The notes beneath the pieces were generated by a model. That model searched no databases. It was given only the letters and a program-made list of their open reading frames with translations, and had not been told where the DNA came from. The position numbers were made by a program, and so were the translations under genes. Of a stretch of 45,445 nucleotides of DNA, positions 1 to 45,445 are shown piece after piece. This DNA comes from a virus. Each line of letters begins with the position of its first letter. Position 1 is the stretch's first letter. The stretch lies in IMG/VR virus record IMGVR_UViG_3300034063_000357, positions 1-45,445 of that record, one strand, 5' to 3'.

Positions 1-132
1 TATTCTATAATATCCTTTAGGTGTTAAAGTTGGTTTTATACCTTTAGAAGAAACATGTTTCTTAGGTTTTCTTCTTATATCACCATACTCAGTGATTTCA
101 TAATCTTCAAAATTTGGGATTGTTTTATACAT
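1..132 (-). CDS. N-terminus of NUMOD4/HNH-type endonuclease (cut by window edge)
   Basis: The frame opens at an ATG at 132 and stays open for 44 codons to the left edge. The peptide begins MYKTIPNFEDYEITEYGDIR and continues with a basic stretch and a KGYYRI segment. The pattern 'pI-x-x-YeIt-x-x-G-x-iR... GY' matches the NUMOD4 module found at the N-terminus of phage HNH homing endonucleases. The HNH nuclease domain itself would lie outside the window and is not seen. Such genes are common free-standing mobile genes in phage genomes. The family is an inference from a short match, and a different protein with a NUMOD-like start is possible. Confidence 0.62.
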   Translation of the reverse strand, partial: MYKTIPNFEDYEITEYGDIRRKPKKHVSSKGIKPTLTPKGYYRI

Positions 133-175
133 ATGTCTTTAAATTATAGCCACAAATATATAACAAATCCCCAAT

Positions 176-247
176 TTATGCAATTTTAATCTCCTCATCA
201 CTTACAATAAGAAGATAGTTTTCGGTTTTGATAATGTTGTGTGTCAT
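176..247 (-). pseudogene. 23-residue remnant of the N-terminus of the neighbouring protein family
   Basis: A short frame, MTHNIIKTENYLLIVSDEEI plus KIA and a stop, lies just downstream of the 249-914 gene. Its SDEEIK segment and spacing from the start match the N-terminus of that neighbour, where YLYITSDEEIKVGDW is followed by the rest of the protein. Here the frame stops where GDW would begin. It therefore looks like the front end of a lost paralogue. It could still be a translated micropeptide, since the ATG is intact. Confidence 0.45.
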
Positions 248-248
248 A

Positions 249-914
249 TTACTTCTTTTTAAATTGTTCAAACCATTCTTTTTTTGCTTTTGGGAATGAA
301 TAATTTTCTCCTCTAAATAACCATCCATTATAAAACGCATTATGTAAATCTTCTTCACTATACATTCTTTTAGCTTGCCATTTAGCACCTTTGATAAAAG
401 CATTTCTTTCGTATGAATTGCTATCGTGTTGACCTTCCATAATTGATTCCCAATTCTCAGGATACAATTTTTCAGCAGCTTCTTCAAGTGTTTCTTGTTT
501 AGGTTCTCCTTGTGGAATGATGATTTTATAAAAATTATGATAAACATTTTTGCTTCCATCAATCCCTAAATCCTCATAAGTATAGTCAGGCTCCCAACCA
601 ACGAGTACTTTTTTATTTTCAATCTCAACACTCTCACAACTTGGATTCTTTACAAACCATTCTAAAAATTCATCATCAATAGATTGCACTCCTATTAGGT
701 CTGGGTCTGTTGTTAGAATGATTTTCTTACAATCATCTCTACCTTCAATACTAATTAATTCTTCCACAGAATTACATTGTGTAATTTTTAAACCATTAAA
801 CTCTATCAAATACCAATCCCCTACTTTAATTTCTTCATCAGAAGTAATATAAAGGTATTGATGCAGAACATCAGCGCCCTCTTGCTCTTTTGTAATTAAA
901 TGTACGTTTTTCAT
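249..914 (-). CDS. Hypothetical phage protein, 221 aa
   Basis: I do not recognise a catalytic motif. The N-terminal 35 residues (MKNVHLIT... SDEEIKVGDWYLI) followed by TDPDLIG and FLEWFVKNPSCE resemble a recurrent, uncharacterised protein type of Bacteroidota phages. The C-terminal third (about 150-221) is helical and charged, with NAFIKGAKWQAKRMYSEEDL and a terminal basic FEQFKKK. It is the downstream-most complete gene of a leftward run of small genes. The ATG at 914 lies 3 bases past the stop of the preceding gene at 918. Function unknown; an early accessory role is inferred from context only. Confidence 0.75.
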   Translation of the reverse strand: MKNVHLITKEQEGADVLHQYLYITSDEEIKVGDWYLIEFNGLKITQCNSVEELISIEGRDDCKKIILTTDPDLIGVQSIDDEFLEWFVKNPSCESVEIENKKVLVGWEPDYTYEDLGIDGSKNVYHNFYKIIIPQGEPKQETLEEAAEKLYPENWESIMEGQHDSNSYERNAFIKGAKWQAKRMYSEEDLHNAFYNGWLFRGENYSFPKAKKEWFEQFKKK

Positions 915-917
915 AAG

Positions 918-1115
918 TTATTTGTTAAAGGTTTCGTTGTAGTATTGTTCAAGATTATGAATATTGACTGCATTCATACCGTTTTCAAAAGCATTTTCAA
1001 TCTGCTGCTTCTCCATTTCTTTGGCTTGTTCAATTTGTTTTGAAAATTGTGTTTCTATTGAGTGGGGCAGTTTGTCCATTAACCACTCTACTGCCGTTTG
1101 TTGTTTGTTGCTCAT
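918..1115 (-). CDS. Small helical protein, paralogue of the next gene upstream
   Basis: The 65-residue product starts MSNKQQTAVEWLMDKLP and contains AKEMEKQQIENAFENG followed by a C-terminal YYNETF. This layout recurs in Bacteroidota phages as a short, mostly helical protein of unknown role. Its first twelve residues are identical to those of the adjacent 1112-1378 product and the AKEMEKxQ core is also shared, so the two arose by tandem duplication. The start ATG overlaps the stop codon of the upstream gene by 4 bases (translational coupling likely). Confidence 0.75.
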   Translation of the reverse strand: MSNKQQTAVEWLMDKLPHSIETQFSKQIEQAKEMEKQQIENAFENGMNAVNIHNLEQYYNETFNK

Positions 1116-1378
1116 TTGTTACCTCCGTATTTTTGTTCGTATAGTTTATCAACATCAACATATCCATTCATTGTATCATCTGCTATTTTTAATGCATTAA
1201 ATGCAAAGTCAATCGTCTGTTCCTTCTCCATTTCTTTGGCTTGGGCTTTTAATTCAGCATATTCCGAAGCATCAATAGAAATCTGAATTTTTTTTATGCT
1301 TGCGTTTTCCCACGCATCACCTTTTGATTCGATTTCATGGATTAGCCATTCTACTGCGGTTTGTTGTTTGTTGCTCAT
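1112..1378 (-). CDS. Small helical protein, tandem paralogue
   Basis: The 88-residue product begins MSNKQQTAVEWLIHEIESKG and carries the AKEMEKEQTIDFAFN core near residue 48. It is the longer sister of the 918-1115 product: an insert of about 20 residues (ASIKKIQISIDASEYAEL region) separates the shared N-terminus from the shared core. It ends in a YEQKYGGNK tail where the sister ends in YYNETFNK. The start overlaps the end of the 1375-1794 gene by 4 bases. No known domain; function unknown. Confidence 0.75.
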   Translation of the reverse strand: MSNKQQTAVEWLIHEIESKGDAWENASIKKIQISIDASEYAELKAQAKEMEKEQTIDFAFNALKIADDTMNGYVDVDKLYEQKYGGNK

Positions 1379-1794
1379 AGTTGTTGTTTAACGATTTCAA
1401 TTAGTTTTTTAAGGCATTCAAGTTCTGCTTCTTCGTAGGTTCTAAAATGTAAACTACTATCTTTTGAATATGAATGAGAATCATCTACTATATTTTGTTC
1501 ATCATCACAAATGTAAAATGCAAATAAACTTTTATCTTCATATCCATTTGCAGGTTCTATAAATCCTAACAATACATACTTCTCTCTAAACCATCTAAAT
1601 GCTTGTGAGTATAGTGGTGCAGTAAAATTACTTGATTCTATAAAAGTATCTTGGTTTGTTGAATATAACCAATCATCTTCTATTATTAATGTTTTATCAA
1701 TATAAACAGCAAAACAAGGTTCATCAAACCCAAGTTTTTTAAGTTCTAATGCTTCTTCATAAGGCACAAAGTCCTTTTCATAGTTTGTGTTCAT
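1375..1794 (-). CDS. Hypothetical protein, paralogue of the 2679-3119 product
   Basis: This 139-residue acidic protein has the order YEEALELKKLGFD (N-term), an aromatic middle, SQAFRWFREKYVLLGF near residues 63-78, and YEEAELECLKKLIEIVKQQL at the C-terminus. The same order (xxEQAKLLKEKGF, HQVVEWLRVNHEIEVYALR, PQEAYSAAFDYILNNLL) is seen in the 2679-3119 gene, so both belong to one family that is common and uncharacterised in Bacteroidota phages. Start at an ATG 5 bases from the previous gene's stop. No catalytic motif seen. Confidence 0.75.
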   Translation of the reverse strand: MNTNYEKDFVPYEEALELKKLGFDEPCFAVYIDKTLIIEDDWLYSTNQDTFIESSNFTAPLYSQAFRWFREKYVLLGFIEPANGYEDKSLFAFYICDDEQNIVDDSHSYSKDSSLHFRTYEEAELECLKKLIEIVKQQL

Positions 1795-1799
1795 AATTT

Positions 1800-2105
1800 T
1801 TATTGTTTAGGTTGAATGATTACTCCGTTTGGATAATAACTTTGTTCTATTGAGGTTATGTAATCACTTACTGATTCCCAACTTTCTTCAACAGGTAGTA
1901 TTGTTGCTAATGATAGGATTTCTTGTAATAAATAAGAAGCTTGTTCAGATTTAGCTTGATTTATAGAATCCATTAAACTATTGTAATTTGGATTTCCAAT
2001 ATTTTTAATAGTATTATCCAGCCAATGTTGCCTATCCTCATCAAGTTCAGCTATCTTAGCTTCAATCTCTTGTTTACCCTCTTGGGTTAGATAAATTCCG
2101 TTCAT
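1800..2105 (-). CDS. Hypothetical protein with GreA-like N-terminal start
   Basis: A 101-residue, mainly helical protein. Residues 4-24 (IYLTQEGKQEIEAKIAELDE) resemble the opening 'YLT.eG...l..el..L' of the GreA/GreB coiled-coil domain. The rest, including LLQEILSLATILPVEESWES, does not look like the GreA C-terminal domain, and the total length is well short of GreA (about 158 aa). The resemblance may be only a coiled-coil start. It overlaps the upstream gene by 4 bases. Function not assigned. Confidence 0.68.
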   Translation of the reverse strand: MNGIYLTQEGKQEIEAKIAELDEDRQHWLDNTIKNIGNPNYNSLMDSINQAKSEQASYLLQEILSLATILPVEESWESVSDYITSIEQSYYPNGVIIQPKQ

Positions 2106-2470
2106 AGTTCTTTGTTGTTATAAAGTTTAGCAAAATCAGATACTTCTATGAAGATAGATTCTTTTTTAGATGTAATAGGCATTTTTTTAAGAACATCTTT
2201 ATTTACTCTAAATAATGTCATTTTACCAACATGATAGTTAAATTCAGGCATAGTAAAAATATCATTTAGGTCTAAATTTTCAATAAACTCAACAGCCTCC
2301 ATCAGCCAATTCCAATCTGAATGGAATAAAACTTTATTGTAAATTATCGTTTTGTCACCATCAATTTTTTTATAATATTCATTTTTTTTAGAACCAAAAC
2401 CTTTGGTTGGTGTTAACCCTAACATCAAAGCTATCTGCTTATTACGTTCTTGTATTTCTTGTTGTGTCAT
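2102..2470 (-). CDS. Hypothetical protein, possible phage ABA-sandwich domain
   Basis: 122 residues starting MTQQEIQERNKQIALMLGL, a helix typical of small Bacteroidota phage proteins that then carry a 'FHSDWNWLMEAVEFIE' segment (about residues 49-64). The Trp-x-Trp-Leu-Met-x-x-Val core resembles the phage ABA-sandwich domain family, a small fold of unknown function. The match is from memory and not decisive. The first five residues MTQQE are shared with the neighbouring 2473-2682 product. The start lies 3 bases from the neighbour's stop. Confidence 0.7.
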   Translation of the reverse strand: MTQQEIQERNKQIALMLGLTPTKGFGSKKNEYYKKIDGDKTIIYNKVLFHSDWNWLMEAVEFIENLDLNDIFTMPEFNYHVGKMTLFRVNKDVLKKMPITSKKESIFIEVSDFAKLYNNKEL

Positions 2471-2472
2471 AA

Positions 2473-2682
2473 TTAAGATGATTGATATGGTTCTCCTTTT
2501 TGAGATATAGCATCTAAAACTCTATATAATGGAACTAATATTGTTCCATTTGTATAAACTTCTTTACTGTCTTTAAAACTATAATCAATTATAAAGTCAA
2601 TAATTTTAAGTTGCTCTTCGTCTGTAATGTATTTAAGTCTACTACTTACAGATATGTCGTTTTTCATTTCTTGTTGTGTCAT
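2473..2682 (-). CDS. Small hypothetical protein, 69 aa
   Basis: A 69-residue product beginning MTQQEMKNDISVSSRLKYIT, with a helical middle (DEEQLKIIDFIIDYSF) and a C-terminal PLYRVLDAISQKGEPYQSS. I see no known domain. It shares the MTQQE opening with the adjacent 2102-2470 gene, which may be a duplicated translation-start segment rather than protein homology. The ATG overlaps the stop of the 2679-3119 gene, consistent with coupled translation in the same leftward operon. Confidence 0.68.
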   Translation of the reverse strand: MTQQEMKNDISVSSRLKYITDEEQLKIIDFIIDYSFKDSKEVYTNGTILVPLYRVLDAISQKGEPYQSS

Positions 2683-3119
2683 AACAAATTATTTAAAATG
2701 TAATCAAATGCTGCTGAATATGCTTCTTGTGGTGAATTATAATTTAATTCTCTTGAACTTTCTAAAGGTTCTTCTTCGAAGTGATATTCATCTAAATCTG
2801 GATTAAAATTTTTCTTGTATTTTTCAACAACAAACATATATTTTTTACCCACAAACTCACCCTTTGAAAAGGTATATCTTAAAGCATAAACTTCGATTTC
2901 ATGATTAACTCTTAACCATTCAACTACTTGATGTTGTTCAGGTGCTGAATACATTACATCATTTTCAGTATCACTATTAATAAACTTAATACCATAATAA
3001 GGAGCACTTAAATCACCATTGCTTAAATAACCCAATGATGTTGGAATCAAAAATCCCTTTTCTTTAAGCAATTTAGCTTGTTCAAAGGTGACGTATGTTG
3101 GTTTAATTTCTTTTGTCAT
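2679..3119 (-). CDS. Hypothetical protein, paralogue of the 1375-1794 product
   Basis: 146 residues: YVTFEQAKLLKEKGF at the N-terminus, YSAPEQHQVVEWLRVNHEIE near residues 57-76, a variable middle rich in Lys, Asp and Glu, and SPQEAYSAAFDYILNNLL at the C-terminus. This three-part layout matches the family also represented by 1375-1794 and recurs in crAss-like and other Bacteroidota phages without known function. It sits between two tiny genes with gaps of under 6 bases. No membrane segment or signal peptide. Confidence 0.75.
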   Translation of the reverse strand: MTKEIKPTYVTFEQAKLLKEKGFLIPTSLGYLSNGDLSAPYYGIKFINSDTENDVMYSAPEQHQVVEWLRVNHEIEVYALRYTFSKGEFVGKKYMFVVEKYKKNFNPDLDEYHFEEEPLESSRELNYNSPQEAYSAAFDYILNNLL

Positions 3120-3124
3120 AACTT

Positions 3125-3394
3125 TTATTCTTTAGTTATTATTAAATATCCTTCAGGTGTTTTTCTAAAACCTTTAATAAATAATCCTTTAAAAGACTTA
3201 TCAAAAAGTCCCATATTTGAGCCTATTGTTAAATAAGGGCCACCACTAGGGTCAATCATAGTAAGTTGGCTGCCAACAAGGTCATTTAAACAAGAGTATC
3301 TAACATATTCAAAGTTACCTTGCCACAGTATATTTCCATCTTCAGTTTTAGTAAAAGTGAAAATGTCTCCGTAGCGATTTTTATATTGTACCAT
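3125..3394 (-). CDS. Hypothetical protein, 89 aa
   Basis: A beta-rich 89-residue product (MVQYKNRYGDIFTFTKTEDG... PEGYLIITKE) without a recognisable domain. Repeated aromatic and Gly positions suggest a small sandwich or barrel. Its ATG overlaps the stop codon of the upstream 3394-3618 gene by one base, which fixes the start well. Function unknown. Confidence 0.7.
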   Translation of the reverse strand: MVQYKNRYGDIFTFTKTEDGNILWQGNFEYVRYSCLNDLVGSQLTMIDPSGGPYLTIGSNMGLFDKSFKGLFIKGFRKTPEGYLIITKE

Positions 3395-3618
3395 TAATCA
3401 AAATTTATGTTATAATCACTCATTAATTCATGAAGCTTTTCTCTACATTGCTCATATGCTTTGTAAGTATCACTACTCATATTATCTGAAGCATATTTAG
3501 TATTTCCGCGTAACCATTGGTCTAGACTCCAAATAATAGAATACATTTTTGTTGCATTAACTGCTAATTCAAAATCACTAGTTTCTTCTGGTAGATTAAA
3601 TTTTAAGATAGCTTCCAT
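3394..3618 (-). CDS. Small helical hypothetical protein, 74 aa
   Basis: 74 residues: MEAILKFNLPEETSDFELAV, then SLDQWLRGNTKYASDNMSSD, then YEQCREKLHELMSDYNINFD. The pattern 'FnLPeE...F..A......ws.....dqwLR...Ky........y...R..L...m' recurs in many Bacteroidota phage early proteins of about this size, in my recollection. Role unknown. The reading frame overlaps 16 bases with the upstream 3603-3905 gene, as is usual in this compact operon. Confidence 0.75.
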   Translation of the reverse strand: MEAILKFNLPEETSDFELAVNATKMYSIIWSLDQWLRGNTKYASDNMSSDTYKAYEQCREKLHELMSDYNINFD

Positions 3619-3905
3619 AACTCATAAACACTATTAAGAGTTTTAAATTTGAGGTAATTTTCTGTTTGCTCTAGAATCTCAGTAATTTCTGTTGTTTGCC
3701 AAGCAAAGAACATACTAAATGGTGACATAAGTAATGATCTACCAACTGCTGGTTCATCGTGTTTAGATTTAAAAGTTCCATCCTCATTAAACTCCAACCA
3801 TAGTATTTTCTCTGATTGTTTAGTTAATTCATCTCTTCCTCTAACAAGTTTCCATTTTGGTTCTTCTTGAGGTAAGATAATTTTAGGTTGTTTAATCTTG
3901 TTCAT
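3603..3905 (-). CDS. Hypothetical protein, 100 aa
   Basis: 100 residues beginning MNKIKQPKIILPQEEPKWK. The 'IILPQEEPK' segment echoes IIIPQGEPKQE in the 249-914 product, so the two may share a small module. The middle is polar and the end (LKFKTLNSVYELWKLS) is hydrophobic. No catalytic or membrane signature. Start ATG at 3905 is one base from the stop of the 3907-4173 gene. Confidence 0.7.
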   Translation of the reverse strand: MNKIKQPKIILPQEEPKWKLVRGRDELTKQSEKILWLEFNEDGTFKSKHDEPAVGRSLLMSPFSMFFAWQTTEITEILEQTENYLKFKTLNSVYELWKLS

Positions 3906-3906
3906 A

Positions 3907-4173
3907 TTATAATGCTATATAAGGTAAAGTTGAGATTTGATAAAATTTAGCTTTTTGTCCTGCTTTAAACAGAATTTTAGAAGCTACAGCAAAATTATGA
4001 CTGATGTGTTCATCTTTATTCCATGTTAATGTTAGTTCTTTTTCATGTAACTCACCAATTAACTGAAATGTAAGATAACCTTCATCATCCCATAAATCTT
4101 CTACTAATAAAAATCCCATTGCTTTAGCTATCTCTAAGATAACTTTTTTGTTGTTGAATACTAATTCATCCAT
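3907..4173 (-). CDS. Hypothetical protein, 88 aa, first gene of the leftward small-gene run
   Basis: 88 residues (MDELVFNNKKVILEIAKAMG... FYQISTLPYIAL). No domain recognised. It opens the gene run that continues to the left edge with almost no intergenic space. The terminators for the upstream tRNA lie just before it (4204-4266), so a promoter for this operon should sit between about 4174 and 4203. That stretch (on the minus strand TTTAAATTTACAGTAAAAC then ATTAACT) is AT-rich, but I cannot name a clear box. Confidence 0.7.
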   Translation of the reverse strand: MDELVFNNKKVILEIAKAMGFLLVEDLWDDEGYLTFQLIGELHEKELTLTWNKDEHISHNFAVASKILFKAGQKAKFYQISTLPYIAL

Positions 4174-4203
4174 AGTTAATGTTTTACTGTAAATTTAAAG
4201 AAA

Positions 4204-4227
4204 AATAGGGAGATTGCTCTCCCTATT
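4204..4227 (-). terminator. Hairpin AATAGGGAGA / TCTCCCTATT
   Basis: A perfect 10-bp stem with a TTGC loop, preceded on the plus strand by an A-run so that the leftward RNA ends in U residues. It lies downstream of tRNA-Arg and is likely an intrinsic terminator for the RNA unit, possibly acting in both directions. Confidence 0.65.
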
Positions 4228-4238
4228 CTCTGATAACC

Positions 4239-4266
4239 AAAAACCTGTGCTTGAGGTGACAACAGG
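4239..4266 (-). terminator. Hairpin CCTGT/ACAGG with U5 tail
   Basis: On the minus strand CCTGT, a 13-base loop and ACAGG are followed directly by five T residues. It lies 13 bases from the 3' end of tRNA-Arg. Short stem; it probably works together with the stronger hairpin at 4204-4227. Confidence 0.4.
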
Positions 4267-4278
4267 AACCTTTTAGTA

Positions 4279-4350
4279 CACCCATCAGGATTCGAACCTG
4301 AGACCTACTGCTTAGAAGGCAGTCGCTACTATCCATCTGAGCTATGGGTG
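4279..4350 (-). tRNA. tRNA-Arg(UCU)
   Basis: The minus strand reads CACCCAT ... ATGGGTG (7-bp acceptor stem), a D-arm with AGCTCAGATGGATAGTAGC-type sequence, a 5-bp anticodon stem ACTGC/GCAGT closing the loop CTTCTAA (anticodon TCT) and a T-arm with TTCGAAT. All four arms pair well over 72 nt, and CCA is not encoded. It decodes AGA, the main arginine codon in most of the phage late genes, so it should help late translation in a host with fewer AGA-reading tRNAs. The base after the acceptor is T, unusual as an arginine discriminator. Identity is clear from the anticodon. Confidence 0.93.
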
Positions 4351-4363
4351 CAAATAAAGATAA

Positions 4364-4400
4364 AAAATAGTCAGGTAGTATATCGCCACCTGACTATTTT
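4364..4400 (-). repeat. Perfect hairpin built from the ends of the adjacent tRNA-like sequence
   Basis: Arms AAAATAGTCAGGT and ACCTGACTATTTT are perfect 13-bp complements. Read on the minus strand, the first arm plus loop (TAGTCAGGTGGCGA) is identical to the 5' end of the tRNA-like element at 4484-4554, and the second arm matches that element's 3' acceptor strand. So it is either a deletion copy of that element (acceptor and half D-arm joined to the acceptor 3' strand) or a bidirectional terminator that happens to reuse it. The flanking A and T runs would let it terminate. Confidence 0.6.
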
Positions 4401-4414
4401 ACCACTTATTCTCA

Positions 4415-4478
4415 TACCCTTTTATTTCGTGGTCAACCTGCTTATCTTTAAATACGAGTTTTTCAAGGGTACAGGTTG
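4415..4478 (-). other. Possible RNA pseudoknot
   Basis: Two perfect 7-bp pairings cross each other: TACCCTT (4415-4421) with AAGGGTA (4465-4471), and CAACCTG (4434-4440) with CAGGTTG (4472-4478). The two right-hand arms abut, so the helices could stack coaxially. No reading frame explains the segment. Whether it folds as RNA is inference; the pairing itself is visible. Confidence 0.4.
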
Positions 4479-4483
4479 TTAGT

Positions 4484-4554
4484 AGTCAGGACAAGATTCG
4501 AACTTGTATTTGTCACAATATTTTGTTTAGCGCTTACCATTTCGCCACCTGACT
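4484..4554 (-). tRNA. tRNA-like sequence with defective anticodon arm
   Basis: Minus strand: 7-bp acceptor AGTCAGG/CCTGACT, D-stem GCG/CGC around a loop with GG, and a perfect T-arm ACAAG-TTCGAAT-CTTGT. Between the D- and T-arms the sequence TAAACAAAATATTGTGAC gives no 5-bp stem with a 7-base loop; only ACAA/TTGT with a tetraloop pairs. So the amino-acid identity cannot be read. It may be a decayed tRNA gene or a tRNA mimic with the acceptor and T-arm kept. Confidence 0.6.
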
Positions 4555-4561
4555 ATGTATT

Positions 4562-4654
4562 TTAACCAAACGTCATCCACATACTACCAATAAAGATAGC
4601 ACCTAAAATCCATCCAATTAAAAAGTCCTTTTTGTTTTTTGCTTTGTATAACAT
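4562..4654 (-). CDS. 30-residue membrane microprotein
   Basis: An ATG at 4654 opens a short frame: MLYKAKNKKDFLIGWILGAI followed by FIGSMWMTFG and a stop. A basic N-terminal dozen is followed by one hydrophobic segment of about 18 residues, a plausible single-pass inner-membrane peptide. It sits between the tRNA-like element and the terminator at 4676-4712, so it would need a promoter within 22 bases or read-through. Small size makes chance possible, but the charge and hydrophobic pattern is protein-like. Confidence 0.45.
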   Translation of the reverse strand: MLYKAKNKKDFLIGWILGAIFIGSMWMTFG

Positions 4655-4675
4655 AATTTTAATTTTAGTTAATTA

Positions 4676-4712
4676 AAATAATGTGCCTACCATAAAGATA
4701 GGCACATTATTT
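4676..4712 (-). terminator. Strong terminator after the 4736-5248 gene
   Basis: Arms AAATAATGTGCCTA and TAGGCACATTATTT form a perfect 14-bp stem with a 9-base loop, 24 bases downstream of the 4736-5248 stop codon. The AT-rich outer part gives U-runs for either direction of transcription. Confidence 0.8.
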
Positions 4713-4735
4713 AGTGTAACCAAAAAACCTAGATA

Positions 4736-5248
4736 TTAGCTAATCAAGTTAGCACCAGGAAAGTTAGAAGAAACAGTTGCAGTTTCACGTGGTAAAGTAA
4801 CAATTTTACCACCTTCACCTACTGGAACCAAAGAAGAATGCTCATAAACAGCCATACCTTCAGAACTGATTACTTCACCAGTAGAAGGATTAATCTTTGG
4901 TTGTTGACCAACATATGCAGGCTCAGTTTTCTCTTGAACAAGAATGTCAAAAGGTACAACAGAACCAGCTTTAATGCCATTCTGATTTACCATAGCCTTA
5001 TCAGCAGAGAAAATAGCTCTCAAAAGACGAGTGCCTTGTCCCCAGCCTAAGAAAAACTTCTGAGCATCAGAAGCATTGGTTTGAGTGGTAACTTGTTGAC
5101 ACATAAACAAAGTTACACGTGAAGGATTATTCACTGAAGGAACTACAGCAAATACACGAGTGCTGCCATCATTCAATTGCTCACCAAGAGCAGCAGAAAT
5201 TTCAGCATTAGTAGAATTTTTAGAAAGAGATACAACGGAAGTATTCAT
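4736..5248 (-). CDS. Hypothetical protein, 170 aa, probably highly expressed
   Basis: 170 residues starting MNTSVVSLSKNSTNAEISAA with no signal peptide or membrane segment. Ser, Thr, Val and Ala dominate, with a central KFFLGWGQGTRLLRAIFSAD and a C-terminal VGEGGKIVTLPRETATVSSN. The gene has its own leader (about 98 bp) and a strong terminator, and its codons (GGT, GCA, ACT, CGT) are more host-like than those of its neighbours, like the capsid genes. That suggests an abundant protein. A single-stranded DNA-binding or other stoichiometric early protein would fit, but I cannot show it. Confidence 0.75.
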   Translation of the reverse strand: MNTSVVSLSKNSTNAEISAALGEQLNDGSTRVFAVVPSVNNPSRVTLFMCQQVTTQTNASDAQKFFLGWGQGTRLLRAIFSADKAMVNQNGIKAGSVVPFDILVQEKTEPAYVGQQPKINPSTGEVISSEGMAVYEHSSLVPVGEGGKIVTLPRETATVSSNFPGANLIS

Positions 5249-5346
5249 AGTTTTTGTTTTTAAAAGATTTGTTATTAAAAAGGTAATTAGTCAGTCAGTA
5301 AACACGTCATTAAGTTTTACTCTTATCTCTCTGTCTGTATGGTTTT

Positions 5347-5640
5347 TTAGTGTTGCCCTTTCAGGCTTCTTAGATAGGCAATAATTCTTTGCTTTGGTGT
5401 ACTTTGGGAAAAACCATCTAGTTTTCCATCCCAAGCTTGTACAGGATTGCCTAAAGATAACAAGGCTCTTTGTTCATGATGATTGAATTTACCAAAGTTA
5501 TCATGACAATGGCCTAAACAGTCATACTTTAAAGGTTGACCTGCACCACCAGAACATATAGTTCCAGTGGTACAAGTTTCGTCTTTAATGTTACTGAATT
5601 TCTGGATAAAATAATCTATGCTATATCTCATTTTACCCAA
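5347..5640 (-). CDS. Hypothetical Cys/His-containing protein, 97 aa
   Basis: 97 residues with YFIQKFSNIKDETCTTGTIC, then KYDCLGHCHDNFG, then EQRALLSLGN and a C-terminal PKQRIIAYLRSLKGQH. The 'C-LGHCh' motif with an upstream Tyr-Phe-Ile helix recurs in an uncharacterised family of Bacteroidota phages. The Cys and His residues could bind metal. The frame overlaps the end of 5628-5960 by 13 bases. A second Met three codons in (5631) is an alternative start. Confidence 0.75.
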   Translation of the reverse strand: MGKMRYSIDYFIQKFSNIKDETCTTGTICSGGAGQPLKYDCLGHCHDNFGKFNHHEQRALLSLGNPVQAWDGKLDGFSQSTPKQRIIAYLRSLKGQH

Positions 5641-5960
5641 AGTTTAGAGTTAGAGTATTGAGAAAACATATCAGCAACTTCAAGTGCGATATTTTCCAGA
5701 AGAGTAGCATCAACTACATATTCTACATGCTCAGACATTACAATTTTATGTCCAATTTTAGCAGAATACCTAATGATTCTACGGCTATTCTTAACAATCT
5801 CTTTCTTCCAGAGACCATTAGAATATTTGTAAACAGTTATTTCTGCTCCATCAGGTGCAATATAAAAGTTTACATCAGGATTTCTAGAAAGTGTATCACT
5901 TTCAGCGATTAACTCATAGATATCCTTAACTCTACGAGAAGAAAAAACTAATTTAGACAT
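5628..5960 (-). CDS. Hypothetical protein, 110 aa
   Basis: 110 residues: basic N-terminus MSKLVFSSRRVKDIYELIAE, a beta-rich middle (NFYIAPDGAEITVYKYSNGLW, KEIVKNSRRIIRYSAKIGHK) and a helical end. No domain recognised. It is read just before the Cys/His gene and overlaps it, so the two are probably co-expressed. The 44 bases upstream of the ATG separate it from the secreted-protein gene at 6005. Confidence 0.72.
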   Translation of the reverse strand: MSKLVFSSRRVKDIYELIAESDTLSRNPDVNFYIAPDGAEITVYKYSNGLWKKEIVKNSRRIIRYSAKIGHKIVMSEHVEYVVDATLLENIALEVADMFSQYSNSKLWVK

Positions 5961-6004
5961 TTGTCTTAGTTTTGATTGTGTTCACTTTAAAAATAGGCAG
6001 AACA

Positions 6005-6400
6005 CTACTCCATAAAAGTCCAAATGAATACTATTGAGTTATCAGTAGTAGTTTCAAGGCTAACTTTAGCTATTGCATTACCTACATAGAATCTCCATTC
6101 TGTAGGTGACATTATAACTAATTCTTTGTTATATCTTTCAACATAATATTGAACATCAATAGTATTTTTAGGTACAATCATTGATAATATACAGTTATTA
6201 TTACTGTCAAATAGATGTTTGATGAATGCTTTGTTCATTTCTATTGTTAGAACATTATTTCCTTCAAACTTATCTTTAGTGACAGAATAGTTTTCCGCAT
6301 ATTCTTGATTAACCTCATAAAAGTTTCTCCCAAGCCTAGCTTGAGAAAAAGCTGGTGCTACTATAGAAAGTAACACCAGCATGATAACCAATTTCTTCAT
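6005..6400 (-). CDS. Secreted or periplasmic protein, 131 aa
   Basis: The N-terminus MKKLVIMLVLLSIVAPAFSQ is a textbook signal peptide (two Lys, 13 hydrophobic residues, AFS-Q cleavage site near residue 19/20). The mature part, about 111 residues, is rich in Asn, Glu and Val and has no Cys. A leaderless phage protein would not need export, so it probably acts in the host periplasm or envelope, for example in superinfection exclusion or envelope stress during infection; that role is inference. It is preceded by a gene for a small membrane protein with overlapping ATGA, so both are made together. Confidence 0.78.
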   Translation of the reverse strand: MKKLVIMLVLLSIVAPAFSQARLGRNFYEVNQEYAENYSVTKDKFEGNNVLTIEMNKAFIKHLFDSNNNCILSMIVPKNTIDVQYYVERYNKELVIMSPTEWRFYVGNAIAKVSLETTTDNSIVFIWTFME

Positions 6401-6573
6401 CTCCTTTTATCAAATTTGTATAAAGAGATAAATAACTCATATGTATCTTCTAAGATATCATAGAGTTCTTTGTTAAAGGTTACTAGTACTCCTATAGCTA
6501 AAATTCCTATTACAGGAACAAGAAATGTAGCAAGTACAATACGCATTAAAAATGGAAAGATAACTTTAAGCAT
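6397..6573 (-). CDS. Small membrane protein, 58 aa
   Basis: An ATG at 6573 opens a 58-codon frame that ends in ATGA overlap with the secreted-protein gene. It reads MLKVIFPFLMRIVLATFLVP followed by VIGILAIGVLVTFN and a charged C-terminal tail ending KFDKRR. One long or two short membrane segments cover residues 4-34. The A-rich leader AACCAAAAATCAT just before the ATG is also present before the 6585-6788 gene's ATG, which supports this start. Function unknown. Confidence 0.7.
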   Translation of the reverse strand: MLKVIFPFLMRIVLATFLVPVIGILAIGVLVTFNKELYDILEDTYELFISLYKFDKRR

Positions 6574-6584
6574 GATTTTTGGTT

Positions 6585-6788
6585 TTATTCGTCAGTATTT
6601 TTGTGAATTATGTAAACAGTTGAGACAATAAGATAAGCAATACCAAAGAACCATGTAGGACTATGCTGGAATTCCTTAAAATCAGTCATAAAAGTTATTG
6701 ACAATGCAAAATTAATAAAGCTAGTAGCTACTAGCATAAATAATAGATTGCCTAATAACAAAAGAATTAGTCTAAAAAAAGATTTCAT
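6585..6788 (-). CDS. Small two-segment membrane protein, 67 aa
   Basis: 67 residues with two hydrophobic stretches: RLILLLLGNLLFMLVATSFI (about 6-25) and FFGIAYLIVSTVYII (about 47-61), a basic start and an acidic end. The leader has the same AACCAAAAATCAT block as the next gene. Together with 6397-6573 and 6005-6400 it forms a three-gene envelope cluster. Holin-like architecture is possible, but a clear holin is present in the late block (27698-28162). Confidence 0.72.
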   Translation of the reverse strand: MKSFFRLILLLLGNLLFMLVATSFINFALSITFMTDFKEFQHSPTWFFGIAYLIVSTVYIIHKNTDE

Positions 6789-6802
6789 AAAAATGATTTT
6801 TG

Positions 6803-6833
6803 GTTATTCCCACACTATAGTAGTAGGATTCAC
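6803..6833 (-). promoter_or_regulatory. 31-bp intergenic motif, copy 1
   Basis: On the minus strand GTGAATCCTACTACTATAG then TGTGGGAATAAC. A close relative occurs at 7400-7430. Both fill or sit in the gap just upstream of a minus-strand gene, so a promoter or operator for the genes to the left is likely. Which polymerase reads it is unknown. Confidence 0.4.
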
Positions 6834-6834
6834 T

Positions 6835-7116
6835 TTATTCATCAAATCTATCATCATCTTCATCAGATGGATAAGATTCGTGAAATTCTTGAGCCATATC
6901 ACCATTTAAAATAAACGATGCAGAACTACGTTCAGCTTTTCTTTTTCTAATCAAAGCATTATACTCGTCTACAAGCTCATTAGCTTGTTTTACAACATTA
7001 GCATTATGTTTAATTAAATGTTTAAAAGCATTACGAAGGTGGTTAATATCCATATCATCTACGGATATTAACTCACCATTACGTTGTTTCCAGTAAACTA
7101 CTTCTTTATCCTTCAT
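6835..7116 (-). CDS. Hypothetical charged helical protein, 93 aa
   Basis: 93 residues, strongly charged, predicted helical from KEVVYWKQRNGELISVDDMD through a long Lys/Glu/Ala helix to an acidic tail (YPSDEDDDRFDE). The central NAFKHLIKHNANVVKQANEL segment could form a coiled coil. No enzyme motif. It overlaps the upstream gene by 11 bases. Confidence 0.7.
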   Translation of the reverse strand: MKDKEVVYWKQRNGELISVDDMDINHLRNAFKHLIKHNANVVKQANELVDEYNALIRKRKAERSSASFILNGDMAQEFHESYPSDEDDDRFDE

Positions 7117-7357
7117 AAGTCTGATTTTCTAAAGAGTTAAGTTCACATTCCTTTTTTAAATCTATTAATTCATTTAAAAAAACATTTAAACTTTCAAATG
7201 AGTTAAAAACTTTAGTGTTATTGGTACTAAATTTTTCATGCCAGTGGTATGTTACAGATAATACTTCATTAGTAACTCTGTTCATTTTAACATGAGTTGA
7301 AACATATCCTATTTCAACTTTTTCCCAACAGTTTGCTATTGATATTATATTTTCCAT
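7106..7357 (-). CDS. Hypothetical protein, 83 aa
   Basis: 83 residues (MENIISIANCWEKVEIGYVS ... KKECELNSLENQTYEG): beta-rich first half, helical second half. No domain recognised. It is the first gene left of the long gene-free block A and has the second copy of the 31-bp motif 43 bases upstream, which is the best promoter candidate for it. Confidence 0.68.
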   Translation of the reverse strand: MENIISIANCWEKVEIGYVSTHVKMNRVTNEVLSVTYHWHEKFSTNNTKVFNSFESLNVFLNELIDLKKECELNSLENQTYEG

Positions 7358-7399
7358 TGTATTTACATATTATTACAACTTGCCAGTTGCTTGTTAATT

Positions 7400-7430
7400 G
7401 TTATTCATCCACTAGAGTAGGATGATTCAC
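7400..7430 (-). promoter_or_regulatory. 31-bp intergenic motif, copy 2
   Basis: On the minus strand GTGAATCATCCTACTCTAG then TGGATGAATAAC. It matches copy 1 at 6803-6833 over most positions, and this copy can also form a TCATCC/GGATGA hairpin. It sits between gene-free block A and the 7106-7357 gene. Confidence 0.4.
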
Positions 7431-7573
7431 TGTGTTTTACACCTAAAACTTTGATAAAGGTTTAACAAACCTATAAAGTACTGCAGCACATTTTGTGTTA
7501 TTCTGCATTGTTCTTAAATCAAAGAAAAACTGGTGCCCTCAACAACTTGGGAAGTTATTAAGTTTTTTACCCC

Positions 7574-7680
7574 TCTGCACTCAGTTGTAATAACAGTGGT
7601 GCGGCTTAAAGATTCCGTTATACTGCTTTAACAGGTTTCTTAGTCCCTGTTTCACTATTACAACTGCTCACCCTTGGGAG
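7574..7680 (-). repeat. Paired RNA element, copy 1
   Basis: On the minus strand CCCAAGGGTGAGCAG runs into TTGTAATA, followed 63 bases later by TATTACAACTG then AGTGCAGAG. CAGTTGTAATA (7656-7666) pairs perfectly with TATTACAACTG (7582-7592), 11 bp. The loop holds its own hairpin AACAGG/CCTGTT. Confidence 0.55.
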
Positions 7681-7834
7681 CTGATTAATCAGTGTTCTCT
7701 ACATTCAATGATGAAAAGAATGATGGGAATTGAACCCATATTAATCAGGTGGTTTTACATCTTATCTATGCTCATGCATTATAACTCAATAAGAAGTCTT
7801 TATATCCACGTGAGAATGGTGCATTAATAATCTC

Positions 7835-7970
7835 TCTGCACTCAGTTGTAATATTAAAAGTCTTTAATTTTCTATCATTGTTAGAGACAATAACAGACTG
7901 AATGTTTTAGATTCTCTAAATCTTTCAGACTCACAACATACAATGTATTACAACTGTTCACCTTGCGGTT
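7835..7970 (-). repeat. Paired RNA element, copy 2
   Basis: The same arrangement as copy 1: CCGCAAGGTGAACAG into TTGTAATA, a 92-base loop of unrelated sequence, then TATTACAACTGAGTGCAGAG. The stem 7946-7956 with 7843-7853 is again 11 bp perfect. The edges are conserved while the loop differs, as expected for a repeated structural RNA module. Confidence 0.55.
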
Positions 7971-8060
7971 AGTGAAGAGAGAAAGATTGTTTTGCAAAAT
8001 TTACCCATCCACGATTTACAGAGGCTTTGGACTCTCAAGTATAAATACTTGGCTGTGTTA

Positions 8061-8096
8061 GTAAAAAGTAACAGAATGGACTTTGTTCTGTTACTT
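8061..8096 (-). terminator. Strong terminator after the 8134-8556 gene
   Basis: Arms AAGTAACAGAA and TTCTGTTACTT, perfect 11-bp stem, 9-base loop, followed on the minus strand by TTTTTAC. It lies 38 bases past the stop codon of the 140-residue gene and separates it from block A. Confidence 0.8.
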
Positions 8097-8133
8097 ATAC
8101 TTGCGAATTCTCGCTACATTTGATTGAATTACA

Positions 8134-8556
8134 TCATAAAGTAGTTTGAAATGAAGTTGGATTAGGTTCAACATGCATGTATTTAACCTTTGGAGGTCTT
8201 GTATATCCTCCTTGAGCGTACTCATCAGGCTTGAGATTATGTTCTCCAGCATTACGAGTATAGACACCTTCTAAATAGTAATCACAATAGTCCTTTTGTG
8301 AGCTATTCATAAGATGTATGAATTTCTTAGCATCTTTATCTCTGATAAGATAAAAATCTCTTGATTCACCATCTTCCTCATAAATAGGTTTAGATAAATC
8401 ATAGTTAGAAGTAATTCCCCAAAATGATACCATAATATATGGTGGTTCATCATTAGGAAATGTATTTTTATGGATAATTGTATATCCTTCTACTTTTTGT
8501 CCAAAATACGGAAATAACAAAAAGAGTTCTCTTAATTTGTTCATTGTTTTAGTCAT
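8134..8556 (-). CDS. Hypothetical protein, 140 aa, isolated between two gene-free blocks
   Basis: 140 residues (MTKTMNKLRELFLLFPYFGQ ... PNPTSFQTTL). A second in-frame Met at residue 5 is a possible start. The sequence has aromatic and acidic clusters, VSFWGITSNYDLSKPIYEED and YCDYYLEGVYTRNAGEH, and no signal peptide, membrane segment or known catalytic motif. It is the only convincing gene in a 2-kb interval; it has its own terminator, and block B forms its upstream leader region. The isolation suggests a link to the RNAs, for instance an RNA-binding partner, but that is only a guess. Confidence 0.72.
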   Translation of the reverse strand: MTKTMNKLRELFLLFPYFGQKVEGYTIIHKNTFPNDEPPYIMVSFWGITSNYDLSKPIYEEDGESRDFYLIRDKDAKKFIHLMNSSQKDYCDYYLEGVYTRNAGEHNLKPDEYAQGGYTRPPKVKYMHVEPNPTSFQTTL

Positions 8557-8791
8557 TCAGATTATCCTGCTAATAGACCACAGCAGTTGAGTTTGAGCTA
8601 CCATTTATTTATACTCTTTGGTAACCTTCAAGAGGTGTAGATTTTTTTCTATTCTTTATCCCATATAAGAAAAAATAACTACTAAAAAAGAATGTTGGCT
8701 GATTTAACAGCTTGTTGAGGACTCGCAATCTTTGGTATATCGCTTACAAGGTTAGTATTTTCCCCCTGTCAGGTGTTAGTTCTCATATAAA

Positions 8792-8845
8792 TGGGATTCA
8801 ACAGATTACCAGTCTGCATCATGTGGCTTAACACATATACTCCCA
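8792..8845 (-). other. tRNA-like fold with Thr(GGU)-type anticodon arm, no T-arm
   Basis: Minus strand: outer stem TGGGA/TCCCA, a D-arm-like hairpin ATGTG/CACAT, then GCAGA-CTGGTAA-TCTGT, a 5-bp stem (one G-U) with a 7-base loop having U33 and A37-A38 and anticodon GGU. There is no room for a T-arm. Could be a tRNA relic, a minimal tRNA mimic or chance. Confidence 0.35.
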
Positions 8846-9020
8846 AATGTTTATGGTTGGTCACAAACCATTAAGCATCTACCTCTGTGACTTTCTTGAG
8901 ATAGGATAAGCATTTTGCTTTTAAAGTTATGTAACTTCCACAACATATCAAGTTGCTTATAACTGCATGGTTTTTAAGTCTGCACTAACCCAAGATTACA
9001 CTCTTCTAAAGTGTTTGATA

Positions 9021-9066
9021 TTATGCTTAGTCCAATTAGGATTAGAGATTAGAAGTCTCTGCATAA
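9021..9066 (-). other. tRNA-like fold with Arg(UCU)-type anticodon arm, no D-arm
   Basis: Minus strand: outer stem TTATGC/GCATAA, directly followed by AGAGA-CTTCTAA-TCTCT (5-bp stem, loop identical to that of the real tRNA-Arg at 4279-4350), then AATCC-TAATT-GGACT (four pairs and one mismatch). It mimics an anticodon arm plus T-arm without a D-arm in 46 nt. Confidence 0.33.
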
Positions 9067-9398
9067 AATCTTGTAGTAGCCCCACATGCTTGTCAAGGTT
9101 TATCAACCTTAAAGAAAAAACTAGTATTATTTTCAGCCGTTTAACTAGTATAAGCTGTTGCACATTTGGTATTTCTACCTACAATGAATTGTGCGATACA
9201 TTGATTTTAACATCATCAATCTGAGAACTATCGTTTGTTCAAGTTAACTCAGTTTTTGCTATATACTTAATTAAGACACAACAAGAGATATAGCTTATCT
9301 TGGAGTGAATTAGCAGATGGGTTGATAATCAACCACTTACAACAAATCCTGCAAGAACTTTGAAGTCCTTACAGGATAGTTGGAGTGATCTGGTGAGC

Positions 9399-9425
9399 AA
9401 AAAAGGAAGCACTTATAGTGCTTCC
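9399..9425 (-). terminator. Terminator overlapping the stop codon of the 9413-9673 gene
   Basis: Minus strand GGAAGCAC-TATAA-GTGCTTCC followed by TTTTTT. The 8-bp GC-rich stem includes the stop codon of the gene. A textbook intrinsic terminator. Confidence 0.88.
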
Positions 9426-9673
9426 CAAATTGCTTGTGCATCCTTAGAAGAAAGACGATAAACGGTAAATTCCTTATTATCTTTATTCTTCTTAACATCT
9501 GCAATAGGTCTAATTGCTTCTGCAATTTTACCTGATTTATGAAGTGCATCTGCAATTAAGCAGATAAGCTTCATAGAGTTTGACGACCATTCATCTTCAA
9601 GTAAAGCATCAATGGTAGTCGTGGATTTTGGCTGTGAGGAGAATCCGAAACCTCTTTTGTTTTCTAATGCCAT
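9413..9673 (-). CDS. First leftward gene, hypothetical, 86 aa
   Basis: 86 residues: MALENKRGFGFSSQPKSTTT, an acidic helix (IDALLEDEWSSNSMKLICLI), then ADVKKNKDNKEFTVYRLSSK and DAQAIWEAL. No domain recognised. It is the first gene leftward of the divergent G-rich region and a monocistronic unit with a terminator on its stop codon. This promoter-proximal position suggests strong early expression. Codons such as GAC, CGT and TCC are more mixed than in neighbouring small genes. Confidence 0.75.
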   Translation of the reverse strand: MALENKRGFGFSSQPKSTTTIDALLEDEWSSNSMKLICLIADALHKSGKIAEAIRPIADVKKNKDNKEFTVYRLSSKDAQAIWEAL

Positions 9674-9782
9674 AAGACAATAATTTTGGTATCAATTTTA
9701 AGCGGGGGTGCTTTTGGTAGGTGGAACCCATTTACATACACCAAGTTTTTTTAAAGTGGTGGGGGTATGTTATAAAAGGGGT

Positions 9783-9875
9783 GGGGGGTACTTATTATAA
9801 GTACCTGGACTAGGGGGGTGACTTGTGTAAAATTTACACAGGTTGGGGGGTGACTTGGGGGGTAACTTAGGGGGG
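9783..9875 (+). repeat. G6-run iterons, G-quadruplex potential
   Basis: Five runs of six G (9783-9788, 9813-9818, 9845-9850, 9857-9862, 9870-9875). The unit GGGGGGTGACTT occurs at 9813 and 9845, and with one change (GGGGGGTAACTT) at 9857, the last two in direct tandem. The last three runs are 6-7 bases apart, and with a fourth run 26 bases away could form an intermolecular or long-loop G-quadruplex. Confidence 0.75.
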
Positions 9876-10085
9876 TTATAATTGAAAGGGGTCTCCTCTT
9901 TAATAAAACACCTCCCCCTAAGGTTTTAATTTTAACGAAGTGTTGCGGAGTTCTATGAAGTAGTTCTAGTAGAATCTACGATTAGAACGAAATTTTTATG
10001 AGAAAAGTTGCAATTTTAACATCTTTGCCAATAACTATACAGGATTGTTAATATCTTTTCTATTCTATATCTGAAAGATTTATCT

Positions 10086-10093
10086 TAGCTTTG
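10086..10093 (+). promoter_or_regulatory. Bacteroides-type -7 box TAGCTTTG
   Basis: TAGCTTTG fits the TAnnTTTG box of the Bacteroidota primary sigma factor, 26 bases before the first rightward ATG (10120). A clear -33 TTTG is not seen at the usual spacing. The similar TAGATTTGTG at 18141 precedes the scaffold gene. Confidence 0.5.
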
Positions 10094-10119
10094 TGTTGTA
10101 ATAACTTAATAACTTTAAA

Positions 10120-10557
10120 ATGGATAAAACTAAAGCACAAATGATTCACCACAAGATTGATTCTTTAGGTGAAGGTATGGCCAGAAGAATGATGGAAGTT
10201 TATAATGAGTTAGCAAATCTTAGATTTGTGATGACTACTGTTGTAAATCAGAATAGAGATTCTATGGCTGAGGTAAATGAAGAAGATGTCTTGGAAGAAC
10301 TGAAGGAGTATTACTTGGTATCTGATGAGATAGCTATTAACATTCCAACTGAAACTTTTGTAAGGTTCAATTTGATTACAAGGACTTATGAACTGCAAGA
10401 AGCAACTGAAGAAGGAAAGTTTACGTTTAAGTTCAAAGGCATTGTTGTTGATGAGAATCTTCAGAAGGACCATACCTTTGAAGCTGCTAATGAACAACAT
10501 GCTTGGCAGCTACTAAGAGAAGTCCTTATTAACAATGCAAAGAATCAACAGGCTTAA
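10120..10557 (+). CDS. First rightward gene, hypothetical, 145 aa
   Basis: 145 residues, helical N-terminal half (KAQMIHHKIDSLGEGMARRM, then a Met/Asn-rich coiled region), acidic EEDVLEELKEYY, then a beta-rich second half and a helical end. No domain recognised. It leads the rightward operon that runs into the packaging genes, and its end overlaps the next gene by 23 bases. Confidence 0.75.
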   Translation: MDKTKAQMIHHKIDSLGEGMARRMMEVYNELANLRFVMTTVVNQNRDSMAEVNEEDVLEELKEYYLVSDEIAINIPTETFVRFNLITRTYELQEATEEGKFTFKFKGIVVDENLQKDHTFEAANEQHAWQLLREVLINNAKNQQA

Positions 10558-10741
10558 TACTTTATTTTTCGGAGATGACCTGGAGTATTTGATTTCAGTT
10601 AAGGAAAGAATACTTACAGTATTAGACGAAAAGAAAGATAATTATACCTATGAGTATTCTATATATGCTAATGAAAAAGGATGGTTCTTTAATGTAAACA
10701 TTTATCATATAGATAGTGATGGAACAGCCCAGGATTTATGA
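10535..10741 (+). CDS. Small hypothetical protein, 68 aa
   Basis: 68 residues (MQRINRLNTLFFGDDLEYLI ... YHIDSDGTAQDL) with a helix then beta strands. It overlaps both neighbours (23 bases each), which supports translation in the compact operon. Its middle (TYEYSIYANEKGWFFNVNIY) resembles the layout of the next gene, YPRIWYEVTLQSS... VTVHIG, so they may be distant paralogues. Function unknown. Confidence 0.65.
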   Translation: MQRINRLNTLFFGDDLEYLISVKERILTVLDEKKDNYTYEYSIYANEKGWFFNVNIYHIDSDGTAQDL

Positions 10742-10919
10742 GTTTACAGACCTTAAGAAGGCTATGAACTATTACACTACTATGGAAATAAAGCTTAAGG
10801 AGAATGCTAGTATGTATCCTAGGATATGGTATGAAGTAACTTTACAAAGTTCAAACCTAACAGGCAAGCATCTTGTTACAGTGCATATAGGAGTACATAA
10901 AAATAACGAAGAGTTTTAA
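10719..10919 (+). CDS. Small hypothetical protein, 66 aa
   Basis: Start taken at the ATG at 10719 rather than the GTG one codon upstream. The 66 residues (MEQPRIYEFTDLKKAMNYYT ... VHIGVHKNNEEF) have a helix then two or three beta strands. The stop overlaps the ATG of the next gene (TAATG). No known domain. Confidence 0.65.
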   Translation: MEQPRIYEFTDLKKAMNYYTTMEIKLKENASMYPRIWYEVTLQSSNLTGKHLVTVHIGVHKNNEEF

Positions 10920-11218
10920 TGGAACTGAAATGTCTTGAGTTTTTATATAAGGAAGAGCCTGTCTATGATAAGGAGGGTAATCCTATAGATGTGAAAGAGG
11001 TTCCAGTTAAATTAGGATTCATTACAAAAATGGAAGTAGATGAAGAAGATATCCTTGCTTTTAAGGAGTTGTCTAATAGCAAAGGTAATATCTATAAGCA
11101 GAGGTGCTTGATTCATCATAGGACTTTAGGTAATATGGTGGTCAAGCACTCCTTCCAAGAACTTAAAAAGATAGCTAAGAAAAAACAAGTTACAGTAAAA
11201 GGATTTTATGGTAAGTAA
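10919..11218 (+). CDS. Hypothetical protein, 99 aa
   Basis: 99 residues, acidic first half (KEEPVYDKEGNPIDVKEVPV) and basic end (QELKKIAKKKQVTVKGFYGK). Two Cys and two His (CLIHH) are spaced too loosely for a clear zinc site. It is in frame-overlap with both neighbours. Basic C-terminus would allow nucleic-acid contact, but nothing more can be said. Confidence 0.68.
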   Translation: MELKCLEFLYKEEPVYDKEGNPIDVKEVPVKLGFITKMEVDEEDILAFKELSNSKGNIYKQRCLIHHRTLGNMVVKHSFQELKKIAKKKQVTVKGFYGK

Positions 11219-11408
11219 TCAAGAAAATATTATTATTATCGAAAACTTGATAAAAGAGTATGAGGTAAAAATTAATGAACTATCCAAAGTACTTAGGTCA
11301 TTAAAGCTTGAGGATGATATAGAGGATAGAGGAGTACCTGCTTATAGAGTTACTGCAACTAATAATATTCCCCTTAAGTGGGAACAAACTGACACTAAAG
11401 AATATTAA
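11208..11408 (+). CDS. Small coiled-coil protein, 66 aa
   Basis: 66 residues; 5-34 are a heptad-like helix (NIIIIENLIKEYEVKINELS, then KVLRSLKLEDD), followed by a polar tail. Overlaps the preceding gene by 11 bases and ends one base before the next start. Probably a small oligomer or partner protein. Function unknown. Confidence 0.62.
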   Translation: MVSNQENIIIIENLIKEYEVKINELSKVLRSLKLEDDIEDRGVPAYRVTATNNIPLKWEQTDTKEY

Positions 11409-11409
11409 A

Positions 11410-11607
11410 ATGGGAAAGACATTTACAAACATGAATGGAGAACCTCAGAGAACTGAAGTATCTGATGCATATGATAGAGCTATGGTATGTGCTACCAATG
11501 GGAACTATTGTTTAAAGGGTTGTAATTATACTGAAGATAACAAATGCCTTAAGCATGAGATAAGAAAGCAAGAGCTAAAACAAGAATCAAAGAAAGACAA
11601 GAAATGA
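11410..11607 (+). CDS. Small Cys-rich, putative zinc-binding protein, 65 aa
   Basis: 65 residues with VCATNGNYCLKGCNYTEDNK followed by CLKHE: spacing C-x6-C-x3-C-x7-C-x2-H, a plausible zinc knuckle, ahead of a Lys-rich tail (ELKQESKKDKK). Stop overlaps the next ATG by 4 bases. Candidate nucleic-acid-binding or regulatory protein of the rightward leader operon; that role is inferred. Confidence 0.65.
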   Translation: MGKTFTNMNGEPQRTEVSDAYDRAMVCATNGNYCLKGCNYTEDNKCLKHEIRKQELKQESKKDKK

Positions 11608-11825
11608 GTATTCACGAGTTCAAGAATCCTATTCCTGTTGTCGTAGAAGGTAACAAAGATGGCTATGCTATCTATGTTAGGGATTCTGGGACTTTTGAAA
11701 ATGATGTATGGTGTGTAGCTCTATGTGATTCTGGAATAGTTAGACATTATCTAACTGACCAGATTAAAATGTATGCCAATGCTACATTTGGAATTAAAAA
11801 ACAAATTTATGAACAAAAGGTTTAA
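11604..11825 (+). CDS. Small hypothetical protein, 73 aa
   Basis: 73 residues (MSIHEFKNPIPVVVEGNKDG ... KKQIYEQKV), beta-rich with VWCVALCDSGIVRHYLTDQI in the middle. It resembles small conserved proteins encoded just before the terminase region of crAss-like phages, as far as I recall. It overlaps the next gene by 17 bases. Confidence 0.68.
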   Translation: MSIHEFKNPIPVVVEGNKDGYAIYVRDSGTFENDVWCVALCDSGIVRHYLTDQIKMYANATFGIKKQIYEQKV

Positions 11826-12387
11826 CATACCAGTAACAGAAAGAATTCAAATCTTTCAAGTATGGCTAGCTTCTATTAACTGGACATTAGGTCCTAATCA
11901 ATTAACTGAAGCAGAGCTAGAGATTCTCTCTTATCTACTTTATTATAATGATAAGTACAAGTCTGTAAAAGAACATAGTATTAGGATGGACTTGCTATTC
12001 TCTACTACTATTAAGTCTAAGATTAAGGAAGAATTTGGTATTCCAACACACAAGCTAGAAACATACCTAAATAAACTTAGGAAGAAAGAATGTATAAAAA
12101 ACAATAGTATAGATGAAAGATTTATCATTTACCCAGATAGTTCCCTTGAGGTTACGTTTGCATGTAAAATTACTTCTAATGAAGTTAGGCCTGCAGTACA
12201 AGATACTCCTGTTGAACCTAGTATTGATATACCAGAAGATAGAGAGGTTTACAATGAACCTAGTGTTCAAGAACCTATAGAAGAAGAGGATGACTTAGAT
12301 TCTCCAGCTGAAGAAGAGTATAATTACAAAGACCCTTTTGATAAGTATTTTAATGACACTGAGTCTAACATACAATCATGGATGTAA
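11809..12387 (+). CDS. Hypothetical protein with winged-helix-like N-terminus, 192 aa
   Basis: Start chosen at ATG 11809 (MNKRFNIPVTERIQIFQVWL) because the upstream ATG at 11773 lies deeper in the preceding gene and adds a non-conserved-looking peptide. Residues 25-110 (LTEAELEILSYLLYYNDKYK ... LETYLNKLRKKECIKNNSID) have the helix-loop-helix and Lys/Arg pattern of a phage replication- or transcription-type winged helix; the C-terminal 70 residues are very acidic (EEEDDLDSPAEEEYNYKDPF). This fits a DNA-binding packaging or late-control protein. The fold assignment is inference. Confidence 0.65.
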   Translation: MNKRFNIPVTERIQIFQVWLASINWTLGPNQLTEAELEILSYLLYYNDKYKSVKEHSIRMDLLFSTTIKSKIKEEFGIPTHKLETYLNKLRKKECIKNNSIDERFIIYPDSSLEVTFACKITSNEVRPAVQDTPVEPSIDIPEDREVYNEPSVQEPIEEEDDLDSPAEEEYNYKDPFDKYFNDTESNIQSWM

Positions 12388-12647
12388 TTCTAAGTAAAAT
12401 ACTATCTAAAAAAGCTGAAGAGCTAGGTATATCAAAAGCAGAAGCTGTAGAGATATTTAACTCTTTACCTAGGTTTATAGCTAAGGTAATGTCTGAAGGT
12501 AACCCTTTAGATTTAGATACTTATAAATCTGTTTATATCAAGGACTTAGGAATTATATTTCCTAGAAAAGACATAGCTAAGAATATACAAAGAAGTATTC
12601 TTAATAAACAAAACCAAGAAAATGAAGATATTCAACCTAGCGAATAA
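12378..12647 (+). CDS. Small protein with HU/IHF-like half domain, 89 aa
   Basis: Residues 15-66 (ELGISKAEAVEIFNSLPRFI ... YKSVYIKDLGIIFPRKDIAK) read like the helix-helix-strand core of an HU/IHF-type protein ending in the basic strand where the DNA-binding arms begin; the arms and last helix are missing. A role next to the terminase, such as DNA bending for packaging, is conceivable. The assignment is tentative. It overlaps both neighbours (10 and 26 bases). Confidence 0.6.
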   Translation: MDVILSKILSKKAEELGISKAEAVEIFNSLPRFIAKVMSEGNPLDLDTYKSVYIKDLGIIFPRKDIAKNIQRSILNKQNQENEDIQPSE

Positions 12648-13137
12648 TAAAGTAAGCTTTGATACATCACTGCTTTTAGTACCTGAGTTTAAAAGCTTAT
12701 GGGAAAAGGATAAGAGTAAGACAAAGGATTTAGCATTTAATCAGTTTGCTTATATCTATTTTGTAGTAGATTCAGCTAGCCCTTATAGTAATTTCCCTGA
12801 GCATAAGAGAAAGGAGATTGTAGGTAAGGATTTGTTTAAAGGTCAAGTGCAGGAAAATGCTGACCTTAAACTTGCTATGAATAAGTATATAGAGCTATCA
12901 GAAAGTCCAACACAAAGATTACTATCTAGTGTTAAAGGTAAGATTGATGATGTAGCAGGCTTTTTAAAGAATACTGACATCACAGAAGATTCTCTAGGTC
13001 CTGTACTTAAAGCCATTGAAAGTACATCTAAACTTGTAGCACAATTGTCTACACTTGAAGATGCAGTAAATAAAGAAAAAGCAGCAGATTCTACAAAGAG
13101 AACTGGAGAGAAGAGAACTAGAAAATATGAAGATTAG
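12622..13137 (+). CDS. Protein upstream of large terminase; small-terminase candidate
   Basis: 171 residues. N-terminal 60: FNLANNKVSFDTSLLLVPEF then KDKSKTKDLAFNQFAYIYFV; middle basic (HKRKEIVGKDLFKGQ); long helix near 115-160 (LGPVLKAIESTSKLVAQLSTLEDA region); C-terminus highly basic (STKRTGEKRTRKYED). Its position directly before the large terminase, with an 11-base overlap, is where phages place the small terminase, and the size fits. No sequence signature proves it. Crassvirales annotations usually leave this gene unnamed. Confidence 0.7.
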   Translation: MKIFNLANNKVSFDTSLLLVPEFKSLWEKDKSKTKDLAFNQFAYIYFVVDSASPYSNFPEHKRKEIVGKDLFKGQVQENADLKLAMNKYIELSESPTQRLLSSVKGKIDDVAGFLKNTDITEDSLGPVLKAIESTSKLVAQLSTLEDAVNKEKAADSTKRTGEKRTRKYED

Positions 13138-15145
13138 TATATCACCTAAATATTTCCAAGAAGCTGCTAATTTCTTCGAAGAGAATGGTACTTATTCCAA
13201 GTACCCTATAGGGACTTATCAGTTTGATGAGTACTGGGAAGAAGAAACTAGAAAGTGTAAGGAAGGATTTACCCATGGTGGTTTATATATCCCAGGTGCA
13301 TATTACTTTTATTTGAACTACACTCAGATTGAATTAAAGAATCCTAAGACAGGTAGAAAAAGTAGAGGCTTTCCTATATTTACTGATGTGGATTTAGAGT
13401 ATTTTACTTTCATTGAGAAAGCTAGGAAAGAACAAAAGGGTATAGTGTTAGTAAAACCACGAAGGATTGGTTTTTCATATAAATCAGCAGCTATTATTGC
13501 ACATGAATTTAGCTTCTATAGAGATGCTAAATGTATTATAGGTGCTTACCAGTCTGATTTATCAGAGAACACTATGAGAATGTCCTTGGATGACTTAAAT
13601 TTCTTAGACCTCTATACAGAATGGGGTAAAGAAAGAAATCCTAATACCAAGGACTTTGTAAAAGCTAGATATAAAAAGACAGTAGATGGTGTATCAGCTT
13701 GGGCAGGGTATATGTCTGAGATTCATTCTTTTACTTTTAAGGATAACCCATTTGCTGCTATTGGTAAATCTAGTAACTTGTTCCTATTTGAGGAAGCTGG
13801 TAAATGGCCTGGCCTTCTTCAGTCATATAATATCTCAGAACCTTGCTGGAAAGATGGTGATGACTTAATTGGTGTACCTATTATCCAAGGAACAGGTGGT
13901 GATATGGAAGGTGGTACACAGGAATTTGCTGAAATGTTCTTTCATCCTGAAAAGTATAACTTCTTATCTTTTGACAATATATGGGATGAAGATTCTGTAG
14001 GCTCAAAATGTGGATTTTTTATCCCTGCTACTAGAATGAGATTTGGTGTCTATAAAGATGCCTATAAGGAACATCCAGAGTGGAAGGATAAACCTATGAT
14101 AGATGAATTTGGTAATTCTTTACAAGATATTGCTAGACAGTCTATTATGGATTTAAGGAAAAGAGCTGAACAAGGTGCAGACCAACAAGCTAAGATTGAC
14201 TCTGTAACTCAGTTTCCTTTAAGTCCTAAAGAAGCTTTCTTACAAAGCCATTCTTTCTTTTTTCCTATAGTAGATTTAAAGCATGCTCTATCAAAGATGG
14301 ATGATTCCACTGAAATTGATAAGCATAATGTAGGTATGCTATCATTTGAAGAGGGAGAACTTAAGTGGAGAGATGTGCAAGGTGGTGCTCCATACAGAGA
14401 ATATCCTGTACATAAAGCAGAACCAGGACTTATAGAAATATTTGAAACTCCTAGACAAGGAGAAGATGGTGAAAACATTGGAAGATATATTGCAGGTATT
14501 GACCCCTACAGATATGATACATCTAGTACAGATTCAGTAGGTTCAATATTTATATTTGATAGATTAACCAGAAGAATTGTAGCAGAATACACAGGTAGGC
14601 CTGAATCTACAGAAGTATTCTATGAAACTTGTAGAAAATTAATTATCTATTATAAGGCATCAGCAATGTATGAAGCCAACATTACAGGTATGTATTCTTA
14701 CTTTGAAAAAAAGAAAGCTTTACACTTGTTAGCTGATACTCCGTATAATCTTAGAGATAGAAATACTTGGAGGCCAAATACCAATACCTCTAAAGGTATT
14801 ATTATGAGCAAGGCTGTAAAAGAAAGAGGATTAGAATATCTTAAATCCTGGTTAGATGAAAATATTTCTGAAGAAAGTGAAGAAAAAAATCTATCAAAAA
14901 TTAGGTCTATAGGACTCCTTAGAGAGCTTATAGCATGGAATCCAAACCCTAGAGCTAACTTCGATAGGATATCTGCCATGTTAATGATTGTGTGGTATGA
15001 TGCAACTTTACAGGAATTTAATCGTATATCTATAGAACAATCTCCACAAAAGAAAAAAACTTCTTCATATTTTGATAAGTATAAACAAAAAAGAGATAAT
15101 CAAGATATATGGATGAAGCACTTTAATAATATACAAGAAGAATAA
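13127..15145 (+). CDS. terL: Terminase large subunit (TerL)
   Basis: This ATP-driven DNA-packaging motor and headful nuclease acts at the portal. The 672 residues show the ATPase domain first: a Walker-A-like KPRRIGFSYKS at 110-120, where Phe stands in the place usually held by Lys of GK[ST], and Walker B NLFLFEE at 217-223. The nuclease domain follows, with IAGIDPYRYD near residue 458 (first acidic site) and NFDRISAMLM near 612 (distal Asp). Length and domain order fit TerL of tailed phages. The portal ATG is one base downstream of the stop, so the two are translated together. Confidence 0.95.
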   Translation: MKISISPKYFQEAANFFEENGTYSKYPIGTYQFDEYWEEETRKCKEGFTHGGLYIPGAYYFYLNYTQIELKNPKTGRKSRGFPIFTDVDLEYFTFIEKARKEQKGIVLVKPRRIGFSYKSAAIIAHEFSFYRDAKCIIGAYQSDLSENTMRMSLDDLNFLDLYTEWGKERNPNTKDFVKARYKKTVDGVSAWAGYMSEIHSFTFKDNPFAAIGKSSNLFLFEEAGKWPGLLQSYNISEPCWKDGDDLIGVPIIQGTGGDMEGGTQEFAEMFFHPEKYNFLSFDNIWDEDSVGSKCGFFIPATRMRFGVYKDAYKEHPEWKDKPMIDEFGNSLQDIARQSIMDLRKRAEQGADQQAKIDSVTQFPLSPKEAFLQSHSFFFPIVDLKHALSKMDDSTEIDKHNVGMLSFEEGELKWRDVQGGAPYREYPVHKAEPGLIEIFETPRQGEDGENIGRYIAGIDPYRYDTSSTDSVGSIFIFDRLTRRIVAEYTGRPESTEVFYETCRKLIIYYKASAMYEANITGMYSYFEKKKALHLLADTPYNLRDRNTWRPNTNTSKGIIMSKAVKERGLEYLKSWLDENISEESEEKNLSKIRSIGLLRELIAWNPNPRANFDRISAMLMIVWYDATLQEFNRISIEQSPQKKKTSSYFDKYKQKRDNQDIWMKHFNNIQEE

Positions 15146-15146
15146 T

Positions 15147-17663
15147 ATGTATAATAGAATATTTACTGCCCCTAGTCAATTAGTTCCAGATTCAGTTAAG
15201 AAAACTAAGAAGTGGCAACAGAATACTATTGATGCTTTTGAATCACTAGTGTTATTTGAAAATAGACAGATTAAAAACTCTTACTATAACAAAGTAACTA
15301 ACTATAATCTAAAAAGGGGTATTCTCAATATGAATGATGTTGAGAAAGTAGTTGACCCTTATGGACTAGGCTTAGGTACTTTCCCAGCTAGAATGGAGCA
15401 TAAAGGAATAGGCAACTCTAAGATTGACCTGCTAGTAGGAGAACACATGAAAAGAAAGTTTGACTTTCGTGTTATTAGAAGTTCATCTGACCAGCAAGGT
15501 ATTAGAGAAGTAGAAGAATCTAAACTCCAAGAATATCAAAAGTTTTTTGCTGAGCAAATTCAGAATCCTAATTTTGACCAAGCATTAGCTGAAAAAAGAT
15601 TAAAAGAACTAGAAGAGTATACTAACTCTTCTTTCTTTGATGTAGCTGAAAGGGGTGCTAATAAACTGCTTAAGTATCTTTACAAGTATTACTATGTTAA
15701 AGATTTAGTATTTGACCCTGCATTTGAAGATGCATTAATTGCTGCTGAACAATACTGCTTTATTGAGGAAATGGGTGGAGAAGTATCTATTAGAAAGGGT
15801 GACCCTACTAGGATATTTACCATTATGAATGGACATGCTACTAATGAATCTGGTTTAGAAGCACTAGTAGAAGTAACCTACCATACTATTTCATCTCTTG
15901 TAGATTTATTCCATGATTTTCTAACTAAAGACCAACTTAAAGAGTTAGAAGATTACAGAGGTTATAACTCTGGGCCAATGCCTTACTTTAATTATCCTAT
16001 GTATGGTCATGTAGGAGAATTAGCTATTCCTACTAATTCTGCTACTGCTAGAGTACAGGAGTTAATGCCGCTAGGGGACTTAGACCTTCCTATGTTCTCT
16101 AGTTACTTTGATGCCAGGGGAAACATTAGATTACTACATTGCATATGGAGGTCTAAGAGAAAGATTAAACTAGTTAAGTACCTAGATGAAAATGGTGTAG
16201 AGCTTCTTAAGTATGAGCACCAAAAGTATGTAGTTGATGAGGCTAATGGAGAGTTCTTAGAAAGAGAAGAATGGATTAATGAATGGTGGAGAGGTTATAA
16301 AATTGGAGCTAATATCTACATTAAAGCTGAACCTATTCCTTACTTAGGTAATTCATTAGATAATATCTCTAGGCAAGAACCTCCTGTAGTACTTCAGTTT
16401 TACAATACAAACTCTTCAAGGGCACAATCCTTAATGGATATTATTAAGCCTTATGATTACTTGTACAACATATTTGATTATAAGCGTCAAGTACTAGTAA
16501 ACTTAATGTTACCAGATATTGTGCAGTTCCCAACTTCCATGATACCTGATAACATGACTTTACATGAGTTTTTAAACTATGTAACATCTACTGCATTTAT
16601 GCCTATGGACCCTACTGCAGAAGTAATGACTCCTAAAGGTTTACAAGCAGCAGGTACTTATAATACTATTACACCTAATAGATTATCATCAAATCAAAGT
16701 GGACCTATTAGTGTTCTTAATAATGTTATGCAGGATATCATCAGAACTATGGATATAGTATCTGGAGTTACTCAGCAAAGACAAGGAGCTATTAGCTCAA
16801 CTGAACTAGTAGGTAATGTTGAAAGAGCTGTTACTCAATCTTCTCTAACTACTGAAAGATGGTTTTCTAAAAATGAGTTCTTCAAAGAAAGATGTCTAAA
16901 AAGAATTCTAGATATTGGTATTCATATACTTAGAAAAAATCCTAAGAAGTTATCCTTCCTTATGGATGACTTTACTAAGGAGATTATGACAGATGAAGAA
17001 ATCAATGGAGTTCTTCTTGCTGATTTTGACCTTATGGTATCTAGGTCTTCTGATGATGCTATGCTACTGCAAATGATTGAGCAAAACTTTAGTCAAGCTG
17101 TAGCAGCTGGAACTGCTGATATGGGTGACCTTATTAGTGTATTTAAAACTGAAAGTGTTCAAGATGCAGCTAGGATTCTTAAAAAAAGAAGAGAAGAGCA
17201 GCAGGCTAGACAAGAACAACAACAGCAAGAAATCAATAAGATTAAACAACAAGAGATTCAGCAGAAAGCTCAAGAAGCTCAACAAAATATGGAGCTAGAA
17301 ATGAAGAGGTTAGAACTTGATAAATACAAGTATGACTTAGAAGCTCAAACTAGATTACAGATAGCTACCATACAGACTTATGCTAGAAGAGAAGAAATTG
17401 ACTTGAACAACAATCAAATTCCTGACCCTATTGAACTAGAAAAGGTATATCAAAAAGATAGAGAAACTGAAGCTAAGAGAATGGATAAGGAATTAGAAAT
17501 TTCTACTAAGTTTAACATTGAACAGCAAAAGCTAGCTCTAGAAAGGGAAAAGATTCAGAATCAAAGAGAGATTGAAAGACTTAAAGCTGAAACTGCTAAA
17601 GAAGTAGAAAGAATGAAACTTCGTAATCCTGTAGCAGGAGAAAAACTTAAAAACAAAAAATAA
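15147..17663 (+). CDS. Portal protein
   Basis: The dodecameric DNA gate of the capsid vertex. 838 residues, about the length of crAss-like portals. The core (roughly 60-640) contains the typical mixed alpha/beta wing and stem; GSRS-like DDAM and ERAVTQSSLTTERWFSKNEF (about 550-580) fit the long stem/crown helices. From about residue 655 the chain is a long Gln/Glu/Lys coiled coil (RREEQQARQEQQQQEINKIK and onward) of some 170 residues, a barrel-like extension into the capsid. Position right after TerL and before the scaffold supports the call. Confidence 0.93.
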   Translation: MYNRIFTAPSQLVPDSVKKTKKWQQNTIDAFESLVLFENRQIKNSYYNKVTNYNLKRGILNMNDVEKVVDPYGLGLGTFPARMEHKGIGNSKIDLLVGEHMKRKFDFRVIRSSSDQQGIREVEESKLQEYQKFFAEQIQNPNFDQALAEKRLKELEEYTNSSFFDVAERGANKLLKYLYKYYYVKDLVFDPAFEDALIAAEQYCFIEEMGGEVSIRKGDPTRIFTIMNGHATNESGLEALVEVTYHTISSLVDLFHDFLTKDQLKELEDYRGYNSGPMPYFNYPMYGHVGELAIPTNSATARVQELMPLGDLDLPMFSSYFDARGNIRLLHCIWRSKRKIKLVKYLDENGVELLKYEHQKYVVDEANGEFLEREEWINEWWRGYKIGANIYIKAEPIPYLGNSLDNISRQEPPVVLQFYNTNSSRAQSLMDIIKPYDYLYNIFDYKRQVLVNLMLPDIVQFPTSMIPDNMTLHEFLNYVTSTAFMPMDPTAEVMTPKGLQAAGTYNTITPNRLSSNQSGPISVLNNVMQDIIRTMDIVSGVTQQRQGAISSTELVGNVERAVTQSSLTTERWFSKNEFFKERCLKRILDIGIHILRKNPKKLSFLMDDFTKEIMTDEEINGVLLADFDLMVSRSSDDAMLLQMIEQNFSQAVAAGTADMGDLISVFKTESVQDAARILKKRREEQQARQEQQQQEINKIKQQEIQQKAQEAQQNMELEMKRLELDKYKYDLEAQTRLQIATIQTYARREEIDLNNNQIPDPIELEKVYQKDRETEAKRMDKELEISTKFNIEQQKLALEREKIQNQREIERLKAETAKEVERMKLRNPVAGEKLKNKK

Positions 17664-17668
17664 TTATT

Positions 17669-18061
17669 ATGGATGATATTATCAAAGAACTAGCATCATT
17701 AAAATCTTCTAAAGTGACACCTGAAGTATTTATTTCAAAACTATTCCAATCTAGGGATACTACTCATCTAGCACATCTATCAACAAGAAGCTATGCAGAG
17801 CATAAAGCTTTAAATTCTTATTATGATTCTCTGCTAGATTTTATTGATTCTTTTGTAGAAGCTTACCAAGGACTCTATGGTATTGTAAAGCTAGAAATTC
17901 CTGGGTCTACAACCCAAAATCCTATTAAACACTTAGAAGAGCTACATAAATTTATTGACGATAATAAAAAAACTTTTACTGATTCTGCTCTGTTAAATCA
18001 GATAGATGAGGTAAAAACCTTAATTCAATCAACACTTTATAAACTCAAGAACCTTTCATAG
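17669..18061 (+). CDS. DUF5856-type (ferritin-like) protein, 130 aa
   Basis: 130 residues, all helical. The segment HLAHLSTRSYAEHKALNSYY near 33-52 followed by FIDSFVEAYQGLYG matches my memory of the DUF5856 family found next to portal genes in Bacteroidota phages, with a four-helix ferritin/Dps-like shape. H33, E44, H45 and E64-type residues might bind metal. Role in the virion or infection unknown. It begins 5 bases after the portal stop. Confidence 0.72.
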   Translation: MDDIIKELASLKSSKVTPEVFISKLFQSRDTTHLAHLSTRSYAEHKALNSYYDSLLDFIDSFVEAYQGLYGIVKLEIPGSTTQNPIKHLEELHKFIDDNKKTFTDSALLNQIDEVKTLIQSTLYKLKNLS

Positions 18062-18140
18062 TTGTATATAACCTATATATAATTGCTATATACCTTGTGC
18101 ATACAGTTAAATTTTATAGCAGTTTTTTGCAACTTATAAC

Positions 18141-18148
18141 TAGATTTG
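18141..18148 (+). promoter_or_regulatory. Bacteroides-type -7 box TAGATTTG before the scaffold gene
   Basis: TAGATTTGTG in the 112-bp gap between the DUF5856-like gene and the scaffold matches TAnnTTTG and closely resembles the box at 10086. The gap also has a run of TATATA. Likely a start site for capsid-gene transcription, 26 bases from the ATG at 18174. Confidence 0.45.
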
Positions 18149-18173
18149 TGAGTATTTACTAACAACTTAAGAT

Positions 18174-19397
18174 ATGGCATTAGATTTCTTAAATTCATTA
18201 AAAGTAGAGGAACAACCTCTGATGAGTCTTTCAGATATGCAAGATTCAGGTAGCCCAGCTGCTGATACATCAGATAGCAGTGGAGAAGATTCTACGTCTT
18301 CAAACCCTCCTCCTTCTGATGAGAGTGGCTTAGTTCCTATTACTGATATTGACGACCCCAAAGATGATGGTAGAGAGCCTGCTAAGGCAAAAAGTGATGA
18401 TACTAACACCTCCTCAAGTAAAAGAGAATCATCCTCTCAATCATCATCTAAAAAATATGCAGCAATCATTAAAGCTCTTCATGAAAAGACTGGAGCTTTT
18501 GAAGGCTTCAATGAAGAAGAGTTTGAAGACTCTCCTGAATCTTTCCTTGATTACTTAGATGAGTATGCAACTAGAAATGCTGAGGCTATGGCCACAGATT
18601 ACATTGAAAAAAACTTAACTCCACTACAACAAAAGTTTGTTGATTTAATGGAGAATGGTGTTTCTGAAGATGACGCTACTCAAATTGTAAAAGGATATAA
18701 ATTAGCAGAAGGCATTACTGAAGATGTTTTAATTGAAAATCCTGACAAAGCTAAAAACCTTTATGCTGAGTATCTTCGTTATACTACTGCTTTCTCAGAG
18801 GAGAAGATTAAAAGAGAAGTTCAGAAAAGAGAAGACCTAGGAACATTAGTAGATGATGCCCTAGAATCTCTACCTGAATTTAAACAGCTTTTGGCTGAGC
18901 ATGAAAAAGGTGCACAAGCTGAATTAGCTAAACAAGAGTACCAAAGAAGAGAGTTCCAAAAAAGACAAGCTGAGGAGCTTCAGAACTATCTTCAAAGTAC
19001 TGATGAAATTGCTGGTATTAAACTGACCAAGAAAATGAAAGACAACTGGATGAGAGAATATTCTCTAGTTGAAACTCAAGAAGGTCAAAAGGTTAATCCT
19101 ATCTTGGCAACAAGAGAGGTTGACCCTAACAAATTTGATGCTCTACTTAGACTATATCATACTATGGGTCTATTTAAATACGATGCTAGAAAAAGGGATT
19201 TTGTTCCTGATTTTTCTGTTATCAAATCTCTAGGTAAAAGTGAAGCTATTAATGAGCTTCATAGAGCTGTAGATTCTGATAATGTGAGAAGAAGAACTTC
19301 TGGCTACAGTAATGATAGTTCTATAGATATGGATGTAGAAAAAGAAGACCATAAAAAACGATGGGCTGAATTAGCCAAAAAACTATCAAATCAATAA
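18174..19397 (+). CDS. Capsid scaffolding protein candidate
   Basis: 407 residues. The first 90 are low-complexity Ser/Asp/Pro (QDSGSPAADTSDSSGEDSTS), followed by acidic helices, a long Arg/Glu/Gln coiled coil (about 225-275: KREVQKREDLGTLVD, then AKQEYQRREFQKRQAEELQN) and a basic C-terminus with KKRWAELAKKLSNQ. This composition and the location directly before the major capsid protein are what internal scaffolds of tailed phages show. The basic C-terminal helix would bind the capsid inner face. Sequence identity alone cannot prove it. Confidence 0.8.
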   Translation: MALDFLNSLKVEEQPLMSLSDMQDSGSPAADTSDSSGEDSTSSNPPPSDESGLVPITDIDDPKDDGREPAKAKSDDTNTSSSKRESSSQSSSKKYAAIIKALHEKTGAFEGFNEEEFEDSPESFLDYLDEYATRNAEAMATDYIEKNLTPLQQKFVDLMENGVSEDDATQIVKGYKLAEGITEDVLIENPDKAKNLYAEYLRYTTAFSEEKIKREVQKREDLGTLVDDALESLPEFKQLLAEHEKGAQAELAKQEYQRREFQKRQAEELQNYLQSTDEIAGIKLTKKMKDNWMREYSLVETQEGQKVNPILATREVDPNKFDALLRLYHTMGLFKYDARKRDFVPDFSVIKSLGKSEAINELHRAVDSDNVRRRTSGYSNDSSIDMDVEKEDHKKRWAELAKKLSNQ

Positions 19398-19430
19398 GTA
19401 ACTTTTTTTATTAACTAAAACCCAAATAAA

Positions 19431-20963
19431 ATGACTGAATTATTTCCCTTAATTGCAAGGTACGGTCCTAAAACTTTTAATGGACCACTGAAGGTTCCCC
19501 ACTTGGGAGAACTAGGCATGATTGAGCCTCAATTGGCTTCTGACATGTATCGCAGAATTTTCCAAACTCTGCCTTCTGATGATTATGTGAACTTTATGAA
19601 TGAGTTCCCTACCAAAGTTCTTGACACAGAGAACAAATTTTACCATTGGAGAGTAGCTGGTAACAACAACAAAACTGTACAGCTTCTTGATTGGTATGAT
19701 TCTTTGGGTGCTAAGCCTGCTGCTGTAGGTCTTAACCAAGCTCGTTGGTACATGATTTTTGGAGAGCGTTTTTTTGACCTTAATGACGTTATTGTTGGTC
19801 ACAATCCTGATGACTACTATATCCAAATTAAGAGTGTAGAAGAAGAAGCTCCTAACCGTTGGAAGTATGAAGTAGCTCTTATTACTGATGACCCATTAAA
19901 CCGTTCTGTACCTGCTACTGAACTTGGTATTGGTACTCGTTGGTCTAAAGAAACTAACTTCCAATCTGGAGAGCGTTCTATGAGTGGTACTCAAGCTCAC
20001 TTTACTACTTTCGTAGAATTGAAAGCTCGTGCTGCCCTACAAAGAATGAACTATAAGGTTGATGGTAACATCATCGCTGAAGGTAAAAACGTACCTCTAG
20101 CTTTTGGTTTCCCTGACCCTACAGACCCTAAGTCTACTAAGCCTTATACTGGTGCTTTTGTTAACTTCTATGATATGGTAGCTCTTTACCAATTTAAGAA
20201 GCAACAAGCTCGTGCATTCTTGTTCTCTCACAAGAACTACACACAAAATGAAATTTATTATGGTATTGATGACCGCAATGGTTGTACTATCCAGACTTTT
20301 GCTGGTATGTTCAAGCAAATTGCTAACACCAATATTCACCCCTACTCTACTCTAAACCTTGACAAAATTGTAGACATGACCATTGAAATGGGTCTTGCTT
20401 ACAAAATGCAGGATGAGTATTATGTAGTAATTGAAACTGGTGCTTACGGTAAGAAAGATATCTCTCAGTGGATTGAAAGCCGTTCTACTCAATATACTCC
20501 TAACTTTGTTACTCAACGAGTAGAAAAGAATGGTGATATGGGTAGCCAAGGTTTGACTTACCAAGGTGTATTCACTCAGTTCAAGTCTTACAATGGTGTA
20601 AACATCATGGTTAAGCACAGACCTTTCTTTGATGATGTAGAGCGTTACAAAGAGAAACATCCTTCTGGATATGGTCTTAATGCTTCTCGCCATATGTTAA
20701 TCCGTGGTGGACATAAAATGGCCAATGGTGAATTCTTGGGTGACCCAGGTATCCATCGTTTGACTGTTAAAGGTCTTGAAAATGGAGTATACAAATATAT
20801 TCCTGGAATGCGTGACCCATTCTCCCCTTACACTTCTAAAGTAAACACTGGTTCAGCTATGACTGCTAGCCCTGTAGATGCTTATGAAGTACATGGTATG
20901 GAGTGGACTGGTTGTGTTGTAGAAGACCCTACCAAAATCTTGTGGATGCCTTATAACATCTAA
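19431..20963 (+). CDS. Major capsid protein (HK97 fold, crAss type)
   Basis: 510 residues. The start MTELFPLIARYGPKTFNGPL and the segments VPHLGELGMIEPQLASDMYR and FHWRV-like KFYHWRVAGNNNKTVQLLDW are the hallmark of Crassvirales major capsid proteins. No long N-terminal delta domain is visible, consistent with a separate scaffold. Codons shift to CGT, GGT and AAC here, i.e. host-preferred, as expected for the most abundant protein. A strong terminator lies 17 bases after the stop. Confidence 0.93.
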   Translation: MTELFPLIARYGPKTFNGPLKVPHLGELGMIEPQLASDMYRRIFQTLPSDDYVNFMNEFPTKVLDTENKFYHWRVAGNNNKTVQLLDWYDSLGAKPAAVGLNQARWYMIFGERFFDLNDVIVGHNPDDYYIQIKSVEEEAPNRWKYEVALITDDPLNRSVPATELGIGTRWSKETNFQSGERSMSGTQAHFTTFVELKARAALQRMNYKVDGNIIAEGKNVPLAFGFPDPTDPKSTKPYTGAFVNFYDMVALYQFKKQQARAFLFSHKNYTQNEIYYGIDDRNGCTIQTFAGMFKQIANTNIHPYSTLNLDKIVDMTIEMGLAYKMQDEYYVVIETGAYGKKDISQWIESRSTQYTPNFVTQRVEKNGDMGSQGLTYQGVFTQFKSYNGVNIMVKHRPFFDDVERYKEKHPSGYGLNASRHMLIRGGHKMANGEFLGDPGIHRLTVKGLENGVYKYIPGMRDPFSPYTSKVNTGSAMTASPVDAYEVHGMEWTGCVVEDPTKILWMPYNI

Positions 20964-20979
20964 TAGTTGTTGATATTTG

Positions 20980-21007
20980 CAAAAGTGGGGGTAAAACCCC
21001 ACTTTTG
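20980..21007 (+). terminator. Terminator after the major capsid gene
   Basis: CAAAAGTGGGG-GTAAAA-CCCCACTTTTG, a perfect 11-bp stem. The tail is TATATC rather than a T-run, so termination may be partial, setting the ratio of capsid protein to downstream genes. Confidence 0.75.
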
Positions 21008-21033
21008 TATATCATTAAACAAAAAACATTGCT

Positions 21034-22038
21034 ATGCCTAAAAAATCAACAATTCCTACAACTGTAGAAGAAATGCCCCAAACAGAACAAATCACTTTAG
21101 CATCTACTCCTTCAAAACCAAAATATCCTACTATGGATTTTTTGACTAAAAGGACTGTTAGAGTAGTACCTATTGAAAGTAGGACTTTTACTAATCAGCA
21201 AGTAGAACAATTGCCTGAAGGATTTATTCATGAAGGTATGGGAAGGTCTCTTGAGTTAAAGAGAGATAGAACTACTGGTGAATTCTTACCTATCTTTGAC
21301 CACATTGAAAAGGTATTAACTCCTCAGTTTCCTGATGAACCTATGACAGAACTAGAGTTCTTTAATAGAATTACAGGATATGAATTATCTTTTGCTAAAG
21401 AAACAAAAAACTTTTGGTCAGGATGGATTTCTGATGGGCCAAATAACAAAGGTAAACTACCTTATTCAGTAAAGCTTCCAAAAGAAGGCTTAACTCTTGA
21501 CTTAACTAATGTATGGGACAATATTACTTGGAGAGTTTTAAAAACTAATGACAAGTATATTGCTTCTTCTTGGGAATCAAGAAATGCTAAGCCTACTTAT
21601 TGGTTTGCTTTAGTAGATGAAAAAGTATCTGTAGACCGCAAGAAGGAAGAGATTAACCTTAGATTAAAAGCAACCGAAGAGTTTAATAGGATGAAAGATC
21701 ATCGTGAGCTTCTTATGGAGTTTATGATTATCAAAGACCCTAACAATATTATCTCTAAAACTGCTTCTACAGATTTCCTATTTAACTTGGTCTATGAAGT
21801 TATGGAGACCAATCCTAAGTTATTCTTGTCTATTGTTAATGATGAATACAAGGATGATAAAATCCTAATCTTCAGAGCAATTAGAGCAGGAGCACTTAAG
21901 AAAATTAGCACCAAATACTTTACTATGGGTGATGAGCCTCTAGGAGCATTGGGTGATGTAATTTCACTTATTAATAACCCTGAGAAACTAGAGTTCAGAA
22001 AGAAACTAGAATTTCAAGTAGAAAACTCTGATGTATGA
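21034..22038 (+). CDS. Virion-associated protein, conserved in crAss-like phages
   Basis: 334 residues. N-terminus is Pro/Thr-rich and disordered (KKSTIPTTVEEMPQTEQITL); the middle (EFFNRITGYELSFAKETKNF, then SGWISDGPNNKGKLPYSVKL) is beta-rich with many Trp and Tyr; the C-terminus is helical. In crAss-like genomes the gene after the capsid protein is a conserved unnamed virion protein, and this one has that place. It overlaps the next gene by 4 bases. A connector or capsid-interior role is possible. Confidence 0.75.
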   Translation: MPKKSTIPTTVEEMPQTEQITLASTPSKPKYPTMDFLTKRTVRVVPIESRTFTNQQVEQLPEGFIHEGMGRSLELKRDRTTGEFLPIFDHIEKVLTPQFPDEPMTELEFFNRITGYELSFAKETKNFWSGWISDGPNNKGKLPYSVKLPKEGLTLDLTNVWDNITWRVLKTNDKYIASSWESRNAKPTYWFALVDEKVSVDRKKEEINLRLKATEEFNRMKDHRELLMEFMIIKDPNNIISKTASTDFLFNLVYEVMETNPKLFLSIVNDEYKDDKILIFRAIRAGALKKISTKYFTMGDEPLGALGDVISLINNPEKLEFRKKLEFQVENSDV

Positions 22039-22823
22039 CAGCTAATGAAATGTGGCAGTTAGTTTTAGTAGAGTATGAAAAACTCAACTCTGCTGGTGCT
22101 CCTGGAATTCAGGAGGGTGAGGCAAATATTGTCTTAACTAACGCACAGAATCATTTTGTTCATACAAGAATTACTGCTATTTTAAATTTGAAGAGGGAAG
22201 GGTTAGAAGAAACAGAAATCAGAATGCAGGGGTTATCACCATTGGTAACCTCTGCTACTGTTTCAAGTTTCACTAACACTACAGATAATTTACCTAATGG
22301 AGTGTTTGCCACATTACCATTGGACTTTATGTACACCATTTTAGAAAGGTGTGTCATTGACCAAGATGATTGTGAAACTGGTGAACCTGCTGATTTACCT
22401 GTGTATGTTATATCTCATAATGAGTTTACCAGAAGCAGAAATAATCCATTCAAGAAACCTTACTTTAATCAAACTGAAGGTTTAGTATGGAGATTAGCAT
22501 TTACTAGAACTAACACTGGGTATAATTCTCAAACCACTACTTCTTCTAATGGCTATTCATTTATTACAGGTCAAACTGGAAAAAGGCATGAGTTATTCAC
22601 TGATGGAACCTTCAATATCGTAGATTACAATTTGCGATACTTAAGGTTACCAAAACCTATCAAAGTAGACCTAGCAAATTTTGTAACTCCAGTCAATATG
22701 CAGAACTGTGAGTTAGATGAATCAACACATAGACCTATTGTAGACATTGCTGTAAAGATGCTGAAAGAAGCTCTTTCACAACCTGACCAGCCACTACAAT
22801 TAGATTCTCAACAAATTGAGTAA
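22035..22823 (+). CDS. Head-tail connector/adaptor candidate, 262 aa
   Basis: 262 residues. N-terminal 55 are helical (NEMWQLVLVEYEKLNSAGAP ... NHFVHTRITAI), the centre is beta-rich with Thr/Ser-rich inserts, and the C-terminal helix follows NMQNCELDESTHRPIVDIAV (about 228-247). The 'C-e-L-d-E-x-x-H-x-x-Iv-x-x-A' ending is a recurring feature of Bacteroidota phage connector/ring proteins, as I recall. It follows the capsid genes as adaptors do. Exact ring number not assigned. Confidence 0.72.
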   Translation: MTANEMWQLVLVEYEKLNSAGAPGIQEGEANIVLTNAQNHFVHTRITAILNLKREGLEETEIRMQGLSPLVTSATVSSFTNTTDNLPNGVFATLPLDFMYTILERCVIDQDDCETGEPADLPVYVISHNEFTRSRNNPFKKPYFNQTEGLVWRLAFTRTNTGYNSQTTTSSNGYSFITGQTGKRHELFTDGTFNIVDYNLRYLRLPKPIKVDLANFVTPVNMQNCELDESTHRPIVDIAVKMLKEALSQPDQPLQLDSQQIE

Positions 22824-22862
22824 CTTTTTTTCATTTTTTACGTATAACATATAAACTTATAA
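22822..22862 (+). promoter_or_regulatory. Promoter-like motif, copy 1
   Basis: GTAACTTTTTTT, 8 bases, CGTATAACATATAAAC. A near copy sits at 30878 before another virion gene. It lies in the 52-bp gap before the Ala/Gly-rich gene. The GTAACTTTTTTT half also occurs right after the scaffold gene (19396), before the capsid gene. Confidence 0.5.
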
Positions 22863-22875
22863 ATTTTAAAACGCA

Positions 22876-23283
22876 ATGAAAACTTTCGCAAAAACTGTAA
22901 CCTTGACTAGTACTCAAGTAAATGCATTAAACGGTACTCCTATTGTTGTAGTACCTGCTCCACAAGCTGGTTATGCTCTTGTCCCACAAAACCTTATTAT
23001 TGCTAAAACCTCTGGAACTGCTGTAGGAACATCTGCAGGAGCTATTGGTCTAGGATATGATGGAACTTCTACTCTTGTAGTTTCTATAGCTCAAGCTACA
23101 GCTCAATCTGTTTTAGCTACTGGTGCTACTGCTGCTACTTATACTTCTGCTGTTAGTGCAGGTTCTGCTGGTGCTGGAGTATATGCTGGAAAAGCAATTG
23201 ATATCTCTGCAGGAGGTGCTGTAGCATCTTTTGATGGTACTCTTCAAGTAACTGTACTATTTAACATCGTTAAAATCGGTTAA
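22876..23283 (+). CDS. Ala/Gly/Thr-rich virion protein, 135 aa
   Basis: 135 residues, very rich in Ala, Gly, Thr, Ser and Val (e.g. TSAVSAGSAGAGVYAGKAID), no charge clusters, many small-residue beta strands. Such composition fits a capsid decoration or fibre-cement protein. Codon choice resembles that of the capsid protein, so it should be abundant. Own promoter-like motif upstream. The specific virion site is not known. Confidence 0.75.
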   Translation: MKTFAKTVTLTSTQVNALNGTPIVVVPAPQAGYALVPQNLIIAKTSGTAVGTSAGAIGLGYDGTSTLVVSIAQATAQSVLATGATAATYTSAVSAGSAGAGVYAGKAIDISAGGAVASFDGTLQVTVLFNIVKIG

Positions 23284-23316
23284 TAATATTTAATATAAAC
23301 TTTAAAAACAAATATC

Positions 23317-24615
23317 ATGATTGCACAACCGCAAATTTTAGACAACTTTAAGTTCTTTGCTGGAGCTGACCTAGCCAGAAGTGCTGGTGCTACTGCAGGA
23401 ACTTTAGCTTCTCCTGGCATTCTTGCTGATGGAGAAATCGTAATTACTGATGCTAGTAATGTGATTTTGAGCACTGCTACTGTTCTTACTACCAACACCC
23501 CAATTAAAATTGTTATGGGCCGTGGTACTACTGAGAACTTGTGGGAGTCACAACTTTTTACTTACAACGACATTACTAATTACACTGGTACTGCTTATGC
23601 TGCTAAAGTACAGCAAGTATCTTACTATGGTTTTAATGGTGTTACTGGTGTTGGCTCTTTCCAAGCTATCAATAACAACTATTACAGCCTTGTAGTTTCT
23701 TTCTATGAGTTGGTATCTCAAGAAGCTTCTGCTTTGATGAACCCCATTATTGTAGATTTCCTTTCTGATGCTTCTGCCACTCAAGGAGAAGTAGCTAATG
23801 GTCTTTACAGAAACTTGGTAAGACAACTTTCTTACTGGACTCGCAGACCTATTTTAGCTGAGCTTTTAAATGCTAATGCTGGTGCTGCTACTACTGGTGC
23901 TACTGGTACTTTAACTGCTACTCAAGGTTCTCCTATTGTTACTGCTACTGTTTCAGCTACTGCTGAATTTGCTGCAGGTGACTATGTAAGATTTGGTACT
24001 GGTGTTAATGACCCTGTATACTTGATTGCTTCAGCTGTAGGTACAACCTTAACTTTAGATGTTCCTTTCCAAGGAGCTTCTGGTTCATTTGTAGCTGGTG
24101 CTGCTGAGTACATTACTGCTGCTTTAGCAAATGCTGCTAACTTTGGTATCAAAGTAACTGGTCTTAACCAGCCTTTCATCCTAGATTCTCGCCCTTATGG
24201 ATTGGTAACTTTCCAAATTGGTATTTCTGGTGGAGGTACTACTAACTTGAGCTATCAAGTAGGTGCTTTCATGGGACATGGTACCTTTGAGCAAATGAGA
24301 ACTTTGGAAGCTGCTTCTTGGAGAAACCAAGGCCAAATTTACACCTATACTGAGTTTCCTCCTACTACTGTATTGACAGACTTGATTGCTGCTCAAAACC
24401 ACTCCACTTTGGATATCGTTTTGCGTAAGCCTAACAGAGCTTTGACTAATACAGATTTGAGAGCACAACTTTGTTTAGCTTGTGCTTTGGATAACAATGT
24501 TGCTAACACTTTTGATACTAACTACACTGGTGGTCTTTTGACTGGATGTGTTGATGTATTGGATGCTTATGTAACCAACTTTACCAACCTAACTGCCCAA
24601 TTGGGTAACCTGTAA
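23317..24615 (+). CDS. Abundant virion protein, auxiliary capsid/tail candidate, 432 aa
   Basis: 432 residues, beta-rich and Ala/Thr/Gly-rich. It starts MIAQPQILDNFKFFAGADLA, with conserved-looking LFTYNDITNYTGTAYAAKVQ and WRNQGQIYTYTEFPPTTVLT, and an Ala/Thr-rich insertion near 190-230 (AGAATTGATGTLTATQGSPI). Host-like codons suggest high expression. It is followed by a strong terminator, as is the capsid gene. I believe homologues occur in many Bacteroidota phages beside the capsid gene; an auxiliary capsid protein is the best guess. Confidence 0.72.
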   Translation: MIAQPQILDNFKFFAGADLARSAGATAGTLASPGILADGEIVITDASNVILSTATVLTTNTPIKIVMGRGTTENLWESQLFTYNDITNYTGTAYAAKVQQVSYYGFNGVTGVGSFQAINNNYYSLVVSFYELVSQEASALMNPIIVDFLSDASATQGEVANGLYRNLVRQLSYWTRRPILAELLNANAGAATTGATGTLTATQGSPIVTATVSATAEFAAGDYVRFGTGVNDPVYLIASAVGTTLTLDVPFQGASGSFVAGAAEYITAALANAANFGIKVTGLNQPFILDSRPYGLVTFQIGISGGGTTNLSYQVGAFMGHGTFEQMRTLEAASWRNQGQIYTYTEFPPTTVLTDLIAAQNHSTLDIVLRKPNRALTNTDLRAQLCLACALDNNVANTFDTNYTGGLLTGCVDVLDAYVTNFTNLTAQLGNL

Positions 24616-24635
24616 TCATAGCAATGCTACTAATG

Positions 24636-24668
24636 GGGGTAGCCTGAATTTTTGGGCTACCCTTTTTT
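24636..24668 (+). terminator. Terminator after the 432-aa virion gene
   Basis: GGGTAGCC, a 10-base loop, GGCTACCC and TTTTTT: a textbook intrinsic terminator 21 bases past the stop codon. Confidence 0.9.
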
Positions 24669-24716
24669 AGTAGTTTATGGAACTATTTTATTCAATAATC
24701 CGTAATATGATTACAT

Positions 24717-25283
24717 ATGGCACTAGAATTAAAGCTGTCTCTTTGCTTTAAAGAGAAATGCAGTAAGCTTCAGATATCTGATGCTACTGGAGAATATGAT
24801 GTAACTACCAATCCTACTGGATGGGGTGCACCTAATTTAGCACTAGCTGATGTAGATTCAGCTTCTGTTGTTTTAACCCCTCCTGGGGGTTCTGCTATTA
24901 CATACGATGTTACTGCTGAAGTGCAGGGAGCAACTATTGTAGATGGCACCTTTTTGTTAAAGCTTGTAGATAACATAACTCTTAATGATGGCATCTATAC
25001 TTTAACTTATACTGTAATAGATACTGATACTGATAGTGAGTATACTGTTACAGTTAAAAGTTTTTCTACTTGTAAAGCTGACTGCTGTGTAGAAAAAATG
25101 AAAGCTAAGTTTAAAGAAGAAATGTGTGGCTGTAATTGGGAAAATTACTGGGACTACTACAAACAAGCTGAAGCTCTTCTTTATGCTGCTAAGTCAGCAT
25201 TTGCTTGTGGTAAAGATGCCCAAGCTACTGATTTATTAACTCAAGTAAATAAAATATGTAGCATTCAAAAATGCTGCTGCTAA
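24717..25283 (+). CDS. Ig-like plus Cys-rich C-terminal virion protein, 188 aa
   Basis: 188 residues. About 1-110 is a beta sandwich-like region (VDSASVVLTPPGGSAITYDV, LKLVDNITLNDGIYTLTYTV). The C-terminal 75 residues are helical with eleven Cys, including CKADCC, CGC and a terminal CCC. Same gene order with small Cys-rich proteins is seen in crAss-like phages. The Cys clusters could bind metal or make disulfides after release. A head-fibre or decoration role is likely from context. Confidence 0.75.
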   Translation: MALELKLSLCFKEKCSKLQISDATGEYDVTTNPTGWGAPNLALADVDSASVVLTPPGGSAITYDVTAEVQGATIVDGTFLLKLVDNITLNDGIYTLTYTVIDTDTDSEYTVTVKSFSTCKADCCVEKMKAKFKEEMCGCNWENYWDYYKQAEALLYAAKSAFACGKDAQATDLLTQVNKICSIQKCCC

Positions 25284-25294
25284 AATAATATATT

Positions 25295-25966
25295 ATGTGC
25301 AACTGCTCTTCTAGTATTCCAAATTGTAATTGTAATGATTGCTCTACTATAACTATTCCTAGTATTCCTGGACCACAAGGTCCTGCTGGTGCTAATGGGA
25401 CAAATGGTACTAATGGTACTAATGGCTTAGATGCAGGTAATGTTATTGATACAGAAATTATTTTTGCTGCTGGTCCTGCAGAAGGTGCTGTAAGAAGATA
25501 TATTCCTGAAGTTCTCATTTCTCCTACTACAGAAATGACTAAGACAGAAGACAGGTTAAAAGTAAGAGCTGTATTTACATTAACAGATGAAGCAGTACCT
25601 GCTGCAGGTGTATTAGGAGTTTATATTAATAGTATTACTTCTATGGTAGGAGCTACAGCTTTAGTAGAGTATAGTGGTACAATTCCTAACAGTAAATATT
25701 TTTTCCTAGAATTTTACTTTGATAGAGTTACTACTCAAAGATTTAATGTAACAGGAACTGCTAAATTCTCTAATATTGTTACAGAAATAGGCCAAGGATT
25801 ATTTTTAGTTCCTGCTGAAAGTAACTATGTTATTAGAAGAATTGACCAACTAATTACTGCTCCTACTGTTCTTAACAACCCATTCTATATTTTCTTAGGT
25901 TCACAAAACTTAGGATATATTTATCCTACTTATTTTACTGTAGAATATATTTTACGGAAATCATGA
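25295..25966 (+). CDS. Collagen-like fibre protein, 223 aa
   Basis: N-terminus MCNCSSSIPNCNCNDCSTIT with five Cys, then a collagen-like run IPGPQGPAGANGTNGTNGTN (Gly every third residue, about 25-45), then a beta-rich C-terminal domain (about 60-223). The arrangement, anchor, short triple-helix stalk and knob domain, is that of a trimeric head or tail fibre. In crAss-like phages the genes here encode head fibres. The Cys anchor resembles the Cys-rich tails of both neighbouring proteins. Confidence 0.8.
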   Translation: MCNCSSSIPNCNCNDCSTITIPSIPGPQGPAGANGTNGTNGTNGLDAGNVIDTEIIFAAGPAEGAVRRYIPEVLISPTTEMTKTEDRLKVRAVFTLTDEAVPAAGVLGVYINSITSMVGATALVEYSGTIPNSKYFFLEFYFDRVTTQRFNVTGTAKFSNIVTEIGQGLFLVPAESNYVIRRIDQLITAPTVLNNPFYIFLGSQNLGYIYPTYFTVEYILRKS

Positions 25967-26238
25967 CAGAAGAATGCAGAATAAAGTACATTCAGTACAT
26001 ACAATGTAAGTACTCAGATTTAGCTCAACAGCTAACTAATAAGTACAAGTTGGGAAGAAAATGTCCTGAACTTGAAACTAGAATGTTAGTAGTTAGAGAG
26101 TATATTAAGTCTTTATACTGCTATAATACTTCACTAGAAGAAGGTCAAACTTTAGATGATATAAACTGTTTAACAGAAGAAGAAATTTGCAGTATTGTCC
26201 ATCATGCTATGGAGTTAACAGAAGATTGTAATTGTTAA
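25963..26238 (+). CDS. Small Cys-rich protein, 91 aa
   Basis: 91 residues, helical, with nine Cys spread as MTEECRIKYIQYIQCKYSDL, GRKC, SLYCYN, INCLTEEEICS and a terminal DCNC. Overlaps the fibre gene by 4 bases. Likely an adaptor that binds the Cys-rich ends of the two preceding proteins; this is inference from shared composition. No known domain. Confidence 0.72.
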   Translation: MTEECRIKYIQYIQCKYSDLAQQLTNKYKLGRKCPELETRMLVVREYIKSLYCYNTSLEEGQTLDDINCLTEEEICSIVHHAMELTEDCNC

Positions 26239-26250
26239 AAAATAAATAAA

Positions 26251-26598
26251 ATGACACAAGGATTTTTAAATGGTAATCTTTTTAAAGCTAAGGAAACCAT
26301 AGTAAATGATTATAAAGCTTTTAGTTCTGCTACTATTACAGTAAGTGGAACAGTGCAACTACTTGATTTAAGTGGTGCTAAAGCTAATGCTAGAGCAGTG
26401 CATATTTATGTAGACTCTACTGCTGTAAACAAAGCTTTAAGATATACCTATGATGGTTCTATTCCTTCTGCTGGTGTAGGTATTGCTAGAAAAGATAATG
26501 ATGAATTCATTATTACTGAATTTTCTAACCTACAAAAGTTTAGAGTAATCCAAGAGCTAGCAGCTACTACTACATTGTTTATCACCTACTTATACTAA
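26251..26598 (+). CDS. Beta-rich virion-associated protein, 115 aa
   Basis: 115 residues (MTQGFLNGNLFKAKETIVND ... ATTTLFITYLY), alternating Val/Thr/Ala strands in a jelly-roll-like pattern. It ends in an aromatic strand typical of fibre-tip subunits. The next gene's product also has this type of end. Function unknown, presumed fibre part. Confidence 0.7.
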   Translation: MTQGFLNGNLFKAKETIVNDYKAFSSATITVSGTVQLLDLSGAKANARAVHIYVDSTAVNKALRYTYDGSIPSAGVGIARKDNDEFIITEFSNLQKFRVIQELAATTTLFITYLY

Positions 26599-26602
26599 TA
26601 TT

Positions 26603-27181
26603 ATGTCAAAGTATATTAATACAACTAGGCAAAATGTATTTAAAAATCCTGGAGCTGCAGGTACAGGTAGTTCTGTAGGAGGATTGTTTGCTCAAACTGG
26701 AGATAGCCCTAATAATAACACTATTCTAGAAACCACTTTAATTGATGGTGGTGTAGGAAATTTAACAGTACCTGCTAATGGATTTACTGTAGGAGATTCT
26801 TTTTCTGTAGTTATGGGTGGCAAAGTAACTTGTAGTAATAACTCTCCAATAACAATTAGAGTTAAATCTAGCTCTGCTATTTTAGCTACCACTGGTCTTA
26901 TATCTTTACCTCAGATTACTAATAGAAACTGGGAACTAGAATTATCTTTTACCATTAGACAAATTGGTGCTGCTGGTGTAGCATCTATTATTACTCATGG
27001 TGATTTCCTTTACCTAAGAGATTCTTCTTCAGGCTTTGAAGGTGTTACATTTAGCAGTACAAACAATACTACATTTAATACTACTATTTCAAATACTTTT
27101 GATATAACTGCTCAGTGGTCAACTCTAAATATAAACAACGTATTATATTCAGAAATATTTACACTAAGTAAAACTTATTAA
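26603..27181 (+). CDS. Beta-rich fibre-tip-like protein, 192 aa
   Basis: 192 residues: an N-terminal short tail (YINTTRQNVFKNPGAAGTGS), then a Gly/Thr/Ser beta domain with GDSFSVVMGGKVTCSNNSPI and NRNWELELSFTIRQIGAAGV, ending in NNVLYSEIFTLSKTY. This order matches TNF-like/jelly-roll tips of phage fibres. One Cys only. Presumed receptor-binding or head-fibre component; not certain. Confidence 0.7.
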   Translation: MSKYINTTRQNVFKNPGAAGTGSSVGGLFAQTGDSPNNNTILETTLIDGGVGNLTVPANGFTVGDSFSVVMGGKVTCSNNSPITIRVKSSSAILATTGLISLPQITNRNWELELSFTIRQIGAAGVASIITHGDFLYLRDSSSGFEGVTFSSTNNTTFNTTISNTFDITAQWSTLNINNVLYSEIFTLSKTY

Positions 27182-27182
27182 T

Positions 27183-27692
27183 ATGGACCAAATTAGTTTA
27201 GATAGGATAGAATTACTGCACCCTTCTGTTAGAGAAGAGGCTAAGGAGATATATAAAAAAATCACTGAAGCCCTTACAGGTAGAGCATCATGCAGATTTA
27301 CTCAAACACTTAGAACTTTTAAAGAGCAGGATGATTTATTTGCTAAAGGAAGGACAAAGTTATTCAGTGCTACTGGTAAAAGAGTAGGTAAAGTAACTAA
27401 TGCTAAAGGTGGACAATCTTATCATAACTATGGATTAGCTATTGATTTCTGTTTAGTGATTGATGGTAAGTTAGCATCTTGGGATTGGCAAAAAGATTTT
27501 GATAATGATAAAACTGCTGACTGGATGGAAGTAGTAAATATCTTTAAATCCTATGGTTGGGAATGGGGAGGTGAATGGAAATTTATAGATAGGCCTCACT
27601 TTCAAAAAACCTTTGGTCTATCTACTAAAGAATTATTAAAAAGACACAACAACAAAAACTTTATTCCAGGAACAACATACGTGAACATTTAA
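27183..27692 (+). CDS. Endolysin, M15-type peptidase
   Basis: Cuts peptide stems of host peptidoglycan. 169 residues. The zinc site is visible: SYHNYGLAID at 79-88 (His81 and Asp88) and PHFQ with His139; GWEWGGEW just before it carries the candidate catalytic Glu. This is the VanY / L-alanyl-D-glutamate peptidase fold (peptidase family M15) known from phage endolysins such as that of T5. No signal peptide, so it needs the holin encoded 5 bases downstream. Confidence 0.92.
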   Translation: MDQISLDRIELLHPSVREEAKEIYKKITEALTGRASCRFTQTLRTFKEQDDLFAKGRTKLFSATGKRVGKVTNAKGGQSYHNYGLAIDFCLVIDGKLASWDWQKDFDNDKTADWMEVVNIFKSYGWEWGGEWKFIDRPHFQKTFGLSTKELLKRHNNKNFIPGTTYVNI

Positions 27693-27697
27693 CTAAA

Positions 27698-28162
27698 ATG
27701 GAAAAGCTAAATCTTAAAGTAACTCTACTTTCATATATATCAGTGGTAATATCATTCTTTACACCACTAGTACCACTATTGCTTTTAGTATTCTTTGCTG
27801 TTGTAGCAGATACTTTTGTAGGGAGATGGTATGCTAAAAAACAAGGTAAAGAAGTGCTTAGTAAAATCACAAGAAAAGGATTTGTAAACAAGATGTTTAC
27901 CTATGGTGGTGGACTTACGTTTATCTTTTTATTAGATAGATGGGTCCTTAATGATTTTGTGATGATGTACTTTCCTAAAGAATATCTATCTACACTATTT
28001 ACAGCTTTATTTATAATCTGGATAGAGTATACATCTGTTGATGAAAAGATAAGATGGCAAACAGGAAAAGGTATTACTGAAAGAATATTTGAGTTTGTTA
28101 AATCTGTAAAAAAGACTATAGCTACTATTGTTGATTTACGTGAACAAAGAGATAACCAGTAA
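27698..28162 (+). CDS. Holin
   Basis: Inner-membrane pore former that releases the endolysin. 154 residues with hydrophobic segments at about 8-42 (long, may be two helices: VTLLSYISVVISFFTPLVPL then LLLVFFAVVAD), 70-90 and 97-112, and a basic C-terminal tail. VADTFVGRWYAKKQGKE after the first segments and the gene position directly after the endolysin match the holin family common in Bacteroidota phages. The stop overlaps the next ATG by one base. Confidence 0.85.
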   Translation: MEKLNLKVTLLSYISVVISFFTPLVPLLLLVFFAVVADTFVGRWYAKKQGKEVLSKITRKGFVNKMFTYGGGLTFIFLLDRWVLNDFVMMYFPKEYLSTLFTALFIIWIEYTSVDEKIRWQTGKGITERIFEFVKSVKKTIATIVDLREQRDNQ

Positions 28163-28755
28163 TGTCAATATCTAGAGAAATGCAAGTATATGTTGAGGAG
28201 ACCATTAAAAGGTTTCTTAGAACCTCTATGCTTACTGTTACTAGAGATGCACATACACACCCTAATAAACCTTTACTTGATACTTTAATTAACTCAGGTC
28301 CAGGAACTAATTATCTTGCTGATGATGGTACTTATAAACCTGTATCAGGAGGAGGAGGTGGTGGAGAATATATTGTAGGAGAAAGAAGAAATGATTGGGT
28401 AGCTCCATATTCCTACTGTGGAACTGCTGCTGAAGGAACTTTAGAAAGTGACCCTGAATGGCAAATAGATAGGATTGAAGTTACTAACACAGGTGATATT
28501 ATAGTTAAATCAGCTAATAATGTTGCTTGGGATAATAGATACACTGTTACATATTCCAATAGTTATTTACCCTTGCAAAAGAAAAATGATTGGAATGCAC
28601 CATATAGTTATTGTGGAGTATCTCCAATAGGAGCATTTACTTCTGAACCTATATGGCAGATAGATAGACTTCAAGTTAATAATGATGGCTCTGTTGTTAC
28701 ATTAAGTGCTAACAATGTTGCCTGGGATGACAGATACACAGTAATTTATACATAA
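28162..28755 (+). CDS. Tail-fibre/adhesin-like protein with duplicated domain, 197 aa
   Basis: 197 residues. N-terminal 70: helical start, then GPGTNYLADDGTYKPVSGGG, a fibre-junction motif common in Bacteroidota phages, and a six-Gly linker. Two about 56-residue repeats follow: RNDWVAPYSYCG ... ANNVAWDNRYTVTY and KNDWNAPYSYCG ... ANNVAWDDRYTVIY. Each has one Cys and conserved W-Q-I-D-R. The repeats look like receptor- or carbohydrate-binding modules; that is inference. No membrane segment. Confidence 0.78.
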   Translation: MSISREMQVYVEETIKRFLRTSMLTVTRDAHTHPNKPLLDTLINSGPGTNYLADDGTYKPVSGGGGGGEYIVGERRNDWVAPYSYCGTAAEGTLESDPEWQIDRIEVTNTGDIIVKSANNVAWDNRYTVTYSNSYLPLQKKNDWNAPYSYCGVSPIGAFTSEPIWQIDRLQVNNDGSVVTLSANNVAWDDRYTVIYT

Positions 28756-28760
28756 AAACT

Positions 28761-29054
28761 ATGAATACAAATAAACCTATTACAGTAAACGATGTTACCT
28801 ATGATAAGGTGGCGGCATCTCTTTCATCAATGCCTTTATTCAGAGAAGCTGAAATTGGGCAAACTGTAGCCATTAGATTGCAGTATTACACCCACGATGA
28901 AAATGGGAATGTAATTAGACCTGAAGACCCATCACAATATGACGTTCCTGTTGTATATGGTGATGTAACTACTTCAGGTGATGCTGATGCATTAACTGCA
29001 TTTGCTAAGATCACCGAGGCTATTCAAGAGTACATTAACGCTAAAGGTTTTTAA
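28761..29054 (+). CDS. Hypothetical protein between two adhesin-like genes, 97 aa
   Basis: 97 residues (MNTNKPITVNDVTYDKVAAS ... ITEAIQEYINAKGF). Beta-rich first half with YTHDENGNVIRPEDPSQYDV, helical end. No domain recognised. Spacing of 3-6 bases to both fibre-type neighbours suggests a chaperone or small structural partner. Confidence 0.68.
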   Translation: MNTNKPITVNDVTYDKVAASLSSMPLFREAEIGQTVAIRLQYYTHDENGNVIRPEDPSQYDVPVVYGDVTTSGDADALTAFAKITEAIQEYINAKGF

Positions 29055-29057
29055 GTT

Positions 29058-30740
29058 ATGGCTATTAGATTTGTAAGGCAAGCTGGTAACTGGAGTGACC
29101 CTTTAACTTGGGATGATGGACTAACCATCCCTACTGCAGGTGATGAGGTTTATTTAAATAGCTACAATATTACCATTGACCAAGATGTAACCACAGGGTT
29201 TATTTCTAACTCAATAACCCCTATTGGTGTACCATTAGATCCAATACCTGACATGACATCTAACACAAGTCCTGTTGGTGTAGGGCAAGCATTTGCGACA
29301 CAAAATAATCTAATTGCTTGGCAAGCATTTAGAAAAGGAATTAATAACTTTTCTGTTGCTGCTGATATTAACCTTGGTTGGCGTAGCGGTGTAAATAATA
29401 TAGGTCAGCTCGGATTTCAGTTTGACTCGGCAAAGATTATTAAAAGATATTCGTTTTATAGCAGCAACCAAAGTGGAGGCCAAAGGCCGCGAGATTGGAC
29501 TTTTGAAGGTAGTAATGACGGAATCACTTGGACAATCTTACATACTGTTGCTGGATATTCGAATACACCGATTTATTCGAGTCCTGTCATAAATAATACA
29601 ACGTCCTATACGCATTACAGAATCAACGTGACAGCTACCATTTCGTCTCAACAGGTACATTTACATTCATTTACGATGACCGAAAGTACCTCGTTAAGTA
29701 ATGGATACCTTAGTGGTGGAACAGCAACAATCCCAGCATCAAGAACGGTGAATGCTGATTTATATAATGGATTTGCAACAAACCTAATTGTTATAAGTGC
29801 TGCATCCCCTAATGTGGTAAATATAACAGGCAATATGCCAGGTACAAAAGCAGTAGGTTATAGTACAGTTATATCAGTTACAGGAAACTGTACATTAAAT
29901 TATGTAGGTAATGTTGCAAGTTCTTTTGGAATAGGAGGACAGTTACCAATTACTCGTGGGATTTCTTTATCTACTGCTGCTACAATAAATGTTACAGGAG
30001 ATGTACATGGTGGTTCAAATACTCATGACAACTTTGTGGGTGCTGAAGGTGTAGGAATTTTATCTTCAACTGGCGCTACAATAAATGTGGTTGGAAATAT
30101 ATCAGGTGGCACTGGTGCAGGCAATAAGGGAATACAAGGAAGTAATAATGATACAATAAATGTTACAGGTAATGTAACAGGTGGGATAGGCTCAAACTCA
30201 GGTCTGAATGTTCCACTAAGGGGAATATTGCTTACAGGGGCATCAACTGTGCCTTGTAGTATTGTAGGTAATGTGACCGGTAGTGTTAATGCTTTTGCTA
30301 TACAATCAACATCAACATATCCTGTTAAAATTACAGGTAACATAGAAAATCATTCTAGTGGTAGAATAGCGATATCAGCAATTTTCTTATTCCTAGAAAG
30401 TACTAATATGAGTTGGCAGTTTAGGAAATACGATTTGACTACCAACACGCTATACACCCCAGGTGTTGCAACTGGCCACCCAGCAACCAACAATGTAAGA
30501 ACAGGTATTGTTTACGGCCCTACAAACAACTTAACAGGGACTTGTGCTGTGCCTCCTGCTGCTGCTGTTAGTATTGGTGTACCTGTTGACAATACAGTAG
30601 GTACTGGTTACTTAAATGCTACAGACATCTGGAATGTACCACTAGCAAGTATTACTACACCTAATAGTATTGGAGAGAGATTAAAAGATGCATCTACTGT
30701 TCAAACTACAGGTGCTCAATTAGCAGCGTTTTTACCTTAA
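29058..30740 (+). CDS. Tail-spike-like protein with discoidin-type insert and beta-helix
   Basis: 560 residues. The start (RQAGNWSDPLTWDDGLTIPT, about 7-26, then GDEVYLNSYNITIDQDVTTG) matches the opening strand pattern of G8/parallel-beta-helix spikes. Residues 75-215 look like an F5/8-type C (discoidin) carbohydrate-binding domain: FQFDSAKIIKRYSFYSSNQS, RPRDWTFEGSNDGITWTILH, YTHYRINVTATISS. From 245 to about 430 short repeats (INVTGDVHGG, INVVGNISGG, INVTGNVTGG) form a beta-helix. A receptor-binding role is inferred. The discoidin part is far richer in CG dinucleotides than its flanks, pointing to acquisition from elsewhere. Confidence 0.8.
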   Translation: MAIRFVRQAGNWSDPLTWDDGLTIPTAGDEVYLNSYNITIDQDVTTGFISNSITPIGVPLDPIPDMTSNTSPVGVGQAFATQNNLIAWQAFRKGINNFSVAADINLGWRSGVNNIGQLGFQFDSAKIIKRYSFYSSNQSGGQRPRDWTFEGSNDGITWTILHTVAGYSNTPIYSSPVINNTTSYTHYRINVTATISSQQVHLHSFTMTESTSLSNGYLSGGTATIPASRTVNADLYNGFATNLIVISAASPNVVNITGNMPGTKAVGYSTVISVTGNCTLNYVGNVASSFGIGGQLPITRGISLSTAATINVTGDVHGGSNTHDNFVGAEGVGILSSTGATINVVGNISGGTGAGNKGIQGSNNDTINVTGNVTGGIGSNSGLNVPLRGILLTGASTVPCSIVGNVTGSVNAFAIQSTSTYPVKITGNIENHSSGRIAISAIFLFLESTNMSWQFRKYDLTTNTLYTPGVATGHPATNNVRTGIVYGPTNNLTGTCAVPPAAAVSIGVPVDNTVGTGYLNATDIWNVPLASITTPNSIGERLKDASTVQTTGAQLAAFLP

Positions 30741-30751
30741 ATTTTTAAACC

Positions 30752-30880
30752 ATGGCAAAGTCTACTAAATCTAATGTAAGTCAGAAAGTATCATTTGGTA
30801 CTAGAAAACTCGGAAAGGCTAAAAGGAAATTTGGGCCTAGAGAACAAAAACCTAAAAAATATAATGGTCAAGGAAGGTAA
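30752..30880 (+). CDS. 42-residue basic protein
   Basis: An ATG at 30752 opens a 43-codon frame: MAKSTKSNVSQKVSFGTRKL, then GKAKRKFGPREQKPKKYNGQ, GR and stop. Fifteen Lys/Arg and hardly any acid. Tiny basic proteins of this look ('VSFG.rk.GKAKK......kkyn.QGR') are, as I recall, conserved at this place in crAss-like phages. DNA or RNA binding inside the capsid is a reasonable guess. Confidence 0.75.
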   Translation: MAKSTKSNVSQKVSFGTRKLGKAKRKFGPREQKPKKYNGQGR

Positions 30881-30922
30881 CTTTTTTTGGCTATCTTCGT
30901 ATAACTATATAAACATAATTAA
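30878..30922 (+). promoter_or_regulatory. Promoter-like motif, copy 2
   Basis: TAACTTTTTTT, 9-10 bases, CGTATAACTATATAAAC. It matches the motif at 22822 at nearly every position, with the same spacing to a start codon about 40 bases on. Probable late promoter. Confidence 0.52.
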
Positions 30923-31522
30923 ATGGCTAATCAAGTATCTAAAAAAATAACCTTCAATGAGCCTGCACCTAAGAATATTCAGAATGCAGGTATTGTAAGA
31001 GTTGAAAACTTTAATAGAGTTGTTGAGGATATTACAACTTTATTTAACTTATTATCTTCTAATAATAGCTCTACTACTATTTCTTCAAATGGTACAGTAG
31101 TTACTGGACCTGGAGTAAGTGTTTCTCAATCTATATTAGTCCCAGCTAATACTTTATCAGATGGAAGTTTTATGGATTTATACTGGGCATATTCTAGATT
31201 AACTGGAAGTACTGCAGTTCAAGTTCAGTTATACATTAATACTACTAATTCTTTAGTAGGAGCTACCTTATTAAGAACTGCAGGTAATCTAGCTGCAAGT
31301 GTATCTATTGGTGCTACAAGTGTATATGCTGTTTCTGGAAACACTTTAAAGTTTAGTCCTAACCCAGTGCAACTTGCTAGTTCTGAATATACTCAAAGCA
31401 CTACTTCTATTAATACAGTAGCTTTTAATCCTGCTGTAGATAACTATCTTATTTTTGCATGTAACCTTCCTTTGGCTGGTACTGCTACTGTAAACCTTGT
31501 AAAACTTGAAATCCATGGCTAA
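30923..31522 (+). CDS. Fibre/virion protein, 199 aa
   Basis: 199 residues: a conserved-looking start (MANQVSKKITFNEPAPKNIQ, then VENFNRVVEDITTLFNLLSS) that could be a trimer-forming or attachment helix, followed by a Ser/Thr/Val beta domain ending NLVKLEIHG. Layout fits a short fibre with a jelly-roll tip. Preceded by the second promoter-like motif. It overlaps the next gene by 8 bases. Confidence 0.75.
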   Translation: MANQVSKKITFNEPAPKNIQNAGIVRVENFNRVVEDITTLFNLLSSNNSSTTISSNGTVVTGPGVSVSQSILVPANTLSDGSFMDLYWAYSRLTGSTAVQVQLYINTTNSLVGATLLRTAGNLAASVSIGATSVYAVSGNTLKFSPNPVQLASSEYTQSTTSINTVAFNPAVDNYLIFACNLPLAGTATVNLVKLEIHG

Positions 31523-31751
31523 TATTACTAAAACTGCTTCAGGGTTTATTTTTGATAATAAATCTTTTGAATTCGAATCTTTTCTAGACCCAGATGGAGT
31601 AGAAACAATTTCTAATTTAAAATATAACAATACTCAATTTTTAATTGGAACTAATAAAGGATTATTATTTTTTGATGTATCTGTAAGTATTGATGATGTG
31701 TTTTATGAAAATGCTACAGATTGGCTAATAGGATTATTTGGAGAAGCTTAA
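31515..31751 (+). CDS. Small hypothetical protein, 78 aa
   Basis: Start taken at ATG 31515 (MANITKTASGFIFDNKSFEF), not at the TTG three codons earlier. Acidic, mixed alpha/beta, ends ATDWLIGLFGEA. No domain. It lies directly before the spanin-like pair, with 2 bases between, so may belong to the lysis cassette or to the fibre set. Confidence 0.65.
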   Translation: MANITKTASGFIFDNKSFEFESFLDPDGVETISNLKYNNTQFLIGTNKGLLFFDVSVSIDDVFYENATDWLIGLFGEA

Positions 31752-31753
31752 TT

Positions 31754-32107
31754 ATGAAACCCAATATTGTTATGATTATAGGAATTTTAATTATTGCTGC
31801 AATAATTTTATCTACTCTGTTAGTTGTTGAAAGAAGAAAAACCTTTAATATACAAAGTGAGATTAGAAGTTATGAAGACTCTATCCTTGTGTATAAGAAA
31901 GAGCTACAGATTTTAAAGCTAAAAAATGACAGCTTGAATATATCTTTAAACTCTTCTTTAGAAGATTTAGAAGAAAAGAAAACCCAGATTAAAAACTTAA
32001 AAAAGAAACTTTATGCAAAAGCTAATTCTGTTAAGCATCTTTCTAATGGTGAGTCAGTTGAGTATCTCACAAAATTCTTATCCAAGAGAGGTAAAACTGG
32101 GGAATGA
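31754..32107 (+). CDS. Spanin-like inner-membrane protein, 117 aa
   Basis: Start at ATG 31754 (MKPNIVMIIGILIIAAIILS); the longer frame from 31721 begins inside the preceding gene. One membrane segment at 5-27, then a long coiled coil (about 31-95: KTFNIQSEIRSYEDSILVYK onward). This is the layout of an i-spanin (Rz type), which joins inner and outer membranes in the last lysis step. The next gene starts inside this one in a different frame, as in Rz/Rz1 pairs. Confidence 0.7.
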   Translation: MKPNIVMIIGILIIAAIILSTLLVVERRKTFNIQSEIRSYEDSILVYKKELQILKLKNDSLNISLNSSLEDLEEKKTQIKNLKKKLYAKANSVKHLSNGESVEYLTKFLSKRGKTGE

Positions 32108-32444
32108 TACTGTAGTATGTATTACTTATTCACAGCTTAAAGCTATTAACTATGAGATTGAGCTATCTGAAGGTAAAGGAGAAATCATTGATTCTTTAGA
32201 TGTAGCTCTATCTCTTTGTGATACATCTTTAAGTTATTACCAAGCTGTTGTTGATAATTTATCTAATCAAAATTCTAACTTAGAATCTCAACTAGATAAG
32301 TATCATAAAATCAATCATTTGCTTACTCAAGAGAATATTTCTTTACAGAAAAAAATCAAGAGAAATAAGTTTTGGACTAAGGTAGGTAGTGTAGCAAGTG
32401 TATCAATAATTACAGCATTAAGCATTCTTATTGCTGTAAATTAA
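32013..32444 (+). CDS. Overlapping partner with signal sequence, coiled coil and C-terminal membrane segment
   Basis: 143 residues. N-terminal MQKLILLSIFLMVSQLSISQ is a signal peptide; no Cys lipobox follows, unlike classical o-spanins. A coiled coil covers about 70-118 (SNQNSNLESQLDKYHKINHL) and TKVGSVASVSIITALSILIA is a C-terminal membrane anchor. It overlaps the preceding i-spanin-like gene by 95 bases in another frame. It may be a second spanin subunit or an atypical unimolecular spanin. The lysis role is inferred from topology and place. Confidence 0.65.
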   Translation: MQKLILLSIFLMVSQLSISQNSYPREVKLGNDTVVCITYSQLKAINYEIELSEGKGEIIDSLDVALSLCDTSLSYYQAVVDNLSNQNSNLESQLDKYHKINHLLTQENISLQKKIKRNKFWTKVGSVASVSIITALSILIAVN

Positions 32445-32471
32445 TAATATTTGCAACTAAATACATTAGCT

Positions 32472-33629
32472 ATGACTAAAGAACAAATCAAAAAAGCTCT
32501 AAAAGAAAGACCTTCTTACATTAGAGAAAGGCATTACAAGAAATTTTCTGAAAGGTATAATGTGCCTATAGAAGATGTCAAACAAGCCATCAAAGAAGTA
32601 AATGAAGAAACTGATGATTATAATCTATCAGAGTTCCAATCTTTTCTTGAATCTAATAAACTTAAGATTACTGATGTTAAGAAAGTAAAATTCTGGCAAA
32701 ACTTTAAAGGTGAACACAGATTTAGTGTAGACACTAAAACTGAGTGGTATAATAATCCTGAAGATTTGCTAGTAGATTTTAGAGAAGCATTATCTGAGTA
32801 TACTGTACCTACACATAACCCTATAGTTAAAAGGGATAAAGGAGAAAGTATAGCAGTTATTAATCTATATGATGCTCACATTGATAAGATTGTACTTATT
32901 GATGAAACTAACCCTAGTGGTTCTGTAGAAGATAACTGTCAGCTTTTTGAAGATGCTTTTGATAAACTATTATCACAAAGCTTAGTATATAATCCTGAGA
33001 TGATTATATTCCCTGTAGGTAATGATTTCTTTAATGCAAATGATAGTCGTAATACTACAGTAAGAGGCACACCACAAGATTCTAATCCATTCTGGAAAAA
33101 GAGTTTTATGGAAGGGTATAAAACCATTAGAAGATGCATAGATAAAGCAGCTAACTACTGTAGTGTATATGTGGTAATGGTTATGAGTAATCATGATGCA
33201 GATAAACTTTTCTACTTAGGACAAATGCTACAAGCTACCTATGAAAAAGATGGTGCTGTATTTATTGATGATACTACAAAATCTAGAAAATATATTACCT
33301 ATGGTTCTAACCTAATAGGATTCAGCCATGGTGATAAAGAAAAAAATTACATCAAGGACTTACCTGCAACTATAATGATTGAAAATAAGAACATCATGCC
33401 AGAAATTGATTACATACATCATTTCTGTGGAGATATTCATCACAAAGAAACTTTTCAATCTAGAACTTCCCATGATTTAAGAGGATGCACTATTTCTTTT
33501 TTAAGGTCATTATCTGAAATCAGTAAATGGGAATATGAGCAAGGATATGTAGGTGGCCCTAAAACAGCAGAAAGCTATATCTTTACAAAGAATAAAGGCT
33601 TAGCAGCTAACCTTTTAGTACACATCTAA
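32472..33629 (+). CDS. Metallophosphoesterase (calcineurin-like), with N-terminal helical domain
   Basis: Start at ATG 32472, not the TTG at 32451. 385 residues. Metal-binding motifs in order: DAH (134-136), GND (183-185), NHD (240-242), SHGD (His286) and GDIHH (320-324), the standard set of calcineurin-like phosphoesterases. The first 50 residues (MTKEQIKKALKERPSYIRER and on) resemble a small helix-turn-helix. A phosphoesterase is known among crAss-like structural genes. Substrate unknown; a nuclease or nucleotide hydrolase is possible. It overlaps the next gene by one base. Confidence 0.87.
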   Translation: MTKEQIKKALKERPSYIRERHYKKFSERYNVPIEDVKQAIKEVNEETDDYNLSEFQSFLESNKLKITDVKKVKFWQNFKGEHRFSVDTKTEWYNNPEDLLVDFREALSEYTVPTHNPIVKRDKGESIAVINLYDAHIDKIVLIDETNPSGSVEDNCQLFEDAFDKLLSQSLVYNPEMIIFPVGNDFFNANDSRNTTVRGTPQDSNPFWKKSFMEGYKTIRRCIDKAANYCSVYVVMVMSNHDADKLFYLGQMLQATYEKDGAVFIDDTTKSRKYITYGSNLIGFSHGDKEKNYIKDLPATIMIENKNIMPEIDYIHHFCGDIHHKETFQSRTSHDLRGCTISFLRSLSEISKWEYEQGYVGGPKTAESYIFTKNKGLAANLLVHI

Positions 33630-34348
33630 TGAAATCACTAAACCAACTTAGATTTGAGTTATTAGAAATTGTCAATCAGTATACTGATGACAGTAAATTA
33701 GACTATCGTCTTATTGATGAGTTTATCATTAATAAGAGAGTAAAATGGTTTGAGAATACTTATAACAAGTTTAACAAGACTATTCCTAATGTCTATTATC
33801 AAAGTCTTAGTTGTGTGCCTGTGCAGCTAGTAGACCAATCAGAGTGTTGTGACACTACCACTGACTGTCTGATTCTAAGAACTGTTAATAAGCTTCCCTC
33901 TTTCTTAAGCTTATCAGATGGGGAATTAATTGATAAGGTATCTCCAGTAGGTATTATTGGATTGCCTTTCAATGTTATTCCATATAGAAGAGCAGAATTC
34001 TTTGGCAATGGTAGATATAATCATAACTCTGTTGGAGCTTTTTTATATAATGGGTATATGTACTTTATCTCTAAAGATAAGGTACATTACCCTCTTATTG
34101 AAAAGATAACTATTAGAGGAGTATTTAGAGACCCTAGAGATGCTGCTAAATTTATATCTTGTGAAAATAAACCATGCTGGAATCCTGATATGGAGTTCCC
34201 ACTAGAAGAAAGACTGTGGGATTATTGTAAACAAGATATTCTAAACTCAGACTTCAAGATTAAGTATTCTAATCCTGAAGATGTGATGAATGACAATCAA
34301 GAAAATAGAATTGACCCTCTACCTCCTGGTGGTGGAAACCCTAAATAA
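33629..34348 (+). CDS. Tail ring/connector protein candidate, 239 aa
   Basis: 239 residues. Helical start ELLEIVNQYTDDSKLDYRLI, then WFENTYNKFNKTIPNVYYQS and VPVQLVDQSECCDTTTDC, later RGVFRDPRDAAKFISCENKP and WNPDMEFPLEERLWDYCKQD, end Pro/Gly-rich. These blocks recur in Bacteroidota phage structural proteins, and the location (before the IHF-like, ring and muzzle genes) is that of crAss ring proteins. A ring subunit of the neck is the most likely role. Confidence 0.78.
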   Translation: MKSLNQLRFELLEIVNQYTDDSKLDYRLIDEFIINKRVKWFENTYNKFNKTIPNVYYQSLSCVPVQLVDQSECCDTTTDCLILRTVNKLPSFLSLSDGELIDKVSPVGIIGLPFNVIPYRRAEFFGNGRYNHNSVGAFLYNGYMYFISKDKVHYPLIEKITIRGVFRDPRDAAKFISCENKPCWNPDMEFPLEERLWDYCKQDILNSDFKIKYSNPEDVMNDNQENRIDPLPPGGGNPK

Positions 34349-34350
34349 TT

Positions 34351-34884
34351 ATGACAAAGAGAGGCAAAGCTATTATTAAAAAAGACTTCATTACTAAAGA
34401 CATTTATAACTATTATAAAGAGTCTTCAGATAAACCTGTGTCTTATGAAACTTTTAGAGATTTTCTTTTTTCCTCTACTAATAATAAAGGTGTTATTGAA
34501 CAGATTGTTCATAAAATTTTATACAATGCTTACATCATCACGCTTCCTAAATTAGGCAGTTTGTATGTGAGAAAGTATAAACCTAAGATTAAATTTAAAC
34601 CTAATGGGGATTTAGACATTAGAAAAAGCCACATTAGGGTAGATTGGGGTAACACTCTTAAGCTTTGGAAAGCTGATTCTGAAGCTAAAGAAGAAAAAAG
34701 AAAAGTATATCACCTAAATAAACACTCAAAAGGATACCTTTATAAGTTTATTTGGGATAAAAGAAAACAACCTTTACCGAATAAATCCGTTTATAGATTT
34801 AAGCCTGTTAGAAAAGTAGACAGAGAACTGTCTTATATTCTAAAAAATGGCTTGGATATAGACTATTTTGAAATAAACTATTAA
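34351..34884 (+). CDS. IHF/HU-like protein, 177 aa
   Basis: 177 residues, strongly basic. Residues 20-75 (YKESSDKPVSYETFRDFLFS ... KILYNAYIITLPKLGSLYVR) follow the HU/IHF pattern of helices and a strand 'l..lGsfyv', then a Lys-rich arm (KYKPKIKFKPNGDLDIRKSH). Crassvirales encode IHF-like proteins between tail ring genes, and this is their usual position. A DNA-binding or structural role in the neck fits. The extra basic C-terminal half (KKRKVYHLNK-like, PLPNKSVYRFKPV) is longer than typical HU (90 aa). Confidence 0.82.
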   Translation: MTKRGKAIIKKDFITKDIYNYYKESSDKPVSYETFRDFLFSSTNNKGVIEQIVHKILYNAYIITLPKLGSLYVRKYKPKIKFKPNGDLDIRKSHIRVDWGNTLKLWKADSEAKEEKRKVYHLNKHSKGYLYKFIWDKRKQPLPNKSVYRFKPVRKVDRELSYILKNGLDIDYFEINY

Positions 34885-34887
34885 ATT

Positions 34888-35169
34888 ATGTCACACATTA
34901 GCGAATGTTACTACAACTCTAAAGTAGAAAAAACTGAGAAATCAGGAAACAAGATTACCCATATCTGTGCATATGAGCTTAAGGATGGTGGATATCTTGT
35001 ATTTAAAGATGTAAGAGAAATGCCAGAAGATAAAGATGAATACTACATGGGTGGTAAATCTCTTGAAACTTTTGCTCAAGCATCTGATAGTATGCCTGAT
35101 GAAATGCTTATGGAAGAAAAATCCATGAATCTTAAAAAATTAGCTGAGTTAGCTAGAAAATTAGTTTAA
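34888..35169 (+). CDS. Small conserved virion-region protein, 93 aa
   Basis: 93 residues (MSHISECYYNSKVEKTEKSG ... LAELARKLV): beta-rich first half with KDGGYLVFKDVREMPEDKDE, helical end MNLKKLAELARKLV. No domain. Sits 3 and 2 bases from the IHF-like and ring genes and thus belongs to the same cassette. Function unknown. Confidence 0.72.
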   Translation: MSHISECYYNSKVEKTEKSGNKITHICAYELKDGGYLVFKDVREMPEDKDEYYMGGKSLETFAQASDSMPDEMLMEEKSMNLKKLAELARKLV

Positions 35170-35170
35170 A

Positions 35171-36118
35171 ATGTACAATGGGCTTTTAGTATCTTCTAGC
35201 TCTGTCATTGATAAAATGTACAGAGATTTTGCTTGGGATTATACTCTTCAGTATAGTGATGTCATAGAATGGCTTGGAGAATCTTTAAGAGAACTTAAAG
35301 TGCCTTGCTTCTATGTAGATAAAGTTACTGATGGTAATAAAGATTTAGGACACAAAGACTTTATCCATATTGAAGATGGAAGAGGTAAATTACCTTGTGA
35401 TTTATTCTCTATAACCCAAACTGCTTGTGCAGTAGAAGTTGAGCCTGATGTAAATAAAGCCATTGTAACTGGTGTAGTATATGTAGATTACAATACAGAC
35501 CAGACCTGTACTACAGGAGATGGCAGTCCACTATGTAACTCTTTGGTTTGCTCTCAAGATATGTGCAATCATGATTGTGACCCAAAACAAAAGTGCTATA
35601 CTTTCCTTCCTATGAGATGGGATACTAGCACTTTTTATAAAGCTTATCACGGTACTGATATTGATTTTAGAGTCAATTCAGACCTTACTTATACTGTTAA
35701 TAACAACTATATCTTTACATCATTCAAGACTGGTAAAGTAGCTATGGCTTATAGGGCTGTACCTACAGATGAAAATGGTCTACCAATGATTCCAGATAAT
35801 CAGTCTGTTATTAACTATGTGACTTGGTACTTAGGTAATAAAATTGCATTCCAGCTTTATCTTACTGATAAGTATACTAGAGATAAATATGAAGAATTTA
35901 AAGGATACTTATCTCTGTACTACCAAAAGGCTAAAAATGAAGGCAAGATGCCTAAGAGTTTGGATGAATGGGAGTCTTATAAAAACCAAAGACTTAGAAC
36001 TATTCCTAAGTTCTTTGAACATAAGAGATTCTTTGGTAATCTACAAAGACCTGAAGAAAGATATAACCATCCTAGAATTAGCACATTAGGAGGATTTAGC
36101 AGTAGACTAGCTTATTAA
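35171..36118 (+). CDS. Tail ring / tail-tube adaptor protein, 315 aa
   Basis: 315 residues. N-term helical VIDKMYRDFAWDYTLQYSDV; then a mixed domain with LPCDLFSITQTACAVEVEPD; a Cys-rich insert (CTTGDGSPLCNSLVCSQDMC, then CDPKQKC, about 118-140); a strand pattern TSFKTGKVAMAYRAVPTDEN; C-terminal long helices and basic KFFEHKRFFGNLQRPEERYN. The layout matches the gp6/P22 gp4-type adaptors and ring proteins of crAss-like phages just before the muzzle gene. The Cys cluster is unusual and may bind metal. Confidence 0.78.
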   Translation: MYNGLLVSSSSVIDKMYRDFAWDYTLQYSDVIEWLGESLRELKVPCFYVDKVTDGNKDLGHKDFIHIEDGRGKLPCDLFSITQTACAVEVEPDVNKAIVTGVVYVDYNTDQTCTTGDGSPLCNSLVCSQDMCNHDCDPKQKCYTFLPMRWDTSTFYKAYHGTDIDFRVNSDLTYTVNNNYIFTSFKTGKVAMAYRAVPTDENGLPMIPDNQSVINYVTWYLGNKIAFQLYLTDKYTRDKYEEFKGYLSLYYQKAKNEGKMPKSLDEWESYKNQRLRTIPKFFEHKRFFGNLQRPEERYNHPRISTLGGFSSRLAY

Positions 36119-36120
36119 TT

Positions 36121-39100
36121 ATGCCAAGATTAACCAGTTCTTATATTAAAGGTTTAAGCCAAGATTTGGCTATAGCTAAAAATGACAATGAGCATCTTTA
36201 TAATGCTTTGGATATTGATTTAGTTACAGATACTGGTGAATCTTCTGGTATTATTTCCAACCACAAAGGAAATAAACTACAGTTTAGCATACCTAATATT
36301 CAGCCTTTATATTCTATTAAATTCACTCCTGTAGCACCTATAGCAGCTACTACACTTACTATTAATGGTACATCAGTAGTTATTGCATTATCTAGTATTA
36401 CAGATTCTGTTAATATCTATAATCAGATAATTGCTGACCCAGCAATAGCTGCTGATATAGCTGCTGGTGAATATGGAGTTTATTATAATACCCAAGAGGT
36501 AATAATTCAAGGCTATTCTTTAAACCCATTGGTATCTGTTACTGCAGGAAATGATTTAACTGTAACTACTTTAGTTACTGCACAAACTGATTTGTCTATT
36601 ATTGGTTGGGGTACTTTAGAAGAAGAGATTATTTTACTAACTACTAGCAGAACTAATACTTCAGCTACACCTTCTAATACTGCTGGTCAAGTATGGGTAT
36701 TAGAGTATGATGATGCTACTAATACAGTAATAGGATTATCAGGTACATCATTAGTAGCTTCTACACATCTTAGATATAACAATATTCTTAATTTTTCACT
36801 AGCACATGAAGTTTACCGTGAAGCGATTGGTAGAAGAGAATCTTCCTTACGTGGGAATTTTTATTGGACTGATGATTATAATAATCCTCGTTGTCTTAAT
36901 ATCTTTAACCCCCAATGTCCTGCTATACCTGTAGGACTTTTAGATTGGAAACCTTCTGTAGATATGAGCACCCCTATCATAGAAAATGTGGTAGAAGGTG
37001 GTTTATTACTAGTAGGTACATATCAAACAGCATATCAACTATATAGTAAAGATGGAGCTGTTACAGCTTATAGTCCTGCTAGTACATTAGTACCTATTAC
37101 AGATTCTAGTTTAAATGGGCCTTACTATCAATATGATGGTGCTCCTGTAGAAACACCTTCAGGTAAGTCTATAATTACTACTATCAGTAATATAGATTTA
37201 AGGTATGACTTTATCAAAGTAATTCTTATTGAATACTCTGTGCAAGATGTACCTATCATTAATTATGTCTATGATGTTCCTATTGATGGGGATTCTATGG
37301 AATTTGTAATTAGTGGTGGTGAAGATAAAATAGCTATAACAGTAGAAGAGTTTGTTAATCCTTTGATATTCTTTGATAAGGTTAAAACCTTCACTCAGAA
37401 AAAGAATAGATTATATCCTGCTAATACTGAAACTCAAACCTTTGAAGTAGAATATGATTCTAGAACTTATAGGTTTGGAGAATTAGGCTCAGGTATTTCG
37501 CAGATTTGTAGGCTTTACTCTAGAGATGGTTCTTTTAATAATTATGATGCTACTGTTCCAGCTCAATTAGCAGCTCTATATGCTTTACCTGAAGATGCTG
37601 ATGCAGTTACTCCTTACAATGATGAATCAGGTGAAGTGTTTGGTTTAATTCCAGCACAAGATTATACTTACTGGATTAATAACTATCAGTATAAATATCA
37701 AACTGATGGTACTACAATAGGTGGAGAAGGTCCTAATGTTTCTTACAAGTTTACTTACCATGACTTGAGAGGTGACTCTCAAATGGTTTATCCTAATATA
37801 GGTACAGCAACATTTGGACTTAAAAACTATAACATGACAAATGCTCCATTTGTTGATAACTTAGTTACAAGTACAGGTACTGTAAACTTTGGTACTCCTC
37901 CTTTAAGTGGATTTAACCATCCTATACAAGGTTGGGGTGGTTATAAAAACCCTCTTAAGTCTACCATTTATGATGGCTATGCTAGAGGAGAAGTTTATAG
38001 GTTTGGTGTAGTATTCTACAATAACAAAGGTCAAGAATCATTTGTTAATTGGATAGCTGATATTAGAATCCCTGAACCTTGGGAAGGGGTTATAGATGGT
38101 AGTGAGTATGCAGATTTATCTACATATGAAGATGATGGACTTGGAGATAAGAGAATTCTTACTAGGTCAATGGGTGTAGAATTTACATTCCAAAACCTAC
38201 CTGCAAATATTACAGGATTAAGAATAGTAAGAGTAGAAAGACAAAAGAAAGATAAAACTAGATTTGGTACAGGTGCTTTATTTGGATTACTAGATAGTAG
38301 AATTATGTTAGCAGGCACAGGTGTTTCTACTGATTGTTTGCACTTAATGTCTTTTAGTAACTCTGAAACTTCTGCTGGAGCTAATCCAGAAATACCTTTA
38401 CTATTTATTAATAATGATTTTAGTGAAGGAGAAACTTGGAATTCTGGTTTAAGTACTGGAGCTGCACCTGCACATCATGGTGCAGATACTGGTGCTCCTA
38501 GTGCTATAGTACTAAGAGAAAATGAACTAGGTGTAATTAAATTCCCAGAATTTGATTTTGAAGAATATGCTGTAGGAGATGCTTCACATATTAAGATTAT
38601 TCAAGCATTTGAATTTACTCCTACCTCAGGTATTGTGCCAGGACTTCCAGATGCAAATACTTACTACACAGGAACATTTACAGGGCTAAGAGAATTCTAT
38701 AACCAAGGTGTTTGTTATTGGGCAGATTATATTAGTAGTGCTTCTAGGCAAGCTGGAGCATTTTTAGCTAAGTATCAAACTTTAGCTTATTCTGTACCTA
38801 GTAGAGGTAATACCATTGTAAATATTTTAAGCCAAACAGAAGTAGATATTGAAGGAATTATACCTTCTAGTTTTTCTCCTGTAAAAATGGCTAGTAAAGA
38901 TTACCACCATATATCAATATACACATTACCTAACACTGAAACAGATGGTGCTGGTACTGATTGGCAATTATCTGGATTTGTTTCTAAATCACTCTTTTGT
39001 GATTTTAATGGTAATTGCAATGTTCTTGACCCAGTTATACAAGGTGGAGCTTATGAAGATAATGCTGTAGTAGGCCCTAAAGACCCTGCTTATAGAGTAG

Positions 39101-40926
39101 TATCTCTTTGTAGATATAATTTTGGACAATATGGTGGACCTTGGAGAGCTTCTAGGTATAATAATACTTACATATCTGCATCTGATTTTTTCCCTAAAAG
39201 TGTAATAGCTTCTACACAAGCTGTTGAAGTATTTGGTGGAGATATCTATTGCTCTTACTATAGCACTACATTAGGGTTCTTTCATTGGAAAGAAACTTTT
39301 GGATTTACTAATGCATCACCTTCAGGACTAGGAGAAATTTATGATCCCGTAGCAAAGTCAATGTCAGCATTTGCTTTAGCTTTTCCTTGTGAAACTAGTA
39401 TTAATACTGAGTACAGAGATGGCTCTTATTGGAATAAAAGTCAAGTATTTACCTCAGCTAATAATGGTATTCAGAATGTAACTCCTGGAGCAGCTGGTAG
39501 TGATTTTGCTAAATTCTTAGTAGATGAATATACCTACAATAGAGCATATTCTCAGGACAATAACTTAAAAGTATATTCTCCTAAACCTTTTAACTTAGAT
39601 ACTGATGAAGACCAACCTAACTGGGTGTGGGTATCAGAAGAAAAGTTTGATAGAGAAATTGAAGATAACTGGAGAAAATATTTGATTAATAACTACTTAG
39701 CTCTTGAAGGTAACTATGGAGAGATTAATAAAATAACAAATCTCAAAGAAGCAATTATAGCTTTCCAAAGTAGAGCTATAGCTCAAGTTAGTTCTCAAGA
39801 AAATACAGCTGTACCTGATGCAGGTACTGGTGCTATTTATCAAGTAGGTACTGGTAATGTATTAGCTAGGTATGATTACTTAAGTAAAGATTATGGTTCT
39901 TTCCATCAGCATAGTGTAGTTACTGGACCTGCTGCTATTTACTCTTTTGATGCTAGAACTAAAAAGTTCTTCAGAGTAGGCCAGGGATTAGAAAATATAT
40001 CTGATGTTAAAGGCTTATCAGCTTTCTTTAGAAAAAAACTACAAGGAGTTATTCTAGACTCTGACCAAGTATTACTTAATACAGGTATCCATGGTGCTTA
40101 TGATTCTAAGTACAATAAAGTCTATATGACTTTCATGAATAAGTTTGCAATTAACTTTACTACAGTAACTGTAGTAGCAGGAAGTCCTACTAAGTATATA
40201 CTTAATAGTTATTCACCTAAAGAGCTATCTGTACTAAACTCAGGAGATATATTTTACATTGGTTCTAATATTTACAAGGTAGAAGATATTAATACTACTC
40301 AATTAACTGTATCATTAGTTACTGGTTCCATAACTCCATTACTGCAAAAGAATCAGATTGTTTATAAGTTCACTATTGCTTTCAATGAAATGTTGCAAGC
40401 ATTTGAATCTTTCTATTCTTTCACTCCTTCACTATATTTACCTACAGGTAAAAGATTACTATCATCAAATCCTTTTGATACTAGTAAATCTGTGTATTTA
40501 CATAATGAAGGAAACTTTGGACAATTCTATAATCAGAACCCATCTATATCAGAAGTAGAGTTTATAGTTAACTTCCCAGATGCAACTAAAACTCCTACAT
40601 TTCGTTTAGATACATTAGAGTTCTGGTCAGAAGTATTTGATATAAATGGCATTGATATTCCTTTAGAAACCATAACAGGTATTCTATTGCATAATGACTA
40701 TCAAACTACTGGTTCATCTCTGTTACTATTAACACCTCAACAAAATGTTGTTAGAAGAGAAAGAACATGGAGAATCAATGCTATCAGAGATTTCAATAGC
40801 CCTTTGCCAATTAAGCCATACCTTAGAGATGTATATGTTAAGATTAAAATCTTTTATAATAACCAAGGTAATAGATACTTTAGGCTTAATGATTTTAATA
40901 CTAATATTACTTTAAGTTATCACTAA
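36121..40926 (+). CDS. Tail muzzle / stabilization protein, 1601 aa
   Basis: The largest complete gene. The start MPRLTSSYIKGLSQDLAIAK, then NEHLYNALDIDLVTDTGESS, is typical of the crAss-like 'stabilization' protein, the subunit of the distal tail muzzle that closes the tail and holds ejected cargo. The body is beta-rich with many WxxxY and GxxxY motifs, and lacks signal or membrane segments. Length and place, after the ring genes and before the cargo gene, fit the family. The stop TAATG overlaps the next start by one base. Confidence 0.88.
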   Translation: MPRLTSSYIKGLSQDLAIAKNDNEHLYNALDIDLVTDTGESSGIISNHKGNKLQFSIPNIQPLYSIKFTPVAPIAATTLTINGTSVVIALSSITDSVNIYNQIIADPAIAADIAAGEYGVYYNTQEVIIQGYSLNPLVSVTAGNDLTVTTLVTAQTDLSIIGWGTLEEEIILLTTSRTNTSATPSNTAGQVWVLEYDDATNTVIGLSGTSLVASTHLRYNNILNFSLAHEVYREAIGRRESSLRGNFYWTDDYNNPRCLNIFNPQCPAIPVGLLDWKPSVDMSTPIIENVVEGGLLLVGTYQTAYQLYSKDGAVTAYSPASTLVPITDSSLNGPYYQYDGAPVETPSGKSIITTISNIDLRYDFIKVILIEYSVQDVPIINYVYDVPIDGDSMEFVISGGEDKIAITVEEFVNPLIFFDKVKTFTQKKNRLYPANTETQTFEVEYDSRTYRFGELGSGISQICRLYSRDGSFNNYDATVPAQLAALYALPEDADAVTPYNDESGEVFGLIPAQDYTYWINNYQYKYQTDGTTIGGEGPNVSYKFTYHDLRGDSQMVYPNIGTATFGLKNYNMTNAPFVDNLVTSTGTVNFGTPPLSGFNHPIQGWGGYKNPLKSTIYDGYARGEVYRFGVVFYNNKGQESFVNWIADIRIPEPWEGVIDGSEYADLSTYEDDGLGDKRILTRSMGVEFTFQNLPANITGLRIVRVERQKKDKTRFGTGALFGLLDSRIMLAGTGVSTDCLHLMSFSNSETSAGANPEIPLLFINNDFSEGETWNSGLSTGAAPAHHGADTGAPSAIVLRENELGVIKFPEFDFEEYAVGDASHIKIIQAFEFTPTSGIVPGLPDANTYYTGTFTGLREFYNQGVCYWADYISSASRQAGAFLAKYQTLAYSVPSRGNTIVNILSQTEVDIEGIIPSSFSPVKMASKDYHHISIYTLPNTETDGAGTDWQLSGFVSKSLFCDFNGNCNVLDPVIQGGAYEDNAVVGPKDPAYRVVSLCRYNFGQYGGPWRASRYNNTYISASDFFPKSVIASTQAVEVFGGDIYCSYYSTTLGFFHWKETFGFTNASPSGLGEIYDPVAKSMSAFALAFPCETSINTEYRDGSYWNKSQVFTSANNGIQNVTPGAAGSDFAKFLVDEYTYNRAYSQDNNLKVYSPKPFNLDTDEDQPNWVWVSEEKFDREIEDNWRKYLINNYLALEGNYGEINKITNLKEAIIAFQSRAIAQVSSQENTAVPDAGTGAIYQVGTGNVLARYDYLSKDYGSFHQHSVVTGPAAIYSFDARTKKFFRVGQGLENISDVKGLSAFFRKKLQGVILDSDQVLLNTGIHGAYDSKYNKVYMTFMNKFAINFTTVTVVAGSPTKYILNSYSPKELSVLNSGDIFYIGSNIYKVEDINTTQLTVSLVTGSITPLLQKNQIVYKFTIAFNEMLQAFESFYSFTPSLYLPTGKRLLSSNPFDTSKSVYLHNEGNFGQFYNQNPSISEVEFIVNFPDATKTPTFRLDTLEFWSEVFDINGIDIPLETITGILLHNDYQTTGSSLLLLTPQQNVVRRERTWRINAIRDFNSPLPIKPYLRDVYVKIKIFYNNQGNRYFRLNDFNTNITLSYH

Positions 40927-43900
40927 TGCCTAGCAAAAGAATTAAAAAGCCTATTAGAAGGAAAAAGAAATCTGACTATCCTGGAGAAATGTCTTTTAGA
41001 AAGGCATTAGGTATGAATCCCACTTATTATCAAGATGGTGGTGACTATAATATGCAAAGAGCATTAGAGTTAGGTTATACTCCAGATGAAATAGGTCATT
41101 GGAAATCAGTAGATAGTACTAATGGTATGTGGTTAAAATCTACACAACATCCTACAGCTTGGATGGAGTCTATGTATGGCTATCAACTTAATCCTGAAGT
41201 TTATAAAAACTACAATATAGTACATAACCCAGAAGGTTACTTTGGAGAAAATCAACTACAGTATGTAGAAAAAAATAAGCAAAATGGTGGAAAACTGTAC
41301 TATCAAGAAGATAACAGTACTATCCCAATAACTGTAAAATATGGTTCACCAGAATATGAGCAAGCATATAATCAAGGAACACTAGCTACTAGATTATCTG
41401 GTGATACAGAAGATGCTCCACTTAGAGCTAGGATGTTACCAGAAGTTACTTTTGAAGCTTTTAAAGAAAGTGGTCAAAATGTATTAGAAAACTATCCTTA
41501 CTTTAATACTTTAACTGAAGAAGAAAAGAAATATTTTAGAGATACAAGTCCAATAGGCAGAAATGTAAGAAGAACAGCAAGTAGAGGTAGAGAAGGATTT
41601 ACAGATGAAGTAAATCAATTTGCAACAGGTATGTTATACAAAACACCTTTATCAGTTTTTCAAATTCCTCAATCTGCAATAGTTGAAGGTGTTCAGGGAT
41701 TAAGAGGTAAAGATGCCAGTTTAAAAAGAGTATTTGACCCAAATCTTCAAAGAGTACCTTCTGATGTTTGGGGTTTTGAAAATAAACCTGGCCTTGGTTG
41801 GGAGGATGTAGGTAATTTTGGTATGGATATGAGTGCTGACCCATTAAATTTAGTAGGTGCTGGGCTTTTGAAAAGTCCAATTAAAGCAGCATTAAGAGAA
41901 ACTCTTGACCCAACAGGTTTGTTTAGAATGACTGGTAGAGGATTAAAACAAGCTGGTAAAATAATTAAAAAACCTATTAGGAACTTATCCTCAGAAGAGC
42001 TTAAAAATTTAGAAAAGCTTAGAAGAGTATTTCATAATTCAGAAAGATTTTTAAGTCGCAGCGAAGTTGAACTTTTAGGTAAACATGGATTTGGTAAAAG
42101 GTCAAAATATAGAAATGCAGATTTAATAGATAACAATGAAAATTATAACCAATTTACAGAAGCTAATAACTCGAGAGTTACAAATTGGCTTGACGAGAAT
42201 ACACTAAACTCTTCTAATTTTCAAATTAATAACTTAAACCAAAGATTGGCTCAAGATACTCCTGAAGAATTAAGAAGAGCGGCTAAACAAATGCTACAGT
42301 ATAGAAATCCAGATGTTTCTAATGTAAATAATTTACAAAGTGCAGAAGAGGCTTTAATTAACTGGTCTAATCAAAATAGACTTGAAATACCTACTTTTCG
42401 AAGAGGAATGTTTCGTCATATATTTGATAGATATAATATACCTACTGATGTAAGAGATATTGATGATGCTGCTGACCTTCTTAATAGTTCACAAAAATCT
42501 CAATTTTTAAGAGATATTATTTCTGAAGTTCCTAGATTAATGACTACAGAAGATTTGTATAGAGCAAGGATAGATTACAATAATTCTTTTAATAATGCTG
42601 CTTCTAGATCTACACCTAGTAGTAAACCTGTAGTAAAAAATAAATCAGGATTAACTAAAGAAGAAACATTACTAATAGCAGGGGATAAAGATAAAGATGT
42701 TATTTCTAAAATGTCTGAAGAAGAATTTGGAAATACAGTATTAAAACCTAATGGAGAAGTTGTTCCTTACTATCAAGGTTCTTTAGAACCTCAATTTAGT
42801 GGTTCTCAAAATGTTGTACCTTTAAGCCACAAAGAATATACTGATGAATTTAATTCAAAATTAGATTTACTTAATGATATAATTGCTCAAAAAAATAGAT
42901 CTGGTGTAGAATATAGAGTTAAAGGTTTAGATGAAAATGGTAGACTAATTTTTTATACACCACAACAAAGTATAAAACAGGGGGATGTAAATTTAACTAT
43001 ACCATCTGGAGAATCAAGTTGGGGAGTTAGACTGAATCCTGGACAATGGAGAGGTAATGTAGAAGATATTGCAAATACAATGTACTATAGAGGTATTCCT
43101 GGTTTAGAAATGAGTAATACAACTCAAGGAGTATTTGCAGATAATATACCTAGAAGAGGTACAGGTGCTTATGAAGCTATAAACGAATATCTTAAAAGAT
43201 TAGATTTAGGTAGAGTAAAACCAGGTTTTAATTCTCAAACAAGTTTTTCAAGAGGTGCTTGGGAAAACTTTATTAAATCTGGTAGAGCTGTAGGATTTTA
43301 TAATGACCCAAGAACTGTTTATGGTACTATGAAAACAATAGTTCCTCCAATAGCAATAGGTTCTGCAATATACGGAGTAAATCAAATGCAAGATTCACAA
43401 CCTACTATGAGAAGACTAGGTGGTAAACTAAGATTTGCTAGAGGTGGTTCATTAACATCTGCACAAGATACAGCACAAGCTGCTGACTTGAATAAAGATG
43501 TAATGAGAAAAGATATTAAAAAGGCTTCCATTGGAGAAGACTTTATGGCTGGTTTATATGGTGTTGGTGAAGGATTAGTAGATACTTTAACTTTTGGTTT
43601 AACTGATGAACTTACTGATGCTGGTTTTAAAGGATTACAAGCTGCTGCTGGACATGATGTTAATTCTGAAGAAGCTAAACGACAAGCAGGTATTAAAGGT
43701 TGGGGAAATATAGGTGGAGCTGTAGGTGGAGCTTTTATTAATCCTGGAGCTATGGGTTCTGCCATAGAAGAAGGCATGGAAGGACTAGGACAAGGTGTTA
43801 AAGGTATTGACCCTAATAGTCCTACAGCTACTGGAATAGGAACTGCTTTAGAAGGTATGGGTAGCACAAAAGCATTTACAGGACTTAACGACAAAGATAA

Positions 43901-45445
43901 AATACCACAGGGTATGGAAGGATTTTCAAAATTATTTATGGCCAGAAATGGTGGTAGATTTAGATATGGCTATCAAGGTGGTGGTCATATGTTAAACCAA
44001 AATATGGGATTAACAGAAATTGATGGGCCATCACATGAAGAAGGTGGTGTTACTTTACCTAATAATGGTGGAAGACCAGATGTAGAAGTTGAAGGTCCAG
44101 AAACTATCTATACTCCACAAAATTATGTAATGTCAGAAAAAATGAAAGCTTCACTAGAAGCTTTAGAGTTTGCTGGTATTACTGGTAAGTCTGCTAAAAG
44201 ATTAGCTGGTAAAAGCTATGCTGATTTAAGTAAAATGGTTAAATCAAAAGCAGGAGATAAACTTAGACCTAATGACCCTTTGTCAAAGAAGATGCTAGAT
44301 AAGGAAATGAAAAAACTTATGATGGCACATGAGTATGACAGAGAGGCTAAAAGAATGCAAGATGAAGCTATGAGGTCTCAAATGATGGGAGGCTCTAATA
44401 TTGTAGCTGAAACTCCTGAAGAAAGAGCTGGTGGATATAACATGTATCCTAATGCTCAAAGTATTGCATTCCCTGGTAGTGGACAAACATCTGTAGTTCC
44501 TACTTATAACAATGACCCTATAATGGTTACAGGAGCTGATGGTTCTCAGCAAATGTTAACAGATGAACCTATTGAAACACAAGCACCTTTTATTGAAGAA
44601 AAAATGGCACAAGGAGGTAAAATGATTAAAAGAGCAGATGGCTCTTACTCTAGAAGAGGACTCTGGGATAACATCAGAGCTAATAGAGGTAGTGGTAAAA
44701 AACCCACTAAACAAATGCTTGAGCAAGAAGCTAAGATTAAAGCTGCTGAAAAAGCTTATGGTGGCTACTATGCTGAAGGTGGTAGTTTTGATAATCCTGG
44801 CTTTAGAGCTTTGCCTGGCTATGTACAGGCAAAGATTAAATCTAATATGGAAGTAGGTGGATATATGGGAGATTACATTGGTGATGATGATACTATGGAG
44901 TATGGAGAAGGTGGATATACTGTTAGAAGGTCTAATGACAGAAAAGGAAAAACTCACGTAGTTACTGGTCCTGATGGAACTAAGAAATATTTTGGTGACC
45001 CTAAGCTAGGGGAAAGAGGTAAATCTAAATATGGTAAAGATGCTTTCTATGCTAGACATAAAAAGAACTTAGATAAGAATCCATACTTTAGAGCTTATGC
45101 TAGAGCTACTTGGGAAGATGGTGGTTATATGGATATGCTAAATGCAAATGTTGATATTCCAGATATGGATACTTCTATGTATGCTTATGGTGGCCCTATG
45201 ATGTATGCTCAAGGTGGTATTCACATTGACCCTTCTAAAAGAGGTACTTTTAAAGCTCAAGCTTCTAAAATGGGAATGGGTGTACAAGAGGCAGCTAGAA
45301 CTATTCTAAATGCACCTGAAGGTAAATATTCTCCAGCTATGAGAAAAAAAGCTAACTTTGCTAGAAACTTTGCAAAAGAATATGGAGGATATTATCAAAT
45401 GGGAGGTGAAATGATGCAAGCTCCACAACAAGGTCAACCTCAAGG
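40926..45445 (+). CDS. Giant virion cargo-type protein (C-terminus beyond window)
   Basis: Open from ATG 40926 to the right edge, over 1500 codons. Basic start MPSKRIKKPIRRKKKSDYPG. Residues 200-640 are helical and charged; about 820-950 is Gly/Ala-rich (AGLYGVGEGLVDTLTFGLTD, then GWGNIGGAVGGAFINPGAMG), as in membrane-penetrating ejection proteins. About 1030-1070 has IDGPSHEEGGVTLPNNGG then DVEVEGPETIY, a module I recall from many Bacteroidota phage proteins. A Gly-Gly motif ('AxGGx', e.g. YAEGGSF, MAQGGKM, YAQGGIH, WEDGGYM) recurs ten or more times. Place after the muzzle gene matches crAss cargo proteins ejected into the host. Confidence 0.82.
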   Translation, partial: MPSKRIKKPIRRKKKSDYPGEMSFRKALGMNPTYYQDGGDYNMQRALELGYTPDEIGHWKSVDSTNGMWLKSTQHPTAWMESMYGYQLNPEVYKNYNIVHNPEGYFGENQLQYVEKNKQNGGKLYYQEDNSTIPITVKYGSPEYEQAYNQGTLATRLSGDTEDAPLRARMLPEVTFEAFKESGQNVLENYPYFNTLTEEEKKYFRDTSPIGRNVRRTASRGREGFTDEVNQFATGMLYKTPLSVFQIPQSAIVEGVQGLRGKDASLKRVFDPNLQRVPSDVWGFENKPGLGWEDVGNFGMDMSADPLNLVGAGLLKSPIKAALRETLDPTGLFRMTGRGLKQAGKIIKKPIRNLSSEELKNLEKLRRVFHNSERFLSRSEVELLGKHGFGKRSKYRNADLIDNNENYNQFTEANNSRVTNWLDENTLNSSNFQINNLNQRLAQDTPEELRRAAKQMLQYRNPDVSNVNNLQSAEEALINWSNQNRLEIPTFRRGMFRHIFDRYNIPTDVRDIDDAADLLNSSQKSQFLRDIISEVPRLMTTEDLYRARIDYNNSFNNAASRSTPSSKPVVKNKSGLTKEETLLIAGDKDKDVISKMSEEEFGNTVLKPNGEVVPYYQGSLEPQFSGSQNVVPLSHKEYTDEFNSKLDLLNDIIAQKNRSGVEYRVKGLDENGRLIFYTPQQSIKQGDVNLTIPSGESSWGVRLNPGQWRGNVEDIANTMYYRGIPGLEMSNTTQGVFADNIPRRGTGAYEAINEYLKRLDLGRVKPGFNSQTSFSRGAWENFIKSGRAVGFYNDPRTVYGTMKTIVPPIAIGSAIYGVNQMQDSQPTMRRLGGKLRFARGGSLTSAQDTAQAADLNKDVMRKDIKKASIGEDFMAGLYGVGEGLVDTLTFGLTDELTDAGFKGLQAAAGHDVNSEEAKRQAGIKGWGNIGGAVGGAFINPGAMGSAIEEGMEGLGQGVKGIDPNSPTATGIGTALEGMGSTKAFTGLNDKDKIPQGMEGFSKLFMARNGGRFRYGYQGGGHMLNQNMGLTEIDGPSHEEGGVTLPNNGGRPDVEVEGPETIYTPQNYVMSEKMKASLEALEFAGITGKSAKRLAGKSYADLSKMVKSKAGDKLRPNDPLSKKMLDKEMKKLMMAHEYDREAKRMQDEAMRSQMMGGSNIVAETPEERAGGYNMYPNAQSIAFPGSGQTSVVPTYNNDPIMVTGADGSQQMLTDEPIETQAPFIEEKMAQGGKMIKRADGSYSRRGLWDNIRANRGSGKKPTKQMLEQEAKIKAAEKAYGGYYAEGGSFDNPGFRALPGYVQAKIKSNMEVGGYMGDYIGDDDTMEYGEGGYTVRRSNDRKGKTHVVTGPDGTKKYFGDPKLGERGKSKYGKDAFYARHKKNLDKNPYFRAYARATWEDGGYMDMLNANVDIPDMDTSMYAYGGPMMYAQGGIHIDPSKRGTFKAQASKMGMGVQEAARTILNAPEGKYSPAMRKKANFARNFAKEYGGYYQMGGEMMQAPQQGQPQ

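Follow-up and report, generated by a model that had tools for sequence, protein, structure and literature searches.

A phage RNA family with a twister-like core and exchangeable stem interiors in a gene-free block of a crAss-like phage: probable self-cleaving cassettes

The twister ribozyme is defined by the helices P1, P2 and P4, at least ten strongly conserved nucleotides in L1 and L4 and two pseudoknots, T1 and T2, with P0, P3 and P5 being optional (PMC5408937). Cleavage takes place at a U|A step in L1, assisted by the A that follows the cut and by a G located at the foot of P2, and P5 has been reported in 1% of twisters (PMC6154101). An earlier search for new twister permutations gave no promising candidates, and the job of phage self-cleaving RNAs is still unknown (PMC10085705). 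Regulation of cleavage by natural extra twister domains has been described as uninvestigated (PMC5052635), and the text of the paper on HDV-like theta ribozymes mentions neither twister nor hatchet (PMC10879173).

We analysed a 45,445-base IMG/VR virus entry (the window), which carries two paired stems on its minus strand. The window terminase is about 35% identical to those of Crassvirales (34-36% over >90% of its length), and the window was thus assigned to a divergent crAss-like phage, as the sequence-only reading had suggested. In the 3' stem, CAGTTGTAATA (7656-7666) pairs with TATTACAACTG (7582-7592), while in the 5' stem the same arms pair at 7946-7956 and 7843-7853, giving 11 bp in each case, with 63 and 92 nt between the arms, respectively. 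The flanks are CTCCCAAGGGTGAGCAG / CCGCAAGGTGAACAG on one side and CTGAGTGCAGAG on the other, and stems, loops and flanks were all confirmed as that reading had described them. The 3' parts of the two stems form a 20-nt exact direct repeat, for which our own arithmetic gives a chance expectation of ~1e-6 per 1.9 kb, and the 5' parts form a 17-nt repeat (94%). The block had also been called gene-free, which was borne out by the absence of any ORF of >=50 aa on either strand between 7357 and 8091. The signals said to border it fared less well, as promoter-like matches were not above chance (5 found, 3.3 expected), and where the strong terminator is concerned, inspection by eye shows a stem-loop with T's after it at ~8058-8098 that is missing from the scan output.

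The block is a tandem of separate modules, not one large RNA, and the modules are seen singly and in other orders in other contigs. The two stems, previously taken as copies of the same element, represent the P5 helix in two RNA elements that are related but not equivalent, the 3' stem belonging to class 2 and the 5' stem to class 3. Two further modules, a twister match at 8001-8064 and motif B at 7431-7570, had been missed. The features are as follows, from upstream to downstream on the minus strand.

8965-9116 (-): hatchet ribozyme (RF02678), full length, 81.7 bits against a cut-off of 51, upstream of a 140-aa ORF
8001-8064 (-): canonical type-P1 twister, full length, 49.4 bits, E 1.8e-9, below the Rfam cut-off of 67.2
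7831-7983 (-): class-3 element, holding the 5' stem; about ten relatives have such a shape
7972-7982 / 7831-7841 (-): fused P1/P2 helix of the class-3 element
7946-7956 / 7843-7853 (-): P5 of the class-3 element, 92-nt interior
7567-7830 (-): class-2 element, holding the 3' stem; its twister-like core is complete and L4 carries a large insert
7827-7830 (-): P1 5' strand UUAU, partner GUAA at 7567-7570 with one G-U pair, read from sequence
Between 7826 and 7825 (-): predicted cut of the class-2 element
7824-7826 (-): UAA of L1, predicted cleavage site U|AA
7819-7823 (-): P2 5' strand UGCAC, partner GUGCA at 7576-7580
7810-7814 (-): P4 5' strand CUCAC, partner GUGAG at 7667-7671
7749-7809 (-): L4 insert, hairpin 1, GUGG-AUAUAAAG-ACUUCUUA ... 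UAAGAUGU-AAAA-CCAC, internal loop nearly invariant
7681-7748 (-): L4 insert, hairpin 2, CUGAUUAAU / AUUAAUCAG, tRNA-T-arm-like sequence in the loop
7672-7680 (-): L4 CUCCCAAGG, CCC 7676-7678 pairing with GGG 7571-7573 as pseudoknot T1
7582-7666 (-): P5, arms 7656-7666 / 7582-7592, variable 63-nt interior
7571-7575 (-): GAGGG of L1, first G the counterpart of the twister catalytic guanine
7431-7570 (-): motif B, a hairpin around CUUCCCAAG, then GGCACCAGUUU...CUUUGAU[variable]AUCAAAG...UUUUAGGUGUAAAACACA

More than 200 relatives were found in uncultured phage contigs. A search with the 15-mer CAACTGAGTGCAGAG gave at least 119 viral stretches, most of which show, upstream, both the complementary arm (30-180 nt away) and a hairpin whose loop is UUCCCAAGG, and two more patterns, one leaving P2 free and the other P5, gave at least 120 viral stretches each. 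When the P5-free pattern was run on 257 Gb of bacterial and archaeal genomes, a single stretch (L255) was returned, which is without P4 and P2' and was set aside as a chance match. Neither class 1 nor class 2 gave a match in GenBank phages. Within the collections searched the family is restricted to uncultured phage contigs, with roughly one class-1 element per 113-125 kb record.

The common form, class 1, has the order P1 - UAA - UGCAC (P2) - CAUU or CAUAA - 5-bp P4 - UUCCCAAGG - P4' - P5, and its 3' half reads CAGUUGUAAU[variable]AUUACAACUG (P5) - A - GUGCA (P2') - GAGGG - P1'. Covariation in this class was overwhelming: of the 27 pairs, 23 show changes in both partners across 40 diverse sequences, and the score was 0.571, whereas shuffles scored 0.197 and slid versions no more than 0.137. 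All 10 P5 pairs that were counted covary, each of the five P4 pairs has relatives in which both partners differ, and the same holds for three of the five P2 pairs, with variants such as UGUAC/GUACA, UGCGU/ACGCA, UGUGU/ACACA and UGUAU/AUACA. P1 is weak but present, with 62% of cells paired and with 75/73/68% at the three pairs next to L1, compared with 64/49/47% after shuffling. The pseudoknot T1, CCC (L4) with GGG (L1), becomes CAC-GUG in all seven class-1 elements that carry UUCACAAGG. Since the collection script demanded pairing in P2 and P4, the test was repeated on unfiltered matches to the bare pattern (n=112), of which 109 had exactly five P4 pairs and 105 had GTGCAGAGGG within 260 nt. 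RNAalifold alone recovers P2, P4 and P5, and the minimum-energy fold of the minimal form in L244, a GC-rich phage in which P5 is a bare CCGC/GCGG hairpin, has the same three helices as drawn. Covariation in homologues from uncultured phage contigs thus demonstrates the secondary structure and pseudoknot of the family, and it upholds the earlier suggestion that constant edges and variable interiors mark a structured phage RNA.

The known RNA closest to the catalytic-looking form is the twister ribozyme (RF03160 for type P1, RF02684 for type P5). Both share the succession P1-UAA-P2, a P4 with a CCCAAG loop, GAGGG and T1, and the family has equivalents of twister's cleavage-site A and of its guanine at the foot of P2. 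UAA is present in 65 of 67 class-1 and 56 of 60 class-2 elements collected by the first and fourth search patterns, neither of which demanded it. In contrast to twister, the family is without P3 and has an extra stem between P4 and P2', which by our own reading occupies the P5 position; its L4 ends in AAGG where twister has AAGC, class 2 has a large insert in L4, and the canonical L2 (GCC / UAAA) is replaced by CAUU and a single A. T2 (L2-L4) cannot be shown because the candidate nucleotides, C and GG, never vary in class 1. The Rfam twister-P1 and twister-P5 models gave no match at E<=10 to class 1 in ten records, and we therefore call the family twister-like and do not claim Rfam membership.

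The class-2 element begins at 7830, ~150 nt upstream of its repeat. Its core lies in two parts (7810-7830 and 7567-7680), between which an insert of 129 nt separates the P4 5' strand from CUCCCAAGG, so that a conserved two-hairpin domain sits inside the pseudoknot loop. This plan is common to 44 elements, and the class-2 pattern was found in 54 viral stretches. P4 covaries across the insert (CTCAC/GTGAG, CTATC/GATAG, CCTAC/GTAGG, CTACA/TGTAG, CCTGA/TCAGG, CCCAT/ATGGG), hairpin 1 changes from GUGG/CCAC to GUAG/CUAC in relatives, and the arms of hairpin 2 pair across the class-2 set around a loop that differs. In the minimum-energy fold of 7567-7830 both insert hairpins and P5 form as predicted. 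It is conceivable, if quite unlikely, that class-2 elements are natural allosteric twister ribozymes in which the insert loop is a ligand aptamer and the P5 domains are further inputs. Were this so, the nearly invariant loop GUGG-AUAURAAG-ACUUC / AAGAUGU-RAAA-CCAC would be a sensor of a phage- or host-derived ligand that would switch the cutting of the phage transcript, and the exchangeable P5 domains would add inputs of their own.

In class 3, UAA lies in the junction and is absent from L1, a GCAA-type tetraloop replaces CCCAAG, and the P5 side is kept. P1 covariation of class 3 in a re-pairing test on relatives was not significant. Lacking L1 and L4, the element is not expected to be catalytic, and the copy at 7831-7983 is probably a stable, non-cutting relative.

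Other RNAs surround the two elements, with the twister and the hatchet upstream and motif B downstream. The twister at 8001-8064 surfaced with permissive Rfam settings, and its pseudoknot pair CCC/GGG reads CCA/UGG, a compensatory change; a twister stands beside a class-1 element in L077 in the same arrangement. The hatchet recurs in L320, the closest relative found. Just downstream of the hatchet, noncoding sequence at 8708-8989 (-) is 87.5% conserved over ~300 nt with L320 (5392-5728) while the surroundings diverge; its core pattern was found in two viral contigs only (L320 and L324) and its fold z-score is -1.5. Motif B is very conserved across 31 loci (L121-L124, L296-L323), including four human-gut Crassvirales, has a variable interior of its own and often lies ~40 nt before an ATG. 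Its 2-nt long-range pair covaries (CA/UG, CG/CG, UG/CA, UC/GA), and it gave no match to Rfam. Its CCCAAG loop resembles that of twister, but no UAA/P2/GAGGG frame fits convincingly, and motif B was therefore kept as a separate conserved RNA. A candidate tRNA at GGGTTCAATTCCC (~7723-7739) was rejected, being T-arm-like but lying in the class-2 hairpin loop that differs in relatives. Elsewhere on the same strand of the window, 4277-4554 holds a tRNA-Arg(tct) together with a weaker, tRNA-like second gene whose anticodon arm is unusual, and L222, a phage record with class-1 and class-2 elements, has a tmRNA match and a tRNA at 7798-8346.

The elements are intergenic and co-directional with the ORFs, and the next ATG most commonly follows P2' by 40-70 nt, although downstream ORFs are not always close. 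The genes that follow encode varied small proteins and, in five loci, the DUF2828/DUF7788 family. In the latter (L149, L152, L181, L051 and L239) the gene immediately after a class-1 element codes for a protein of 424-487 aa that has a CDVSGSM (vWA-like) motif and may be linked to RNA. These features favour a general role in transcript processing or at the 5' end over control of one gene.

Taken together, we consider it likely that each stem is the P5 helix of a different member of a phage-specific modular RNA family built on a twister-ribozyme core, whose members serve as shuffled, self-cutting 5'-UTR cassettes. The covariation of P1, P2, P4, P5 and T1, the retained UAA, the canonical twister that adjoins a family member in both the window and L077, the hatchet upstream, the phage-only distribution, the next ATG mostly 40-70 nt downstream and the recurring interiors all speak for this, and against it are the failure of the Rfam models on class 1, the missing canonical L2, the invariant T2 candidates, the weak P1 and the ORFs that are not always close. 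Complete members such as 7567-7830 would cleave themselves at the U|AA step on their 5' edge. Where one lies 40-70 nt ahead of an ORF, the polycistronic phage transcript would be severed between small genes, and the mRNA downstream of the cut would start with a 5'-OH and a knotted, structured end. In the window, cuts by the hatchet, the twister and the class-2 element would release minus-strand pieces of ~1,050 and ~235 nt plus the remainder.

The family could instead be non-catalytic, forming in the 5' UTR a three-way junction plus pseudoknot, twister-descended or merely similar, which protects the mRNA from decay or tunes translation. The P5 side is found in class 3 even though the catalytic parts are missing there, elements often stand just before ORFs, and L2 is unlike that of canonical twister. 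However, UAA and GAGGG occupy the exact twister places and are nearly invariant though unpaired, which a stabiliser need not keep, and P1 pairs outside them, so that we regard this reading as rather unlikely.

Exchange of interiors bears on a second alternative. Among 215 P5 interiors, 83 have homologues at other loci, frequently attached to another type of core, as between L002 (class 1) and L011 (class 2) or L033 (class 1) and L101 (class 3), and one interior is common to L172 (class 1), L320 (class 2) and L098 (class 3). GNRA-capped hairpins are enriched in the interiors (17 found, 2.4 expected). One conserved ligand domain was considered and rejected, as 170 non-homologous interiors have no common motif and only mild structure (mean z -0.87). 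L320 shares 190 nt, 100% identical, with window 7400-7589; the shared block starts inside the 3' arm of the stem and runs through motif B, and the upstream elements differ. This starting point and the exchanged interiors indicate that the conserved arms mark recombination joints. The inverted repeats might accordingly be DNA sites for a phage enzyme, with RNA structure secondary, given the constant 11-bp arms, the exchanged interiors and the identical L320 block beginning at an arm. This we hold to be very unlikely, since the compensatory changes in P4, P2 and the pseudoknot are what a folded strand, RNA in the main, would produce, the arms of the relatives L244, L233 and L047 differ considerably, and shuffling can be a by-product of shared sequence. 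Under the preferred reading of twister-like cassettes, the conserved stems would act as sequence anchors for recombinational shuffling. One large ornate RNA of the GOLLD/ROOL kind, as first proposed for this long, gene-free, structured phage block, is barely credible, since neither GOLLD, ROOL nor group I matched in Rfam (at gathering scores or E<=5 over 7300-9400) and other contigs carry the modules one at a time or in another order.

T4-type phages have mobile regulatory stem-loop cassettes, which are intergenic, are shared among small-gene modules and are linked to shuffling; those cassettes consist of promoters and simple stem-loops, whereas here the core is ribozyme-like. The hatchet (RF02678) is likewise a self-cleaving class, placed upstream in the same transcript direction, but has a different fold and no sequence relation to the stems. 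No description of such elements was found in the literature searched, which mostly excluded subscription papers, and no natural twister-like group with constant P5 stems, exchanged interiors and an L4 insert was found in Rfam, GenBank phages or that literature. The family is thus a large natural twister-like group that current models miss, from phages absent from the annotated collection searched, and it suggests a job for phage self-cleaving RNAs in the processing and shuffling of small-gene transcripts. The HDV-like theta ribozymes (PMC10879173) are also self-cleaving RNAs of gut phages, but differ in fold and have a tRNA-linked role. Artificial twister-based riboswitches (PMC5052635) resemble the family in carrying extra domains at P5 of an mRNA twister; those domains are designed, whereas here the extra domains, at P5 and in one class also in L4, are natural, and a response to ligand is hypothetical.
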